A stretch of DNA of 54,491 nt from Planctomycetota bacterium (GTDB taxonomy: Bacteria > Planctomycetota > UBA1135 > GCA-002748355): the NCBI GenBank assembly GCA_011321845.1, contig DROQ01000216.1:1-54491 (forward strand). The letters are read 5' to 3'. A program made the translations under genes and the position numbers. How positions within the stretch are numbered: the stretch's first letter is position 1; every line of letters begins with the position of its first letter. The notes beneath the pieces were generated by a model. That model was not told the DNA's origin and did not search any database. It saw only the letters and a program-made list of their open reading frames with translations. Shown piece by piece: positions 1-54,491 of the stretch.

Positions 1-768
1 GAGCTTGGGACGAAGGTATCCGCCCACGAGAATCATCTTGGTGATGGCCATGGTCTCGCTGTTGGAGGAGCCCAGGGAATTGAAGAGGGTTGGGCTGTGA
101 CAGATGTAGAGGTCGCTGGTCTGCTCCGGGTTGATCTCGGTGTAGGAAGCGTGAGCGGGGGAACAGACCAGGAGGTCGGCGAAGTAGAGCTGCTCGTAGA
201 ACCTGCTGTAGCGGATGTTGTATCCGTTGGTGATGGTGTGAGCCATCCCCGTCGTGCTCTGGTGGATGAAGTTGACCCCGGCCCGCATCATCTCCTTCTT
301 TCGCGCGTCCACGAAATGGATGATCTGATCCCGGATCGCCACCCGGCTCCCATCGGGACCTCTCCAGCTGTTCCTGACATAGCCATGGAGCCCCGACCAT
401 GAACTGTAGACATCGTCCCAGATCCCCGCGAAGCGCTTGGGAGGGGTTGAAAAGGCCTTGTATTGCACGAGGGGGCTCCCCTTGGGAGCAGGCCAGACGG
501 GATAGATGCGCTTGTTCTTGTCCGGCGCTTTCAGGTCCACCTGGTAGGGAACCTTTTTCCTCTTCTTTCCCTTCCCCTCGTACTTCATCGAAGTGACGTT
601 TTTGACGGGGCTGTCGTTATCCCGCCAGACCTTCCACTTGGTTGTTTTGAAATAGGGGTTCTGGATCGACGGCCTGGCCTCGTCCTCGACCTTCTCTGTT
701 CCACCCGCTTGAGCCGAGGCGAGGGAGGAGAAGAGCAGAACCATGAGGAGGAAGGCCTTTGAACTCAT
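1..768 (-). CDS. Secreted protein of unknown function, C-terminus cut by window edge
   Basis: An open frame reads leftward from an ATG at 768 to base 1 without a stop, giving 256 residues of a longer protein. It starts MSSKAFLLMVLLFSSLASAQ, a clear Sec signal peptide with a likely cut near residue 20. The mature part is polar and aromatic-rich, with no repeat and no motif I recognise. The start lies 11 nt after the stop of the upstream giant protein gene, so the two are probably co-transcribed. The purine-rich stretch between them could serve as a ribosome binding site. Function unknown. Confidence 0.75.
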   Translation of the reverse strand, partial: MSSKAFLLMVLLFSSLASAQAGGTEKVEDEARPSIQNPYFKTTKWKVWRDNDSPVKNVTSMKYEGKGKKRKKVPYQVDLKAPDKNKRIYPVWPAPKGSPLVQYKAFSTPPKRFAGIWDDVYSSWSGLHGYVRNSWRGPDGSRVAIRDQIIHFVDARKKEMMRAGVNFIHQSTTGMAHTITNGYNIRYSRFYEQLYFADLLVCSPAHASYTEINPEQTSDLYICHSPTLFNSLGSSNSETMAITKMILVGGYLRPKL

Positions 769-779
769 CCGGAGATCTC

Positions 780-3700
780 TCATTCGCGTTTTCCAGCTTT
801 CTTCTCACTGGATGTTTCCTTCCCCTGGGGCTTTTTGGGAAGAGTGAATTTCTTGGAAGGGGTAAGGACGATATCGAGGCTCAAATGATTCTCCGGGGTG
901 ATCTTGACCTTGGCGCTCCATGAAGTTCTATACCCATAAGCGGTCACGGAGTAATCTCCCGTGGGATGTTTTTTTCCATCCAAGGGGCTGGGGGCTCCTC
1001 CCGGTTTCAGGGGGACCTGCCACCATCTGTCTCCTATTTCGAACCAGGCTTTATTCGGAAAATCCTTCTGTACCTGCTCGATCCAGTCCGGGTGCACCTT
1101 GCTGTAGTCCAGGCGGATTGTGCCCTGGATGACGAGATCGGGGATTGCCCGAATTGTGAAACGAACAGGCCTTGGCGAACCGACCTCGATTACCTTTTCC
1201 GCGAGGGAAAAACCCCCCTGCTCCCTCTCTTTCCGATCCAATTGGATTCTCCACTTTCCAAAGGGGACTTTTTCGTGGATCCGTCCCTGGTCATCCGTGT
1301 GGACAGTAATCGTGGAAGACCGTTTCCCCATGGGTTCGAGGGTGATTTGGGCCCCATCGATGGGGTGCCCCTTCGGATCGAGGATTTGGACTTCGAGCAG
1401 CCCCAGGTAGATGTCGAAGTTGAGTTCTTTCTCTTCCCCTTCCTTTAAGGTGATGAATTTTGTTCCGAGGATTTTGTCGGTGATTCCATCTGTCTTATCA
1501 ATGAGGAGGACCTCGTAGTGATCCTTGGGGAGGCGGGAAAATCGAAAGCTCCCATCCGTTTTCGTGACCGTTTGTTGCGTCGATTTCCCCCATAGGGCGA
1601 CTTCCTTCCTGTCTTGCGTCGATCTTCCCCATAGGGCGACCTCCATTCCGGATCGACTTTTTCCATTGACCCGAACGAAGCCGAAAATCCCCGCAGTCTG
1701 TTTCTTTTTGCCGTTGTTCTGAGCGAGGTCGAGGAAGACCTGGGCGACTCCACCCTCGGGAACGAGGACCTTGATCGGTTGGAATGACGAGAGGAGGTCT
1801 GCCCTATCAAAATGGGCAGCTTGGGAAAAGGTTTCGATTGTGCCTGGTTTGTATGAGGGCCTGATTCGGTAGGTCCCCGGTTGCAATCCCCCCAGGCTGA
1901 AAGTGCCGTCGATCTTGCTTATTGTGGGGCCGGTAGGAAGAAGGCCACCGAAAAGTCGCCAGGTGTCCAGGGTGGGCTCAAGAAACAGGGTGTAGATCTT
2001 CTTCTCGGGGGAGGTGGAGTCGAAGATCCGCCCCACCAGCTTGCCGGGGTTTGGGAGAACGATGATGTAGTTCGCTCCCGGGGCAGGAGCGGGGATTGGG
2101 GTCCTGCCAAGGGCGAACCGTGGATGTTCCCCGATCAAGGCACCCTTGATCATTGGGATCGTTGGGGTCTTGAGTACTCCATTCCTGCCGGTGCGACCAA
2201 GGAGGATTACTCTATTTCCTTCGCCACGACGAAAGAAGACTCTCGCCGAGGAAATGGGCTTCCCTGCCTTGCTCCTTACCCGGACTGATACGGATGCCCC
2301 TGGACTGAGTCGGCAAAGGACCGGCTTGGAGGTCCACTCCTTCCCCATGGGGATTCGAACCTTGCTCGGGGCGAAGCCTTTGGCCGAAACGTGGAGGGAA
2401 TAATCCCTTTTCGGGAGGTCGTGAAGGAGCCAGGTCCCCGGTTCTCCTCCTTTTTGAAGGTGCTTCTGAATGTTCAATTCCCCGTCGAAAAGGCTTTGCA
2501 GCAAATCTTCATTCAGGTCCAGGAATAGGCGAAAAGCGGCCTGGGTTACTGGCTTGCCCCCAGGTGTTTTGACAAAGATCTTGCGAGTAAAGGTCCTCTC
2601 CACACGGATCTCGACCTTGTCCCCTTGACGGTAGGGTCCATGTAACTTCCAGGGCAGATCCTCTCTTCTTTTGGTGAGGATGTAATGCTGACCTCGGCCA
2701 AGGCCATTGAATTCGAAGGACCCGTTGGCATCGGTTGCCTTGGGTTCCCTCCCCAGGCCCAAGCGGAACATCATGGGAGTTTTCGGAGAAATGCTCACGA
2801 GAATGCCAGGAAGGGGTTCCCCCTTGGAATCCAGGACTTTGCCTGAAAACCTATGGCCCTTCTTGAGTGTGATGGTCCCTAGATCCCGGGTCTCTCCCGG
2901 CCTGATCCTTGTTGTCTTGACGGTTCGCACCAGGTCCTTGGCGATGAAAAGGATGGGTGTCAGCCCTTTGGGGAGCCCCTTGATCTGGAACTTTCCGTCG
3001 TCCCCGGTTCGGGCGATTCCGAAGGAGAGTTCCTTCACCAGCTTTTTCGTGAAGGCGGGGAGTTTGATTGCGAAACCCCCGCTGGGGTTTTGGTTGACAA
3101 GGAGGCCCTCGGGTTCATAGCCCGCCAGCCCGAAGTCGAAGGCGATCCTCGGGATGTCCAGCGCGTACACCATTGCGCCTGAAACCGGCCTTTGGTTGGG
3201 TCCAAGGACACTCCCCTCCAAGGCCCCCCGATCCTGGAGGAGAATGTCCCCCAGGTCGGAAGCCTTCCCGGGATCAGGGCTCGCATTCACTATGCGGAAG
3301 GCCCGTTTGTCTGTCCCCGGTCCGATGAGAAGGATAAAGACCTCGCTTCGCTCCAATCCATTCAGAACGAATCTCCCCTTCCGATCTGTCGTGGCGATTT
3401 GCTTGGGTTCGAAGGATTCCAGTAAGTCGGGGTAATTGCCGTTCCAATCCTGGATGGAAAAGGATGAGCGGAACTCGTACACCTTGATTTTGATCCCTGC
3501 TACCGGCTTCCGGCTGCTCTTCCAGAGGACTCGCCCCCGAAGTCCAATGAGTGCCGCCTGGTATTCGGGATCGCCCTGCACGTCTCCCCCCTTCTTGCCA
3601 CTGAGAGTTTTTCGGCTTCCAGGGGTCTCCGTATGCTTTCCGTCGGCTCGTAGGCTTTTCCCCTCCCTGGGAGATGTGGGGGTTTGGATCAAGCTCGGCC

Positions 3701-3791
3701 CTTCCAAGGGGGTATCGGGAGGGGTCTTCCAAAAGAGGAAGAAACTCGCCGAGAAAAGGAGCAGGAGGATGATGGCGAAGGTGGTTTTCAT
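780..3791 (-). CDS. Giant anchored protein with repeated carboxypeptidase-regulatory-like (Ig-fold) domains, copy A
   Basis: The protein is 1003 aa. One N-terminal hydrophobic segment (about residues 3-20, no clear cleavage site) would anchor it, followed by a Pro/Ser/Thr-rich linker to about residue 80. The rest is a string of beta-sandwich repeats of the CarboxypepD_reg type, each with a pattern like GxVxxxxGxPxxGxxV and then YxL. They start near residues 85, 190, 315, 500, 590, 700 and 800. Such domains are scaffolds or carbohydrate/peptide binders; no catalytic motif is visible. A TTG start 18 nt upstream is possible, but the ATG at 3791 aligns with the start of the downstream-coordinate paralogue, including a conserved CAGGTT block before it. 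It is the middle gene of a three-gene minus-strand run. A 13-residue internal duplication (EVALWG) is unique to this copy. Confidence 0.8.
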   Translation of the reverse strand: MKTTFAIILLLLFSASFFLFWKTPPDTPLEGPSLIQTPTSPREGKSLRADGKHTETPGSRKTLSGKKGGDVQGDPEYQAALIGLRGRVLWKSSRKPVAGIKIKVYEFRSSFSIQDWNGNYPDLLESFEPKQIATTDRKGRFVLNGLERSEVFILLIGPGTDKRAFRIVNASPDPGKASDLGDILLQDRGALEGSVLGPNQRPVSGAMVYALDIPRIAFDFGLAGYEPEGLLVNQNPSGGFAIKLPAFTKKLVKELSFGIARTGDDGKFQIKGLPKGLTPILFIAKDLVRTVKTTRIRPGETRDLGTITLKKGHRFSGKVLDSKGEPLPGILVSISPKTPMMFRLGLGREPKATDANGSFEFNGLGRGQHYILTKRREDLPWKLHGPYRQGDKVEIRVERTFTRKIFVKTPGGKPVTQAAFRLFLDLNEDLLQSLFDGELNIQKHLQKGGEPGTWLLHDLPKRDYSLHVSAKGFAPSKVRIPMGKEWTSKPVLCRLSPGASVSVRVRSKAGKPISSARVFFRRGEGNRVILLGRTGRNGVLKTPTIPMIKGALIGEHPRFALGRTPIPAPAPGANYIIVLPNPGKLVGRIFDSTSPEKKIYTLFLEPTLDTWRLFGGLLPTGPTISKIDGTFSLGGLQPGTYRIRPSYKPGTIETFSQAAHFDRADLLSSFQPIKVLVPEGGVAQVFLDLAQNNGKKKQTAGIFGFVRVNGKSRSGMEVALWGRSTQDRKEVALWGKSTQQTVTKTDGSFRFSRLPKDHYEVLLIDKTDGITDKILGTKFITLKEGEEKELNFDIYLGLLEVQILDPKGHPIDGAQITLEPMGKRSSTITVHTDDQGRIHEKVPFGKWRIQLDRKEREQGGFSLAEKVIEVGSPRPVRFTIRAIPDLVIQGTIRLDYSKVHPDWIEQVQKDFPNKAWFEIGDRWWQVPLKPGGAPSPLDGKKHPTGDYSVTAYGYRTSWSAKVKITPENHLSLDIVLTPSKKFTLPKKPQGKETSSEKKAGKRE
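1575..1652 (-). repeat. 39-nt in-frame tandem duplication inside giant protein A
   Basis: Two adjacent 39-nt units (1575-1613 and 1614-1652) differ at only a few bases and each encode a 13-residue block containing EVALWG. The paralogue at 3962-6931 has one copy, so this is a duplication in copy A, in frame, within one Ig-like repeat. Confidence 0.85.
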
Positions 3792-3961
3792 TGAAACAAA
3801 CCTGTTCAAGCTGGGATGGTTTGAACCGCAATCGGGTGGTGGAAAGGGCGCCCAGCTGTTTCACCTGGGCTTTTTGTTCTACCTGGGTCGAAGCGAGGGG
3901 GGAGAAGAGCGGAAACGGGAGGGAGGACCGTTTGAATCTTGGCCGTGATGGAAGCCATGTG

Positions 3962-6931
3962 TTATTCCCGTTTTCGAAGCTTCGTGCGGGGCGTTTTCTT
4001 TTGCCGGGGCTTTCTGGGGCGAGAGAAGGCTTCGTTGGGCTTCAGGACGATATCGAGGCTCAAATGATTCTCCGGGGTGATCTTGACCTTGGCGCTCCAG
4101 GCGATTCCATTCCCATAGGCGGTCACGGTGTAATCCCCCATGGGATGTTTTTTCCCATCCAAGGGGCTGGGGGCTCCATCCGGTTTCAGGGGGACCTGCC
4201 ACCAGGCGTTATTGGTCTGGAAGAAGGCTAGTCTTGGAAGGTTCTTCCGAATCGCCTCGATCCAGTCCGGGTGCACCTCGCTGTAGTCCAGGCGGATTGT
4301 GCCCTGGATAATTTGGTCCGGGATGCCCTGGACTGTCAATCGAACAGGCGTGGATGAGCGGACTTCGATGACCTTCCCCCCGAAGGAGAAGTCTGCCCGT
4401 TTTTTCTCATTCCACCCCAGCTGGATTTTCCACTTTCCAAAGGGAACCCTTTGGCTGAATCGTCCCTGGTCATCCGTGTGGACGGTGATCCAGGAGCGAT
4501 TGATCCCTTTCGAGGCGAGAATGATTTGGGCTCCGTCATAGGGGCGCCCCTTGGGGTCGAGGATTTGGACTTCGAGCGTTCCCAGCTGGATGTCGAAGTT
4601 GATCTCCTTCTGTTCTCCGTCCTTGAGTTGGACGGACCTGGTTGCGAGAGCTGTTTTCCCGATCCCGTTTTTCCCGTCGATGAGTATGACCTGGAAATGT
4701 CCCTTGGGGAGGTCTGACAATTGGTAGCTTCCATTGGCGCTTGTTTTCACTCTCCGGGTCGCTCTGCCCCATAGGGCGACCTCCATCCCAGCTCCGCTCC
4801 GTCCATCAACGCGCACGAAGCCATGGATCCTCCCTGTCCCCTTCTTTGTTCCCGTCTGGGCCAAGTCCAGGGTGACTTGGGCGATTCCTCCTTCCGGAAC
4901 GAGGACCTTGGTCCGTTTGCGCGAGAGCAGGAAGGCTTCTCTCTGCAGGTTCATCGCCTGGGAGATGGATGCGATCTTGCCGATGTCGACAAAGGGCATG
5001 AGCCGGTACTCCCCTGGTTGCAATCCACCGATCCTGAAACGGCCGTCCAGCTGACTCACCGTGAAGCGTGGGAGGAGGAGGTCGCCGAAGGGCTTTCGGG
5101 TCTTCCACCGAGGGTCCAGGAACAGAGTGTATCTCTTTTTTAGGGGGGATGCGGAATCCAGGATCCTTCCCTCGACCCCTCCCGGCTTGGGGAGGACGAT
5201 GCGATAGGTCGCCCCCTTCACCGGGATGGGAATCTCAGTGTGACCCAGGGCGTAGCGGGGATGTCTGCCGATGAGGATTCCTTTGTTCATGGGGAGCAGA
5301 GGAATCCGAAGGACTCCGTCCCTGCCTGTGCGACCAAGGAGGTTGGTCCCCCTCCGGTTCGTGGGGCGAAAATAGACCCTCGCCGAGGGAAGAGGTTTTC
5401 CGGATCGGTTCTGCACGATGGCAGAGACCGATGTCCCAGGGAGGAGCCGACAAAGAACAGGTTTCGAAGTCCAATCCTTCCCCATTGCGACACGGACCTT
5501 GGCGGGGGCGAAGGGCTTGGCCGAGACCCGGAGGGAGTAGTTTCCCTTGGGAAGTCCCTGCAAGAGCCAGGTCCCCAGGCTTTTTCCCTTCTTGAGATGC
5601 TTTGCGGCCTTCAGTTCCATGTCGAAGAGTTCGGGCGGGACATCCCCACCAAGATCCAGGAAAAGGCGGAAACTGGGACTCGCGACGGGCTCGCCCCCTT
5701 TGGTCTGAACGATCACCTTGCGAGCGAAAGTCGGTTCGGTCCGGATCTCGATCTTGTCCCCCGGACGGAAGGGGCCGTCCAGCTTCCAGGGAAGGTCTTT
5801 GTTCAGCTTGGTGAGAATGAAATGTTGGCCACGCCCCAAGCCTTTGAATTCGAAGAACCCCTTTGGGTCCGTTCTCTTGGGCTTTCTCCCGAAGCTGATC
5901 GGAATGGGAGTCTTGGGGGAGATGCTCACGAGTACGCCTGCGAGCGGCTTCCCCTCGGCATCCAGGACCTTGCCGAACAGCTTCTGTCCCTCCCTGAGGG
6001 TGATTATGCCCAGGTCCCTCGTCTTTCCCGGACGAATCGTGGTGGTCTTGATCGTGCGCACGAGGTCCTTGGCGACGATCAGGACCGAGGTCAAACCCTT
6101 CCGGAGCCCCTTGAGAGAAAAGCTCCCGTCCGGGCTGGTCTTGGTGATCCCAAAGGGGAGCTTCTCTTCTAGTTTCTTTACGAAGACGGGGAGTGGGGCC
6201 GCGAAGCCCCATCTGGAGTTCTGGTTGACCAAGAGGCCCTCAGGCTCATAGCCGGACAGGCCGAAATCAAAAGCCACCCTCGGGATGTCCAAGGCATAGA
6301 CCTTGGCGCCGGAGATGGGTTTGTTGTCAGGTCCCAGGACAACCCCCTTGAGCGCGCCCCGATCCTGAAGGAGGATGTCCCCCAAGTCGGCGGTCTTCCC
6401 CGCTTCGGCGCTTCGATCCACCATGCGGAAGGCCCGCTTGTCCGTTCCCGCCCCGATGAGGAGAGCGAAGAACTCGTTTCGCTCCAAACCCTTGAGCCTG
6501 AACCTACCCTCCTGGTCGGTCTTGGTGACGAGCTTGGGTTCGAAGGAGCGAAGAAAACCCGGATAGTTCCCCTCCAAATCCTTGCTGGTAAAACCCGAGC
6601 CGAATTCATAGACCTCGATTCCGACCCCGGCGACCGGTTTCCTGCTGCTTTCCCAGAGGACCCGGCCACGGAGCCCGGTGAGAGCAGCCTGGTATTCCGG
6701 GTCGAGCTCCTCCTCTCCGGGTTCCTTCCCAAGGTCCTCCGGAGTTTCCCGTCTCTCGACCACCTCTGGGGTCTGGCCGCTGGCTTGCAGGCTGTCTCCA
6801 TTCTTGGGAGAAGGGGAAGGTTGGATCAAATCTGGCCCTTCCAAGGGGGCTTCGGGAGGAGCCTCCCGAAAGAGGAAAAAACTGCCGGTGAGGACGATGA
6901 CCAGGATGACGAGGGAGAGGATGGTTTTCAT
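3962..6931 (-). CDS. Giant anchored protein with repeated carboxypeptidase-regulatory-like domains, copy B
   Basis: The protein is 989 aa and a full-length paralogue of the next gene. It starts MKTILSLVILVIVLTGSFFL, a single membrane anchor or uncleaved signal. A charged Pro/Glu-rich linker follows, then the same series of beta-sandwich repeats (GLRGRVLWESSRKPVAG near residue 85, GALKGVVLGPDNKPISGA near 190). Long stretches are nearly identical in DNA to copy A; for example 4046-4098 matches 870-922. This points to tandem duplication followed by partial divergence or gene conversion. It is the first gene of the minus-strand run and is divergent from the FadL gene. No enzymatic motif is seen; a structural or binding role at the cell surface is inferred. 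Confidence 0.8.
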   Translation of the reverse strand: MKTILSLVILVIVLTGSFFLFREAPPEAPLEGPDLIQPSPSPKNGDSLQASGQTPEVVERRETPEDLGKEPGEEELDPEYQAALTGLRGRVLWESSRKPVAGVGIEVYEFGSGFTSKDLEGNYPGFLRSFEPKLVTKTDQEGRFRLKGLERNEFFALLIGAGTDKRAFRMVDRSAEAGKTADLGDILLQDRGALKGVVLGPDNKPISGAKVYALDIPRVAFDFGLSGYEPEGLLVNQNSRWGFAAPLPVFVKKLEEKLPFGITKTSPDGSFSLKGLRKGLTSVLIVAKDLVRTIKTTTIRPGKTRDLGIITLREGQKLFGKVLDAEGKPLAGVLVSISPKTPIPISFGRKPKRTDPKGFFEFKGLGRGQHFILTKLNKDLPWKLDGPFRPGDKIEIRTEPTFARKVIVQTKGGEPVASPSFRLFLDLGGDVPPELFDMELKAAKHLKKGKSLGTWLLQGLPKGNYSLRVSAKPFAPAKVRVAMGKDWTSKPVLCRLLPGTSVSAIVQNRSGKPLPSARVYFRPTNRRGTNLLGRTGRDGVLRIPLLPMNKGILIGRHPRYALGHTEIPIPVKGATYRIVLPKPGGVEGRILDSASPLKKRYTLFLDPRWKTRKPFGDLLLPRFTVSQLDGRFRIGGLQPGEYRLMPFVDIGKIASISQAMNLQREAFLLSRKRTKVLVPEGGIAQVTLDLAQTGTKKGTGRIHGFVRVDGRSGAGMEVALWGRATRRVKTSANGSYQLSDLPKGHFQVILIDGKNGIGKTALATRSVQLKDGEQKEINFDIQLGTLEVQILDPKGRPYDGAQIILASKGINRSWITVHTDDQGRFSQRVPFGKWKIQLGWNEKKRADFSFGGKVIEVRSSTPVRLTVQGIPDQIIQGTIRLDYSEVHPDWIEAIRKNLPRLAFFQTNNAWWQVPLKPDGAPSPLDGKKHPMGDYTVTAYGNGIAWSAKVKITPENHLSLDIVLKPNEAFSRPRKPRQKKTPRTKLRKRE

Positions 6932-7153
6932 CTGGAAGAACCTGCGATTTTTTGGGGGGGTGGGACCGGGATCGGGCCCTTGAGAGGGATCCCGCTCCGT
7001 GGTCCGGGACCAATGAGTCTACCCCCTTCGAGGAAGGCCAGAAAGCTTTGGAAATCCTGCGACATCCCGCCCGGCGCGGATTGTAGCAGTTTGGATGTTT
7101 TGCCTTCTTTGGCTTGAATCCTGGGAGAAAATTGGGGCGTTCAACCTGTTTCT

Positions 7154-7170
7154 CCCCCTGCAAAAGGGGG
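7154..7170 (+). other. Small hairpin in the leader of the FadL-type gene
   Basis: CCCCCT and AGGGGG pair around a 5-nt loop 20 nt before the start codon, just upstream of the GGAGGA ribosome binding site. It could affect translation or be incidental. The rest of 6932-7190, between two divergent genes, must hold both promoters, but I see no clear pair of boxes. Confidence 0.4.
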
Positions 7171-7190
7171 TCTGAACCCTTGGAGGAAAG

Positions 7191-8513
7191 ATGCGTCGCT
7201 TCGCCCTGATTTCGTTGGTTTGCGGTCTCTTTGCCGCAGCCGTTCCTGCCCAAAATGGTCACCTGATGACTGGTTATGGGCCGATCAACCTCTCCATGGG
7301 AGGTGCTTCCGCCGGGAATGCGATGGACTCCATGGGGATCCTCTTCTGGAACCCCGCGGGCATCGGGCGTCTTGGGCGGTCGGAAATTTCTTTTTCCACC
7401 GAAGCATTCCTTAGCACGACAACTCTGTCTTCGAGCGTGAACGCCAACTCCTTCGGCTCGGGCGCTCCCCCAGTGGATCTCGCGGGTTCGACCGATGGGG
7501 ACTTTGGCATGAGCCCGATCCCCTCCTTCGCCATCGTGGGCAAGTGGGACGAGAGCTGTCCCTGGACCATTGGGGTCGGCGCTTTTGGATTGGGCGGTTT
7601 CGGTGTGGATTATCCGGCGGACGCCAACAACCCCATCCTGACCCCTCAGCCATCTCAAGGTGGCATGGGGTTCGGCGCCCTCTATTCCAATTTCCAACTG
7701 CTCCAGGTTTCGCCGACCTTCGCCTATCGCGTCAACGACAAGCTGTCCTTGGGCTTCGCGCCCAACTTCGCTTGGGCTTCGCTGGCCGTGGATCCGATGC
7801 CCGCCGCGGCGCCCGACGACGCGAATGGGGATGGAAAAGGCACCTATCCCGCGGCCACACACGCCGCGACGGCCCTCGGATATTCCATGACCTTTGGAGT
7901 CTACTACCAGGCGACCGAAGACCTGAGTCTGGGATTCTCTCTGAAGACGCCCACCTGGATGGAGGACTTCGAGTTCAACGCTGTCAACGAAGTCGGGGGT
8001 CACCGCAGGATCAAGTTCGGGATGGATGTTCCTGCCATCCTCTCCCTGGGGATGGGGTACACCGGCTTCGATCGCTGGACCTTGGCCGCGGACCTGCGTT
8101 ACATCGACTACGCCAACACGGATGGTTTCGAGAAGCGTGGCTTCGACTCTGTTGGAGCCGTACGAGGCTTCGGCTGGGACTCCATCTGGGTCTTCGCCGC
8201 AGGCGCTCAGTACCAGGCGACAGACAAGTTCTCCGTCCGTGCGGGCATCACCCTGAACCAGAACCCCATCTCCGACGAACAGACCTTCTTCAACCTGGTG
8301 GCCCCCGCCATCATCCAGACCCACCTCAATCTGGGCTTTTCCTATGACTTCTCCGACAAGGTCAAGGTGAGCTTCGGCTACCACCGCGGCCTGGAGAACA
8401 GCATCGCCGGGCCGATGTATAGCGGCCTGACGGGGAACGCCATCCCCGGAACCCGCGTCGAGAGCAAGATGCACACCGATGGCTTCTTGATGGGCGTTTC
8501 CATCAAGTTCTGA
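7191..8513 (+). CDS. FadL/TodX (OMPP1)-family outer-membrane transport protein
   Basis: The protein is 440 aa with a 21-residue signal peptide ending AAAVPAQ. The mature N-terminus carries the family hallmarks: a Gly/Ala-rich stretch with GGASAGNAMDS, then FWNPAGIGRLG (the NPAG motif). Alternating beta strands follow to a C-terminus ending in an aromatic residue (MGVSIKF), as expected for insertion by the BAM machinery. FadL barrels let hydrophobic compounds such as long-chain fatty acids or aromatics cross the outer membrane; the substrate here cannot be told. A strong ribosome binding site (GGAGGAAAG) sits just before the ATG, and a hairpin terminator follows. Confidence 0.88.
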   Translation: MRRFALISLVCGLFAAAVPAQNGHLMTGYGPINLSMGGASAGNAMDSMGILFWNPAGIGRLGRSEISFSTEAFLSTTTLSSSVNANSFGSGAPPVDLAGSTDGDFGMSPIPSFAIVGKWDESCPWTIGVGAFGLGGFGVDYPADANNPILTPQPSQGGMGFGALYSNFQLLQVSPTFAYRVNDKLSLGFAPNFAWASLAVDPMPAAAPDDANGDGKGTYPAATHAATALGYSMTFGVYYQATEDLSLGFSLKTPTWMEDFEFNAVNEVGGHRRIKFGMDVPAILSLGMGYTGFDRWTLAADLRYIDYANTDGFEKRGFDSVGAVRGFGWDSIWVFAAGAQYQATDKFSVRAGITLNQNPISDEQTFFNLVAPAIIQTHLNLGFSYDFSDKVKVSFGYHRGLENSIAGPMYSGLTGNAIPGTRVESKMHTDGFLMGVSIKF

Positions 8514-8569
8514 CCCGCGATCCTCCCCTGCGCACAAGATCAGGGGCGGTTCGAATGGAAGAGTGACTG

Positions 8570-8603
8570 GGATCCCATCCGGAAATGTTTCCGGATGGGA
8601 TCC
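8570..8603 (+). terminator. Strong hairpin after the FadL-type gene
   Basis: A perfect 16-bp inverted repeat (GGATCCCATCCGGAAA and its complement) with a 2-nt centre lies 57 nt after the FadL stop. It is followed by a mixed TTGCTCCCTTG tract rather than a clean T run, so it is a likely but imperfect intrinsic terminator. Confidence 0.65.
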
Positions 8604-8668
8604 TTGCTCCCTTGCCGCTATCCTCTCCAGCCGACCCTGAAACACGTGGTTCAGGCTGAGGAGGGTTT

Positions 8669-10174
8669 GTGATCGAATTTTTCTCCGCGGTATTGCCGTT
8701 GGCTGTTCCGTCTTCTGCCTCCGAGGGGCCGAGCGCCCTCGAATCCTTCTTCGACAGCGCGGCGGACATTGCTTGGGGGCTGCCCTTCATCCTCATGCTG
8801 GCTGCGGTGGGGCTCTACTTCACCCTGCGGCTCGGTTTCACTCAGTTCCGTCGCATGGGGCACGCCATCGCCATCGGCAGGGGAAAATACGACGAACCCG
8901 ACGCGCCAGGAGAAGTCACCCACTTCCAGGCCCTCTGCGCGGCCCTCTCCGCAACGGTCGGGGTGGGCAATATCGGGGGCGTTGCCACGGCGATCTGGTG
9001 GGGGGGGCCCGGGGCGGCCATCTGGATGGCCCTCTTCGGTCTTCTGGGGATGATGACCAAGTTCGCCTCCTGCACTCTGGCCATCAAATACCGGGTCACG
9101 GACGAAGAAGGGCACATCATCGGCGGGCCGATGGAGTTCCTCTCCCGGGGGTTGGGAAAACGCTTCGCCTGGCTGGCGACGATGTTCGCGGTCTGCGCGG
9201 TGATCGCTTCCTTTGGAGGGGGGAACATGGTCCAGGCCAACCAGATGGCGACGGCCTTTACGCATGAGTTCGGCGCTTCCCTTCCTTCGGGGATGACCGA
9301 GTCCTTCGCCCTCGTGGGGGACATGCAGACCAACAGCATCCGTATCATTCTCGGTCTGGTCGTTGCGGTCCTCGTGGGGCTGGTGATCATCGGCGGGATC
9401 AAACGCATCGGCCGTGTCGCCGGAGTGCTGGTCCCGGTCATGGCGGTGTTCTATGTGGGCGGGGCCCTGACGGTGATCTTCATCCACATCGACGAAGTTC
9501 CCAAAACTCTGGGGACGATGTTCTCCCTGGCCTTTGGTGGGGACCTGACCCGCAAGGCCGCCGGTGGGGCAGTGGGGTTGACGGTGTTGCAGGCCCTGAC
9601 CTGGGGAGCGAAACGGGCGGTCTTTTCCAATGAAGCGGGATTGGGCTCGGCCCCCATCGCCCACGCGGCCGCCAAGACGCACGAACCGGTTCGCGAGGGA
9701 TTGATCGCCATGTTGGGGCCTTTTATCGACACGGTCATCATCTGCATGATGACGGCCTTGGTCCTCACTCTGACGGGGGTCTGGGAGACCTTCGCGGATG
9801 GGAGTCAGGGAGCTGTCATGACCAAGCTCGCCTTCGAACAGGGACTTCCCGAAGGTTACGGTTGGATCGGGAGATACACGGTCGCGATCGGTCTGATTCT
9901 CTTCGCCATTTCGACGGCCATCTCCTGGTCCTACTATGGGGACCGCTGCGTGACCTATCTCTTTGGACCCAAGGCTGTCATGCCCTATCGCACCGTTTAT
10001 GTGCTGTTCCTCTTCCTGGGGGCCAACATCGACGGAGGGATTGTATGGAAGTTCGCGGACGTGACGAACGCGGCGATGGCCTTCTGGAACATCATCGGAT
10101 TGCTGGGGCTCTCCACAGTCGTGGTCGCCCTCTACAAGGACTATTTCTCGAGACCCCAGGAACCCCTGGAGTGA
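8669..10174 (+). CDS. Sodium:alanine symporter family (AGCS) transporter
   Basis: The protein is 501 aa with about 11 membrane segments. It takes up alanine or glycine with Na+ across the inner membrane. Family signatures are visible: ALSATVGVGNIGGVATAIWWGG near residue 90, GGPMEFLSRGLGK near 150, and a C-terminal half containing WGAKRAVFSNEAGLGSAPIAHAAA near 310. It starts with GTG preceded by GAGGAGGG; no in-frame ATG fits better. The N-terminus has a short extra hydrophobic segment before the conserved core. The next gene starts 16 nt downstream with its own ribosome binding site, so both are likely in one transcript. Confidence 0.9.
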   Translation: MIEFFSAVLPLAVPSSASEGPSALESFFDSAADIAWGLPFILMLAAVGLYFTLRLGFTQFRRMGHAIAIGRGKYDEPDAPGEVTHFQALCAALSATVGVGNIGGVATAIWWGGPGAAIWMALFGLLGMMTKFASCTLAIKYRVTDEEGHIIGGPMEFLSRGLGKRFAWLATMFAVCAVIASFGGGNMVQANQMATAFTHEFGASLPSGMTESFALVGDMQTNSIRIILGLVVAVLVGLVIIGGIKRIGRVAGVLVPVMAVFYVGGALTVIFIHIDEVPKTLGTMFSLAFGGDLTRKAAGGAVGLTVLQALTWGAKRAVFSNEAGLGSAPIAHAAAKTHEPVREGLIAMLGPFIDTVIICMMTALVLTLTGVWETFADGSQGAVMTKLAFEQGLPEGYGWIGRYTVAIGLILFAISTAISWSYYGDRCVTYLFGPKAVMPYRTVYVLFLFLGANIDGGIVWKFADVTNAAMAFWNIIGLLGLSTVVVALYKDYFSRPQEPLE

Positions 10175-10190
10175 GAGGGGAGGAGCGACA

Positions 10191-10772
10191 ATGACCAAGT
10201 TTTCGATACTTGCCCTTCTGGGCGCGCTCGGTGGTGGGGTCCTCCTCTGGACCCTGCTCCCCACAGCGGCGATCTGGATCGACGGCCCATGGCTGGCCTG
10301 GGCCATCGCGGGGCTGGTCCTTCTCCTCACGGCGAGCATCCTGATCCCGAGACCGACCACCGATTCCTGGAAGCGGGCCTGGGGCTTGCTCTGGCTCGCC
10401 GCCATCTGCTTCATGGGTTCGTATTCGAGTCTCTACCTCCTGCACCATCGGGTGGATCACTTGGCTTCCCAGGTCCGAGAGGTTCTCCAGGACGAGGCTG
10501 CCCTCGCCAAGGCCAAGGCCGAAGGGCGGGTTGCGGACATCGAGAGCATCACCCAGGATCTCAACACCAAGAGGGCCGAAGCACTCGCCTCCTACCCCGG
10601 CCTGGTGTTCGATGAACGGGGAAAAAACCGGGTGGAGGCCAGTTCTCTCGAGTTGACCTATTTGGAATATATGGTCTCCGTCCTTTTCGTTTTCGCCTTT
10701 TTCATCCTCGCTTGGATGACGGCCCCGCCCGTCCAAAAGTTCTATGGATTCACCGCCGCGCCCGCGACCTGA
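10191..10772 (+). CDS. Inner-membrane protein of unknown function with coiled-coil loop
   Basis: The protein is 193 aa. Three hydrophobic segments lie near residues 5-25, 35-50 and 65-80. A long charged helical stretch (about 85-135, rich in Ala, Lys, Glu, Asp) follows, then a last membrane segment near 160-178. Topology suggests a helical domain facing the periplasm or cytoplasm between membrane hairpins. It starts with ATG after GAGGGGAGGAGCGACA. Its 3' end overlaps the next lipoprotein gene by 29 nt, so the two are translationally linked. I do not recognise a family. Confidence 0.65.
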   Translation: MTKFSILALLGALGGGVLLWTLLPTAAIWIDGPWLAWAIAGLVLLLTASILIPRPTTDSWKRAWGLLWLAAICFMGSYSSLYLLHHRVDHLASQVREVLQDEAALAKAKAEGRVADIESITQDLNTKRAEALASYPGLVFDERGKNRVEASSLELTYLEYMVSVLFVFAFFILAWMTAPPVQKFYGFTAAPAT

Positions 10773-11070
10773 TCTCTTGGTTCTTCTGCTGAGCCTTGGT
10801 GCCTGCGCCTCCGGTCCCTCTCTTCCGAACCCGGGGGGCCGGCGCATGTCCCTGGAACTGGGACCCAAGGTGGTGAAGTTCCAGGGGAAGGAGATGGACC
10901 TCCTCAGCTTTGGATCCCGGATCCGCGCCCTCGTGTCCAAGGACAAGAAGGAAGGGGGTGAGGGAATCCGGCTCATGGTCCGGGTTCGACCCGGGATGAC
11001 CATTGGCCGGACGGAGACCTTTTTGAGATTGGTCCAAGAGGCTGGGGTCCGAGCGGTGGATTTTCTGTGA
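10744..11070 (+). CDS. Small lipoprotein with a TolR/ExbD-like periplasmic domain
   Basis: The protein is 108 aa. A hydrophobic stretch ends in the lipobox LGAC (Cys near residue 22), so it should be lipid-anchored. The rest resembles the periplasmic part of TolR/ExbD: a strand and helix (LELGPKVVKFQGKEMDLLSF), then IRLMVRVRPGMTIGRTETFL and the ending VQEAGVRAVDFL, matching the usual pattern of a strand, a helix and an EAGVxxV ending. TolR and ExbD normally have an N-terminal membrane helix and a key Asp; both are missing, replaced by the lipid anchor. The gene overlaps its neighbours on both sides (29 nt and 4 nt). The family link is an inference from pattern only. Confidence 0.55.
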   Translation: MDSPPRPRPDLLVLLLSLGACASGPSLPNPGGRRMSLELGPKVVKFQGKEMDLLSFGSRIRALVSKDKKEGGEGIRLMVRVRPGMTIGRTETFLRLVQEAGVRAVDFL

Positions 11071-11750
11071 GGGGCTTTCCCGAGCTGGTGATCTTCGACT
11101 TGGACGGGACGCTGGTGGACACGCGGGCCTGGTGGTTGCCTGTCGCGGAGGAAGGATTGAGGCGGTTCTCGGAGCGGACGGGGCGGAAGGTTCCCTTTCC
11201 CGGCGGAGAAAAAGCCTGGTCCCTGGTCGGTCTCCCCGACGACGAGGTGTTTCGGGGCCTCCTGCCGCCCGAGCGCCAGGGGGAGTGGGAAGTCTTGCGG
11301 GACATCCTTGTGCCCATCGAGGGGGAGGTCTTGCGTTCCCAGCGGGATTTCCTGTTTCCGGGGACGAGGGAACTGCTCGGGGAGCTGAAGGCGGCGGGCG
11401 TCAAGCTCGGAGTGGCCAGCAACTGCGGGCCGGATTACCTCGAGGCGGTCCTGGAGGGGCAGGGGATCGCGCCCTGGGTGGACGCGAGTTTTTGCCGGGG
11501 CAGGCCCGAAGGCATGGGGGAGAAGGCGCAAATGCTGCGGGAGGCCATGCGTGTCCTGGGAGCGCAGGAAGCGGTTCTCGTGGGGGACCGGGACTCGGAC
11601 GCCCGGGCCGCCCAGGACGCCGGGATTCCTTTTGTGCTTCGGGAGGGTTCGGGGCCGGAGGTTTTCGCCGCTGCATATGCCTGCTGCGCTGCATCGAACC
11701 AGGAGGGAGTCAGGGACTGCCTTGCAAGGGGATGCTTCCAGGGAGGATAA
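11067..11750 (+). CDS. HAD-superfamily phosphatase, phosphoglycolate phosphatase-like
   Basis: The protein is 227 aa. HAD motifs are complete: I is DLDGT at residues 11-15 (nucleophile Asp11, acid/base Asp13), II is Ser118 in GVASNC, III is a Lys near 153 (GEKAQ), and IV is GDRDSD at 173-178. A helical cap lies between motifs I and II, as in Gph/PGMB-type enzymes. The likely reaction is hydrolysis of a small phosphomonoester; the substrate is not determined by sequence. The start is GTG overlapping the previous stop (GTGA), typical of coupling. The last 25 residues contain a Cys cluster (AACCAAS) not typical of the family. Confidence 0.82.
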   Translation: MRGFPELVIFDLDGTLVDTRAWWLPVAEEGLRRFSERTGRKVPFPGGEKAWSLVGLPDDEVFRGLLPPERQGEWEVLRDILVPIEGEVLRSQRDFLFPGTRELLGELKAAGVKLGVASNCGPDYLEAVLEGQGIAPWVDASFCRGRPEGMGEKAQMLREAMRVLGAQEAVLVGDRDSDARAAQDAGIPFVLREGSGPEVFAAAYACCAASNQEGVRDCLARGCFQGG

Positions 11751-11757
11751 TCGGGAG

Positions 11758-12318
11758 ATGCCCTTGGACTGGGAAGATGTGTTGCCTACCGAGCAGCAGA
11801 TACACGAGCACGTGATCTCCATTTTGGAATGCTGGGGAGACGATCCTCCTCCGTGCTTCGACGTGAAATGGAATTTTCGGCTCCGAACCGCCGCCGGCAG
11901 GGCGATCCTGGAGCCGGTTCTCCGAGTCGAACTCAATCCTCATCTCCTGGCCCGGCATCCCGATCAATTCCTCCCCACGCTCATCCACGAGATGGCCCAC
12001 GTCCTGGTCTACCATCGCTACGGCAAAGGACCCAAGGCCCACGGGGTGGAGTGGCAGCGCCTGATGCGGCAGGCGGGGCAGAACCCCGAGGCCCGCCACG
12101 GGATGAATGTGGACGGGCTGCGACGCAAGAGGCGCAAGTTCCTCTACCTGCACGTCTGCCAGGGCTGCGGGACCTGGGGGATCTACCGAAAGCTGCGCAG
12201 GGACCTCCAATGCGGCCGCTGTGGGCCGGGGGAGTTCCAGGTCTTTCGGTCCATCGCGACCCGGGAGGGATTGGCCCAGCTCCAGCGCAAGGCGGAGAAG
12301 AGGAGGACGGGTTCGTGA
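11758..12318 (+). CDS. SprT-like zinc metalloprotease domain protein
   Basis: The protein is 186 aa. The catalytic motif HEMAH is at residues 77-81 with a third ligand His95 (KAHGVEW), matching the SprT/Spartan arrangement. A C-terminal zinc ribbon uses Cys134, Cys137, Cys152 and Cys155. SprT-like proteases act on DNA-protein crosslinks in eukaryotes; the bacterial role is less clear. The ATG at 11758 was chosen because GGAGG precedes it by about 12 nt and the domain begins soon after. Longer in-frame starts would lie inside the HAD gene. Its stop overlaps the next gene start. Confidence 0.85.
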   Translation: MPLDWEDVLPTEQQIHEHVISILECWGDDPPPCFDVKWNFRLRTAAGRAILEPVLRVELNPHLLARHPDQFLPTLIHEMAHVLVYHRYGKGPKAHGVEWQRLMRQAGQNPEARHGMNVDGLRRKRRKFLYLHVCQGCGTWGIYRKLRRDLQCGRCGPGEFQVFRSIATREGLAQLQRKAEKRRTGS

Positions 12319-12743
12319 AGTCTCTGGTGAGCGCTTGCCTGCTTGGCTGCCCCTGCCGCTACGACGGGGGGACCAGGGGGGACCCCGAGTTGATCGCTGC
12401 CCTGGGGGAGGAGGCCCTGGCCTTTTGCCCGGAGGTGGAAGGCGGTCTGCCCACTCCGCGGCCCCGGGCCTTTTTCGTGGGTGGGGATGGTGCCCAGGTC
12501 TGGGAGGGGAAGGCCAGCGTCCGTGACGAGGAGGGCCGGGACCTTACTGCGCAGTTTCGCCGGGGAGCGGTCCGGGCCCTGGCCGCCGCTCTCGCCGAGG
12601 GTTGCAAGGAGGGGCTCTTGAAAGACGGTTCCCCCTCCTGCGGGCTGTCCCGGGTGGACATCCAAGGGCACAAGGTCCAGGGGCTCGGCGTCACGGCGGC
12701 CCTCTTTTTGCGGGCGGGATGGACCCTCCGGGGGCATGATTGA
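12315..12743 (+). CDS. DUF523 family protein
   Basis: The protein is 142 aa, close to the family length. It has the DUF523 pattern: an N-terminal VSACLLGCPCRYDG, then FCPEVEGGLPTPRP near residue 40, and a C-terminal LLKDGSPSCG near 100. The conserved Cys residues suggest metal or thiol chemistry, but the family has no assigned function. The start is GTG overlapping the SprT-like stop by 4 nt (GTGA), so the two are coupled. The larger frame upstream is only antiparallel coding noise inside the neighbour. Confidence 0.83.
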   Translation: MKSLVSACLLGCPCRYDGGTRGDPELIAALGEEALAFCPEVEGGLPTPRPRAFFVGGDGAQVWEGKASVRDEEGRDLTAQFRRGAVRALAAALAEGCKEGLLKDGSPSCGLSRVDIQGHKVQGLGVTAALFLRAGWTLRGHD

Positions 12744-12773
12744 GGGCATGGGCTGGGAGATTGGGAGTCGAAG

Positions 12774-13601
12774 ATGGCAGACGTGTTCACCGAGATCTTG
12801 AAGCTGAGGGAGAAGGGGATTCCCGCGGCCCTGGCCACCATCATTGGGACCAAGGGTTCGACCCCCGGCCGGGAAGCCATGCGCCTCCTGGTGCGTGAGG
12901 ACGGGACCTTCGTCGGGACGGTGGGTGGGGGCTGTCTGGAGGCCGAGGTTTTCGAGGCCGCCAAGGAGGTGATGCGGGACGAAAAAACACGGACCTTGAG
13001 CTTCCGGCTGAACGAGTTCGACACTCCTGAGAACGGATTGCTTTGCGGAGGCGAGGTCACGGTCTTTGTCGAGCCCTTGACGGTTCCCAGCCTTCACATC
13101 TTCGGTGGGGGACACATCTCGCGGGTCTTGGCTCAAGTGGCTGCTATCGCTGGGTTTAGGGTTGAGGTCTACGAGGACAGGGAGGCCTTCGTGAGCGAGG
13201 AGCGCTTTCCGTCCGCTTCGGCGCTCCACTGCGGGGACTTCAGAGAGCAGGCTCAAAACCTTTTCCTGGGGCCGCTCAGTTATGTCGTGGTCGTGACCAG
13301 GGGCCACAAGGGGGATGGGGAAGTGCTCCTTGGCCTCTCCCAGGCCCAGGGGAAGGCCCGCTATGTCGGGATGATCGGGAGCCGGACCAAAAAGAGGGTG
13401 CTCTTTCGCAAGCTGGAGGAGGAGGGTGTCCCGGTGGAATGGCTCGCTCGGGTCCATAGCCCGGTGGGGCTGGATATTGGGGCGATGAGCCATGAGGAGA
13501 TCTGCATCTCCATCCTCGCGGAGATGATCGCCGAGAGGAGGGGAAAGCTGGGGGCCGAGCGCGTTCTTCCTTCCCTCTCCAGGGAGCATGGCCGTTCCTG
13601 A
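12774..13601 (+). CDS. XdhC/CoxI-family protein
   Basis: The protein is 275 aa with two parts. An N-terminal XdhC/CoxI domain has ATIIGTKGSTPGREAMRLLV near residue 23, VGGGCLEAEV near 49 and the conserved Cys in GLLCGGEV near 87. A C-terminal Rossmann domain has FGGGHISRVLA near 107 and YVGMIGSRTKK near 195. XdhC proteins bind molybdenum cofactor, promote its sulfuration and insert it into xanthine dehydrogenase-type enzymes. No molybdenum hydroxylase is encoded in this window, so its client lies elsewhere. A 30-nt gap separates it from the DUF523 gene. Confidence 0.88.
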   Translation: MADVFTEILKLREKGIPAALATIIGTKGSTPGREAMRLLVREDGTFVGTVGGGCLEAEVFEAAKEVMRDEKTRTLSFRLNEFDTPENGLLCGGEVTVFVEPLTVPSLHIFGGGHISRVLAQVAAIAGFRVEVYEDREAFVSEERFPSASALHCGDFREQAQNLFLGPLSYVVVVTRGHKGDGEVLLGLSQAQGKARYVGMIGSRTKKRVLFRKLEEEGVPVEWLARVHSPVGLDIGAMSHEEICISILAEMIAERRGKLGAERVLPSLSREHGRS

Positions 13602-13747
13602 CCCTGGGGTGAACCTCCTCGGCCAAGCTCCGTTTCCTCTCCCTTTCCCCCTCTGTTTCGTTGTGCGAGAGCCCTCCTCCTGGCATGATGTTCCCCCTTT
13701 CGCCCCCCGTTTGGCCGCTTGGACCGGATAGAAACCGACGGATTTCA

Positions 13748-14830
13748 ATGAAGAAACTCCTGATCCCCTTCACTCTCCTCACCCTCGCTTCGCTCGCGAG
13801 GGCGCAATCCACGGACACCATCACGCTTGTGGACGGAACCAAGATCCAAGGGGTCAAACTCACCTGGATGGATGTCCGGGAGGTTCGCTACAAGGTCCGC
13901 TCCTCCGAGAAATCGATCGAAAGAGAAAAGGTCCACTCCCTGGATATCCAGCAGGCCAAGGCACGGGGGAAGCTTCGCAAAGCCCTCAAGGCGGTGGCAT
14001 CCGAGGATTGGGCGGAGGCCTTTCCCGCCTTTATGGAAGCAGCCAAGTCGGCAAAAAGGAGCAAGGCCCTTGCCGGATTCCTCCCTCAGTACGCGATGTG
14101 GAGAGCCTTTGAAATCGCCATCGACCACGGAACGATGGAGGATCGCAAGGACATCCTTTCCCAACTCCTCAAGGAATACCCCGAGACTTTTTATCTCCCA
14201 CAGATTTGGGAGTACCGGATCCGGATGGCTTACAAAAAGGCCGGGGCCGACAGGAAAAAACTGACTGCGATCAAGGGCCTCGTGGCCAAGTACCTCGAAG
14301 AAGCCAAGAACTGGGGGTCCACCCGGGCCGAACTCGAAGCCGAACTCGAAGGGATCCTGATCAGGGAGCGCCTTCGCGAGATCCAGGCCGGGGAGGCCAA
14401 AAAAGCGCTCTCCAAACTCCTTGGGCGCGCGGAGGCCGATTATCCCGACCTCGCCAATCGCCTGAAGCTCCAGCTCGCAGGGGCGGTCCTGCGCTCCGGC
14501 AAGCTGGAAGAAGCGCGTAAGATGTTCGACGCCATCATCAAGTCCGGTGTGGCGGACCCCCTGACCTTGGCCAGGGCCTATCTGGGCCGGGGGCACACCT
14601 GGTTCCGGAAACCCTCCCGCACCCCGGAGGATTCGGAAAAGGCTCTTCTCGATTACATGAGGGTCGCGACCCTCTTCCCCAAACTGGATTATGACCTGAC
14701 GGCCGAAGCTCTCTACTTCGCCATCGAGTCTTACAAGTCCTGGGGAGGGCCGGACCTCCAGGCCAATGTTCGTCGCTTGATCCGCCGGCTCCGGGGGCGA
14801 TACCGGGATTCGACCTGGGCTAAAAAGTAA
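13748..14830 (+). CDS. Secreted TPR-like protein
   Basis: The protein is 360 aa. A signal peptide (MKKLLIPFTLLTLASLARAQ) starts at the ATG at 13748; an upstream in-frame start would bury it. Residues 25-75 form a small beta domain (ITLVDGTKIQGVKLTWMDV), like those found before TPR regions in secreted planctomycete proteins. The rest is helical with TPR-like pairs (ALKAVASEDWAEAFPAFMEA, LLGRAEADYPDLANRLKLQL, ARAYLGRGHTWF). It probably works as a protein-binding scaffold outside the inner membrane. The PlsC gene follows after 7 nt. Confidence 0.7.
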   Translation: MKKLLIPFTLLTLASLARAQSTDTITLVDGTKIQGVKLTWMDVREVRYKVRSSEKSIEREKVHSLDIQQAKARGKLRKALKAVASEDWAEAFPAFMEAAKSAKRSKALAGFLPQYAMWRAFEIAIDHGTMEDRKDILSQLLKEYPETFYLPQIWEYRIRMAYKKAGADRKKLTAIKGLVAKYLEEAKNWGSTRAELEAELEGILIRERLREIQAGEAKKALSKLLGRAEADYPDLANRLKLQLAGAVLRSGKLEEARKMFDAIIKSGVADPLTLARAYLGRGHTWFRKPSRTPEDSEKALLDYMRVATLFPKLDYDLTAEALYFAIESYKSWGGPDLQANVRRLIRRLRGRYRDSTWAKK

Positions 14831-14837
14831 GTCCCTC

Positions 14838-15518
14838 ATGGGGAAGGCGCGCAAGGAACCCCCTCGCTCCGGGAGCAGGGGGTTCTTCGCTTTTCTGAGC
14901 GACGCCCTGTTCTGGGTGTTTCGTAGCCTGGTCCGTCTCCTTCTGCTTGTCTACTTTCGATTCGAGGCGAGCGGAAAGGTCCCCTCCGAGGGCCCTCTTT
15001 TGATCGCCTGCAACCACACTTCGTTTCTGGACTCCATCTGGCTGGGAGCAGCGAGTTCGCGAAGGATTCGGTTCCTGATGTCCGACCTCTATGGGGGGAT
15101 CTTTGGGTTGCGGTGGTTCTTTCGCTGGAACAAGGTCATTCTCGTGCCCGAGGAGGGGGGGCTCAAGGAGTTCATGACTCGTTCGCTCCAAGCCCTGGAG
15201 GAGGGCGCCGCCCTCGGGATCTTCCCGGAAGGATGGATTACGCTGGATGGGTCGGTCCGGGAGTTTCAGCCCGGGGTGATCCGGCTTGCGATGAAAACCG
15301 GGGCGAGGATCGTTCCCGCCGCCATTGTGGGAGGAGCGAGGGCCTTTCCGCGCAGGTCCTGGTTCCCACGACCGTGGAAGGTGCGGGTGCGCATCGGGGA
15401 GCCCCTGGAGGTCGAGAGTTTGTTGCCGGAGCAAGGGAGCAAGGCGGAGCGGGTGGGAGTGGCCGCGAGCAGGCTTCGAGCCAAGGTCTTGGAACTGATG
15501 GAACATCCCCCGGATTGA
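14838..15518 (+). CDS. PlsC-type 1-acylglycerol-3-phosphate acyltransferase
   Basis: The protein is 226 aa. It transfers an acyl chain to lysophosphatidic acid or a similar lysophospholipid at the inner membrane face. The catalytic block NHTSFLD is at residues 59-65 (His60 and Asp65) and the glycerol-phosphate binding FPEG at 129-132. A hydrophobic segment near 22-42 anchors it. FPEG is followed by WITLDGS rather than the more usual TRSxDG, so the preferred acceptor may differ. It sits 7 nt after the TPR gene and is followed by a small GC hairpin. Confidence 0.88.
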   Translation: MGKARKEPPRSGSRGFFAFLSDALFWVFRSLVRLLLLVYFRFEASGKVPSEGPLLIACNHTSFLDSIWLGAASSRRIRFLMSDLYGGIFGLRWFFRWNKVILVPEEGGLKEFMTRSLQALEEGAALGIFPEGWITLDGSVREFQPGVIRLAMKTGARIVPAAIVGGARAFPRRSWFPRPWKVRVRIGEPLEVESLLPEQGSKAERVGVAASRLRAKVLELMEHPPD

Positions 15519-15588
15519 AGGGAAAAAGAGAGCCTGGTTCCCGGTTCAAAATGGCCCAATTCTCGCTCGCTCTTCCTTTAGCTAACGA

Positions 15589-15604
15589 GGGGGCGAGCGC
15601 CCCC
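15589..15604 (+). terminator. GC hairpin after plsC-like gene
   Basis: GGGGGC and GCCCCC pair around a 4-nt loop, 70 nt past the stop. Only a short TT follows, so termination would be weak. It lies between the acyltransferase and the sigma factor gene. Confidence 0.4.
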
Positions 15605-15662
15605 TTGCCGAGGAGGAGTCTCCCGGGCGGAAGAATGATCCAGCGATTGGGTGGAGGGGAAA

Positions 15663-16205
15663 ATGGGGGAAGGTTCTTCGGAGGTTCCTGGCTGGTCTGA
15701 GCTGAGGCGGGGGGTCCTGGGGAGTTTGCGGCCCTTTGTGCAGCAGCGGGACCAGGTGGAGGACATTGCTCAGGAAACACTCATGCGCGCATGGGTGGGA
15801 TGGAGTCGAGGGAACATCCGCAAGCTGGGTATGGGGTGGGTCCATCAGGTCTCCCGACGGATTGCCATCGATCGTCGGCGGGAAAGGCTGAGGAGGCCCA
15901 GCCACCAGTGTTTGACGCGCTTGGATTACGGGGCGCGGGATCCGAGGCGCTTGCCTCGGCAGCTGCGGACCTGTTATGGGACCTTTCCCTTGATGGTTCT
16001 CCTCTCGAGCCTCGATGAGGCCATCCAGAGTCTCCCGCAGGAACTGAGGCTTGTCTTTTGCGCTCGCGCGCGAGGGGTGAGCTATCGCGAGATCGCCTGC
16101 CGTCTTCGAATCGGCCTCAGTACTGTGAGGATGCGTTTGGCCCGGGGCAAACGCATCCTCGAACAAGAGATCCTCCGGGATCTCAAGAAGCGAGGAGAAT
16201 TGTGA
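15663..16205 (+). CDS. ECF-type RNA polymerase sigma factor
   Basis: The protein is 180 aa. Region 2 is visible as FVQQRDQVEDIAQETLMRAW near residue 25. Region 4 is the C-terminal helix-turn-helix, SLPQELRLVFCARARGVSYR then EIACRLRIGLSTVRMRLARG. Such factors redirect RNA polymerase to a small set of promoters. The ATG at 15663 has GGAGGGG 5-9 nt before it and is preferred over an upstream GTG. Its stop overlaps the start of a secreted TPR gene by 1 nt, so the pair is co-translated. No anti-sigma factor is evident next to it. Confidence 0.82.
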   Translation: MGEGSSEVPGWSELRRGVLGSLRPFVQQRDQVEDIAQETLMRAWVGWSRGNIRKLGMGWVHQVSRRIAIDRRRERLRRPSHQCLTRLDYGARDPRRLPRQLRTCYGTFPLMVLLSSLDEAIQSLPQELRLVFCARARGVSYREIACRLRIGLSTVRMRLARGKRILEQEILRDLKKRGEL

Positions 16206-17062
16206 TGAAAAGAATCATCCGCCTCATCGGTGTGGGTTCCCTGTCTCTGTTTTGTCTTTCCCTGGGGCCTGTCTCCGGACAGGACCTGGCCCAGGGGAAG
16301 GGGGGCAGAGCGATCTCCCAGAAAAAGGAGAAACAGCTCAGTCCCGAGCAGCGCAAAAGAATCCGCGAGGGTCGCAGGGCTCTCATCGAAGCCAGCAAAA
16401 AAGCCCGCGCAGGCCAGCCCAGGACGGCCGAAGCCAAAGCCAAGGCCCGGAACATCGCCTTCGAGGCCCTCGTCAAGGTCGAGGCGAAGTACCGGGGGGT
16501 CCCGGAGGTCCAGGCGGAAGCGGCCTACCGGGAGGGGAAACTGCTCGCGCTCTTGGGCCGGAGCCGAGACGCGGTCAGCGCGTACGAACGAGCGGCCAGG
16601 CTGCTCCCGGAGAGATACAGGTCCAAGGCCCTGATCCAAGGGGGGCATGTGATGCGACGCATGAAGAAGCTCGGAGATGCGCTCAAATACTACCGTCTCG
16701 CGCTCAAGGGCGGCCGGGGATTGGACGCCCAGCGCGCCCGGATCTGGGAGGGCAAGGTCCTTGCCCGGCTCGGGCGGATGGAGGACGCAAGGAAGAGCTG
16801 GAAGGTCCTCTGCTCCTCCTCCCACGCGGACCCCTTCCAGAGGATCCTGGCTTTTGACGCTCTCGCGGGGAGCTACCTGAGACAGGGGGATCTCCGGCAG
16901 GCCCGTCTCGTCCTCAAGGACGCCGATGAGACGCTGTCCGCGCTCTCCTCTCCCGAGGAGAAACTCGGCAAGAAGATCCAGGAGAGGCTCTCTCGGATGT
17001 CTTCGAGGAGGCGGCTCCGCCAAAGGCTCGAAAAGGAAGCAGCCGCCAAATCGGGAAAGTAG
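16205..17062 (+). CDS. Secreted TPR-repeat protein linked to ECF sigma gene
   Basis: The protein is 285 aa. A signal peptide of about 25 residues (ending GPVSGQ) is followed by a basic helical segment and TPR-like helices: EAAYREGKLLALLGRSRDAV, YKSKAL-type helices near 140, KKLGDALKYYRLAL and ILAFDALAGSYLRQGDLRQA. The ATG overlaps the sigma factor stop (TGATG). Co-translation with a sigma factor suggests it could be part of the signalling route or its target, but this is inference from position. Confidence 0.7.
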   Translation: MKRIIRLIGVGSLSLFCLSLGPVSGQDLAQGKGGRAISQKKEKQLSPEQRKRIREGRRALIEASKKARAGQPRTAEAKAKARNIAFEALVKVEAKYRGVPEVQAEAAYREGKLLALLGRSRDAVSAYERAARLLPERYRSKALIQGGHVMRRMKKLGDALKYYRLALKGGRGLDAQRARIWEGKVLARLGRMEDARKSWKVLCSSSHADPFQRILAFDALAGSYLRQGDLRQARLVLKDADETLSALSSPEEKLGKKIQERLSRMSSRRRLRQRLEKEAAAKSGK

Positions 17063-17084
17063 GGGAAGGTCCTCTCCGGTCGGG

Positions 17085-18254
17085 TTATTTCAGTTCGAGG
17101 CGAAGCGCGGGGATCTGACCCAATCTGGGGGTCCCTCGCTTCGCGTCTCGATCTGGAGCGTAGAGGGAGGAAGTCCCCCACTGCGGTGCCTGAGTTCCCA
17201 CACCCGCCTGGACCGCGTCGCCGAAAACCAGGCCAAGGCGGTTGGATTTGAGGTCCACGAACATGGCTTGTGCGTAGATCTTGAGTCCCAGGAGGGATTT
17301 GAGGTTGGGGAGGGGCAGGTCGGAGCGGTGGAAGCCGAGGCTCAACGCTGCGGAAGCCTTGGGGTCGGCCAGATTCAGAGGAGTCGAGAGGATGGGGAGG
17401 GTCGTGTTGGGGATGACAAAGAGGCTGCAACCCTTCGCCCCCAGGCCATCCAGCTTGAATGCCGTGGGCTGGACGCCGACAAAGAGGAGGCCGGGCGCGT
17501 TCTTGGGTCCGGTTCCCTCGATGGAGAGGAGCCCTCCAGGGAGAAGGCGGTTGTCTTCGAGGATCCCGAGGTCTTGGCCGCTGCCGATGCTGTTTTTTGG
17601 GTCCAGGTCATAGCGGATACAGCCGGTCCCAATCTTTTTGCTGGAGGCGCCGAGGGCTTCGCCGAGCGTCTCCAGTCCCCAGCTCCAGTAAAGGGAGTTG
17701 GAACTCTTGGAGGGATCCCAGGCTTCGATTTCGAGGAAGAGGTTGCCCTGGGAGGCGAGGGGAAGCGGACGGGAAAAGGTCAGCTTGGGGAGGCGAAAGG
17801 GCACTGTTTGCCGACCCCAATCCCGGTTCCAGGCGGCGGGGTTTTGGATCAAGAGGGATCCGTCGAACACGATCATGGGGGACTTGCCATGGTTGGCCGC
17901 GAAGGTGGTTTGGGGTGAAGTGGAGGCGGCCTTTCCAAAGGAGGCGCGGATTTTAAGGCGGAGCGTGGCGAGCGAAGGAAGCTGCTTGCTCTTGGAGCTG
18001 AGGACGGGCCAGAGCCTGAGGTCCCGGAATTGGATGCTCAGGATCTGGCTCTTCCCCTTGAGAGCGCTCCCTAGAGCCTGGCGATCCAGGAGGATGCCGA
18101 GACGGAATTCAGAGCCGCCCAGGTATTGGCGGAAGGTGCCGTTTGGGACCTGGCCAGGGAGGGTGAGGGTCGTGGGCCCCTGTCCCCAAGCGAGGGAGGC
18201 GATGAAAAGGCTGCCTAGGAGGGATGCAATTGGTGTCGGATTTGGTGCTCGCAT
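17085..18254 (-). CDS. Secreted protein with shared C-terminal module
   Basis: The protein is 389 aa. The ATG at 18254 follows AGGTGAACCA and opens a signal peptide (GSLFIASLAWGQ). The first 250 residues are beta-rich with no known motif. The C-terminal 140 residues follow a pattern (GCSL, hydrophobic strands, GLKIYAQAMFVD) that recurs in the secreted proteins at 30477 and 33880 and is common in large planctomycete secretomes. The gene is convergent with the TPR gene (22-nt gap) and last in a minus-strand series. Function unknown; a surface or extracellular role is inferred. Confidence 0.68.
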   Translation of the reverse strand: MRAPNPTPIASLLGSLFIASLAWGQGPTTLTLPGQVPNGTFRQYLGGSEFRLGILLDRQALGSALKGKSQILSIQFRDLRLWPVLSSKSKQLPSLATLRLKIRASFGKAASTSPQTTFAANHGKSPMIVFDGSLLIQNPAAWNRDWGRQTVPFRLPKLTFSRPLPLASQGNLFLEIEAWDPSKSSNSLYWSWGLETLGEALGASSKKIGTGCIRYDLDPKNSIGSGQDLGILEDNRLLPGGLLSIEGTGPKNAPGLLFVGVQPTAFKLDGLGAKGCSLFVIPNTTLPILSTPLNLADPKASAALSLGFHRSDLPLPNLKSLLGLKIYAQAMFVDLKSNRLGLVFGDAVQAGVGTQAPQWGTSSLYAPDRDAKRGTPRLGQIPALRLELK

Positions 18255-18327
18255 TGGTTCACCTATGAAGAGAGAGAACAAAAGAGAAAGAGAAAGGTGT
18301 TTCGCTGGAAGGAGGACTCGGAGGAAG

Positions 18328-18603
18328 TCAGAGGAGGATCTTCCTCCAGGCGAAACCTCGGTAATCCTTGGTCCGGGTTCGGTCGTCCAGGAAGAGGTAG
18401 GTGCCATCCACCATGTAGGAGGCGGGGATGGTGAACTTGAACCCCTTCCCTCCCGGGTTCTTGGGGACCCGGACTTTCTTGCCCTTGCGTCCGTCGATGG
18501 AGTAGTAGACGAAGGGGGCGTTCCCGGTGTAGGTCACGGTCACCTGGGTCCCGTCCTTGGGAGGATCGGGTTCGAAGGAAAAGGAAGAGCCGGGGGTGGG
18601 CAT
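18328..18603 (-). CDS. Small beta-rich protein of unknown function
   Basis: The protein is 91 aa. It starts at an ATG with a good ribosome binding site (AAGGAGGAAAACTAAC) that lies in the 3' end of the upstream gene. It has no signal peptide. The sequence has strand-turn patterns (TQVTVTYTGNAPFVYYSIDG, then KFTIPASYMVDGTYLFLDD) like a single Ig- or CBM-like sandwich. The stop of the Tat-signal gene is 2 nt from its start, so they form a tight pair and may act together. No family recognised. Confidence 0.65.
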   Translation of the reverse strand: MPTPGSSFSFEPDPPKDGTQVTVTYTGNAPFVYYSIDGRKGKKVRVPKNPGGKGFKFTIPASYMVDGTYLFLDDRTRTKDYRGFAWRKILL

Positions 18604-18604
18604 G

Positions 18605-19054
18605 TTAGTTTTCCTCCTTGTTGGGGCTTGTGGGAGTCCTTGAGAATTGGAGGGCTTTGCGATTGAGGTCTCTCCTACCGATTCGGTCGAGCCCCGGGAG
18701 GAGGAGGGAGGCGAGGTCTCTCCCTTGCTGGGGGGGAAGTTCGCCGAGGTGGTCGACAAGTGTTTCCAGTGCCTTCTTCAGGGCCTCGCTCTCGGGCAGG
18801 ATGAAGGAGAGTTGCACGAGGTCCGGGCCGAACAGGGCGAGTTGGGGGGGAGGGAGCTTGCGGAGTCTTTGGACCAGTTCCTCCAGCCCCTTAGGGTCCA
18901 GCTCCGTGGAGACGGCCGAGGTGGAGGAGGTGAGTCGGGGCAGGGAGAAGCCGAAGAGGGCGCCACCAAAGAAACCGCCCGCGACCGTGGTGAGAAAGGA
19001 CCGCCTGGTCCGGGGCATGAGGATCTTGGGTTGCTTCTTTCGCTTGGTCAGCAT
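18605..19054 (-). CDS. Small secreted protein with probable Tat signal
   Basis: The protein is 149 aa. The N-terminus has a twin-arginine motif (RTRRSFLTTVAGGFFGGALF), typical for export of a folded protein. The remainder is helical, with Leu- and Pro-rich repeats (LRKLPPPQLALFGPDL) and a basic C-terminus. AGGAGG lies 8 nt before the ATG. It leads a two-gene unit with the 91-aa protein, behind a promoter region containing two related inverted repeats. No cofactor-binding motif is visible, so the reason for Tat export is unclear. Confidence 0.65.
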   Translation of the reverse strand: MLTKRKKQPKILMPRTRRSFLTTVAGGFFGGALFGFSLPRLTSSTSAVSTELDPKGLEELVQRLRKLPPPQLALFGPDLVQLSFILPESEALKKALETLVDHLGELPPQQGRDLASLLLPGLDRIGRRDLNRKALQFSRTPTSPNKEEN

Positions 19055-19071
19055 CAGACTTCCTCCTGTTC

Positions 19072-19181
19072 AAATACCCTGAACAGTATTTGGGCGCTGC
19101 AGTCCGGAGGTCAATCAGTAAGACTGTTATTCTGGCTAAAAAATCCGGCTCCGCCGTTAAAATACGAAATAGCCGTATTTT
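19072..19181 (-). promoter_or_regulatory. Promoter with two related inverted repeats before the Tat-signal gene
   Basis: Two palindromes share half-sites AAATAC / GTATTT: one at 19072-19093 (8-nt spacer) and one at 19159-19181 (9-nt spacer). On the minus strand a TTGACC box is followed 17 nt later by AAATAC of the proximal palindrome, so a repressor bound there would cover a plausible -10. The paired sites suggest cooperative or looping control. The regulator is not identified. Confidence 0.5.
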
Positions 19182-19274
19182 CTGGGTCCCCCCCTCCCTG
19201 CCAGGCTCCCTGCAAGAAATCCTGTCCACTCCAATCTCGGCCCTAAGCCCTGTAGCGGAGCCCCCTTAAGGCAA

Positions 19275-20033
19275 CTAGCTGCCGTGGCGGACCTTCCCCT
19301 CCGCATCGAAGAGCCAATTGTTCTCCTCTGTCCAGGTCAGGAATTGATATGCCGGAGCCAGCTTGCTCAGCCCCTCGAGGGCGAGGGGCCCAAGTTCTGG
19401 CCCTAGCCCGACCGCCAACTTGGCGGGGATCCGGTGTCGGATCGACAGCGAATGGTTCCCGGGCTCGAAGAAGGAGAAGAAGTTCTCGATCTGGTCGGGA
19501 TAGAGGTCCCCGCAGGGGTATTCCTTTTTCCAGTTGTGGAGGGAGAGAACATAGCCTTCCCCGATCTCGTTCAGGGTCTCGGTCCAGTCGTCCATCTCCG
19601 CTGTGGCCGAGAGAACCCTGTTCTTGAGGTTTTGGCTGTCCCACCAGGCCTGGGGGTGAATCCGGAGCGCGATTTCGAACCCTTCCCGGTCCACGCTGAG
19701 GACGAAGGTGGTCTGGATGTAATGGGTGTCCACGTCTTCGCCGATGGCAGGACCCACTCTTTCTACCAGAGCTTTCTTGTCTTTGGGGGAGCGGGAGAGA
19801 TACGCCCACTGGGCCTGGACCCGTCCGAAGTTGAACTTGTAGGGATGGTTCAGGTTGGTGCGGCAGCTCAGGTTCAAGCCACACTCTTTTTTGAGATGAG
19901 CCTTGGCCGCTTTGCCCAGTTCCCCCAGCTTGCGCCGCACGCGGAGTCGCCAGGCGTTGGCTTCCCGGTCCCGTTGGTGTTTTGGGGAATAGGCTGCGAA
20001 GTCGCTTGGATCGAAACTGGGGAAGGAAGTCAT
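19275..20033 (-). CDS. Cytoplasmic protein of unknown function next to glycosyltransferase
   Basis: The protein is 252 aa with no signal peptide or membrane segment. It is soluble, with many aromatic residues (HPQAWWDSQNLKNRVL, YVLSLHNWKKEYPCG) and a basic N-terminal helical region. The ATG overlaps the stop of the glycosyltransferase gene (ATGA), so the two are translationally coupled and may act in the same pathway. I do not recognise a domain. Confidence 0.65.
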   Translation of the reverse strand: MTSFPSFDPSDFAAYSPKHQRDREANAWRLRVRRKLGELGKAAKAHLKKECGLNLSCRTNLNHPYKFNFGRVQAQWAYLSRSPKDKKALVERVGPAIGEDVDTHYIQTTFVLSVDREGFEIALRIHPQAWWDSQNLKNRVLSATAEMDDWTETLNEIGEGYVLSLHNWKKEYPCGDLYPDQIENFFSFFEPGNHSLSIRHRIPAKLAVGLGPELGPLALEGLSKLAPAYQFLTWTEENNWLFDAEGKVRHGS

Positions 20034-20713
20034 CGGTAATAGATCCTAGCGAGCTCTTCGGGGGAGACCTTCTTTTTAAAGGCCTTGATGATGCGCCGGT
20101 TCTGCAGGACCGTTCGCAAGATCCCCTGGGCGAGGTAGCGGCGTGCCGAGGTTCGGACGCGCCCATGGAGGAGGGCCGGCGCTTCGACACGGGCCGCCCG
20201 CTTGCTCAAGACATAGTCCTCCATGAGATCGAAGGATGGGTGTCCCCCCAGGGAAAAATAGAACTCCTTGTCGAAGAAAGGAGCCTGGTCTCCAAAGGGC
20301 AGCCCCCGGCGGCTCCGGAGGTTGGCCCCCCAAGCCACCAACGCCAACCCTAGGCGATGGGGGACACCCATTCCTCGATCGAAGCCGAGGTGGAAGGCCC
20401 CCCAGTGGTGGCCGGCCGCCCGTGCCTCGAGGATCTGCGAGAGCACGTCGCGGGGAAGTTGGGTGTCCCCGTGGACGAAGAGGAGGAGGGGACTCTTGGC
20501 CCGTTCGGCCATCTCTTTGAGCCCTTCTCCACGGGAGCCTCTGCGGAAGAAGACTTGGAAGCCCCGGTCTTCCCACTCCCGGATGATGCCCGGAGGGACT
20601 TCGGCCTCGGCCGTGACGAGCCGCTCGCACTCAGGGCTCCCCTTGTCCCATGCAAGGTTTTGGGGACTCGAGGGCTTGGGGCCGCCGAGGGGGACGATCA
20701 AGCTGAGTTGCAT
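20030..20713 (-). CDS. TIGR04283-type family 2 glycosyltransferase
   Basis: The protein is 227 aa. The second half matches the family often annotated as arsenosugar biosynthesis glycosyltransferases: LLLFVHGDTQLP (the usual HADT metal/nucleotide site) near residue 76, GAFHLGFD near 105, NLRSRRGLPFGDQAPFF near 131, LMEDYVLSKR near 163 and the ending TSARRYLAQGILRTVLQN. The N-terminus is short and lacks the usual VVDGGSxDGT nucleotide-binding segment, which is odd. The start at the ATG at 20713 gives MQLSLIVPLGG; longer frames upstream run antisense through the cytochrome gene. The real substrate is unknown. Confidence 0.75.
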   Translation of the reverse strand: MQLSLIVPLGGPKPSSPQNLAWDKGSPECERLVTAEAEVPPGIIREWEDRGFQVFFRRGSRGEGLKEMAERAKSPLLLFVHGDTQLPRDVLSQILEARAAGHHWGAFHLGFDRGMGVPHRLGLALVAWGANLRSRRGLPFGDQAPFFDKEFYFSLGGHPSFDLMEDYVLSKRAARVEAPALLHGRVRTSARRYLAQGILRTVLQNRRIIKAFKKKVSPEELARIYYR

Positions 20714-20896
20714 CTGCCGAGCGGTCTGGTTCGGAGGGGAGAGAGGAGGAGCCTTCTGCGACAATTTGCGACAGAAGCCGAAATCTCCTGATTGTTGTGG
20801 GAGACCCCCTATGAGTTCCATTGTTTTCCTTCCTCTTGTAAAAAACCCTTCTCTGCCACCTTTCCGGCATTTCCTTGCCCACAACCTCAACCTCAA

Positions 20897-22486
20897 ATGA
20901 GAATACAAGTGTCCAACGCTCTGGCTCCTCTCCTCTTTTCTGTCTTTCCCTTTCTCCCCAGCCTCCAGGCCAAGGTGCCGCAGGCAGGAGCGGCCTCCCG
21001 CCCCGTGACCACCAGACCCGCCCCAGCTCAGGATCCACTCGCCCCCCAGGACAAGCTGGGCAAGGCGATGGCGCGCCGGATGACTCCGCCCCTCCGCAGC
21101 TTTTGTTCGGGTTGCCATGGCACAGCCGGACGGGGTGACGGTCCCATGGCCCGGTTCCTCGACCCCAAACCTCTCGATTTTTCCCAGGGCCGCTTCAAAC
21201 TCACCGACACGGTCGGAGGCCTCCCGACCCAGGAACGCCTGATCGCCACCGTCCGAGAGGGTCTCCCCGGCGCTGCCATGCCTTCGTTCCACCACTTCCC
21301 TCCTCACATGGTCAAGATGGCCGTCCGCGGGATCATGGGCCTGCTCCGGGAGAAAATCCGGCAGGAACTCCTGGCCGAGGGGAAAAAGGGGGAGGAACTT
21401 GAAAAGGCTCTCGCTCTCGCTCTCAAGGTGGGAACTCCCATCAAGATCCCTTCTTTCCAAGGGCACAGCTTCGACCTGAAAAGGGGCAAAGAAATCTACG
21501 CCAAAAACTGCGCGGTCTGCCACGGCCCCAAGGGAACGGGCAAGACGATCATGCCCCTCATGAACGCCAAGGGGGAGCGCATCCAAGCACGGGATTTCCG
21601 TTCCGGCGTGTTCAAGGGCGGTGCGAACATGGAGGATCTCTGGCAGCGGGTTCGCGGAGGAATCCCCTATTCCAATATGCCTGCCTTTTCCCAAGAACTG
21701 ATTTCCGATTCCGCGCTTATGGATCTGATCGCCTTTGTTCGGAGCTTTGTGCCGACCGACCCAAAGGCTGCGCCCGGCCCCGATGGCCGGAGGATCCCCC
21801 GATTCCGCATGGAGCCCAAGCCCAACCCGGCAAAAATGGTCAAGCGGAGCAAGCTCCCTGTGGATCCCAAGGACCCTGCGTGGAAGGAGGTTCCCGCTGT
21901 CTCCCTCAACCTGGTGCCCTTCTCTCCCAAGGCCGCTACACGAGGCGCGGGAGCGAAGTTCCAGGCCGTTCATGACGGGAAGAGGGCGGCTTTTCGCCTT
22001 TCCTGGGAGGACCCCAGCCCCGAGCCCGCCGACCTAGCGGGGATCCAGCTCTGCCTGGGCCGCCGCTCTCTCCATTTTTTCGAAGCGCGCTTTCCCACTC
22101 GTCGCTACTCGATCTTTGGGCCTGCATGGTTCTTCCAGGATGGCAGGGTCCGCGCCGAGCGTCCCAACTACTTCCCTCCCAAGGTCGCCAAGGCGCTCGG
22201 GCTTCCCACAGATCCTGTCCCCGTCCAGGGTCCCAAGGTGGAGGCTCGCTCCAGCCGGGAGGGTGCCCGACGTGTCGTCGTCTTCGTGCGCGATCTCGCC
22301 GTTCCCGCCCATCCGGGGGCGGCAGGTCGGGCCAAGAAACTGCCTGACAACGGACCTGTGATCGAACTCCCCATCGTCCCCGGTACCACGATCTCCTTCT
22401 CTGTGTTTCTCTCGGATGCGTCGAGGGCCAAGGGGCTGAAGTCCTGGGCCTACTCCGTCTTCAGCGAATTGGAGATCGAGAACTGA
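20897..22486 (+). CDS. Di-heme c-type cytochrome with ethylbenzene dehydrogenase-like heme domain
   Basis: The protein is 529 aa. It has a signal-like N-terminus, then two cytochrome c domains with heme sites CSGCH at residues 70-74 and CAVCH at 205-209 (each with a downstream Met as likely sixth ligand). A C-terminal domain from about 325 begins WKEVPAVSLNLVPFSP and has FQAVHDGKRAAFRLSWEDPS, the pattern of the ethylbenzene-dehydrogenase gamma/heme-b binding fold. It probably transfers electrons in the periplasm. Its stop overlaps the start of a lipoprotein gene. Confidence 0.82.
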   Translation: MRIQVSNALAPLLFSVFPFLPSLQAKVPQAGAASRPVTTRPAPAQDPLAPQDKLGKAMARRMTPPLRSFCSGCHGTAGRGDGPMARFLDPKPLDFSQGRFKLTDTVGGLPTQERLIATVREGLPGAAMPSFHHFPPHMVKMAVRGIMGLLREKIRQELLAEGKKGEELEKALALALKVGTPIKIPSFQGHSFDLKRGKEIYAKNCAVCHGPKGTGKTIMPLMNAKGERIQARDFRSGVFKGGANMEDLWQRVRGGIPYSNMPAFSQELISDSALMDLIAFVRSFVPTDPKAAPGPDGRRIPRFRMEPKPNPAKMVKRSKLPVDPKDPAWKEVPAVSLNLVPFSPKAATRGAGAKFQAVHDGKRAAFRLSWEDPSPEPADLAGIQLCLGRRSLHFFEARFPTRRYSIFGPAWFFQDGRVRAERPNYFPPKVAKALGLPTDPVPVQGPKVEARSSREGARRVVVFVRDLAVPAHPGAAGRAKKLPDNGPVIELPIVPGTTISFSVFLSDASRAKGLKSWAYSVFSELEIEN

Positions 22487-23163
22487 AGGCCCGCCCGGGA
22501 GCAACCCTGCTTTTGTTCCTCGCCTCCTGTTCCGGCTTTCGGTCGGGACCGGGGGAGGTGCCGGAGAAAACGCTCTGGTCCTACCGGGAAAGCTTCGATG
22601 AGCTGAACTACGAGCAGCACCTCCCTCCCCGCTGGACCCTGATGAGCCTTTTTCCCACTGGCTTCCACCCTGCCTGGGGTCCTTCCCCAGGCAAGGGCGG
22701 TCCGGGCCTCGGCTATTACGGAACCCTCCCCAGGGGAGATGGCAGGACACAGGCCATCGCGCTCTTCGAGGGAGCTCCCTTGAAGCCTCCTTTCTCGATC
22801 TCGGTTGAGGTCCGAGGAGTCCAAGGAGCGGTCCCCGGGCTGCTTCTCGCTTATCGGAGCGTCGTGGATTTCGAAGCGGTCGAGCGAACGCCTCTTGGGT
22901 TCCGCGTCTGGGGACGCCGAGGCGGCGAAGCTCTTCCCGACAGGCGCTGGGATCTTCCAGCGGACCAGGAAGGATGGCATCTCCTCCGGGTGGACCGGGG
23001 GCGGGGATGGCTGAGGGTGCGCTGGGACCAAGGACGAGCGCGCCTTTTCCGGATGGTTGGGGAGGGGGAGGGGCTCGTGGGCCTGATGGCCCGCGGCGGA
23101 GCCTTGTCCTTCGAAAACCTGAGGATCGTGCAGGCCCAGGTTCCAGCTGCTCCTCTCAAGTGA
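22483..23163 (+). CDS. Lipoprotein with jelly-roll (DUF1080-like) domain
   Basis: The protein is 226 aa if started at a CTG that overlaps the cytochrome stop (CTGA). That start gives a short basic N-terminus, a hydrophobic run (ATLLLFLASC) and a lipobox, LASC. The later TTG start would remove the lipoprotein signal, so CTG is preferred although rare. The C-terminal half follows the lectin-like pattern of DUF1080 proteins: GWHLLRVDRGRGWLRVRWDQ, then GLVGLMARGGALSFENLRIV. Tight coupling to the cytochrome suggests a shared periplasmic function. It overlaps the convergent oxidoreductase gene by 8 nt. Confidence 0.6.
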   Translation: MKARPGATLLLFLASCSGFRSGPGEVPEKTLWSYRESFDELNYEQHLPPRWTLMSLFPTGFHPAWGPSPGKGGPGLGYYGTLPRGDGRTQAIALFEGAPLKPPFSISVEVRGVQGAVPGLLLAYRSVVDFEAVERTPLGFRVWGRRGGEALPDRRWDLPADQEGWHLLRVDRGRGWLRVRWDQGRARLFRMVGEGEGLVGLMARGGALSFENLRIVQAQVPAAPLK

Positions 23164-24412
23164 AGCGCCGGGGCGCGAAGCGCGCGGCGGAAGGGAGTTC
23201 GCTGCGCCCTTCGGTCATCAGCTCGCAGCAGAGCTTCCCCGCCAGAAAACCAAAGCCCATTCCATAGCCGTTGAACGCGCAGCAGAGAAACTCTCCCTGC
23301 TGCCCTGGGATGGGGCCGATGAGCGGGAGCCCGTCCGGGGTTCCCGCCATGATCCCCGTCCAGACCCTTTCGATACCGGCCGAGGCGGCTTCTGGAATGT
23401 GTTCTTGGAGCCAGGCCCAGAGGTTGCGAGTAATCTCCGGGTTCACTCTGGAATCATCCATGGTTCCTGTTTCCTCACCTTTGACGCTCCAACGCATGCC
23501 ACCCAGCGTGAGCCGGTCTCCGTGTTTGCGAAAGTACTCGTAGCAAAAGTGGGAGGACATGGCCCAACAAGGGATCCTGGCGCTGAGCTTGGAGTCCAGA
23601 ACTCCCGTCAACAAAACCTGCCCGCGGAAGGGAAACACCACCCGGTCGAGAAAACCGCTTCGGTCCAGTTGCGGCGCGAGGGCGGAGCTCGCGTGGACGA
23701 TCATGCTCGCCTCAAGGGAGAGATCCGAGGCCGTTTTCAGGAGGTAATTCCCAGCTTCTCCCTCGATTGCGAGGACCTCCTCCTGTTCCCGGATCCGCCC
23801 CCCTTCTTTTTCAAAGGCTTCGGCCAGCCCGCGGACAAAGGCTGCGGGTGCGAAGATCGCTTCACCGGGCACAAAGAGCCCCCCGTGAAACCCCTTGGCC
23901 CACTCCGCCTTGCGCCCCAGCTCTTCCCTCGTCCAGAGGCTGTGAGGGATTCCCTCCTTTTCCATGAGGCGGGCGCTCTCCACCAGCTCTCTTTGCTCGG
24001 ACTCGCTGATGGAGAGGCGGAGCCCTCCCTCTTCCTTCAACTCGCAGGAGATCCCAAGCGTCCGGATCGCCACCTTGGTCTCCTCGGAGTTCCGCTCCAG
24101 AAACTCCCATAGCCTCCGGCTCTCCTCTTCACCGAATTGGGAAACGAGGCGGTTCAGGTGTTCTCCCAGTCCCAGCAGGATCTGTCCATCGTTTCGTCCA
24201 CTGGCGCGGCTCGCGATCCGATTCTTTTCGAGGAGGAGTACCGAAAGGCCCGCGCGCCGGGCGTGGAAAGCCGTTGCGACTCCGGCGATTCCTCCGCCGA
24301 TGACGCAGATGTCCACCCTTGGCGGTGCCGCGTCCCGGCGGGCGGTGGATCGAGGCAGCTCCGCCAGCCAGATGGGTTCGTCACTTTCCGTTTGGGCAGC
24401 TTTGGAGGTCAT
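23156..24412 (-). CDS. FAD-dependent oxidoreductase of the DAO (glycine/D-amino-acid oxidase) family
   Basis: The protein is 418 aa. The FAD-binding Rossmann motif VIGGGIAGVATAFHARRAG starts near residue 37 (GGGIAG at 39-44), with an acidic residue at the end of the second strand (LLLEK). The RxSGRNDGQ segment (near 69) and the C-terminal GIMAGTPDGLPLIGPIPG and AFNGYGMGFG are typical of amine/amino acid oxidases such as gamma-glutamylputrescine oxidase. The ATG overlaps the upstream peptidase stop (ATGA) with GGAG before it. The substrate is likely an amine or amino acid. Confidence 0.82.
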   Translation of the reverse strand: MTSKAAQTESDEPIWLAELPRSTARRDAAPPRVDICVIGGGIAGVATAFHARRAGLSVLLLEKNRIASRASGRNDGQILLGLGEHLNRLVSQFGEEESRRLWEFLERNSEETKVAIRTLGISCELKEEGGLRLSISESEQRELVESARLMEKEGIPHSLWTREELGRKAEWAKGFHGGLFVPGEAIFAPAAFVRGLAEAFEKEGGRIREQEEVLAIEGEAGNYLLKTASDLSLEASMIVHASSALAPQLDRSGFLDRVVFPFRGQVLLTGVLDSKLSARIPCWAMSSHFCYEYFRKHGDRLTLGGMRWSVKGEETGTMDDSRVNPEITRNLWAWLQEHIPEAASAGIERVWTGIMAGTPDGLPLIGPIPGQQGEFLCCAFNGYGMGFGFLAGKLCCELMTEGRSELPSAARFAPRRFT

Positions 24413-25845
24413 TTCACTCCGCACCATTTGCGCCACTTCATTTCCAGTTCCTTGAGCGTGATCCCCAGGTTCCGATTGCAAGCCTGGTCGATCAGCAAGG
24501 GGGTGCCCCCGGGGAGGATTCCCACATCCCGAGTGAACGCCAAAAAAAGGTCCTGCCTGAAGCGTTCATGAATGAAGGCGATCAGCGAAGCGCTGAGGAG
24601 GTAGGCCTCCTCGGTGCTGAGAGGAGTCTCTTCGTTTTCCTTCAGCTCTTGGAGGGAAGTGGTTTCGATCAGTTCCCGAAGGGAGGGTGTTTTCTTGGAT
24701 CTGAGAAGGTTTCGGGCCAGACGTCGGATGGGTACCTTGCGTTGTCGCATCTCGATCCAGTCGGCCAGCCCTTCTTGGAACCAGGCTCCCCCTCCGTCGA
24801 GACCGAGGGAACCTTGTACGAATTGGTGAGTCCCCTCGTGGAAATGGACCGGCGCCTTGGGGCTGTCGAACCAGGTCGAGTAGTGAGGACCCCAGGCGAA
24901 ACCGTCCACCTTCTCTGCCCAGGGGCGTGCGATTCCTCGATCCAGGGCGTCCAGGACAAAGGCCCCCCGGTTTCGGTGCAAGAAGACCACGAGCGGAGAG
25001 AATCGGGTCCCCTTTGTCAGGAGAGGACCGAACTCCTCGAGCAAACAAGGGATGAGATCCTTTTCGAGGGTCTGTTGCAGGGAAAGGGTCCCGCTCTTCG
25101 GAGCGTCCGAATAGATGTGGTAGTGGGGAGAGATGTAGGTCTCTACTTTGTGATCCTGGGGGGGAGGGAAGCCCAGTTGCATTTCCCGTAGCCGGAGGGC
25201 TTCCTCGATATTGCCCGCCCGTGTTCCGCTTCCCTTGGGGAGCATTTGGAGGGAGGAGAGGATCGAGTGCGCCGCGTCGATGACGGCGGGATGGGGGTTG
25301 CCCGGGAGTCGCACCGAGAGGGTCCAAACCTGCCTGTCGATCCAAATGTGGAGACTGAGGTATTTGCTCCCAGTCTCTTGATCCACTCTCTTCACTTTGG
25401 CGGCAAGGAACCCGAACTTGGGGATCGAGTGGATCTCTTGAAAGTGGTTGTTGTAGTGGAGACGGAGGAGGGAGCGGCTGATCGTCGAAAACCCACGGGA
25501 GGGTCGATACCAATCGATTGTGAGTTGTTTTCCTCCCACGCGCCCATGGTACCTCTTTGGGTTCTGGTTCCTCTGGTCGGGGTAGGGGATGAATCCGGGG
25601 GGCAGAAGGAAATGGGAGAACCTCTGCTGGAGATGGATTTTCTTCCAGTTGGGATGACTCGTTTCCTGGGTCTCCTGAGGCAAGGGTTTCTTTTGGAGAC
25701 CTTCTCTCTCCAGGGGATTCTGCGCCTGGACAGCCCGAATGCCGACAAGGAGGATCGTTAGGCTCAGGAGGGGGAGCATTCGCTGGAAACATCCTTGAGA
25801 TTGGGGAAACCTGCGGTTGGACGTTCTTGGGGGGGTATCAGTCAT
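24409..25845 (-). CDS. Secreted HExxH metallopeptidase-like protein (DUF1570-like)
   Basis: The protein is 478 aa as given. A hydrophobic signal (LPLLSLTILLVGIRAVQAQ) lies at residues 24-42; a second ATG at 25779 starts directly at it and has AAGGATG before it, so the shorter form is equally possible. The catalytic motif HEGTH is at 336-340 and a third ligand Glu358 lies in WFQEGLADWIE, the gluzincin layout. Residues 65-200 form a separate beta domain. It may cleave peptides outside the cell. It is coupled to the FAD oxidoreductase by an ATGA overlap and follows a strong terminator, so it needs its own promoter or read-through. Confidence 0.7.
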   Translation of the reverse strand: MTDTPPRTSNRRFPQSQGCFQRMLPLLSLTILLVGIRAVQAQNPLEREGLQKKPLPQETQETSHPNWKKIHLQQRFSHFLLPPGFIPYPDQRNQNPKRYHGRVGGKQLTIDWYRPSRGFSTISRSLLRLHYNNHFQEIHSIPKFGFLAAKVKRVDQETGSKYLSLHIWIDRQVWTLSVRLPGNPHPAVIDAAHSILSSLQMLPKGSGTRAGNIEEALRLREMQLGFPPPQDHKVETYISPHYHIYSDAPKSGTLSLQQTLEKDLIPCLLEEFGPLLTKGTRFSPLVVFLHRNRGAFVLDALDRGIARPWAEKVDGFAWGPHYSTWFDSPKAPVHFHEGTHQFVQGSLGLDGGGAWFQEGLADWIEMRQRKVPIRRLARNLLRSKKTPSLRELIETTSLQELKENEETPLSTEEAYLLSASLIAFIHERFRQDLFLAFTRDVGILPGGTPLLIDQACNRNLGITLKELEMKWRKWCGVK

Positions 25846-25883
25846 TGTGGTCTTTTGGGATACGAGACCAGTCTTCAGAATGG

Positions 25884-25917
25884 AAAAAAAAAGACGGGCT
25901 GTCTAGGACAGCCCGTC
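25884..25917 (-). terminator. Perfect intrinsic terminator at 3' end of the RNA candidate
   Basis: An 11-bp GC-rich stem (GACGGGCTGTC, 25893-25903 with 25907-25917) with a 3-nt loop is followed on the minus strand by nine T residues. It lies 39 nt before the peptidase start. It is the best intrinsic terminator in the window. Confidence 0.85.
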
Positions 25918-26075
25918 ATTCCCTGCCATTGTTTCCCTCAAGGAGTTTCCCATGCACAACGAAAAGATGCTTTTTGGCGTCGGCGCCTGAACCGACGCCA
26001 AAAAGCTTCTGTTAGTCTTTCTCCGAACCGTTCGGAGTCCCGACCAACAGGTCCCACCGTTGTGCTCTCCTTCTA
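25884..26075 (-). ncRNA. Candidate structured RNA with three-way junction and intrinsic terminator
   Basis: Read on the minus strand, an outer stem (26058-26065 with 25954-25961, GCACAACG/CGTTGTGC, plus 26067-26071 with 25941-25945) closes over two arms. Arm 1 pairs 26042-26050 with 26009-26017 and contains an inner 7-bp hairpin (26021-26037). Arm 2 is a perfect 15-bp stem (25969-25983 with 25992-26006). One pair in arm 1 is G-U on the minus strand but A-C on the plus strand, supporting the minus strand. About 40 nt later comes a perfect terminator. No known RNA family is recognised. It could be a free RNA or a leader of the peptidase gene. Confidence 0.6.
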
Positions 26076-26280
26076 GCGACTTGCGTGCCAAAGAGGGCCT
26101 TGGGGAGGCGGGAATTGCCCATAAATCTTCTCTCTTTTCTCAAGCCTTTGAAAGTAAAGGGCTTAGTTGCCCCCTTTCTCTCTCGGCAAAGGCCAAAACG
26201 AAGGGCGGAGGAGAAGATTCCTTCTTTTATTGAGGAACTCTTCCTTTCATCTCAGAGGGCGGCGACGGTTGCCGGACGTT

Positions 26281-27135
26281 CTACTGTCGGATTTCCGTCG
26301 GATTTCCGTCAGTCTCCTCCCTCTTGGCTTCCTCCCAGAGAGAGTCCATCTCCTCCAGGCTTGCTTGGGGGAGCTCCGTACCGAGTTTTTCTTCGATGTA
26401 CCGGAACCTTCGGCTGAATCGGGAAATGGTCTTTCTCAGAGCGGCTTCGGGATCGATGTCCACCTGCCTGGCAAGGTTGACGACCGAAAAGAGGACATCT
26501 CCGAGTTCATGCTCGAGGCGTTGCCTGTCGGGGTTCTTCTTGGAAAGTTCCTCTTCGAGCTCGCCCAGTTCCTCCCGGCATTTGGCGACCGGACCCTCGA
26601 TGTCGGGCCACTCAAAGCCAACCCGGGCCGCCTTGTTCCCTACGCGATAGGCGCGGAGCAGGGCCGGGAGCTTCTCCGGGACCCCATCCAGGACCGAAGG
26701 ATTGGGTGTCCCCTTTGGACCCTGGGCTTTTTTCGAGGCCCGCTCGCTCTGCTTGACTTTTTCCCAGCGGAGGAGGGCTTCTTTGCCCGTTTGGGCTTTT
26801 TCGTCCCCGAAGACATGGGGATGGCGGCGGATGAGCTTGGCGCAGATCCCCTCTCCGATCTCCCTCAGGTCGAAACGTCCCTCGTCTTGGGCGATCCGAG
26901 CGACGAGGAAGAGGTTCATGAGCAGGTCCCCCAGCTCCTCCTGGATCTCCCCGTCTCCTTTCTGTTCCAGGGCTTCGATGACTTCGTAGGCCTCTTCGAG
27001 GATCGGGCCGGTCATCGAGGCAAAGGTTTGTTCCCTGTCCCAGGGGCAACCATTTTTCGCCCGGAGTCGGTCGATGATGCGGATAAGCTCTCCCAGCGCT
27101 TGGAGCCTGGGGTCCTGTGGATTTTCTGGCTTCAT
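26281..27135 (-). CDS. mazG: MazG nucleoside triphosphate pyrophosphohydrolase
   Basis: The protein is 284 aa. It has two MazG domains, as in the long form from E. coli. The first has GCPWDREQT at residues 29-37, EEAYEVIEA near 47 and EELGDLLMN near 66, the metal-binding acidic set. The second has CREELGELEEEL near 180 and LEHELGDVLFSVVNLAR near 205. It hydrolyses NTPs/dNTPs to monophosphate and pyrophosphate, cleaning the nucleotide pool. The ATG at 27135 matches the family start; a longer frame adds 23 residues without support. The long 3' gap to the RNA candidate is otherwise empty. Confidence 0.9.
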   Translation of the reverse strand: MKPENPQDPRLQALGELIRIIDRLRAKNGCPWDREQTFASMTGPILEEAYEVIEALEQKGDGEIQEELGDLLMNLFLVARIAQDEGRFDLREIGEGICAKLIRRHPHVFGDEKAQTGKEALLRWEKVKQSERASKKAQGPKGTPNPSVLDGVPEKLPALLRAYRVGNKAARVGFEWPDIEGPVAKCREELGELEEELSKKNPDRQRLEHELGDVLFSVVNLARQVDIDPEAALRKTISRFSRRFRYIEEKLGTELPQASLEEMDSLWEEAKREETDGNPTEIRQ

Positions 27136-27210
27136 GCGATTCTTATCCCAGAAAGACGGAGGCCCTTCCAGGGCCTGGATCCTGTCGAAATTTGGAGGAC
27201 CCACTCGATC

Positions 27211-27288
27211 GTAGGGAACGCCTCCAGGCGTTTCATGTAGAAAACCCCTCCAGGGGTTTTAAGTAGGAAACGTCTCCAGGCGTTTCCA
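27211..27288. repeat. Three 26-nt tandem units, each forming a hairpin with compensatory changes
   Basis: Units at 27211-27236, 27237-27262 and 27263-27288 all start GTAG and carry a hairpin around a TCC(A) loop. Stem sequences differ but stay paired: AACGCC/GGCGTT, AACCCC/GGGGTT and AACGTC/GGCGTT (one wobble). It lies between divergent mazG and the DUF547 lipoprotein gene. Confidence 0.85.
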
Positions 27289-27308
27289 ATCCCAAAACGA
27301 GGTCAAGA

Positions 27309-28145
27309 ATGAACCATCACTTATTACGGTCCACAGCAATCGGTTTCCTCCCCATCCTAGGATTACTCACTTTGACCACCCTCCTAGGCTGCCAAGACCA
27401 AACTGGATCCCTCAGCAGCGGTCAAGGACCAAGCTCCCGTCCCTCCTCGAGACCAGCCCCAAAAACCAAGCGGCTTCCCGACACCAAGGGTTTCGACGCC
27501 CTCCTGCATCGCATCGTCAAGAAGGGGAAAGTCGATTACGCCTCCCTCCAAAAAGACCACAAGCAATTGGACGCCTTCCTCGAGTCCCTCTCCAAGGCCA
27601 ACCTCGAAGGAGCGAGCAAGGAGGAGCAGCTTGTGTTCTGGATCAACGCCTACAACGCCGGCTGCCTCAAGCTGGTCCTCGACCACATCCTCGGGCGTGG
27701 TCCCATGGGCCGGGACCTCGAGGGGGTTCTCAAAGTCGCCGGCTTCTTCAAAAAGCGGGAGATCAAGGTGGCCGGTTCCCTGCTCAGCCTCGATGCAATC
27801 GAGACGAATGGGCGCAAACTCGGAGACCCCAGGATCCACTTCGCGGTGAACTGCGCCTCGGTTTCCTGTCCTCCGATCCGAGAGGCGGCATGGGTCGTGG
27901 ATGGGTTGGATGAGGCCTTGACCCGGGCCACCGAGCGCTACCTTGCCTCTCCCCAAGGGCTCCAGATCACCAAGGACGGAGTCCGGATCTCCAAGATCTT
28001 TCAGTGGTACCAAAAGGATTTCGGTGGGCTCAAGGGAGTGCGAGCCTTTCTCATGCGCTATGCCCCCAAAGCGGCCAAGGAGAAGCTGGCCGGATCCATC
28101 GACTGGTTGGAGTATGACTGGTCTCTGAATCGATGGTCGAAGTAG
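27309..28145 (+). CDS. DUF547-domain lipoprotein
   Basis: The protein is 278 aa. The N-terminal signal ends in the lipobox LLGC (Cys near residue 28), followed by a Ser/Pro-rich linker. The DUF547 core shows VDYASLQKDHKQLDAFLESL near 75, EEQLVFWINAYNAGCLKLVL near 104, RIHFAVNCASVSCPPIREAA near 175 and ISKIFQWYQKDFGG near 226. The Cys and His in the VNCAS block are conserved in the family. Function of the family is not established; it is mostly found anchored on the outside of the inner or outer membrane. Confidence 0.83.
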   Translation: MNHHLLRSTAIGFLPILGLLTLTTLLGCQDQTGSLSSGQGPSSRPSSRPAPKTKRLPDTKGFDALLHRIVKKGKVDYASLQKDHKQLDAFLESLSKANLEGASKEEQLVFWINAYNAGCLKLVLDHILGRGPMGRDLEGVLKVAGFFKKREIKVAGSLLSLDAIETNGRKLGDPRIHFAVNCASVSCPPIREAAWVVDGLDEALTRATERYLASPQGLQITKDGVRISKIFQWYQKDFGGLKGVRAFLMRYAPKAAKEKLAGSIDWLEYDWSLNRWSK

Positions 28146-28172
28146 GGCCCCGCCTCTGGCAGACTTCCGGGC

Positions 28173-28946
28173 ATGGAACGAAACATTCTGTCCTGGAACG
28201 TGAATGGGCTGCGCGCGGTCCATAAAAAAGGCTTCCTCGAGTGGCTCCATGCCGAAGCTCCCGATGTCCTCTTGCTTCAGGAGATCAAGGGGCGGGCCGA
28301 GGACTTTCCAAAAGCACTCCGCGAGATCGATGGCTATGTGATCCGCTTCCATCCCGCCAGGCGAAGAGGCTACAGCGGGGTCGCGATCCTTTCCCGCGAG
28401 GAGCCGGACGAGTGGATCGAAGGCCTGGGAGACCCGGAGTACGATGACGAGGGAAGGTTGCTCTCCGCCCGCTTCGGGGATGTCCTGGTCTCCTCCGCCT
28501 ATTTCCCCAACTCCCAAGAGGGTGGCAAGCGCCTGCCCTATCGGCTCGGTTTCGGGGAGGCTCTTCTCCGTTTCTATGAGGAACAACAGTCTCTGGGCCG
28601 CAAAATTCTGGTTGGCGGAGATTTCAATGTTTCCCACCGGGAGATCGATCTCGCCAGGCCCAAGCAGAACACCAAGAACCCCGGCTTCCTTCCCGAGGAG
28701 AGGGAGTGGTTCCAAGGGTTTCTGGACAGGGGCTACCACGACACCTTCCGGGAAGAGAATCCTGGTAAGGAAGGATGCTATTCCTGGTGGAGTTATCGGG
28801 CCGGGGCCCGGGCCCGCAATGTGGGATGGCGCCTGGATTACTTTTGCTGCGACGCCCCCCTGCGGCCTAAGGTGGGCGAGGCCCGGATCCTCCCCGAGGT
28901 GATGGGTTCGGATCACTGTCCGGTTGGGATCAAGGTAGACACATGA
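28173..28946 (+). CDS. xth: Exodeoxyribonuclease III (AP endonuclease)
   Basis: The protein is 257 aa, the normal length. It cleaves DNA at abasic sites and removes 3' blocks in base excision repair. Conserved residues: SWNVNGLRA (Asn9, Asn11), LLLQEIKG (Glu37), the central GGDFNVSHREIDLARPK near 149 with the catalytic Asp/Asn pair, and GSDHCPVG at the C-terminus with the catalytic His. A WWSYR block near 207 is also typical. Its stop overlaps the start of the SLC13 transporter by 4 nt (ATGA), which is an unusual partner. Confidence 0.92.
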   Translation: MERNILSWNVNGLRAVHKKGFLEWLHAEAPDVLLLQEIKGRAEDFPKALREIDGYVIRFHPARRRGYSGVAILSREEPDEWIEGLGDPEYDDEGRLLSARFGDVLVSSAYFPNSQEGGKRLPYRLGFGEALLRFYEEQQSLGRKILVGGDFNVSHREIDLARPKQNTKNPGFLPEEREWFQGFLDRGYHDTFREENPGKEGCYSWWSYRAGARARNVGWRLDYFCCDAPLRPKVGEARILPEVMGSDHCPVGIKVDT

Positions 28947-30343
28947 AACCGAAGAGTGGCAGAGTTCAGGTCTTGGGCCTTTGGCTGGGTCCCATCCTTG
29001 CTCTCGCCACCTTCGCAGGCTGCTCCCTCTCCGGCCTGAATCCCAAGGCCTCCCTGACTGCCGGGATCACCATGCTCTGTGCCGTCTGGTGGATCCTTGA
29101 GCCCATCCCCATTCCCGTCACCTCTTTGATCCCCTTCGCCCTCTTTCCTGTTGCCGGGGTCCTGGATCACAAGACGGTTGCGACCGCCTATGGACACCAC
29201 CTGATTCTCCTGTTGATGGGCGGGTTCCTGCTCTCGACCGCAATGGAGAGCAGCGGCGCCCACCGGCGGGTCGCCATGACCATGCTCAAGGTCTTTGGAG
29301 GCCGCAGCCGCAGGCGGGTCGTCGCCGGCTTCATGGTGGCCTGCGCCCTCTGCTCCATGTGGATCTCCAACACAGCCACCGTCCTGATGATGATTCCCGT
29401 GGCGGGGGCGATCCTGGAGCAGGACGAGGATGAGAGCTTTGTCCGGGCGCTCCTCTTGGGCCTCGCCTATTCGGCGAGCATCGGCGGGATGGGGACCCTG
29501 GTCGGGACGCCTCCCAACATCGTCTTCTCCGGGGTCTACCGTGAGGAAACGGGGGTGGAGGTTGGTTTCGCCTCCTGGATGGTGATCGGGATCCCGGTGG
29601 TGGTCGTGCTGCTCCCCATGGCCTGGTTCTTCCTCACCCGCAAGCTCAGCCGAGGCCGCGAGCTGCGGATCCCCGAGCTTGGACGCGCCAGGAAAAAAGA
29701 AAAGCGTGTCCTCCTCGTCTTCGCCTGGACCATCCTCCTCTGGGTGACGCGCTCCGCGCCCTTTGGGGGTTGGAGCCATCTCCTGGGGATGCCTGGAGTG
29801 GGGGACAGCAGCATCGCTCTCCAGTCGGTCATCCTGATGTTTTTGATCCCGGACGGGGAGGGAGAGCATCTCCTCGAGTGGGAGACGGCCAAGAAGATCC
29901 CCTGGGGGCTCCTCCTCCTCTTTGGAGGCGGGATCGCCATTGCGAGGGCTTTCATGGCTTCGGGCCTCTCCGATGCCCTGGGGCAGGGGCTCTCGGGCCT
30001 GGCGGAGCTTCCCGCCTTTTGGATGACCCTCCTCCTTTGCCTCAGCGTCACTTTTTTGACGGAGGTGACCAGCAACACCGCTACCACGACCCTCCTGATG
30101 CCCGTTCTGGCCGCGGCGGCCAAGGCGGCTTCCATCGAGCCGGCCCTCCTGATGGTGCCCGCCACCCTCTCGGCGAGCTGTGCCTTTATGCTTCCGGTGG
30201 CAACGGCCCCAAACGCCATCGTCTTTGGAACAGGGAAGGTCTCCACCAAGGAGATGGCCCGGGCGGGACTCTTTCTCAATCTGTTCTTCGCCCTGGTCCT
30301 GGCCCTGCTCTCCCTCGTCCTGGTCCCTCTCGTCTTCGGTTGA
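28943..30343 (+). CDS. SLC13/DASS-family sodium:dicarboxylate (anion) symporter
   Basis: The protein is 466 aa with about 11 membrane segments. It takes up dicarboxylates or similar anions with sodium. The two SNT motifs that bind Na+ and carboxylate are visible: MWISNTATVLMMIPV near residue 137 and TEVTSNTATTTLLMPV near 374. The family signature APNAIVFGTG is near 420. The ATG overlaps the exonuclease stop. The substrate cannot be set by sequence alone. Confidence 0.9.
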   Translation: MKPKSGRVQVLGLWLGPILALATFAGCSLSGLNPKASLTAGITMLCAVWWILEPIPIPVTSLIPFALFPVAGVLDHKTVATAYGHHLILLLMGGFLLSTAMESSGAHRRVAMTMLKVFGGRSRRRVVAGFMVACALCSMWISNTATVLMMIPVAGAILEQDEDESFVRALLLGLAYSASIGGMGTLVGTPPNIVFSGVYREETGVEVGFASWMVIGIPVVVVLLPMAWFFLTRKLSRGRELRIPELGRARKKEKRVLLVFAWTILLWVTRSAPFGGWSHLLGMPGVGDSSIALQSVILMFLIPDGEGEHLLEWETAKKIPWGLLLLFGGGIAIARAFMASGLSDALGQGLSGLAELPAFWMTLLLCLSVTFLTEVTSNTATTTLLMPVLAAAAKAASIEPALLMVPATLSASCAFMLPVATAPNAIVFGTGKVSTKEMARAGLFLNLFFALVLALLSLVLVPLVFG

Positions 30344-30476
30344 GCGCATTCCCCTGGGGAAGGGGCTTTGAGGGCATGGCCCATGGGGTATCCTTGGGAG
30401 GGGGCTTGCCATCTCTCCTCTCTCGATTTCTCTTCCATCGGCCTCTTCTTATGGCTTCTTCTCGGATGATTCCTCC

Positions 30477-31784
30477 ATGGGCAAAGTCCAAATGCGTATT
30501 CCGATCTCTCTGGCCCTCGGCCTCCTGTCCTGCCTGAGCTTCGCCAACCGGGGTCGTGCCCAGCTCGGCAAGTTCCTTGGAAATCCCTCCTGGCCCTCGG
30601 GGAGTCATCGCCTCGACGTGCAATCAGCGCTCAAGACCGCGACCGGCCTCGACTATGACGGAGTGCTGGGCTGCGCCAAGGACGCGGCGGGCAATCTCTG
30701 GCTGAGCGCGCGGCGCGCGACAGACGGCAAGTTCACGACCCCGCATAAACTTTTCAGACTGGATAAGACGGGCAAGCTCACTGGGACCTTCGACCAGCCG
30801 GTCGTGACCAAGGCTTCTCCCTGGGGTATCCGTGACCTCGCCTACGATGGCAGTCGTTACCTCTATGGGGGCCTGGAGATTTCGGTGAGCGGGGGGCGCG
30901 TCTTCGCCTTTGATACCAAGAACGGGATCTGGAACGCGAGCAAGGATTTCCTGATCCCTTCCCAGCTCAGCTTCAGCACGATCCGCGCCCTGGCCTACGA
31001 CCCTGCCGGGGATGGAGGAAAGGGCTCGCTCTGGACCAGCGACTGGGACGGCCCCATCCTCGAGTTCTCCAGGACCGGCAAGGTGCTCCGAACCTTTGCT
31101 GGGATCCAGGGGGATTGCTTCGGCGCGGCCTACCATCCACTCCGCAAGACGATCTGGTTCTTCGGGCAGTCCGGATGCAAGTCTCCCCAATGGCGCTCCT
31201 GGGTGGTCGCACGGGAGTTCGATCCCAGCACGGGCAAGGCCAGTGGGTTGATGGTACTGGGGGATCCCTTCCCCTTCGCGCGGACCTTTGGCGGCAAGGC
31301 AGGTGGGATGGAGTTTTTTCAAGAGGGCAAAACTCTCGGGCTGGCCATGGTCCAGCAGGCCGAGTTCGACCACGTGGTCCAGCTGAACGGGCGCTTCGAC
31401 ACAGTCCCGAGCAGCGGAGGGCGTTGCCTCCTGGATGGGGGGCCGGCCATCATCGGCAACAGCAATTTCCAGATGAAGCTTGTGGGGGGAGCCCCGGGTT
31501 TCGCCCTCCTGATGATCGGGCTCAAGGAGACCAATGTTTCCGTGGGGTTGCCCACCTTCAAGACCGGTTCCCGGCTTTTCGTGGATCTCAACCTGGGCTT
31601 TCTCGGCGGCGTTCTTCCGGTTTCGGCTGGAGTCGCGACAGCCCCCGCGCCGATCCCTCTACTAAGCAGCCTCAAGGGCTTGGATCTTGTTTTTCAGTGG
31701 GTCGAAATCCCAGTGGTCGGGGGCAAGCCTCTTTTCCCCTTCTTCAGTTCTCGCGGCGGCGTGTTCTCGATCCACAATGGCTGA
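30477..31784 (+). CDS. Secreted protein with propeller-like repeats and shared C-terminal module
   Basis: The protein is 435 aa. A signal peptide ends near residue 28 (SFANRGRAQ). Residues 30-310 have repeats like a beta-propeller: YDGVLGCAKDAAGNLWLSAR, WGIRDLAYDGSRYLYGGLE, STIRALAYDP, DCFGAAYHPLRKTIWFFG. The last 110 residues (LFVDLNLGFLGG, PIPLLSSLKGLDLVFQWVEI) fit the C-terminal module of the secreted proteins at 17085 and 33880. An in-frame ATG 15 nt later is an alternative start. It is followed after 9 nt by the pentaheme cytochrome gene, so they are probably in one transcript. Confidence 0.68.
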   Translation: MGKVQMRIPISLALGLLSCLSFANRGRAQLGKFLGNPSWPSGSHRLDVQSALKTATGLDYDGVLGCAKDAAGNLWLSARRATDGKFTTPHKLFRLDKTGKLTGTFDQPVVTKASPWGIRDLAYDGSRYLYGGLEISVSGGRVFAFDTKNGIWNASKDFLIPSQLSFSTIRALAYDPAGDGGKGSLWTSDWDGPILEFSRTGKVLRTFAGIQGDCFGAAYHPLRKTIWFFGQSGCKSPQWRSWVVAREFDPSTGKASGLMVLGDPFPFARTFGGKAGGMEFFQEGKTLGLAMVQQAEFDHVVQLNGRFDTVPSSGGRCLLDGGPAIIGNSNFQMKLVGGAPGFALLMIGLKETNVSVGLPTFKTGSRLFVDLNLGFLGGVLPVSAGVATAPAPIPLLSSLKGLDLVFQWVEIPVVGGKPLFPFFSSRGGVFSIHNG

Positions 31785-31793
31785 GGGTATCGA

Positions 31794-33518
31794 ATGATGA
31801 AAGCAATCTCTTCGCGCATCTTCCTGGGGCTTCTGCCCTTGGGCCTCGGGCTTTTCCTGGGGATGAGCCCCAGCCCCACTCCCTTGCACAGAGTCCAGGG
31901 TGGTCAGCCAGCCGGGCTGCAATCCAAGTTCCTGAACTCCACCTCCTGCGCCTCCTGCCATTCCAACGCTCCACTCGCCACTGCGATGCGCGACAGCAAG
32001 AGCCGTCCCTTGGGCCAGTACGACCTCTGGCGATCCTCGATGATGGCCAACGCCTCCCGCGACCCCCTCTGGCGGGCGGTCGTCTCGGCCGAGATCCAGG
32101 CGACTCCCTCCAGGAAGGCCGACATCGAAGCCAAGTGCATGCGCTGCCACGCACCCATGGAGTCCAATGACTTTCATGGGGATACCGACGCCAGGATGAG
32201 CCTCTCCATGCTGGATGACGCAAACGACCCCCGGAATCCGCTTGCGCGCGACGGTGCTTCTTGCACCGTTTGCCACCAAATCCTCCCCGACAACTTGGGC
32301 AAGGCCAGCTCCTACACCGGCAAATTCCACATTGGGCCGAGCAAACAAATTTTCGGGCCCCACGCCAATCCCGCCGTGCAACAGATGCAGATGAGGACCG
32401 GTTATGTCCCTGCCAAAGGCAGCCACATCAACAAGTCCGGACTCTGCGCGACCTGCCACACGGTGATGACCAACACCCTCGACAAGAACGGCAAGGCCAC
32501 CGGCAGCTCCCTTCCCGAGCAGACTCCCTACCTGGAGTGGCGCAATTCCATCTTCAACAAAGAGGTCCAGAACCCCGGCCCCTCCGCCCAAAGTTGCCAG
32601 GACTGCCACCTCCCCTCCAAGGACGTGGAGGGCAATTCCATTTCGACAAGGATTGCGAGGAATCCCGGAGGACGGGACTATCCCTTCCTCTCGAGTCGCG
32701 CGCCCTTTGGGCGACACATCCTGGTGGGTGGGAACACGTTACTCCCCGAGATTTTCCGGGACAACGCGCAAGCCCTCGGGGTCCTGGCTCCGGCGGCCGC
32801 CTTCAACGCGACCATCGCCGCCGCCAAGAACCAGCTCCAAAAACGCACTGCCAAGCTCAGTATCCAGGGACTGACCCGTGTCGGGAGCGACCTCCAATTC
32901 CGAGTCCGCGTCGAAAACCTCGCGGGGCATAAGTTCCCCTCAGCCTACCCCTCCCGGAGAGCCTGGCTCAAGGTTCGCGTTCTCGACAAGGACAATCAGC
33001 AGGTCTTCCTCTCCGGGGGCTACGACGGGATCGGAAGGATCCTTGGTGCCGGTGGCAAGGTCCTCCCCGAGGAGAAGGCCGGCGGCCCCTTCTTCCCACA
33101 CCGTGACAGCATCCAAAGCTCCGGCCAGGTCCAGGTCTGGGAGAGCCTCATGGGGGACGATCAGAACAAACTGACCTTCACTCTCCTGCGGGGCGCCAAG
33201 TATCTCAAGGACAACCGCATTCTCCCCAAGGGTTGGAAGCCGAACCATCCCGACGCCCCTTTGACCAGGCCCATTGGGATTGGATCGGATGCCAACTTTG
33301 TCGGCGGCCAGGACGAAGTCTCTTTCAAGCTTTCCGCTCCCAGCGCATCGGGACCCTACAAGATCGAAGTCTCCTTGCTCTATCAGACCTTAGGGAATCG
33401 CTTCGCGGAGGAACTCTTCCAAGTGCAAACCCCCGAAGTCGCGGCCTTCAAGAGCTATTGGAGCAAAGCCTCCCGGGTCCCCGTGATCGTCGCACGGGTC
33501 TCTGCAACCAAAAACTAA
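31794..33518 (+). CDS. Pentaheme c-type cytochrome
   Basis: The protein is 574 aa with an N-terminal signal or anchor (LLPLGLGLFLGM). Five CxxCH sites bind heme: 52-56 (CASCH), 115-119 (CMRCH), 157-161 (CTVCH), 218-222 (CATCH) and 268-272 (CQDCH), with extra His residues between them as distal ligands. The region after 335 is free of hemes and beta-rich (LQFRVRVENLAGHKFPSAYP), similar to C-terminal sandwich domains in multiheme proteins that dock partners. It probably carries electrons in the periplasm or at the surface. It follows a secreted propeller-like protein. Confidence 0.85.
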   Translation: MMKAISSRIFLGLLPLGLGLFLGMSPSPTPLHRVQGGQPAGLQSKFLNSTSCASCHSNAPLATAMRDSKSRPLGQYDLWRSSMMANASRDPLWRAVVSAEIQATPSRKADIEAKCMRCHAPMESNDFHGDTDARMSLSMLDDANDPRNPLARDGASCTVCHQILPDNLGKASSYTGKFHIGPSKQIFGPHANPAVQQMQMRTGYVPAKGSHINKSGLCATCHTVMTNTLDKNGKATGSSLPEQTPYLEWRNSIFNKEVQNPGPSAQSCQDCHLPSKDVEGNSISTRIARNPGGRDYPFLSSRAPFGRHILVGGNTLLPEIFRDNAQALGVLAPAAAFNATIAAAKNQLQKRTAKLSIQGLTRVGSDLQFRVRVENLAGHKFPSAYPSRRAWLKVRVLDKDNQQVFLSGGYDGIGRILGAGGKVLPEEKAGGPFFPHRDSIQSSGQVQVWESLMGDDQNKLTFTLLRGAKYLKDNRILPKGWKPNHPDAPLTRPIGIGSDANFVGGQDEVSFKLSAPSASGPYKIEVSLLYQTLGNRFAEELFQVQTPEVAAFKSYWSKASRVPVIVARVSATKN

Positions 33519-33879
33519 GGGGCTAATGCGTTAAGGGCTTTAGGGGACAGTGTCTTTCCCTGGGAAGTTCCAGCTGGGAAATCCGTCCCCACCCCCTTTT
33601 GTGTGGGGAAAAAAACAATGCCCGGGAAAGCGTCAAGAGGGGAGGGGCCGGGGGAGGATTCCGGGGAAGGCCTGAAATGTGGCCGAAAAAAAACAGGCGC
33701 CTCCGAATTCTCCTTTTCACAAAGGTGTTATGCTCTCCTGCTCAGGGCAACCTGAATCCAAGTTCGTTCGTTGTGTTTCCTTCTTGCTGTCCCAGGAGCG
33801 TTCCCCTTTTTCACCAATTGGGTGAATCCCGCGGGATGGGGAAGGGCTACTACCCTTGTCGACTCCTAGGGAGAATCCA
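33519..33879 (+). other. Non-coding leader region before secreted protein gene
   Basis: 361 nt without a convincing gene. It is richer in A and T tracts than its surroundings and must hold the promoter of the next gene, but I see no clear -35/-10 pair. No repeat or strong hairpin is apparent. Confidence 0.5.
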
Positions 33880-34914
33880 ATGTGTAAGACTCTCATTCTC
33901 AGTTCCCTTGTTCTGATTACGACTGGTCTCGCCGCCCAAAGTTCCACAGTTCCATCTGGTTACGATTCGAGCGAAGGCGAGTCCTATCAGCGCTATCTCT
34001 TAGGTTACACCCCTGCCCGCCAGCAGAGTTTCTACCTTCCCAAGGCCACTGGTTGGACAGGTCCCAAAGTCATCAAAAGCCTATGGATGCGTGCAGATGG
34101 GGCCTGGTCCCAGGGCATTGCTTTCAAGTGTGACATCATGGTCGAAGTTTCCAGTAAGGGGATCGCTACTGATCCCAAAAAAACCAGCCCCTTCTGGAAC
34201 AAGAACCATGGAACGGACAAGAAGATCTTTATGAAAAAGAAGTCCTATAACATCCCCTCCTTCACCCGGGTTGTGAAACCTCCTCACAAATGGATGATTG
34301 AACTCAAGGGCGATGCTCCCTTCGTCGATGCCAACAAGCAGCTCTGCGTCGACACCCGCGTCTATACCCCCAAAACCCAGAGGAACTTCTATTGGTTTGT
34401 GGATGCTGCTACTTCCAATACCTATGGCTTCTACCGGACCTATGGGGCGGCTTGCAACCCGAGCAATTTCTACAACTATGCTTCTGGGTATAACAGGCGC
34501 TTTACCCTTCGGACCTATGGCTATGCGCGTCACAGGGGGGAGTTCGTCCTTTCCTGGCTCGGATCCAAGAGGCTGAATCTTTCCGTTGGAGGTGGTTGCT
34601 CCCTATACAGCAATGTAGCCATCCTGCATCCTTCCCCCGTGAAGACCACAAGCGTGAACGGGTATGCAAGCTTCATCTGGGGTGTTGTCCCTAGTTCTGC
34701 CATTGGGCTGGTTGTTTTTAGCCAAATGGCCGCAATTACGTCTTCAGGAACTCTCCGTTGGTCGCGTGGGACGGAGATTCATATCGGGTCGTCTCCCATC
34801 TACTACAACGGTTTCAGTGTCTATAACTACGCGTATGGGAGTCAGACCTTCAATCCTGACACCGGTCTCGCAAAGTTGTGGAGTTCCAGCGTCATCATCC
34901 ATGACGTGAGATAA
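33880..34914 (+). CDS. Secreted protein with shared C-terminal module
   Basis: The protein is 344 aa. The ATG at 33880 follows GGGAGAATCCA and begins a signal peptide (LILSSLVLITTGLAAQ). The mature part is beta-rich and Tyr-rich (YDSSEGESYQRYLLGYTPAR). The C-terminal 100 residues (GGGCSLYSNVAIL, then IGLVVFSQMAAI) match the module of 17085-18254. Codon use is less GC-rich than in the neighbours and the gene stands alone behind a 360-nt gap. Extracellular function unknown. Confidence 0.7.
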   Translation: MCKTLILSSLVLITTGLAAQSSTVPSGYDSSEGESYQRYLLGYTPARQQSFYLPKATGWTGPKVIKSLWMRADGAWSQGIAFKCDIMVEVSSKGIATDPKKTSPFWNKNHGTDKKIFMKKKSYNIPSFTRVVKPPHKWMIELKGDAPFVDANKQLCVDTRVYTPKTQRNFYWFVDAATSNTYGFYRTYGAACNPSNFYNYASGYNRRFTLRTYGYARHRGEFVLSWLGSKRLNLSVGGGCSLYSNVAILHPSPVKTTSVNGYASFIWGVVPSSAIGLVVFSQMAAITSSGTLRWSRGTEIHIGSSPIYYNGFSVYNYAYGSQTFNPDTGLAKLWSSSVIIHDVR

Positions 34915-34937
34915 TTCCTCCCATTCCAACCCAATGG

Positions 34938-34963
34938 AAGGGACCTAGTGAAAGAGGGTCCCT
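34938..34963. terminator. Hairpin between convergent genes
   Basis: AGGGACC and GGTCCCT pair across a 10-nt loop, 25 nt after the plus-strand stop. It has no immediate T run; a run of Ts lies about 25 nt further on. Weak terminator candidate. Confidence 0.4.
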
Positions 34964-35004
34964 GCGAGGCGAAAGCTTCTTGGCTCTTTTTTCTGGAAAA
35001 GTGT

Positions 35005-36780
35005 TTACCGAATCCTCTCCAGGATCCGGATGAGGAAACGGGGGGTTTCCCCCCGGTAGGGCCCGATGCGAACGTCGGTCAGGGAGCTGAAGCGGTGCTT
35101 TTTCTCGATGTCTGCGTATCGAGGTGGATAGAAGAGGTAACCGTGGATCACGTTTTCGCAGAGGTAGCGGGGTTGGAGGCGCTCGAAGACGTCGAGGTTT
35201 GGGGGTGGGGCCGAAAAAGCGGTGGGGAGAACGCGGCGAACGGTGCGGACAGGAATCGGGAAGAAGAGCGTCGCCGCGTAGTCACCCAGGACCGTCTCCC
35301 CGGCTTGGACCCATTCCTTGAGGCGTGTCTGCTCTTTGACGAGGTCGAATCGAGGATTCGTGCAGGTCGTGGCGAGGAGGCCTGCCTGCAGGAGGAGGGC
35401 GAGAGCCAGGAGCAACTTGCCGCCCTTTTCCAGGGCAAAGGTGGCTAAGCCTTGGAAGAAACTTCGCCAGCGGAGGAGGGGGAGGAGCAGGAGGGGCCAG
35501 AGGAGGAGGGTGAGAAGGCCCGCGAGGTTGGAACTGGTCCGAAGGTCCTGCCTGACAGCCTCCGGGAAAAGCAAGGGGAGCAGCCGTGGGAGGGCCAGGC
35601 CCTTGAAGGCGAGGAGGAGGGGGAGGGATAGGGCGAGGAGGCTGAGCATGCCAAGGGGGACGTCCCTCCGCTTCTTTTTTTCCAGGGCCCAGTGGACCCC
35701 GAGGAGGGCGAGCCCCGGGACGAGGAGGGCAAGCCGCCGGTGCGCCTGGTCCCGCTCGGAGTGGTAGGCAACGAAGGAGAAGAACACGAAGGCCAGGATG
35801 CCCAGTTCCATGGTCCCAAGGCTGCGCAGGAAGGGAAAGGGCCTTTTCCTGGGTTGAGAGGAATCCGAGCGAAGGAATTGGTCCCTTCGGCGAGCCAGGC
35901 TGAGCAGGCCCAGCCAGGAGAGGATGAGGATGGCGGGTGAGGCCTTGGCCGACCAGAGGAGGAGGAACTTTCCGTCGTCATCGGTGGAGTTGAAGAACTT
36001 GCCGAAGTAGAGGAGTTTGTCGAGGAGCTGATCCTTGCCTGTGGCGGTCTCGGAAGCGAGGGTGGCGGCGAAACGGTCCCAATGAGGGAGGATGTGGAAA
36101 AGGAGGAGGGGGCCGAGGAGGAGGGCGGCTCCCAGACCGAAGAAGAGGATCTCGCGTACTGCGCTGCGTGAGCGCAGGAGCCTCAGCAGGAGCACCATTC
36201 CGATGGGGAGGAAACCAAAGGTGACCGCGGTTGGTTTGATGCTGAAGGCGATCGCCAGGCAGACCCCCGAGCAGAAGGGTCCCCAGCGCCGGGGTTTCTC
36301 CGGGAGGAGGGGAAGGAGGGCGAGGAGTAGCCAGAGGGCCTGGGGGACCTCGAGGAGGGCTACGCGGCTGTGCCCGAAGAGGCAGGGGTCCAGAATCCCG
36401 AGCAGGAGAGCGAAGGGCACGAGGCGTGGGGAGACTTTCTTGCCGACGAAGGAGCTGAGTCCCAGCACCAAGAGGATTCCTGAGAGGGCGGAGATCAGGC
36501 GAAGCTGGAAGATTCCGATCCCCAGGCTTTGAAAGAGAAGAAGAAGGGACCAGGTGTAACCAGGGCAAAGGAGAAAGGAGGTCCCGAAGTCGTCCGCGAA
36601 GGGGTCGCCGAAGAAGTAGAGTCCTCGCGCGGAATCACCCCACCAACCCTCGTCGGTGATCCAGGCTCCCGGCATCCAACTGGGAGGGTCGGCGCTCAGA
36701 AGGAGGAGCCTGCTCAAGATGAGGATCACGACCAATACGGCTGTGAGGAGTCTCAGGCCTTTGTTTTTTTGGGGGGTCAT
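35005..36780 (-). CDS. GT-C fold (PMT/ArnT-like) integral membrane glycosyltransferase
   Basis: The protein is 591 aa with about 11-12 membrane segments. The first outer loop after helix 1 holds the acidic pair Asp43-Glu44 in WITDEGWWGD, the catalytic position in family 39/83 lipid-linked sugar transferases. A second acidic site near residue 120-130 is replaced by DPCLFGHSR. The C-terminal 120 residues are soluble and probably periplasmic. It likely moves a sugar from a polyprenyl carrier to a protein or lipid. The gene is followed on the minus strand by the end of the window region facing a convergent secreted protein gene. Confidence 0.72.
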   Translation of the reverse strand: MTPQKNKGLRLLTAVLVVILILSRLLLLSADPPSWMPGAWITDEGWWGDSARGLYFFGDPFADDFGTSFLLCPGYTWSLLLLFQSLGIGIFQLRLISALSGILLVLGLSSFVGKKVSPRLVPFALLLGILDPCLFGHSRVALLEVPQALWLLLALLPLLPEKPRRWGPFCSGVCLAIAFSIKPTAVTFGFLPIGMVLLLRLLRSRSAVREILFFGLGAALLLGPLLLFHILPHWDRFAATLASETATGKDQLLDKLLYFGKFFNSTDDDGKFLLLWSAKASPAILILSWLGLLSLARRRDQFLRSDSSQPRKRPFPFLRSLGTMELGILAFVFFSFVAYHSERDQAHRRLALLVPGLALLGVHWALEKKKRRDVPLGMLSLLALSLPLLLAFKGLALPRLLPLLFPEAVRQDLRTSSNLAGLLTLLLWPLLLLPLLRWRSFFQGLATFALEKGGKLLLALALLLQAGLLATTCTNPRFDLVKEQTRLKEWVQAGETVLGDYAATLFFPIPVRTVRRVLPTAFSAPPPNLDVFERLQPRYLCENVIHGYLFYPPRYADIEKKHRFSSLTDVRIGPYRGETPRFLIRILERIR

Positions 36781-36802
36781 CTCAGGTTTCGGGGGGCGGA
36801 GA

Positions 36803-39800
36803 TCAGGAATTCTTTTTCCTTGCCCGGTATTTTCGAGCCCAGGTTTCGACCCTTCCGGGAAACCCCCTCTTGGGGCTGAAGGGGCGGGCCTCTCTCACCA
36901 CCGAGTTCCCATCCAGGAAGAGGGCCCAAGGACGTTTGTCGAGGGGCGCTTCTCCCTCGTACTCGAAGAACAGGATGTCCTTGTGGAGCGATTGGCAGCG
37001 TTCCTTGGCGAAGGCTTTGGTCTTGGCATCCCAACTCTTCGGAAGGAGCACGAGGATGGGTTGAGGGTGCAAGACTCTTCTCCGGGCAAAAGCCTTGGTT
37101 TTTTGGAGGAGCATCTGGAGGGGGTCCTGCTTGAGCTTGGGGTCTTTTTTTGGGGGAAGGGTCAGGACGACGCTCCCGCTGGAGGCGCGGGGGAGGTCCA
37201 GGACGAGGCTTCCTAAGAGAGGCGTGCCTTTGAGGGGAGCGAGGAGCTTGAGTCCCGGGGGGGGAGTGGCTCCAACGCTTTGAATGGTCACGCGGGGGTC
37301 CCGCAGCCGGATCGCTCCCTGGCCCATGGCGAAACCGATATGTCCCTGGATCGGGGAGAGGTCTGGGCTCAGGTAGTGGAGGGTCTTTTCTCCGTTGATC
37401 CATAGGCTCAGCTCGGGGCCCCGCACCCGGATCTCCAGGTTGAACCCGTCGACGCTGGAGGGGAACTTGAGCTTTTTGCGCGGCCTGGAACCGGGGAACT
37501 GGGATTCCCGCCCCCAGCCCCCGCTCAGGCTGAAACTGATCTCCTTTTGGCGTTTTTTGTCGGATTCCTCCCGCTTGCCGATGGAGAAGAGAAAGTCTCC
37601 CGTGGAAAAGTAGACACGCACGCCCCTGTCCCTCCGGGTGTAGCCCACGACGATGGCGCCGGAGGCGAAGGAGGTGGTGGGCTGCACCCAGGTCTGCAGG
37701 CGGTAGCTGCCCGCGGGGAGCCAGAGGAGGCTGCGCACAAAGGCGTGCCGTTGGTGCGCGCGCCGGTCCTTGAGCCCGCTCTTGTCCCGGGGCCTGGCCC
37801 GCCCCACGTGGAGATCCCCGTCGTCCTCCTCGAACCAGAGGCCTCGGACACGGCGCTCCTCATAACCCGTGAGTCCCGTCTCGATCCAGCCATCTGTGCC
37901 CAGCCTGCGCGCAAGGCTCGCCGCCGGCTCGGGGAGGTGGCGCTGCCAGCGGATCCCCGGAACACCCGCCTCCGCCCGGAGCCAGGCCCGGGTCTTGGGG
38001 AGGGCCGCGAGGAGAGGGGAGGAGCCCGCTTTGATCCGGGAGAGACTGTCCCTCCGGGCGATGAGCCTGGCGAGGGCCCAGGCTTCGCGCTTTTTCCCGA
38101 GGGTTTCAAGAAGGTCCCAGGCACGCTGCCAGGTCTCCCGGTCATAGGCGTCCGTGGTCAGGGCCCAGCAAGCGGCAGCCGCCGCGGCCTTGTGCGCTCC
38201 CGTCTCCTGGAGGAGTTTGGCCGCCCGGGCGGCGTGGATCTGGCCGAACCAGGGTTCGGCCCGTGGGTGTTCCCAGGTCCAGGTGGGTTGATCCTCGACC
38301 TGGCTTCTGCGCTTTCCCCCCTTGCCCCTCAGGTGGAACCTGGCCAGGGCGGGGACCTTCTCGCCCCAGCAGTACTTGTAGCAGGCCTGGAGGAAGCTGT
38401 GCCAGAGCTTCAGGAACTCCGGCATCTTCTTGGGGCGCCCCGCTCGCCCGTCGGCGAAGCTCCGTTCGAAGAAACCAACAGGATCCCGCCTGCCCTCCCG
38501 GATGTTCTTGAGGTAGATCCCCAGTTTGCGAGCGAAGAGGGGTTTGTCCCCTTTCTCGTTGGGCCAGAGCTTGAGGAAGGCGAAGAGGGCGTAACCCGCC
38601 GTGTAGTTGTCCCGGTAGTCCTCGATGGTTCCCTTCAGGAGCCTCTCGAATTTTCCCCGGCCTCCGTAGCCCCGGACGAAGGGCGTCTGCACCGTCCAGG
38701 GGTCGAGGCGCAGCTCATCGAAGTGCTCGTCCTCGGCCGCCCCGTAGCTCTTGGCCGTCCAGACCGCCCGCCCCTCGCTGAGCCAGCTCGGGAGCCCGGG
38801 ATAGATCGCCCCGTCGAAGCGGTGGGTCAGCTCGTGCGTCAGGCTCCGGCCCAGCCCCGAGATGGATCCCCAGGAGAACTTGAGCCGGGTCTGGTCCCCG
38901 GCCTGGAATCCCCCCGCCCACCAGAAGGGGCTCCCCTCGGACTCCAGGTCCGCGGTGTCGGGGACCACGAAGATGCTCCCCTGGCGGTAGACGAAGGGGT
39001 CCTTGCCATACCAGTTGGCCAGCCTTCGGTGATGCAACTCCGCCGTCTCGACGAGCCCCAGAAGGGTCTCGTAGCCGCAGGTCGTCTGGCAGAGATATTT
39101 CTTTCCCGGGGTGAGGGCGATTCCCGGCCGCTCCCAAAAGCGGTGGAGAAGGCTGAACTCCCGCTGCTGTTCCAGGTCCATCGCACGCAGGTCGCTGAGG
39201 CTGAGGGGCTCGCCGGCGGATTTAAGGAGGGCTGCCCGAATCCGGTCACGGGCGGCGCGGCCCTTTTTGGCATAGGCGTCCATCTTGGGAGGCCGCGGCC
39301 CCTTGAGCTTGGGAAAGTGGGCCTGGGCCGCCAGCCCGGTGAGAAGCTCGGCGGCCCGGAGGGGGCGGGCGACGTCTTTGGCTTGGGTGTCCTTGTTCAG
39401 CTTGGCTTTCATCGCGAGCTGGGCGAGGGCGTCCAGGACCATTTTGCGCTTGGGTTGGATGCCCTGGAGGAGGGCGGGGGCCTTGGCCGCAAGCTCCCTC
39501 CGGAGCGCCGGCGATGGTTCGGCGATCTCCAGGAGCAAGTCCAAGGCCCAGCGCGCCAGGATCCCATTCCCCAGGCTCTTGGCTCCCTTCCTGGGGAGGA
39601 GCCGCACAAAGCTGAGCAGCTCGTGGAAAGCAGCCGCCCGCTTCTGGACCAGGGTCTGCAGGGAGGGGAGGCCCTGGCTCAGGATCGCTCGCTCGCTCTT
39701 GTCCAGGGACAGCCTTCCGTTCTTGTTGGCGCGGGACAGGAGGTAGAGATAGGACCAGACCCAGCGCTCCTCGGGTCGCTTCTCGGCGATGCGCGCCAGC

Positions 39801-40099
39801 TCGAGGAGAGCCCGGGCGTCCCGGGGGGCGACCGCGAGGGCCTCGAAGAAGTGGTGGCGGGCGGCCTTGGCTCCGCTCGAGGCGAGGATGCGGCGGCCCA
39901 GCTCGAGGCGAGTGTCCATGCTCTCTCTGCGGCCTTGGGTCGGGACGCCGGGAGGAGGAAGGGTGAGGACAGGGGGGCCGGGGGGGAGTTGGGCGGGAAG
40001 GAAGTTGCCCAAGGTGACCAGGGCGGCAGCAAGACCGCCTCGAAGAGGTCGGGGGAAACGCCGGAAAGAACCTCGGAGATCGGTGCGCATGGGGAGCAT
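36803..40099 (-). CDS. Giant secreted metallopeptidase-like protein with jelly-roll domain
   Basis: The protein is 1098 aa from the ATG at 40099. An N-terminal signal segment (GGLAAALVTLGNFLPAQ) follows a basic region. Residues 60-300 are helical and TPR-like. The gluzincin site is HELTH at 422-426 with Glu442 (SWLSEGRAVW). A DUF1080-like jelly-roll spans about 760-960 (FNLEIRVRGPELSLWINGEK, GHIGFAMGQGAIRLRDPRV). The last 130 residues are an alpha/beta tail. A TTG start 51 nt upstream is possible. It is 22 nt upstream of the GT-C gene in the same direction. Substrate unknown. Confidence 0.68.
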   Translation of the reverse strand: MLPMRTDLRGSFRRFPRPLRGGLAAALVTLGNFLPAQLPPGPPVLTLPPPGVPTQGRRESMDTRLELGRRILASSGAKAARHHFFEALAVAPRDARALLELARIAEKRPEERWVWSYLYLLSRANKNGRLSLDKSERAILSQGLPSLQTLVQKRAAAFHELLSFVRLLPRKGAKSLGNGILARWALDLLLEIAEPSPALRRELAAKAPALLQGIQPKRKMVLDALAQLAMKAKLNKDTQAKDVARPLRAAELLTGLAAQAHFPKLKGPRPPKMDAYAKKGRAARDRIRAALLKSAGEPLSLSDLRAMDLEQQREFSLLHRFWERPGIALTPGKKYLCQTTCGYETLLGLVETAELHHRRLANWYGKDPFVYRQGSIFVVPDTADLESEGSPFWWAGGFQAGDQTRLKFSWGSISGLGRSLTHELTHRFDGAIYPGLPSWLSEGRAVWTAKSYGAAEDEHFDELRLDPWTVQTPFVRGYGGRGKFERLLKGTIEDYRDNYTAGYALFAFLKLWPNEKGDKPLFARKLGIYLKNIREGRRDPVGFFERSFADGRAGRPKKMPEFLKLWHSFLQACYKYCWGEKVPALARFHLRGKGGKRRSQVEDQPTWTWEHPRAEPWFGQIHAARAAKLLQETGAHKAAAAAACWALTTDAYDRETWQRAWDLLETLGKKREAWALARLIARRDSLSRIKAGSSPLLAALPKTRAWLRAEAGVPGIRWQRHLPEPAASLARRLGTDGWIETGLTGYEERRVRGLWFEEDDGDLHVGRARPRDKSGLKDRRAHQRHAFVRSLLWLPAGSYRLQTWVQPTTSFASGAIVVGYTRRDRGVRVYFSTGDFLFSIGKREESDKKRQKEISFSLSGGWGRESQFPGSRPRKKLKFPSSVDGFNLEIRVRGPELSLWINGEKTLHYLSPDLSPIQGHIGFAMGQGAIRLRDPRVTIQSVGATPPPGLKLLAPLKGTPLLGSLVLDLPRASSGSVVLTLPPKKDPKLKQDPLQMLLQKTKAFARRRVLHPQPILVLLPKSWDAKTKAFAKERCQSLHKDILFFEYEGEAPLDKRPWALFLDGNSVVREARPFSPKRGFPGRVETWARKYRARKKNS

Positions 40100-40179
40100 T
40101 CTGGGCGAAAACTCTCTCCAGGTCGACAAAGGGTGAGAAGGTCGGTGCAAGAACTCGGCGTGGGAGTAATATCTCCAGC

Positions 40180-41586
40180 ATGTTGGAGCCCTTTTCAGCC
40201 CTTGAACTCAGCCCCGAAGGCGCGTGGAAGCAGGTGGCGTTGCAGTTTCGCCAGGGTCAGGAGGAGGAATGGACTCTTTATCGAGAGGGTGTCCCCTTCG
40301 AAGAGTTGGGTAGGGGCCTCGTTCCGCTCCAGGTCGAGGCCTGTGGGATCTGCGCGACGGATCTCGCCCGCAAGAACCTCCCCTTTCGCCTTCCCCAGGT
40401 CATTGGACACGAGGTGCTTGCGAAGGACAGTCATGGGAACCGGGTGGTGGTCGAAATCAACGCTTCCCATCGGGCGAGAGGACTGGACGAGGATTGTCCC
40501 TACTGCAAGGCGGGCGACCGGGGCGGTCTGCACCGCCATTGTCCCGAGCGTCAGGTCCTTGGAATCGACCGGCTCCCGGGGGGCTTCGGGCCCTGGATTC
40601 TCGCGCCCAAGAACGCGCTCTTCGCCGTCCCCGAGACCCTCCCCCCCGACACGGCCGTCCTCTGCGAGCCCTTCGCCGCCGCCCTCCACGCCGTGGACTC
40701 GATCCCGGACAAGCATGGGAAACGCCTGGCCGTCCTGGGTCTGGGCCGCCTGGGGCTCCTCAGCATCGCCGCCCTCGCCGCCCGTCGCCGGGACTCGGGC
40801 GAGGAATTCGAGATCGTGGGCCTGGGACGCCGCAAGCGGCCCATGGATCTCGCCCTGGAGCTCGGGGCCGACAGCGTCCAACAGGTGGAGGGCGAGGGCG
40901 AAAACCTCGGGGACGGCCTCTTCGAACTCGTCCTGGATACGACGGGCAGCCCCAAGGCTTTCCGCACCGCTCTCCGCATCGCCTCGGGCCAGGTGCACCT
41001 CAAGTCCACCCACGGCCTCCCGACCGCTGGCCTCCGCAACCTCACCCCCCTTGTGGTCGACGAGCTGGGGGTCCAGCCCTACCGGGACACCCTTCCTCCC
41101 GAGGTCCACACCGTGGTCTGGCTCGCCCCGGGACAGCCACCTTCCTCATGGAAGCAGCAGTGCCGCGTGATCCGTGGGGAGGCCCCCCTCTCCGATCTGA
41201 TGGCCGTCCTCTCCCTCCCCGGTCCCGATGGGGTTCCAGGGGCGGACCTCGTGGTTGTCGACCGAAGCTCCAATATCGACCAGGCCATCCGCCCCATCCG
41301 GGGAAGGGAACTCAGCCTGCTACGCCCGGGAGGGAGCATCCTTCTGCGAAAGAACGAAGCCGAAAAATCCTCCCTGTACCGGGCCGTCGACGACCGCGGC
41401 ATTCGGCTCGGCAGCTCCCGCTGCGGAAACTTCGAAGAGGCCCTGGCCCTCCTGGTGGGGGACCCCCAGCTCCAGTTCCTGGGGGAGATCCTTGTCGACC
41501 ACCACTTCTTTGCCGGACAGCTGGAGGAGGCTTTCGCCGCCGCCTCCTCCAGTGCCTGCATCAAGGCCGTCATCCGCCAGCAATAG
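40180..41586 (+). CDS. Zinc-dependent medium-chain dehydrogenase, long form
   Basis: The protein is 468 aa, about 110 longer than usual. Catalytic zinc ligands fit Cys55 or Cys58 (ACGICATD) and His77-Glu78 (IGHEV). Structural zinc Cys residues are 106, 109 and 121. The NAD(P) Rossmann motif is VLGLGRLGLLSIAAL near 185. An extra segment around 285-340 separates the two halves of the cofactor domain, and the ending (FFAGQLEEAFAAAS..KAVI) is the normal MDR C-terminus. It would oxidise an alcohol or polyol, or the reverse. It is divergent from the giant peptidase. Confidence 0.82.
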   Translation: MLEPFSALELSPEGAWKQVALQFRQGQEEEWTLYREGVPFEELGRGLVPLQVEACGICATDLARKNLPFRLPQVIGHEVLAKDSHGNRVVVEINASHRARGLDEDCPYCKAGDRGGLHRHCPERQVLGIDRLPGGFGPWILAPKNALFAVPETLPPDTAVLCEPFAAALHAVDSIPDKHGKRLAVLGLGRLGLLSIAALAARRRDSGEEFEIVGLGRRKRPMDLALELGADSVQQVEGEGENLGDGLFELVLDTTGSPKAFRTALRIASGQVHLKSTHGLPTAGLRNLTPLVVDELGVQPYRDTLPPEVHTVVWLAPGQPPSSWKQQCRVIRGEAPLSDLMAVLSLPGPDGVPGADLVVVDRSSNIDQAIRPIRGRELSLLRPGGSILLRKNEAEKSSLYRAVDDRGIRLGSSRCGNFEEALALLVGDPQLQFLGEILVDHHFFAGQLEEAFAAASSSACIKAVIRQQ

Positions 41587-41593
41587 AAGAGAT

Positions 41594-41673
41594 CCTTTTT
41601 CCCAGCCTCCTGAAAGGCGATGAGTGGTCTTCCGGGTGTCCTAACCCCGATTCCTTTTTCCCAGCCTCCTGAC
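41594..41673. repeat. Duplicated 20-nt intergenic block, second copy extended into a palindrome
   Basis: CCTTTTTCCCAGCCTCCTGA occurs at 41594-41613 and again at 41653-41672. The second copy runs into a palindrome, AGCCTCCTGACAGGAGGCT. It follows the dehydrogenase stop and could act as a terminator region. Confidence 0.7.
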
Positions 41674-41792
41674 AGGAGGCTGTCAGGAACCCTATGGTAA
41701 ACCCTTGCGCCAACGGGTGGCCCGTCGGGTCGAGCCCAGTTTTTGTTCCCCGATTCAATTTTGTTCCCCTGATTCAAAGGATGAAGAAAACG

Positions 41793-42161
41793 ATGAAAAC
41801 TCATGATTTTTGCTGGGTGGAGCTGACCACCGACAATGCCAAGGACGCGACAGGTTTTTACCGTGCTCTCTTCGGCTGGGAATTCGCCGAACCCACCGAC
41901 ACGCCGGTGGGTCCCTACTACATGTCGGAGCGGGGGGACCAGGCGGGGATCGGGATGATGAACAAACCCATGGAGGGCATGCCCTCGGCCTGGCTCCCCT
42001 ACGTCCTCGTGGAGAGCGTGGAGGGAACCGTGGCCAAGGCCAAGGAATTGGGCTCCGAGATCGTCGTCCCCCCGACGCCGGTCGAGGGACATGGCATCTT
42101 CTCCGTCATCAAGGATCCCCAGGGCGCTCATCTCGGCATCTGGGAGACCCAGGAGATGTGA
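41793..42161 (+). CDS. VOC (glyoxalase/bleomycin resistance-like) family protein
   Basis: The protein is 122 aa, one full VOC unit of two beta-alpha-beta-beta-beta modules. The start MKTHDFCWVELTTDNAKDAT and FYRALFGWEF are typical, as is the C-terminal IKDPQGAHLGIWE with the last metal-ligand Glu. Family members bind metals and small molecules. The ATG at 41793 has AAGGA about 10 nt upstream; a start 12 nt earlier is possible but too close to that site. Substrate unknown. A perfect 12-bp hairpin follows. Confidence 0.85.
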   Translation: MKTHDFCWVELTTDNAKDATGFYRALFGWEFAEPTDTPVGPYYMSERGDQAGIGMMNKPMEGMPSAWLPYVLVESVEGTVAKAKELGSEIVVPPTPVEGHGIFSVIKDPQGAHLGIWETQEM

Positions 42162-42178
42162 CCAGGAGCTGGGATCGA

Positions 42179-42212
42179 CCCGAAGGATTCATGAGCCTGT
42201 GAATCCTTCGGG
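42179..42212 (+). terminator. Perfect 12-bp hairpin between VOC and WYL genes
   Basis: CCCGAAGGATTC pairs with GAATCCTTCGGG around a 10-nt loop, 17 nt past the stop. The following tract is mixed (CATGGTCTCTCTC). It may be a terminator, or an operator for the WYL regulator gene whose start is 32 nt away. Confidence 0.6.
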
Positions 42213-42243
42213 CATGGTCTCTCTCTTCGGGTAAAACTGGGGT

Positions 42244-42921
42244 ATGCGGCGCGCGGACCGGCTCTTCCAGATTGTTCAGATCTTTCGGCGGGACCGGCAC
42301 GTCCGCGCTCGTGACCTCGCGGGGGAGCTGGAAGTCTCCGAGCGCACGATCTACCGGGATATCCAGGACCTGCAGGCTTCGGGGATCCCCATCGAAGGCG
42401 AGGCGGGGGTGGGTTACCTGCTCTCCGAATCCTTCGATCTCCCTCCCCTGATGTTCGACCAGACGGAGTGCGAGTCACTGATCCTGGGGATCCGGCTGGC
42501 CTCCTGCTTTGCGGACGAGCCCCTGCGCCGAGCCGCCGCCTCGGCCGCTCGCAAGATCGAAGCGGTCCTCCCCCCCAAGCTCCTCGCAAGGTTCCAGGAG
42601 ACGGCGTTGTTCGTGCCGAGCTTCCAGTTCGACAAAGAATCCTCGGCGCGCGGGCTCTCCCTGATCCAAGGCGCGATCCGGGACCGCTGCAAGGTGGAGA
42701 TCCACTATCTGGACCGGGAGGAGAAGGCCAGCTTTCGCCGCCTGCGTCCCTTGGCCCTCTACTTTTGGGGCAAGGTCTGGACCCTCGCGGCCTGGTGCGA
42801 GCTGAGGGAGGACTTCCGCAACTTCCGCCTGGATCGCCTGCAGGACCTCAGGGTGCTGGAGGAGAGTTTCGAGGACGAGGAGGGCAAGGACCTGGAGGCC
42901 TTCCTCAAGACGGTAAGCTGA
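42244..42921 (+). CDS. HTH-WYL domain transcriptional regulator (YafY family)
   Basis: The protein is 225 aa. An N-terminal HTH_11 helix-turn-helix (RRADRLFQIVQIFRRDRHVR, then LEVSERTIYRDIQDLQASG) is followed by a WYL domain (IHYLDREEKASFRRLRPLAL near 158, WTLAAWCELREDFRNFRLDR near 180). These proteins bind DNA and sense a nucleotide-like or other ligand. There is no ribosome binding site before the ATG, so it may be leaderless or nearly so. Its 3' end overlaps the convergent membrane protein gene by 17 nt. Confidence 0.87.
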   Translation: MRRADRLFQIVQIFRRDRHVRARDLAGELEVSERTIYRDIQDLQASGIPIEGEAGVGYLLSESFDLPPLMFDQTECESLILGIRLASCFADEPLRRAAASAARKIEAVLPPKLLARFQETALFVPSFQFDKESSARGLSLIQGAIRDRCKVEIHYLDREEKASFRRLRPLALYFWGKVWTLAAWCELREDFRNFRLDRLQDLRVLEESFEDEEGKDLEAFLKTVS

Positions 42922-44413
42922 GTTCGACGCGCATGGGGACAGACGCCGGGCGCCAGGGGCGAAGGAAGGGGGACACCCTTGTTGCGGCGGCGGCGAGCAG
43001 GAGGGCGCAGGCGGGCATGGTCTGGAAGGCGACCCGCTTGGCCGCCGTGATCAGATGCCAGTGGACCTCGGCCGGGGTGGCGACAAAGACCGCCATGACC
43101 GCGATCCAGGTCCCGAGGAGGGCCAGGCCGGGGAGGGCGATCGTCCCATCCAGGAGAAGTCGCTTGGGGAAGACCAGGAGCCAGGCCAGCAGCGCGAGGG
43201 CGACAAATCCCGAGTGGGCCTGGTAGAAGAAGACCTCGTCCCGGAAGTAACGGAGGACGATGGGTCCATAGTCCCAGAACTGGTTGAGGAAAAAGTCGAG
43301 AAGAGTTCCGCGCGGATCGCGGGCCCAAGGGGACTCGAAGCCGAAGTGGGCGTTGACGGCGCGGCCCAGGCCCAGGATCAGGAGCGGGGGGATGAGGACG
43401 AAGAGGGCCTTGGTCGGTTTCGGAAGGGGCTTTTTTCGGGCGAGGGTAAGGAGTCCATGCAAAAGGGCCGCGAGGCAGAGGGCTGCGGCGATCATCAGGG
43501 CTTCGTTCTTGGACCACGCGAGGACGCTGAGTCCGATGGCGAGGACGGGGAGGCCGGTGCGATTCTCTCCCGACCTGTATCGGAGCCAGCCGTCGAGGGC
43601 CATCAGGCTCCCGAAGACGACCAGGACCTCCCCATCCCCTTCGAAGGACTCCCAGGCGAAGAGGCGCCAGGAGGCGACCATGAGGAGAACGAGAGCGGCG
43701 AGGGAGGGGCGGAGCAAGCCGCGGAGGCTCCCGGCGAGGACCAGGACCGAAGCGAGAGAGAGCGCCTGGAAGGGGAGGCGGTTGGCGATGAGGGTGATGC
43801 GGCCCCAGTTCACGAACTCGAAGACCTGAAGGATGGGGTTGAGGAGGGGGTAGTCCTTTTGGGGGGTGGGGAAGAAATCGAGCAGCTTGGGGTAATGCTC
43901 GTTGAAGCCGCCCGAGAGCCAGAGGACCTTGGCCTTTTGCGACCAGATCCCCGCTTCGTCGTTGGCGACCATGGGTTCGAGGGAGGCGGAGGCGATGCGC
44001 AGGAGGACGATGCCTAGGACCGCCAGGACCACAAGGACGAAAAACCCGCGCTCGAGGCGGACCCAGGGAGGGGATGGGGCGACCGAAGTGGTTGGGGCGG
44101 ACGAAGGGTTCTGCTCCTCGGGGGCGAGGGGATCCGTCGCTCTGGGAAGGATCCAGGAGAGGAGAAAGAGGACGAGGGCCGCTGCGCCCAGCAGCAGGTC
44201 GGGGACGAGGGGGGAGCGAAGGTCGGGCGCGGTCCAGAGCCAGGCGAAGAGGATGACCCCGGTTCCCAGGCAACCGCTCCCAAAGGCCCATCCCAGATAG
44301 GCGAGGGGGTCGCTGCGGAACCTGATCCCGAACAGGCGGAGCAGAGAAGCACCGACCAGAAAAAGGAGGGCCAAGGGGCCGATGATGCGAAGGAGGTCCA
44401 GGGGGTCGGGCAT
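42905..44413 (-). CDS. Polytopic membrane protein, GT-C-like
   Basis: The protein is 502 aa with about 11-12 membrane segments. A loop after the fourth segment carries ANDEAGIWSQKAKVLWLSGG, with an Asp-Glu pair like that used by GT-C glycosyltransferases, and a following segment has NPILQVFEFVNWG. No certain family can be given. It lies 2 nt after the stop of the small anchored protein gene upstream, so the two form a unit, perhaps for polysaccharide or glycolipid assembly. Confidence 0.65.
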   Translation of the reverse strand: MPDPLDLLRIIGPLALLFLVGASLLRLFGIRFRSDPLAYLGWAFGSGCLGTGVILFAWLWTAPDLRSPLVPDLLLGAAALVLFLLSWILPRATDPLAPEEQNPSSAPTTSVAPSPPWVRLERGFFVLVVLAVLGIVLLRIASASLEPMVANDEAGIWSQKAKVLWLSGGFNEHYPKLLDFFPTPQKDYPLLNPILQVFEFVNWGRITLIANRLPFQALSLASVLVLAGSLRGLLRPSLAALVLLMVASWRLFAWESFEGDGEVLVVFGSLMALDGWLRYRSGENRTGLPVLAIGLSVLAWSKNEALMIAAALCLAALLHGLLTLARKKPLPKPTKALFVLIPPLLILGLGRAVNAHFGFESPWARDPRGTLLDFFLNQFWDYGPIVLRYFRDEVFFYQAHSGFVALALLAWLLVFPKRLLLDGTIALPGLALLGTWIAVMAVFVATPAEVHWHLITAAKRVAFQTMPACALLLAAAATRVSPFLRPWRPASVPMRVELSLPS

Positions 44414-44415
44414 GG

Positions 44416-44913
44416 CTAGCCTTCGTACTCCCAGAGGAAGAAGCCTTTGCCGGCGTTCAGGAGGGTGGCCCGCTCCCGGAGCCTGGGGTCGCTCTCAGGT
44501 CCGATCTCGAGGATGAAGACCGAGGGGAGCATGGCCTTTGCTTTGGTTTCCCAGTCCTCGGGGATGCTGTCGAGAAGCCAGAAGTGCCGGGGCATGAGGA
44601 GGATCTTGAGGTGGGAGAGGACCATGTCCCGGGTCTTGGCGTCGCCGGAGATGACGAAAACCTTGGCGTCCTGCGGGGTTCTTCGGGCGAGGCTCCCGTA
44701 AGAATCCTGTAGGGTCCCCTCGGGCAGTCTCAGTTCCCTCTCCCAGCGGGCCATGTCATGGCGGACTCTCGAAGGCTCGTCGAGCCTGAGGGCGGGAAGG
44801 AGGTCATGGACACGAGCCTGGGCTTCTCTGCCGATCTGGAGGGCGGACCAGCCGCCCTGCCAGAGCAGGTACCCGACGAACAGGGCCGACGCGACTGTGA
44901 CTTTGAGAGCCAT
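44416..44913 (-). CDS. Small membrane-anchored protein of unknown function
   Basis: The protein is 165 aa. One N-terminal membrane helix (VTVASALFVGYLLWQGGW) is followed by a soluble alpha/beta domain (DAKVFVISGDAKTRDMVLSH, then LPSVFILEIGP) that looks Rossmann-like. It is placed immediately before the polytopic GT-C-like gene and may be its partner. The start is the ATG at 44913 after GGAG. Function unknown. Confidence 0.62.
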   Translation of the reverse strand: MALKVTVASALFVGYLLWQGGWSALQIGREAQARVHDLLPALRLDEPSRVRHDMARWERELRLPEGTLQDSYGSLARRTPQDAKVFVISGDAKTRDMVLSHLKILLMPRHFWLLDSIPEDWETKAKAMLPSVFILEIGPESDPRLRERATLLNAGKGFFLWEYEG

Positions 44914-44948
44914 CTCCTGCTCATCCTAGGGGAGGGGCAGGGAAAATT

Positions 44949-45211
44949 CTTCATCCTCCTTGCCGCTTGGTTTTGCCCAGAAGGATTCCTGTCTTCATCC
45001 CCTTCGCCGCCGGGTTTTGCCCAGAATAGTCTCTGTCTTCCTTCTCTTCACCGCCGGGTTGTGCGCAGAATGATCTCCGTCTTCATCCTCTTCGCCACCT
45101 GGTTTTTCCCAGAATGATTTTGCTTTCATCCTCTTCTCCGCCGGGTTTTGCGAAGAATGATTTCTGTCTTCATCCTCTTCATCTCCGGGTTTTGCCCAGA
45201 ATGATTTCTGC
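44949..45211. repeat. Six degenerate 44-nt tandem units
   Basis: Six units of 43-44 nt, each starting (C)TTCATCC or similar and containing a GGTTTTGCCCAGAATGAT block, run without gaps. The period is not a multiple of three, so they are not coding. The array fills the space between the divergent small membrane protein and arsR, ending 15 nt before the arsR promoter. Confidence 0.9.
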
Positions 45212-45226
45212 AGAAGGATCGTGGAA

Positions 45227-45255
45227 TTGAAAAAAGATGGCTATTTGGCTATAAA
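45227..45255 (+). promoter_or_regulatory. arsR promoter with built-in operator
   Basis: TTGAAA (45227-45232) and TATAAA (45250-45255) are separated by exactly 17 nt. Between and over the -10 lies TGGCTATTTGGC (45238-45249), and TTGGC..GCCAA forms a palindrome across the -10. The same 12-mer occurs in the fmdE-like promoter, so it is a likely ArsR site. Confidence 0.7.
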
Positions 45256-45288
45256 GCCAAGTTCTTGGCCGCAGGTCCCAGGTGCATC

Positions 45289-45597
45289 ATGAAGAACCTC
45301 AGAACGAAGAAGGCCGAACGACTCCGCAAGATCCGAGCGGAGCGTCTCAAGGCCTTGGCCCATCCCACCCGGCTGCTGTTTTTCGAGGCCCTCGAACAGG
45401 GCGAAAAGTGTGTGGGGGACCTCCAGGCCCTCGTGGACGCTGACTTCTCCACGGTATCCCGGCACCTCGCCCGATTGAAACAAGCCGGCCTCGTGCGCTG
45501 GGAAAAGCGGGGAAACCAGGTCGTCTATTCCCTGACCGCTCCCTGCCTGGACCCCTTCCTCCGCTGCCTCGACAACCTGGAGGTCCAGGACGCCTAG
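45289..45597 (+). CDS. ArsR/SmtB-family transcriptional repressor
   Basis: The protein is 102 aa. The winged helix is complete: LKALAHPTRLLFFEALEQG near residue 17, recognition helix DADFSTVSRHLARLKQAGLV near 46, wing WEKRGNQVVYSLT near 70. In ArsR the sensing loop reads ELCVC; here it is EKCVGDL, with one Cys only. Two more Cys lie in the C-terminus (APCLDPFLRC). It may sense a metalloid or a sulfur species. It is first in a row with the FmdE-like and TSUP genes and shares its operator with the FmdE-like gene. The ATG at 45289 fits the family start. Confidence 0.85.
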   Translation: MKNLRTKKAERLRKIRAERLKALAHPTRLLFFEALEQGEKCVGDLQALVDADFSTVSRHLARLKQAGLVRWEKRGNQVVYSLTAPCLDPFLRCLDNLEVQDA

Positions 45598-45752
45598 CAG
45601 TGTAGATGGAACCCCAAGGTTTCCGACGCCTAAGTCCCTGAATGGAATCTGGAGGTGCCGAACCTCGATTCGTTGATGGGACTTGGAGATGCCGGACGCC
45701 TGGCTCCGTTGATGTCCCGGGAGGTCCAAGACGTCTAGCAATCAGCTTTGGG
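45577..45752. repeat. About 35-nt degenerate tandem repeat formed from the 3' end of arsR
   Basis: Units begin near 45577, 45613, 45649, 45682 and 45717. The first is the end of arsR itself (CTGGAGGTCCAGGACGCCTAG); later units, such as CGGGAGGTCCAAGACGTCTAG at 45717, are imperfect copies of it. Confidence 0.75.
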
Positions 45753-45877
45753 CTTGAAATGTGAGCTACACGAAGAATGGAAGGGGTTTAGGGAGGAAGG
45801 TCGCATTCTCTTGGGCAGCCCTGAGCCAGCCCTGACTTTGTGAAAATCCGACAAAACGTCGCAGTAGGATTTTTCGA

Positions 45878-45908
45878 TTGGCTATTTGGCCGAAAAGGCA
45901 AATATAAT
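45878..45908 (+). promoter_or_regulatory. Promoter and ArsR-type operator of the FmdE-like gene
   Basis: A consensus TATAAT is at 45903-45908, with TTGGCT 19 nt upstream as a possible -35. TGGCTATTTGGC (45879-45890) is identical to the block in the arsR promoter, followed by CGAAAAGGCAAA, giving an imperfect palindrome over the promoter. Confidence 0.68.
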
Positions 45909-45940
45909 GCTTTGACGTTTTTTGATCTCAGGAGGCAGAA

Positions 45941-46555
45941 ATGAACTACGAAGAACTCTATGAACCCGCCCTTCTCCTTCACGGCCACAAATGCCCCGCG
46001 ATGCCCATGGGTCTTCGCTCGGGCCTCGCCGCTCTCGAAAAGCTGGGCGTGGATCGCGCCAAGGACGGCCAGCTCGTCGCCCTGGTCGAGATCGGGGAGG
46101 ACCACTGCGCGACCTGTTTCGCGGATGGCGTCCAGATGGCCACAGGTTGCACCTTTGGAAAGGGGAACATCAAACGGCTCCACCAAGGGAAGTGGGGGAT
46201 GACCCTGGTGGATAAGAAGAACCAGAAAGCCGTGCGCGTCGTGCCCAAGGCAGAGGCCATGCTGGCCAACAAGAAGACCGAGTTTTTCCAGGAGTATCGC
46301 ATGAAGGGGGTCCCAGCCTCCCAAGTCCCCCTCGAAGTGGTGCAACCCCTGGTGGACAAGATCTCCAACGCCCCCGTCGAGGCGGTTTTCGATGTCTCGG
46401 AAGTCTTCGACTACAAGTGGGAGGAGCCACCCCACTCCTTCGATAGCTTTGTCTGCGATGAGTGTGGGGAGCTGGTCGTGGAGCCCTATGGCCGTGTCTT
46501 GGGGGAGGAGAAGGTGTGCATCCCCTGCCGCGAGAAGGCGAGCGCCGGGAAATAA
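45941..46555 (+). CDS. FmdE-family protein with C-terminal zinc ribbon
   Basis: The protein is 204 aa. The FmdE domain has HGHKCP at residues 14-19 and TGCTFGKGNIKRL near 68, the usual metal/cofactor-contact residues. A C-terminal zinc ribbon follows (CDEC near 173 and CIPC near 194). FmdE proteins are linked to molybdenum-dependent formylmethanofuran dehydrogenase in archaea, but many bacterial members act elsewhere with unknown roles. AGGAGG precedes the ATG by 7 nt. It is probably controlled by ArsR and is followed by a TSUP exporter gene. Confidence 0.85.
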   Translation: MNYEELYEPALLLHGHKCPAMPMGLRSGLAALEKLGVDRAKDGQLVALVEIGEDHCATCFADGVQMATGCTFGKGNIKRLHQGKWGMTLVDKKNQKAVRVVPKAEAMLANKKTEFFQEYRMKGVPASQVPLEVVQPLVDKISNAPVEAVFDVSEVFDYKWEEPPHSFDSFVCDECGELVVEPYGRVLGEEKVCIPCREKASAGK

Positions 46556-46578
46556 CGAGATAGAAAGGAAACCGCTTG

Positions 46579-46613
46579 GGAGGATTCCCCTGCCGCAGTC
46601 TCGGGAATCCTCC
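46579..46613 (+). terminator. 11-bp hairpin between FmdE-like and TSUP genes
   Basis: GGAGGATTCCC pairs with GGGAATCCTCC around a 13-nt loop, without a following T run. It may reduce read-through into, or stabilise the transcript of, the TSUP gene. Confidence 0.45.
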
Positions 46614-46671
46614 TGGCTTGGGGGGCGGGCATCCCCGTCCCCCCTCCCTTGGGACTTGAAGGAGAGAGACC

Positions 46672-47427
46672 ATGTTGTGGCTTGTCATCACCCTCATCTT
46701 TTTGCTGGGGTCCCTCTTCGCCATGTTGGGGCTGGGCGGGGCTTTGCTCTACATCCCGGTCTTCCACTGGTTCGGTTATGACTTCAAGTCGGTCGCCATC
46801 CCGACCGGTCTGTTCCTGAATGGCCTGACCGCCCTCTCGGCGGCGGCCTCCTACCATCGATCCAAGATGATCGATTACCGGGGGGGACTTCCCATGGTGG
46901 TCACCTCCTTTCTGGGGGCACCGATCGGAGCCTGGGCCTCCCGCTACGTTCCCCAGGAGACCTTGATCCTCTTGTTTTCGGTCGGGATGCTGGTGGCCGG
47001 GGCCAAGATGCTTCTCAGCTCGGGCAACCCCGAGCCTGCCTCCCTGTTGGCCCCCCACAAGCGCGCCTGGATCACAGGGAGCGCAGGGCTGGTGATCGGC
47101 TTCCTGGCCGGTTTGCTTGGGATCGGCGGAGGCTTTTTGTTCGTGCCCATCCTGATCCACCTCGGGTATCCCGCCAAGCAGGCCGCCGCCACCTCGTCCT
47201 TCGTGGTGATCTTTTCCTCCTTCTCAGGCTTCGCCGGGCACCTGAGCGAAGGTCACTTCGACCTTCCCCTGTTGATCGGAGCGGGAGTCGCCGTGCTGAT
47301 CGCCTCCCAGCTTGGAGCCCACCTGATGAAACACAAGATGAAGGCCAAGTGGCTCAAGCAGATGTTCGGACTCCTTCTAGTCGGAGTCGCGATCAAATTG
47401 GCCTTAGGGATTCTGCTGAGAGGATAG
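46672..47427 (+). CDS. TSUP (TauE/SafE) family membrane permease
   Basis: The protein is 251 aa with 7-8 membrane segments. The two internal repeats of the family are clear: LGLGGALLYIPVFHWFGYDF near residue 19, and LGIGGGFLFVPILIHLGYPA then KQAAATSSFVVI near 145. TSUP proteins move sulfite, sulfonates, thiosulfate or related sulfur compounds. GGAGAGAGACC precedes the ATG. With ArsR and FmdE-like neighbours it may form a stress or detoxification unit for a sulfur compound or metalloid. Confidence 0.87.
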   Translation: MLWLVITLIFLLGSLFAMLGLGGALLYIPVFHWFGYDFKSVAIPTGLFLNGLTALSAAASYHRSKMIDYRGGLPMVVTSFLGAPIGAWASRYVPQETLILLFSVGMLVAGAKMLLSSGNPEPASLLAPHKRAWITGSAGLVIGFLAGLLGIGGGFLFVPILIHLGYPAKQAAATSSFVVIFSSFSGFAGHLSEGHFDLPLLIGAGVAVLIASQLGAHLMKHKMKAKWLKQMFGLLLVGVAIKLALGILLRG

Positions 47428-47600
47428 AAGTAAGCTGGCCTTGGCAATCCTTTTGAGAGGATGGAGGCAAGCTGGCCTTGGGAATCCTCTTGAGAGGATC
47501 GGGGGGCTGCATCCTTCTCGCGCCTTTCCTTCGACCAGGCCCATGAGCGCTTGGGAATCCTCTTGAATGGATCAAGGGGGCTGCATCTCCTCGGGTTTCG
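47395..47600. repeat. 37-nt tandem repeat formed from the 3' end of the TSUP gene
   Basis: Units start at 47395, 47432 and 47469 (exact 37-nt steps), with a partial fourth from about 47545. The first is the last codons and stop of the TSUP gene; the others carry GGCCTTGG, then ATCC..TTGAGAGGAT, which folds into a hairpin. The rest of 47601-47851 holds no gene. Confidence 0.85.
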
Positions 47601-47851
47601 GGGAGAAGAACCCTTCGGGTTGAAGGCAGGCCTGTCCCAGATAGCTTTTCCCAAATCTCCCAAAAGTAAGCCTGAAAACCAAAAACCTGGGAAAGAGACA
47701 AGGGAAACCTGATTTCGATCGACGGGGTTTTGGGCTTAGGATGCAGGTTTCAATGGGAATGGAAGGGGGTTCGGGAAGAGGGTCGGATGATCTTGGGCTG
47801 CACTGGATTGAAGGCTTCCATGGTGGCGTATTCCTGGCATTCTAGGCGCCA

Positions 47852-49624
47852 ATGATTCTCCCCTCCCTGATCGGACTGGATTTTCTACCTCTTCACCACG
47901 CGGGAACCCTGCTGACCTTGGCCATCATCCTGGTGGTGGGGATTGGATTTGGCTGGGCCTTCAAGCGGATCGGACTCCCCTCGGTGACAGGACAGATCGT
48001 CGCCGGGATCCTTTTGGGCGCGGACGTTCTCCATGTATTCGAGGAGGAGGCCATCCATGGCTTGGCTCCCGTTACGGATTTTGCGTTGGGCCTGATCGGT
48101 GTCGCGGTGGGGAGCCACCTCCATTTCAAGAAATTGAGGAATGCCTGGAAGCGCTTGACCCTTCTTCTTCTCTTTGAGGTGACCTTGGTTCCCTTCCTTG
48201 TCTGGGTGGGGGTGTTGATCCTCGGGGGGGTGGTCGGAGAGGAGGTTGCCGGCGGAGGACTCTGGGTGATCGGCCCTCTGCTGGCGGCCTGCGCCATCTC
48301 CACCGCTCCGGCGACCATCGTCGCCCTGGTCAAGGAGACGCACTCCAAGGGGGTCTTCGTCAAAACTCTGGTCGCCGCGATCGCCCTCAACAACATGGCA
48401 TGCATCGCCTTCTTCGAGCTGGGGCATACCATCGTCAAAGCCCAACTGGACCAGGGACAATCCTTCACCCTGATGGAGGGGATTCTCGCGCCGATTCGGC
48501 AACTGGGTTTTTCAGCCATCCTGGGCGGGATCGCAGGTGTGGCCTTGATCCGGATGGCCCGCAATGTCGCCACCTCCGACAAGCTCGCCACCTATTCCAT
48601 GGTCGCCATCCTCCTGACCGTGGGTTTTGGAAAGTGGCTGGGGATTTCCCCCCTGCTTGCCTGCCTCTTTCTCGGGACGACCCTGGCCAACCTCTCCCCC
48701 GACAACGAGGAGATCGGACATGCGGTCTTCGCCAACTTCGAGATCGCGATCTACGCCGCCTTTTTCACCCTCGCGGGCATGCATCTGGATTTCGACCTCG
48801 TGGGACCCGCCATCCTGTTGGCCTCCCTCGTAGTGGCTTTGCGGGCCGTCGGAAAATACAGCTCAGGCTGGCTCGCGATGAAGCTCGCCGGGGCCACCGA
48901 CAAGGTGCGTCAATACCTGGGTCTCGCTCTGATCCCCCAGGCGGGAGTCGCCGTGGGCCTCATCATTGTCATCCTGGAGGATCCACTGTTCTCCGCCTCC
49001 GAGTCGAACAAACAGATCCAGGGGCTCTTCGTCGCCGTTGGACTGACCTCCGTCCTCCTCAACGAGATCATCGGGCCGATCACGACACGCTTCGCCCTCC
49101 TCAAGTCGGGGGACGCCGGCAAGGACCGGGCACGCCTCATCGACTTCCTCCACGAGGAGAACATCACGACCAACCTCCAGGCCGAGACCAAAGAGGAAGC
49201 GATCGAGAAGCTGGTGGATCTCCTGATCGCGACCAACCACCTGGAGATCGATCGGGACGCCTTCCTCCAGTCCGTCCTGGAGAGGGAGCGCGAATTCTCG
49301 ACCTGCCTGGGCTCAGGACTGGCGATCCCCCACGGAGTCCTCGAACAGGGGGATCGCATCCTTGGAGTGATGGGCATCAGCCAGGAGGGCCTGCCCTTCG
49401 AGACCCCAGACGGCATCCCCGTCCACTGTTTCATCTTGCTTGCCACCCCCAAGAGCGAGCGGGACCGGCACCTCGAGGTGCTCGCCGCCTTCGCCCGAGC
49501 CATCGGCCGCGACCCCCACGTCCAGCACCAGCTCTACCACGCCAAGAGCCCCGCGCACGCCTACGAAATCCTCCACGCCGAGGAGGCCGTGGACTTCAAC
49601 TACTTCCTGGACGCCAATGACTGA
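47852..49624 (+). CDS. CPA2-family cation:proton antiporter fused to a PTS EIIA domain
   Basis: The protein is 590 aa. Residues 1-415 are a Na+/H+ or K+/H+ antiporter of the KefB/NhaA-like CPA2 type with 12-13 membrane segments (GLPSVTGQIVAGILLGADVL near 42, LIPQAGVAVGLIIVILEDP near 355). Residues 425-585 form a fructose-type EIIA domain with the phosphorylatable His494 in GSGLAIPHGV. In such fusions the EIIA part may sense PTS phosphorylation or nucleotides and gate ion flow. No other PTS gene is in the window. The repeat array lies just upstream. Confidence 0.88.
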   Translation: MILPSLIGLDFLPLHHAGTLLTLAIILVVGIGFGWAFKRIGLPSVTGQIVAGILLGADVLHVFEEEAIHGLAPVTDFALGLIGVAVGSHLHFKKLRNAWKRLTLLLLFEVTLVPFLVWVGVLILGGVVGEEVAGGGLWVIGPLLAACAISTAPATIVALVKETHSKGVFVKTLVAAIALNNMACIAFFELGHTIVKAQLDQGQSFTLMEGILAPIRQLGFSAILGGIAGVALIRMARNVATSDKLATYSMVAILLTVGFGKWLGISPLLACLFLGTTLANLSPDNEEIGHAVFANFEIAIYAAFFTLAGMHLDFDLVGPAILLASLVVALRAVGKYSSGWLAMKLAGATDKVRQYLGLALIPQAGVAVGLIIVILEDPLFSASESNKQIQGLFVAVGLTSVLLNEIIGPITTRFALLKSGDAGKDRARLIDFLHEENITTNLQAETKEEAIEKLVDLLIATNHLEIDRDAFLQSVLEREREFSTCLGSGLAIPHGVLEQGDRILGVMGISQEGLPFETPDGIPVHCFILLATPKSERDRHLEVLAAFARAIGRDPHVQHQLYHAKSPAHAYEILHAEEAVDFNYFLDAND

Positions 49625-49693
49625 ACGATTCTCGATGCCCCCCTCGATAAGCTGCTCTACTCCGCTTCGTGCCGCTGAAGAAGGGAGAGTGCC

Positions 49694-49726
49694 CTCTCAT
49701 GATTTACCGTGATAAAATCATGAGAG
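49694..49726 (+). promoter_or_regulatory. Inverted repeat hiding a start codon
   Basis: CTCTCATGATTT pairs perfectly with AAATCATGAGAG around a 9-nt loop. The start codon of the 90-aa gene is in the left arm. Folded mRNA would block initiation, suggesting thermal or trans-acting control, or a protein-binding palindrome. Confidence 0.6.
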
Positions 49727-49971
49727 AGTTACGCGGGGTCCTTGAGGAACCCGATCGTCGCCTTCAGCACATCAAGACGTTCCAGCGTTTGATTTGGGAA
49801 CATGAAGATCTCGGTCTCGATCCTGAGGAAGACGAGATCTACCGGGACTTGACTCTGGACCTGGACGACTACCGATCCCGAGGTGAACTCGATGACCCCG
49901 TTTACTACGGCGATGAACGCCTAGAGAGAAATGTGCAGTCCGTGATCCTTCGCATGCAAATGATGGAATAG
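49699..49971 (+). CDS. Small acidic protein of unknown function
   Basis: The protein is 90 aa, acidic and helical (LIWEHEDLGLDPEEDEIYRD, then LDLDDYRSRGELDDP). GGGAGAG lies about 11 nt before the ATG. A GTG 30 nt upstream is an alternative start. No family is recognised. Codon use is like that of the main genome, so it is probably real. It is the last gene before the AT-rich toxin island. Confidence 0.55.
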   Translation: MIYRDKIMRELRGVLEEPDRRLQHIKTFQRLIWEHEDLGLDPEEDEIYRDLTLDLDDYRSRGELDDPVYYGDERLERNVQSVILRMQMME

Positions 49972-50163
49972 CTGCGGTCTCTGGTGGCTAGACCCTTTGT
50001 GGGACGAGTCCGATTTCCTTCTTTTCGCAAGGAGTGGGATCCCAACTTCTTCCGGAAATCTGACCTCGAAGCTTCGGTTTCGGGAGACCTCTAGGTTACA
50101 CATTAGTAAGGAGGGGCGGTTTGTTCTTTTTGTTCTTTGCCCATACCTTGGCCAAGCCACCCA

Positions 50164-50234
50164 GAGAAAGGGAGGGGCCCCGGCTGGAAGGGAAGGGGCA
50201 GGCTAAGGTTGGTTAGATAGGTCCACCAGGCTGG
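50164..50234. mobile_element. Decayed right end of an IS related to the IS1182-like element
   Basis: About 70 nt here (GAAAGGGAG..GGAAGGGAAG..GGCTAAGGTTG..GTCC..CAGGCT) align with 53777-53846, the right end of the intact IS. The terminal repeat is degraded. Upstream, 49972-50163 holds no gene I can support. Confidence 0.55.
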
Positions 50235-50239
50235 TAAAG

Positions 50240-50457
50240 GGGATCAAAAGAAAATGAAAACAATGCAGCCTGGAGGCCACAGTTCCGTGAGTTAATATTC
50301 CTAACGGAATGAATACCAAGAAGCTAGCGCAATGGGCTTCAAATGGCCGGACAATAAAAGAGAAGGGCTACTGAATTGGTTTTTTTGATCCTTTCCATTC
50401 AGGAGGTATGGGAAAAACGTGTATGTTAGATTTGATGGGCCGAAATACAGGTATAAA
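50240..50457 (+). pseudogene. Remnant of a polymorphic toxin tail (cassette 1)
   Basis: The DNA aligns with the toxin tail of cassette 2 on both sides of the IS there (52060-52119 and 53844-53995). In that frame it reads IKEKGY, a stop, then IGFFDPFHSGGMGK, so it is inactive. It directly precedes the immunity-like gene. Confidence 0.55.
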
Positions 50458-50460
50458 TGA

Positions 50461-50996
50461 ATGAGTTGGGCCTTGTTTGTCAACTTACCCTACCCAAAGA
50501 TCAAAAAAAAAATCCTCGAATCGATCTAAATAGCCTTGATTCTCCTTTTAACATAATTACCGATGATCGGGAACCATGGAGACGACCATGGTCCATCCAT
50601 TGGGAGGAGATCTCTGAAAAAAATGAAAAAATCTATGATGTTGTGCGACCTGTCTTCCCTATCTCTTCATCCCTTTGGTTTACTTTTGGAGCTGGGCACT
50701 TTCTTAGGGATCTAGATGCATCGACTTATATCTTTGAAAGAAGTCAAGGTAAGAAGCAAGGTTGGAATGAACGTTTGGAATCCTGGCGGGTCGGTTTTTA
50801 CGATATTTCAGAAAAAATCCTATCCACTTATCCAGCTTATGAGATCGGGTCATTTTGGATAGGAAAGGGTGTGAATTATTCCAAGCCTGGGTTTGACAAG
50901 AGATACCCGGTGACTCTTCAAGAAATAGAATATCGAACAGTGTTTCTTTGTGAAAAGGTTTATGAAATCTTCAAGGATTTTGTTTTCCATTGCTAG
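50461..50996 (+). pseudogene. Immunity-like protein gene, cassette 1, with a one-base frameshift
   Basis: The ATG at 50461 starts MSWALFVNLPYPKIKKK, which matches the start of the paralogue at 54002. The frame then stops soon after a run of ten A residues (50503-50512); the rest of the protein continues in the -1 frame (NPRIDLNSLDSPF..) to 50996. One more A would restore a protein of about 178 aa. The product is aromatic-rich and soluble, as in many immunity proteins. It could be a pseudogene, an assembly error, or expressed by slippage. The last 133 nt or more are identical to the second copy. Confidence 0.6.
50856..50988. repeat. 133-nt block identical to 54359-54491
   Basis: The 3' end of the cassette 1 immunity gene is identical to that of cassette 2 from TGGATAGG to the window edge, while the upstream halves have diverged. 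This indicates recent recombination or gene conversion, or selection on a shared crossover segment. Confidence 0.9.
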
Positions 50997-51001
50997 CGGT
51001 T

Positions 51002-51034
51002 TGTCGATCTGGCTTTGAGGGGGCTTCCGAATTT
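51002..51034. mobile_element. Decayed left end of the same IS family
   Basis: TGTCGATCTG followed by CTTT and AGGGGG matches the left end of the intact IS (52125 onward). It lies just after the cassette 1 immunity gene. The stretch from here to 51140 contains no other gene. Confidence 0.45.
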
Positions 51035-51140
51035 CGTGTGCAGGGTGCAACCCGTTCCTCCCACCTTTTAAAACGGGCGGTTGTTTTCTCCATTTCCCTT
51101 CCCGTCAACATCGGCTTTTTTAAACCGATGCTGATGGGGA

Positions 51141-52046
51141 ATGAGCGTGGGATGGTCCTCGAATCGTCGAGCACCCGGGCTTTGCCAAAACTGCGACGGG
51201 AGCAACTGGACCCATTACAACCTGGTCCAGGACCTCCAGGGCAACGTCATGTCCGTGGTGGACAAGAGCGGTGCCGTCGTGGAGCGATACGAATACGATC
51301 CGTACGGAAACCGGCGGATCTATACCCCCAACGGCTCGGGGGGCTGGAACGAGGTATATGCCAGCACGGTGGAAAACCACTATGGGTACACCGGGAGGAG
51401 GCATGACCCGGAGACGGGATTCTTGTACTACCGGTACCGGTATTACCTCCCCAGCATCGGGAGGTTTTTGACCCACGACCCGATCGGAAACTGGGGGGAT
51501 GCGGGGAACTTCGGGAACGGGTATGCCTCTTTGGCCAATGCGGGGCACCAGGGGAGGGATCCGTTTGGGCTGCTCAGCTTGGGATATACAGGGGCTGGGG
51601 CCATCGATATAGGAGCTGGGGGGCTAGGAGGACTCTTTTTTCCTGGACCAATCGGGGGAGATGGAGGGTCTGGCGGTGGGAAAGATGATCCCCCCAAAAA
51701 AACTTGCTGGGTATCCAATACGGTTGGAAAGGGGAAATCAGCCTTCCATGTGGAATTCGGACACAAACCGAGGGTAGGGGATAAAGGGACTGTCTCTTAT
51801 ACGGCAGAAGATGGCACGGTTTATGAGGGAGAATATGAAGTTAAAGGTGTTGGGGATGACCATACTGTAACCATTACTGGGAAATCTCTTGGGCAAAAAG
51901 CCCCCTGTGTCAGGGTAGTTGTCGCTCCTGGTTGCGAAAGAAGCGACAACTACCCTGACACTGGGGGGTATCGGAACGTGATGACTTTCATCACCATGAT
52001 TTATCTCATCGCAAGCCCGGTTGCAGAAATCCTGAAAGGTGTCTAA
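51141..52046 (+). pseudogene. Rhs core C-terminal fragment with variable tip
   Basis: 301 codons. From about residue 20 it is typical Rhs/YD-repeat core end: LQGNVMSVVDKSGAVVERYEYDPYG, then YGYTGRRHDPETGFLYYRYR, YYLPSIGRFLTHDPIG and the core end marker near DPFGL. The next 160 residues are the variable tip, Gly-rich, with a 26-nt inverted repeat inside. The large N-terminal part of an Rhs protein is missing, so this is an orphan tip or a truncated gene. The frame that leads into the toxin tail before the IS is offset by one base from this frame. Confidence 0.72.
51901..51967. repeat. Long inverted repeat inside the Rhs tip
   Basis: Arms 51901-51926 and 51942-51967 are complementary at 25 of 26 positions (core GTGTCAGGGTAGTTGTCGCT) with a 15-nt loop. 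It would form a strong RNA hairpin in the toxin mRNA, and it lies where the toxin frame is lost. Confidence 0.85.
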
Positions 52047-52049
52047 TTC

Positions 52050-52119
52050 CACTCAAAACGTCGAGGAAACAAAAAAGATTGAGCCCGGGGGTCAAGGCTG
52101 AAGGAGTTTATACTCCTAA
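52050..52119 (+). pseudogene. Left half of toxin tail (cassette 2), cut by the IS
   Basis: In the frame of the tail after the IS, this reads to SPGVKAEGVYTP and would join directly to NQRDARKLIQKA at 53848 if the IS and one CTAA were removed. This YTP..DARKL pattern is common near the end of polymorphic toxins. Confidence 0.6.
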
Positions 52120-52141
52120 GAGTCTGTCGATCTGACTTTTC

Positions 52142-52192
52142 AAAAAAAGGGGGATTCTGAGACTCGATGGGTCTTTTTCTTCTCAGAATCCC
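52142..52192 (-). terminator. Transposase terminator
   Basis: On the minus strand, GGGATTCTGAG and CTCAGAATCCC (11 bp) enclose a 20-nt loop and are followed by CC and seven T residues. It lies 100 nt past the transposase stop, within the IS. Confidence 0.8.
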
Positions 52193-52293
52193 TCCACCCC
52201 TTCCAAAAGAATTCCCATGCAGGTCATTTGCAAAAAATCCTCTCGAATCAGAGATTGATTCTCCCCATATGGGCCTTCCAACCCTCGAAAACT

Positions 52294-53643
52294 CTACCCT
52301 TTCGCGGTCAAGACATGGAGCCTCTTGATGTTGTACGCAAGGGCTACCAACTTCCACTCCAACTCCACCCTCTTGATCCCTCGTAAGAGGAATGGTCGAA
52401 ATCCCATCACCCTCTTCACGATCCCAAAGACCGGCTCCACCGTCTGCTTACGCAATCTGTAAAGATTCTGGTTTTCCTTCTTCTCCATCTCCTTTCGCAT
52501 CTCCAGGATCCAGGGCTTCCTTGCTTGAGGCTTTTTGTTCTTTTTGGGCTTCTCCGGGCGAAAGTCATGTTTTCTTCTGCTGGGCGCCTTCGTTGCCATC
52601 AGCACCTTGATCCCCCGCTCCTGCAAGGCTCTCACCTCCTTGCCATTCATGTACCCGGTGTCGGCCAAAACGGTTTTCGGAAGCCCCAAGTCCGAGGGGA
52701 TGCTTTCTACATCGGCCACCAGTTCCTTTGTATCGTTTGCACAGTTGGAGACCCGAGCCCCCAAGACCAACATGCTCTGGGTCTCTACCACCGCTTGGGC
52801 GTTATAGCTTTGCCTGCACTCAGCCCTATGGTTCTTGCGCATGATCCGGCTGTCGGGATCGGTCAGATTCGACTGCTCCTCAGGTCCTGGGCTTGGGGCA
52901 GGCGGCTTGGGTGTTCTTCCGGTTCTTCGTCCCTTGTGTTTCTTGCGCTCTTTGAGCCTTTTCTCCTGCTCGGCCCTCTCCTTTTCAGCACGAGCTTTGG
53001 CGCGCGCTTGGATCCTTTCTTGGGCTTCGGCGAGCTTCTTAGCCAGCTTCTCCTGATTCGCAAGCTCCTCGGGGAGGGCATCGGGATCCGGCCGGTTGCT
53101 GGAATCCGCCCTTTCAGCCTCCTTCATGCGCTCCCGGACTTCCTTTCGGAGCTGCTTTTCGAGGGCTTTTGCACGGTCATAGCGCACGCTCTTAAAGATG
53201 CTGGCGTTGGCGTCGATCTTGGTCCCGTCCACGCTGACCGTACCCACTCGAAGAAGCTTGAGCTCCATGGCCATCTTCAAAACTTCAAAAAAGGTCTTCG
53301 CAAAGGCCTCTTCATTCTGCCTCCGAAAGGAGCAGATGGTGTCGTGATCGGGGTGGGTGTTGGCGGCAATGAAGCGGGCTCCAAGGTCACGATACGTGGC
53401 CCTTTCGATTCTCCGGGAAGAAAAGATCCCATGCGCATAGCAGTAGATCAAAAGGGAGAGCATGAGCCTTGGGTGGTACTGGGGAGAACCGCTCCCGCGA
53501 TGATTGATTTTGAAGGCGGAGATGTCTACCCGTTCCACGGCCTGGAGGATGAAATGGGAGATGTCGTTTTTGGGAATCCAATCGCGAAGGTCGGGAGGAA
53601 GGAGAAGAAGTTGTTTGTGATTTGCTTCGACGAAGGTGGCCAT
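52294..53643 (-). CDS. IS1182-family DDE transposase
   Basis: The protein is 449 aa from the ATG at 53643. The N-terminal domain has PPDLRDWIPKNDISHFILQA and the block RRIERATYRDLGARFIA typical of IS1182/IS5-like enzymes. The DDE residues fit Asp in TVSVDGTKIDANAS (near 148), Asp in VLADTGYMNG (near 333) and Glu in QTVEPVFGIVKRVMGFRPFL (near 415). A long charged coiled-coil (AQERIQARAKARAEKERAE) is inserted between the first two, as in the family. It is full length with no frameshift, so the IS may be active. A large palindrome lies just upstream. Confidence 0.9.
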   Translation of the reverse strand: MATFVEANHKQLLLLPPDLRDWIPKNDISHFILQAVERVDISAFKINHRGSGSPQYHPRLMLSLLIYCYAHGIFSSRRIERATYRDLGARFIAANTHPDHDTICSFRRQNEEAFAKTFFEVLKMAMELKLLRVGTVSVDGTKIDANASIFKSVRYDRAKALEKQLRKEVRERMKEAERADSSNRPDPDALPEELANQEKLAKKLAEAQERIQARAKARAEKERAEQEKRLKERKKHKGRRTGRTPKPPAPSPGPEEQSNLTDPDSRIMRKNHRAECRQSYNAQAVVETQSMLVLGARVSNCANDTKELVADVESIPSDLGLPKTVLADTGYMNGKEVRALQERGIKVLMATKAPSRRKHDFRPEKPKKNKKPQARKPWILEMRKEMEKKENQNLYRLRKQTVEPVFGIVKRVMGFRPFLLRGIKRVELEWKLVALAYNIKRLHVLTAKG

Positions 53644-53696
53644 GGGGGAATTTAATGGTTGAGGGGAGCACCAGCACAAGGAAGGTTTGAGATGAA

Positions 53697-53769
53697 CTCG
53701 AAATCCACCAAGGGCTTTGGCCGACTTCGCCGAAGGCGCTTGAGGCCAAAGCCCTTGGTGGATTTCGAG
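53697..53769. repeat. Near-perfect 73-nt palindrome upstream of the transposase
   Basis: Arms of 26 nt (53697-53722 and 53744-53769) are perfectly complementary; the 21-nt centre can also pair (CGCC..GGCG). It lies inside the IS, 54 nt before the transposase start, and may block transcription entering from the flank. Confidence 0.85.
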
Positions 53770-53843
53770 CGGGGGGGGAAAGGGAGTGCCCTGGCGGGAA
53801 GGGAAGAAAAGGCTAAGGTTGAGCGGTTAAGTCCGACAGACTC

Positions 53844-53995
53844 CTAACCAAAGGGACGCTAGGAAGTTAATTCAAAAAGCCACATATGGTAAAGCAATCA
53901 AAGAGAAGGCACATGGAGTTGGTTACTTTGACCATTATCATTCAAGGGCACATGGAAAAGCGCATGCTTGGTATGGTGCTCCGAGAAGTAGGTGA
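53844..53995 (+). pseudogene. Right half of toxin tail (cassette 2)
   Basis: After the CTAA duplication the frame reads NQRDARKLIQKATYGKAIKE, then HGVGYFDHYHSRAHG and ends HAWYGAPRSR with a stop at 53995. His-rich endings of the type HYH..HxWYG are frequent in toxin C-termini. It ends 6 nt before the immunity-like gene. Confidence 0.6.
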
Positions 53996-54001
53996 AGTTA
54001 A

Positions 54002-54491
54002 GTGAGTTGGGCTATATTTGTCAATTTTCCCTATCCGCGGTTTAGGAAAAAAGGCCCTATAGTCGATCCTAATTCAGTTTTATCCCCACCATTTCCGAGC
54101 CTTTTGAAAAAAATCTCTCCAGAGAATGCTAAAATTTATGAGGTCGTTTCTCCCGTTTTTCCGGACTCGTCAGGCCTATGGTTTGACTTGGGTGAAGGTG
54201 GATTTTTTGATAATAGAGATGCTTGGGCTTACCTATTTGAGAAGAGTCCTGGGAAGAGGCAAAATGTGAATGAGTGGGTGGATATTTGGAGGTTTCGTTT
54301 TTTTGGCTTTTCAGAAAAGATACTTTCAATTTATCCCAGCTATGAAATCGGGGCCTTCTGGATAGGAAAGGGTGTGAATTATTCCAAGCCTGGGTTTGAC
54401 AAGAGATACCCGGTGACTCTTCAAGAAATAGAATATCGAACAGTGTTTCTTTGTGAAAAGGTTTATGAAATCTTCAAGGATTTTGTTTTCC
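54002..54491 (+). CDS. Immunity-like protein, cassette 2, cut by window edge
   Basis: 163 codons are visible from a GTG (VSWAIFVNFPYPRFRKKG); the C-terminus is outside the window. It is paralogous to the cassette 1 protein across its length, with many differences in the first 120 codons but identical DNA from 54359 to the edge. It is aromatic-rich and soluble, with no signal peptide, placed directly after a toxin tail, so an immunity role is inferred. The frame is intact here, unlike copy 1. Low GC compared with the main genome suggests transfer. Confidence 0.65.
   Translation, partial: MSWAIFVNFPYPRFRKKGPIVDPNSVLSPPFPSLLKKISPENAKIYEVVSPVFPDSSGLWFDLGEGGFFDNRDAWAYLFEKSPGKRQNVNEWVDIWRFRFFGFSEKILSIYPSYEIGAFWIGKGVNYSKPGFDKRYPVTLQEIEYRTVFLCEKVYEIFKDFVF

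Follow-up and report, generated by a model that had tools for sequence, protein, structure and literature searches.

Organization of the locus

The window analyzed here is a 54,491-nt stretch of DNA from a Planctomycetota bacterium. The element under study lies on its minus strand, between mazG (26281-27204, minus strand; Pfam MazG, 2.4e-34), which synteny marks as the conserved upstream neighbor, and a peptidase-like gene without a Pfam match (24409-25845, minus strand), an inconstant partner on the downstream side. The two genes are 435 nt apart, the distance given in a first-pass annotation, which had described a candidate new structured RNA at 25884-26075 in an otherwise empty gap. The gap, however, is not otherwise empty: it contains a sigma54-type promoter (26076-26090), and an array of activator-site-like sequences (26284-26312) overlaps the end of mazG. 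The 5' edge of the segment also has to be moved, from 26075 to a predicted 5' end at about 26064-26065, and the predicted small RNA measures about 182 nt (25884-26065, minus strand) from the predicted start to the end of a U run; it has homologues in eight of eight genomes of the family and a fold z-score of -8.3. The original observation is confirmed, and its interpretation as a new structured RNA is supported. What is conserved across the family had not been singled out in the first-pass annotation: the linker on the 3' side, the arm 3 loop, the flanking signals and a stretch at the 5' end where transcription is predicted to begin.

When 61 genomes were searched at the DNA level, clear matches came from members of the same family, and the element is present in all eight family genomes that are available (Planctomycetota MAGs, here G000 to G007), whose loci were inspected in the orientation of the RNA. 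Across 154 genomes of the order, a motif search returned these eight and no others. With a covariance model, no further credible match was obtained in the order, nor in a phylum-wide sample of 392 genomes, a scale at which the filters can lose weak matches. The weak covariance-model matches that were obtained (L063, L066 and L084-L086) were rejected as distant homologues because they have neither the linker nor a family-like promoter placement (see below). Motif matches in Synechocystis, Streptomyces, Bryocella, a Bacteroidetes MAG and a Nitrospirota MAG were also set aside, their number being about that expected by chance (estimated at roughly 4). No homologue was found in viral contigs, and no second copy in the window's genome. 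There are eight homologues in total, including a near-identical pair and two whose arms resist alignment.

Wherever it could be tested, mazG lies upstream of the RNA; in G007 the same order presumably holds across a contig break, the contig with the RNA beginning just before the promoter and another contig ending with mazG followed by the array. A homologue of the peptidase-like gene is found 3' of the RNA in six of the eight genomes and is absent from G004, where a gene on the opposite strand comes next, and from G005; both of these genomes retain the RNA, the promoter and the array. These data bear on the possibility that the RNA is a cis-acting 5' leader, in which case the sigma54 promoter would serve the downstream gene and the leader would act by conditional termination or by masking of the start site. 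Such a role would fit the arrangement in the window, where the gene is on the same strand and starts shortly past the terminator, and the presence of its homologues downstream in the six genomes; moreover, the linker in the window shows complementarity to the gene's start region (-33.7 kcal/mol for the best duplex, a value as good being reached by 1 of 60 shuffles). This complementarity, however, is not conserved: the sister species G001 lacks it at the start region, and in several other genomes it does not exceed that of shuffles. Pairing of the linker with the start of the downstream gene, seen in the window only, was dropped as a candidate interaction. Because the gene is absent from two of the eight genomes while the RNA is retained, the RNA is not simply its leader, and an independent RNA is favored; a riboswitch or other cis-acting leader, whose association with the downstream gene would be constant and is broken in G004 and G005, is considered unlikely.

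In the window, the segment complementary to the linker is CUCAAGGAUGUUUCC (25783-25806, minus strand), which pairs with one bulge and is not conserved in relatives. It is closely followed by an in-frame ATG, with which a signal-peptide-like stretch begins (MLPLLSLTILLVG); this ATG, rather than the start at 25845, may be the true start of the downstream gene.

A sigma54-type promoter and an array of putative activator sites

Directly upstream of the RNA, the minus strand carries TGGCACGCAAGTCGC (26076-26090), a sigma54-type -24/-12 promoter and the sole match to TGGCACRNNNNYYGC in the 54-kb window, where 0.11 matches would be expected. An element with the consensus TGGCACG-N4-YTGC is found at the same place in all eight genomes, with GT for GC at the -12 element in G002. 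Transcription is predicted to start 12 nt downstream of the -12 element, at 26064-26065 on the minus strand, which is the edge of a conserved (G)CACAACGG; in every genome that has this 5' end, the 12-nt rule hits the edge of CACAACGG within 1-2 nt. At the other end of the RNA is an intrinsic terminator (25884-25917, minus strand), formed by a GC-rich stem of 11 bp and nine U at 25884-25892, the nine Ts of the original description. A GC-rich hairpin of differing sequence occupies the same place in all eight genomes, the U run being weak or absent in G006 and G007. Promoter and terminator hairpin bracket the RNA in the eight genomes and, since neither was used in building the search model, both lend independent support.

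All eight genomes encode sigma54, seven of them with more than one match, and each has 9-24 matches to the sigma54-activator domain. In most, the sigma54 DNA-binding domain is matched at two separate places, so that sigma54 seems to be duplicated. The window's genome has four strict sigma54 promoter matches, among them G000:C36:36868-36883 and G000:C114:9117-9132, which lie about 0.5-1.1 kb downstream of activator-domain genes. Six family genomes (G000:C209, G001:C83, G002:C4, G003:C83, G005:C332 and G006:C395) also carry a sigma54-activator domain in an open frame of about 1,880-1,950 residues, much longer than the usual activators and perhaps representing a single giant regulator that is conserved.

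Upstream of the promoter, at or just past the mazG stop codon, sites of the form CCGWCGGA-NN-TCCGWCGG are found, with units every 11 bp, that is, about one helical turn. In the window the array consists of two overlapping activator-site-like 18-mers, CTGACGGAAATCCGACGG and CCGACGGAAATCCGACAG, 11 bp apart (26284-26312, minus strand). As a sequence motif in the 11-bp register it is found in all eight genomes, degenerate yet in register in G001. Exact matches to CCGACGGANNTCCGACRG number four across the eight genomes, all at the RNA locus, and when two mismatches are allowed the matches elsewhere are at background level. Judged by its sequence, the array is a putative site for an enhancer-binding activator; a motif scan of the window and of the neighboring loci found no activator gene beside the RNA. 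A simple scan for upstream inverted repeats gave results not above shuffles in most genomes, and these repeats were dropped in favor of the 11-bp array. In the window the 11-bp repeats overlap the last codons of mazG and in relatives they follow its stop codon, so that the end of mazG differs between species.

Fold of the predicted RNA

The minus strand of the segment (25884-26075) folds with -95.7 kcal/mol, against a shuffle mean of -58.2 (z -8.3). The plus strand folds about equally well (z -8.6), and fold energy hence gives no direction, which is provided instead by the terminator, the promoter and the wobble pairs of the homologues. The outer stem P1, in which GCACAACGG pairs with UCGUUGUGC (closing the span 25954-26065, minus strand), is 9 bp long in the genus of the window, the other genomes of the family having a much shorter one; the compact three-way junction proposed at first is well formed within that genus but not across the rest of the family. 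Arm P2 (26009-26050, minus strand) is made up of CUGUUGGUC/GACUAACAG and an apical hairpin. In P2, 95.6% of the pair cells are kept, mostly through one-sided G-U changes, and covariation is not above that of shuffles. As the G-U pairs would be A-C mismatches on the other strand, P2 favors the minus strand.

Arm P3 (25969-26006, minus strand) ends in a UCAGGC loop that is invariant in the eight genomes. The homologues do carry compensatory changes, the check proposed by the first-pass annotation: in P3, 7 of the 12 pairs are changed on both sides. The covariation score of this arm is 0.522, against 0.245 in shuffles, and none of 500 shuffles reached 0.522, in a test that is small (six sequences) and whose shuffles do not remove relatedness. 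The outer stem, the two-part arm and the GC-rich terminator were recovered as described, and the third arm is long and near-perfect. In G005 and G002 the arms cannot be aligned with those of the other genomes, and the RNA folds into arms of its own.

The stems thus vary in sequence yet keep their pairing, and the loop and linker are more conserved than the stems. This pattern is of interest with regard to a mobile palindromic repeat (MITE or REP-like) or hairpins formed by chance, either of which might produce strong inverted repeats and a plus strand that also folds well. Copy number and synteny contradict such an origin, the element having no second copy in the window's genome and a fixed position after mazG; with a conserved promoter and terminator, and with loop and linker conserved beyond the stems, it appears extremely improbable.

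The linker and the 5' end

The most conserved segment in all eight genomes is the linker that joins the outer stem to the terminator, GGGAAACUCCUUGAGGGAAACAAUGGCAGGGAA; in the window this invariant stretch of about 33 nt reads AUGGGAAACUCCUUGAGGGAAACAAUGGCAGGGAA (25919-25953, minus strand) and has three GGGAA repeats 14 nt apart. Next in conservation are the UCAGGC loop of arm 3 and the 5' end, CACAACGGUGGGA, the latter in six of the eight genomes. The GGGAA repeats are kept in nearly all genomes, and an additional GGGA is found near the 5' end of the RNA.

The linker could be conserved as a small peptide gene, with the RNA as its mRNA: in the window it would encode MGNSLRETMAGNDGLS, and an AUG opens the linker in five genomes, in four of which the frame stays open throughout. 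In G004, G006 and G007, however, the frame is interrupted by single-base indels, three genomes have no AUG and the frames end differently; contradicted by the frame-breaking indels, a peptide gene in the linker is very improbable. The linker also contains CUCCUU, complementary to ribosome-binding sites. A small test with the genes of the window yielded no target, and linker complementarity showed no preference for start regions over the coding background, and a role as a general binder of ribosome-binding sites was rejected on this basis.

Hfq (PF17209) and CsrA (PF02599) gave no match in any of the eight genomes, with control genomes positive for both; as four of the eight genomes are at least 90% complete, the absence of both proteins is likely to be real. 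An Hfq-dependent small RNA and a CsrA sponge were both rejected for this reason. A variant of trans action is that the three spaced GGGAA repeats serve as a sponge for an RNA-binding protein, in a manner similar to CsrB/RsmZ. The 14-nt spacing of the linker repeats in nearly all genomes, together with the further GGGA near the 5' end, would agree with this role. However, such motifs are known to be read by CsrA, which is absent from all eight genomes, the Hfq route is excluded too and the protein would have to be a novel one, so that we regard a sponge as unlikely. It is quite unlikely that a dedicated sigma54 activator has this RNA as its main output and that the RNA titrates an undescribed protein reading the spaced GGGAA repeats; if true, titration would be a functional stand-in for global control of the Csr or Hfq type in bacteria without Hfq and CsrA.

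A candidate trans-acting small RNA

Considering what can be read from the sequences, namely conservation, the changes in arm 3, the promoter and array motifs, the terminator hairpin, synteny and the missing Hfq and CsrA matches, we propose that the locus is probably a stand-alone sigma54-controlled small RNA gene, activator-dependent and Hfq-independent, whose product acts in trans. Transcription, activator binding and trans action are predicted steps of this scheme. Sigma54 polymerase would bind TGGCACG-N4-YYGC and would be switched on by an enhancer-binding activator seated some 110-220 bp upstream on the CCGWCGGA-NN-TCCGWCGG array. The transcript would begin at (G)CACAACGG, fold into two arms and stop at its own terminator, and would then act in trans, through its invariant UCAGGC loop and linker, independently of Hfq and CsrA. 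As to how the linker may work, base pairing with mRNAs is slightly favored over protein titration by the GGGAA repeats.

Relation to known small RNAs

No family of Rfam 15 was found above its gathering threshold in the window, including the Qrr, GlmY, CrcZ and CsrB-type families, and a permissive search of the segment to E=10 gave no credible match, only generic hairpins (the best, mir-129, at 26.5 bits against a threshold of 48.6). Among open-licence papers we found no description of small RNAs of this kind in Planctomycetes. Catalogued small RNAs are few in this group: in one review, the distinct annotated ones of Planctomycetes, Verrucomicrobia and Chlamydiae add up to 8 (PMC9029176). The RNA described here comes with its complete control region, an activator array that seems private to it and a conserved segment as candidate working part. 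In genomes with no detectable Hfq or CsrA, it offers a concrete starting point for studying RNA regulation that does without the usual chaperones.

Control by sigma54 and an activator, an intrinsic terminator and a highly conserved region are features of Qrr (Vibrio, with LuxO) and of GlmY (enterobacteria, with GlrR), which in their own hosts depend on Hfq or RapZ. The planctomycete RNA, whose sigma54 and activator control is predicted, shares these features with Qrr and GlmY but has no Rfam match. With CsrB, RsmY and RsmZ it shares several conserved unpaired motifs containing GGA, whereas CsrA is absent from its eight genomes and, here too, there is no Rfam match. CrcZ and CrcY of the Pseudomonadaceae are transcribed from an RpoN promoter switched on by the enhancer-binding protein CbrB (PMC6292655); the resemblance lies in the predicted sigma54 (RpoN) promoter and activator control and in the repeated unpaired motifs, but CrcZ and CrcY antagonize Hfq-Crc, and in the planctomycete genomes Hfq is absent, the repeats are GGGAA and Rfam gives no match. 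For Pxr, a small RNA of Myxococcus xanthus, a sigma54 promoter is predicted, with an enhancer-binding region upstream of it, and the host has no Hfq (PMC5684412). Like Pxr, the RNA described here is small, structured and taxonomically restricted, with a sigma54-type promoter and upstream sites in a host without Hfq; unlike Pxr, which follows the activator gene pxrR, it follows mazG, and it belongs to a different phylum. No sequence relation between the two is apparent in a comparison by description. As there is no description in the open-licence literature and no sequence relation shown to known sigma54 small RNAs, we have filed the element as a new RNA family; sigma54-controlled small RNAs as such are already known, and the likeness to them is one of control principle, not of sequence.
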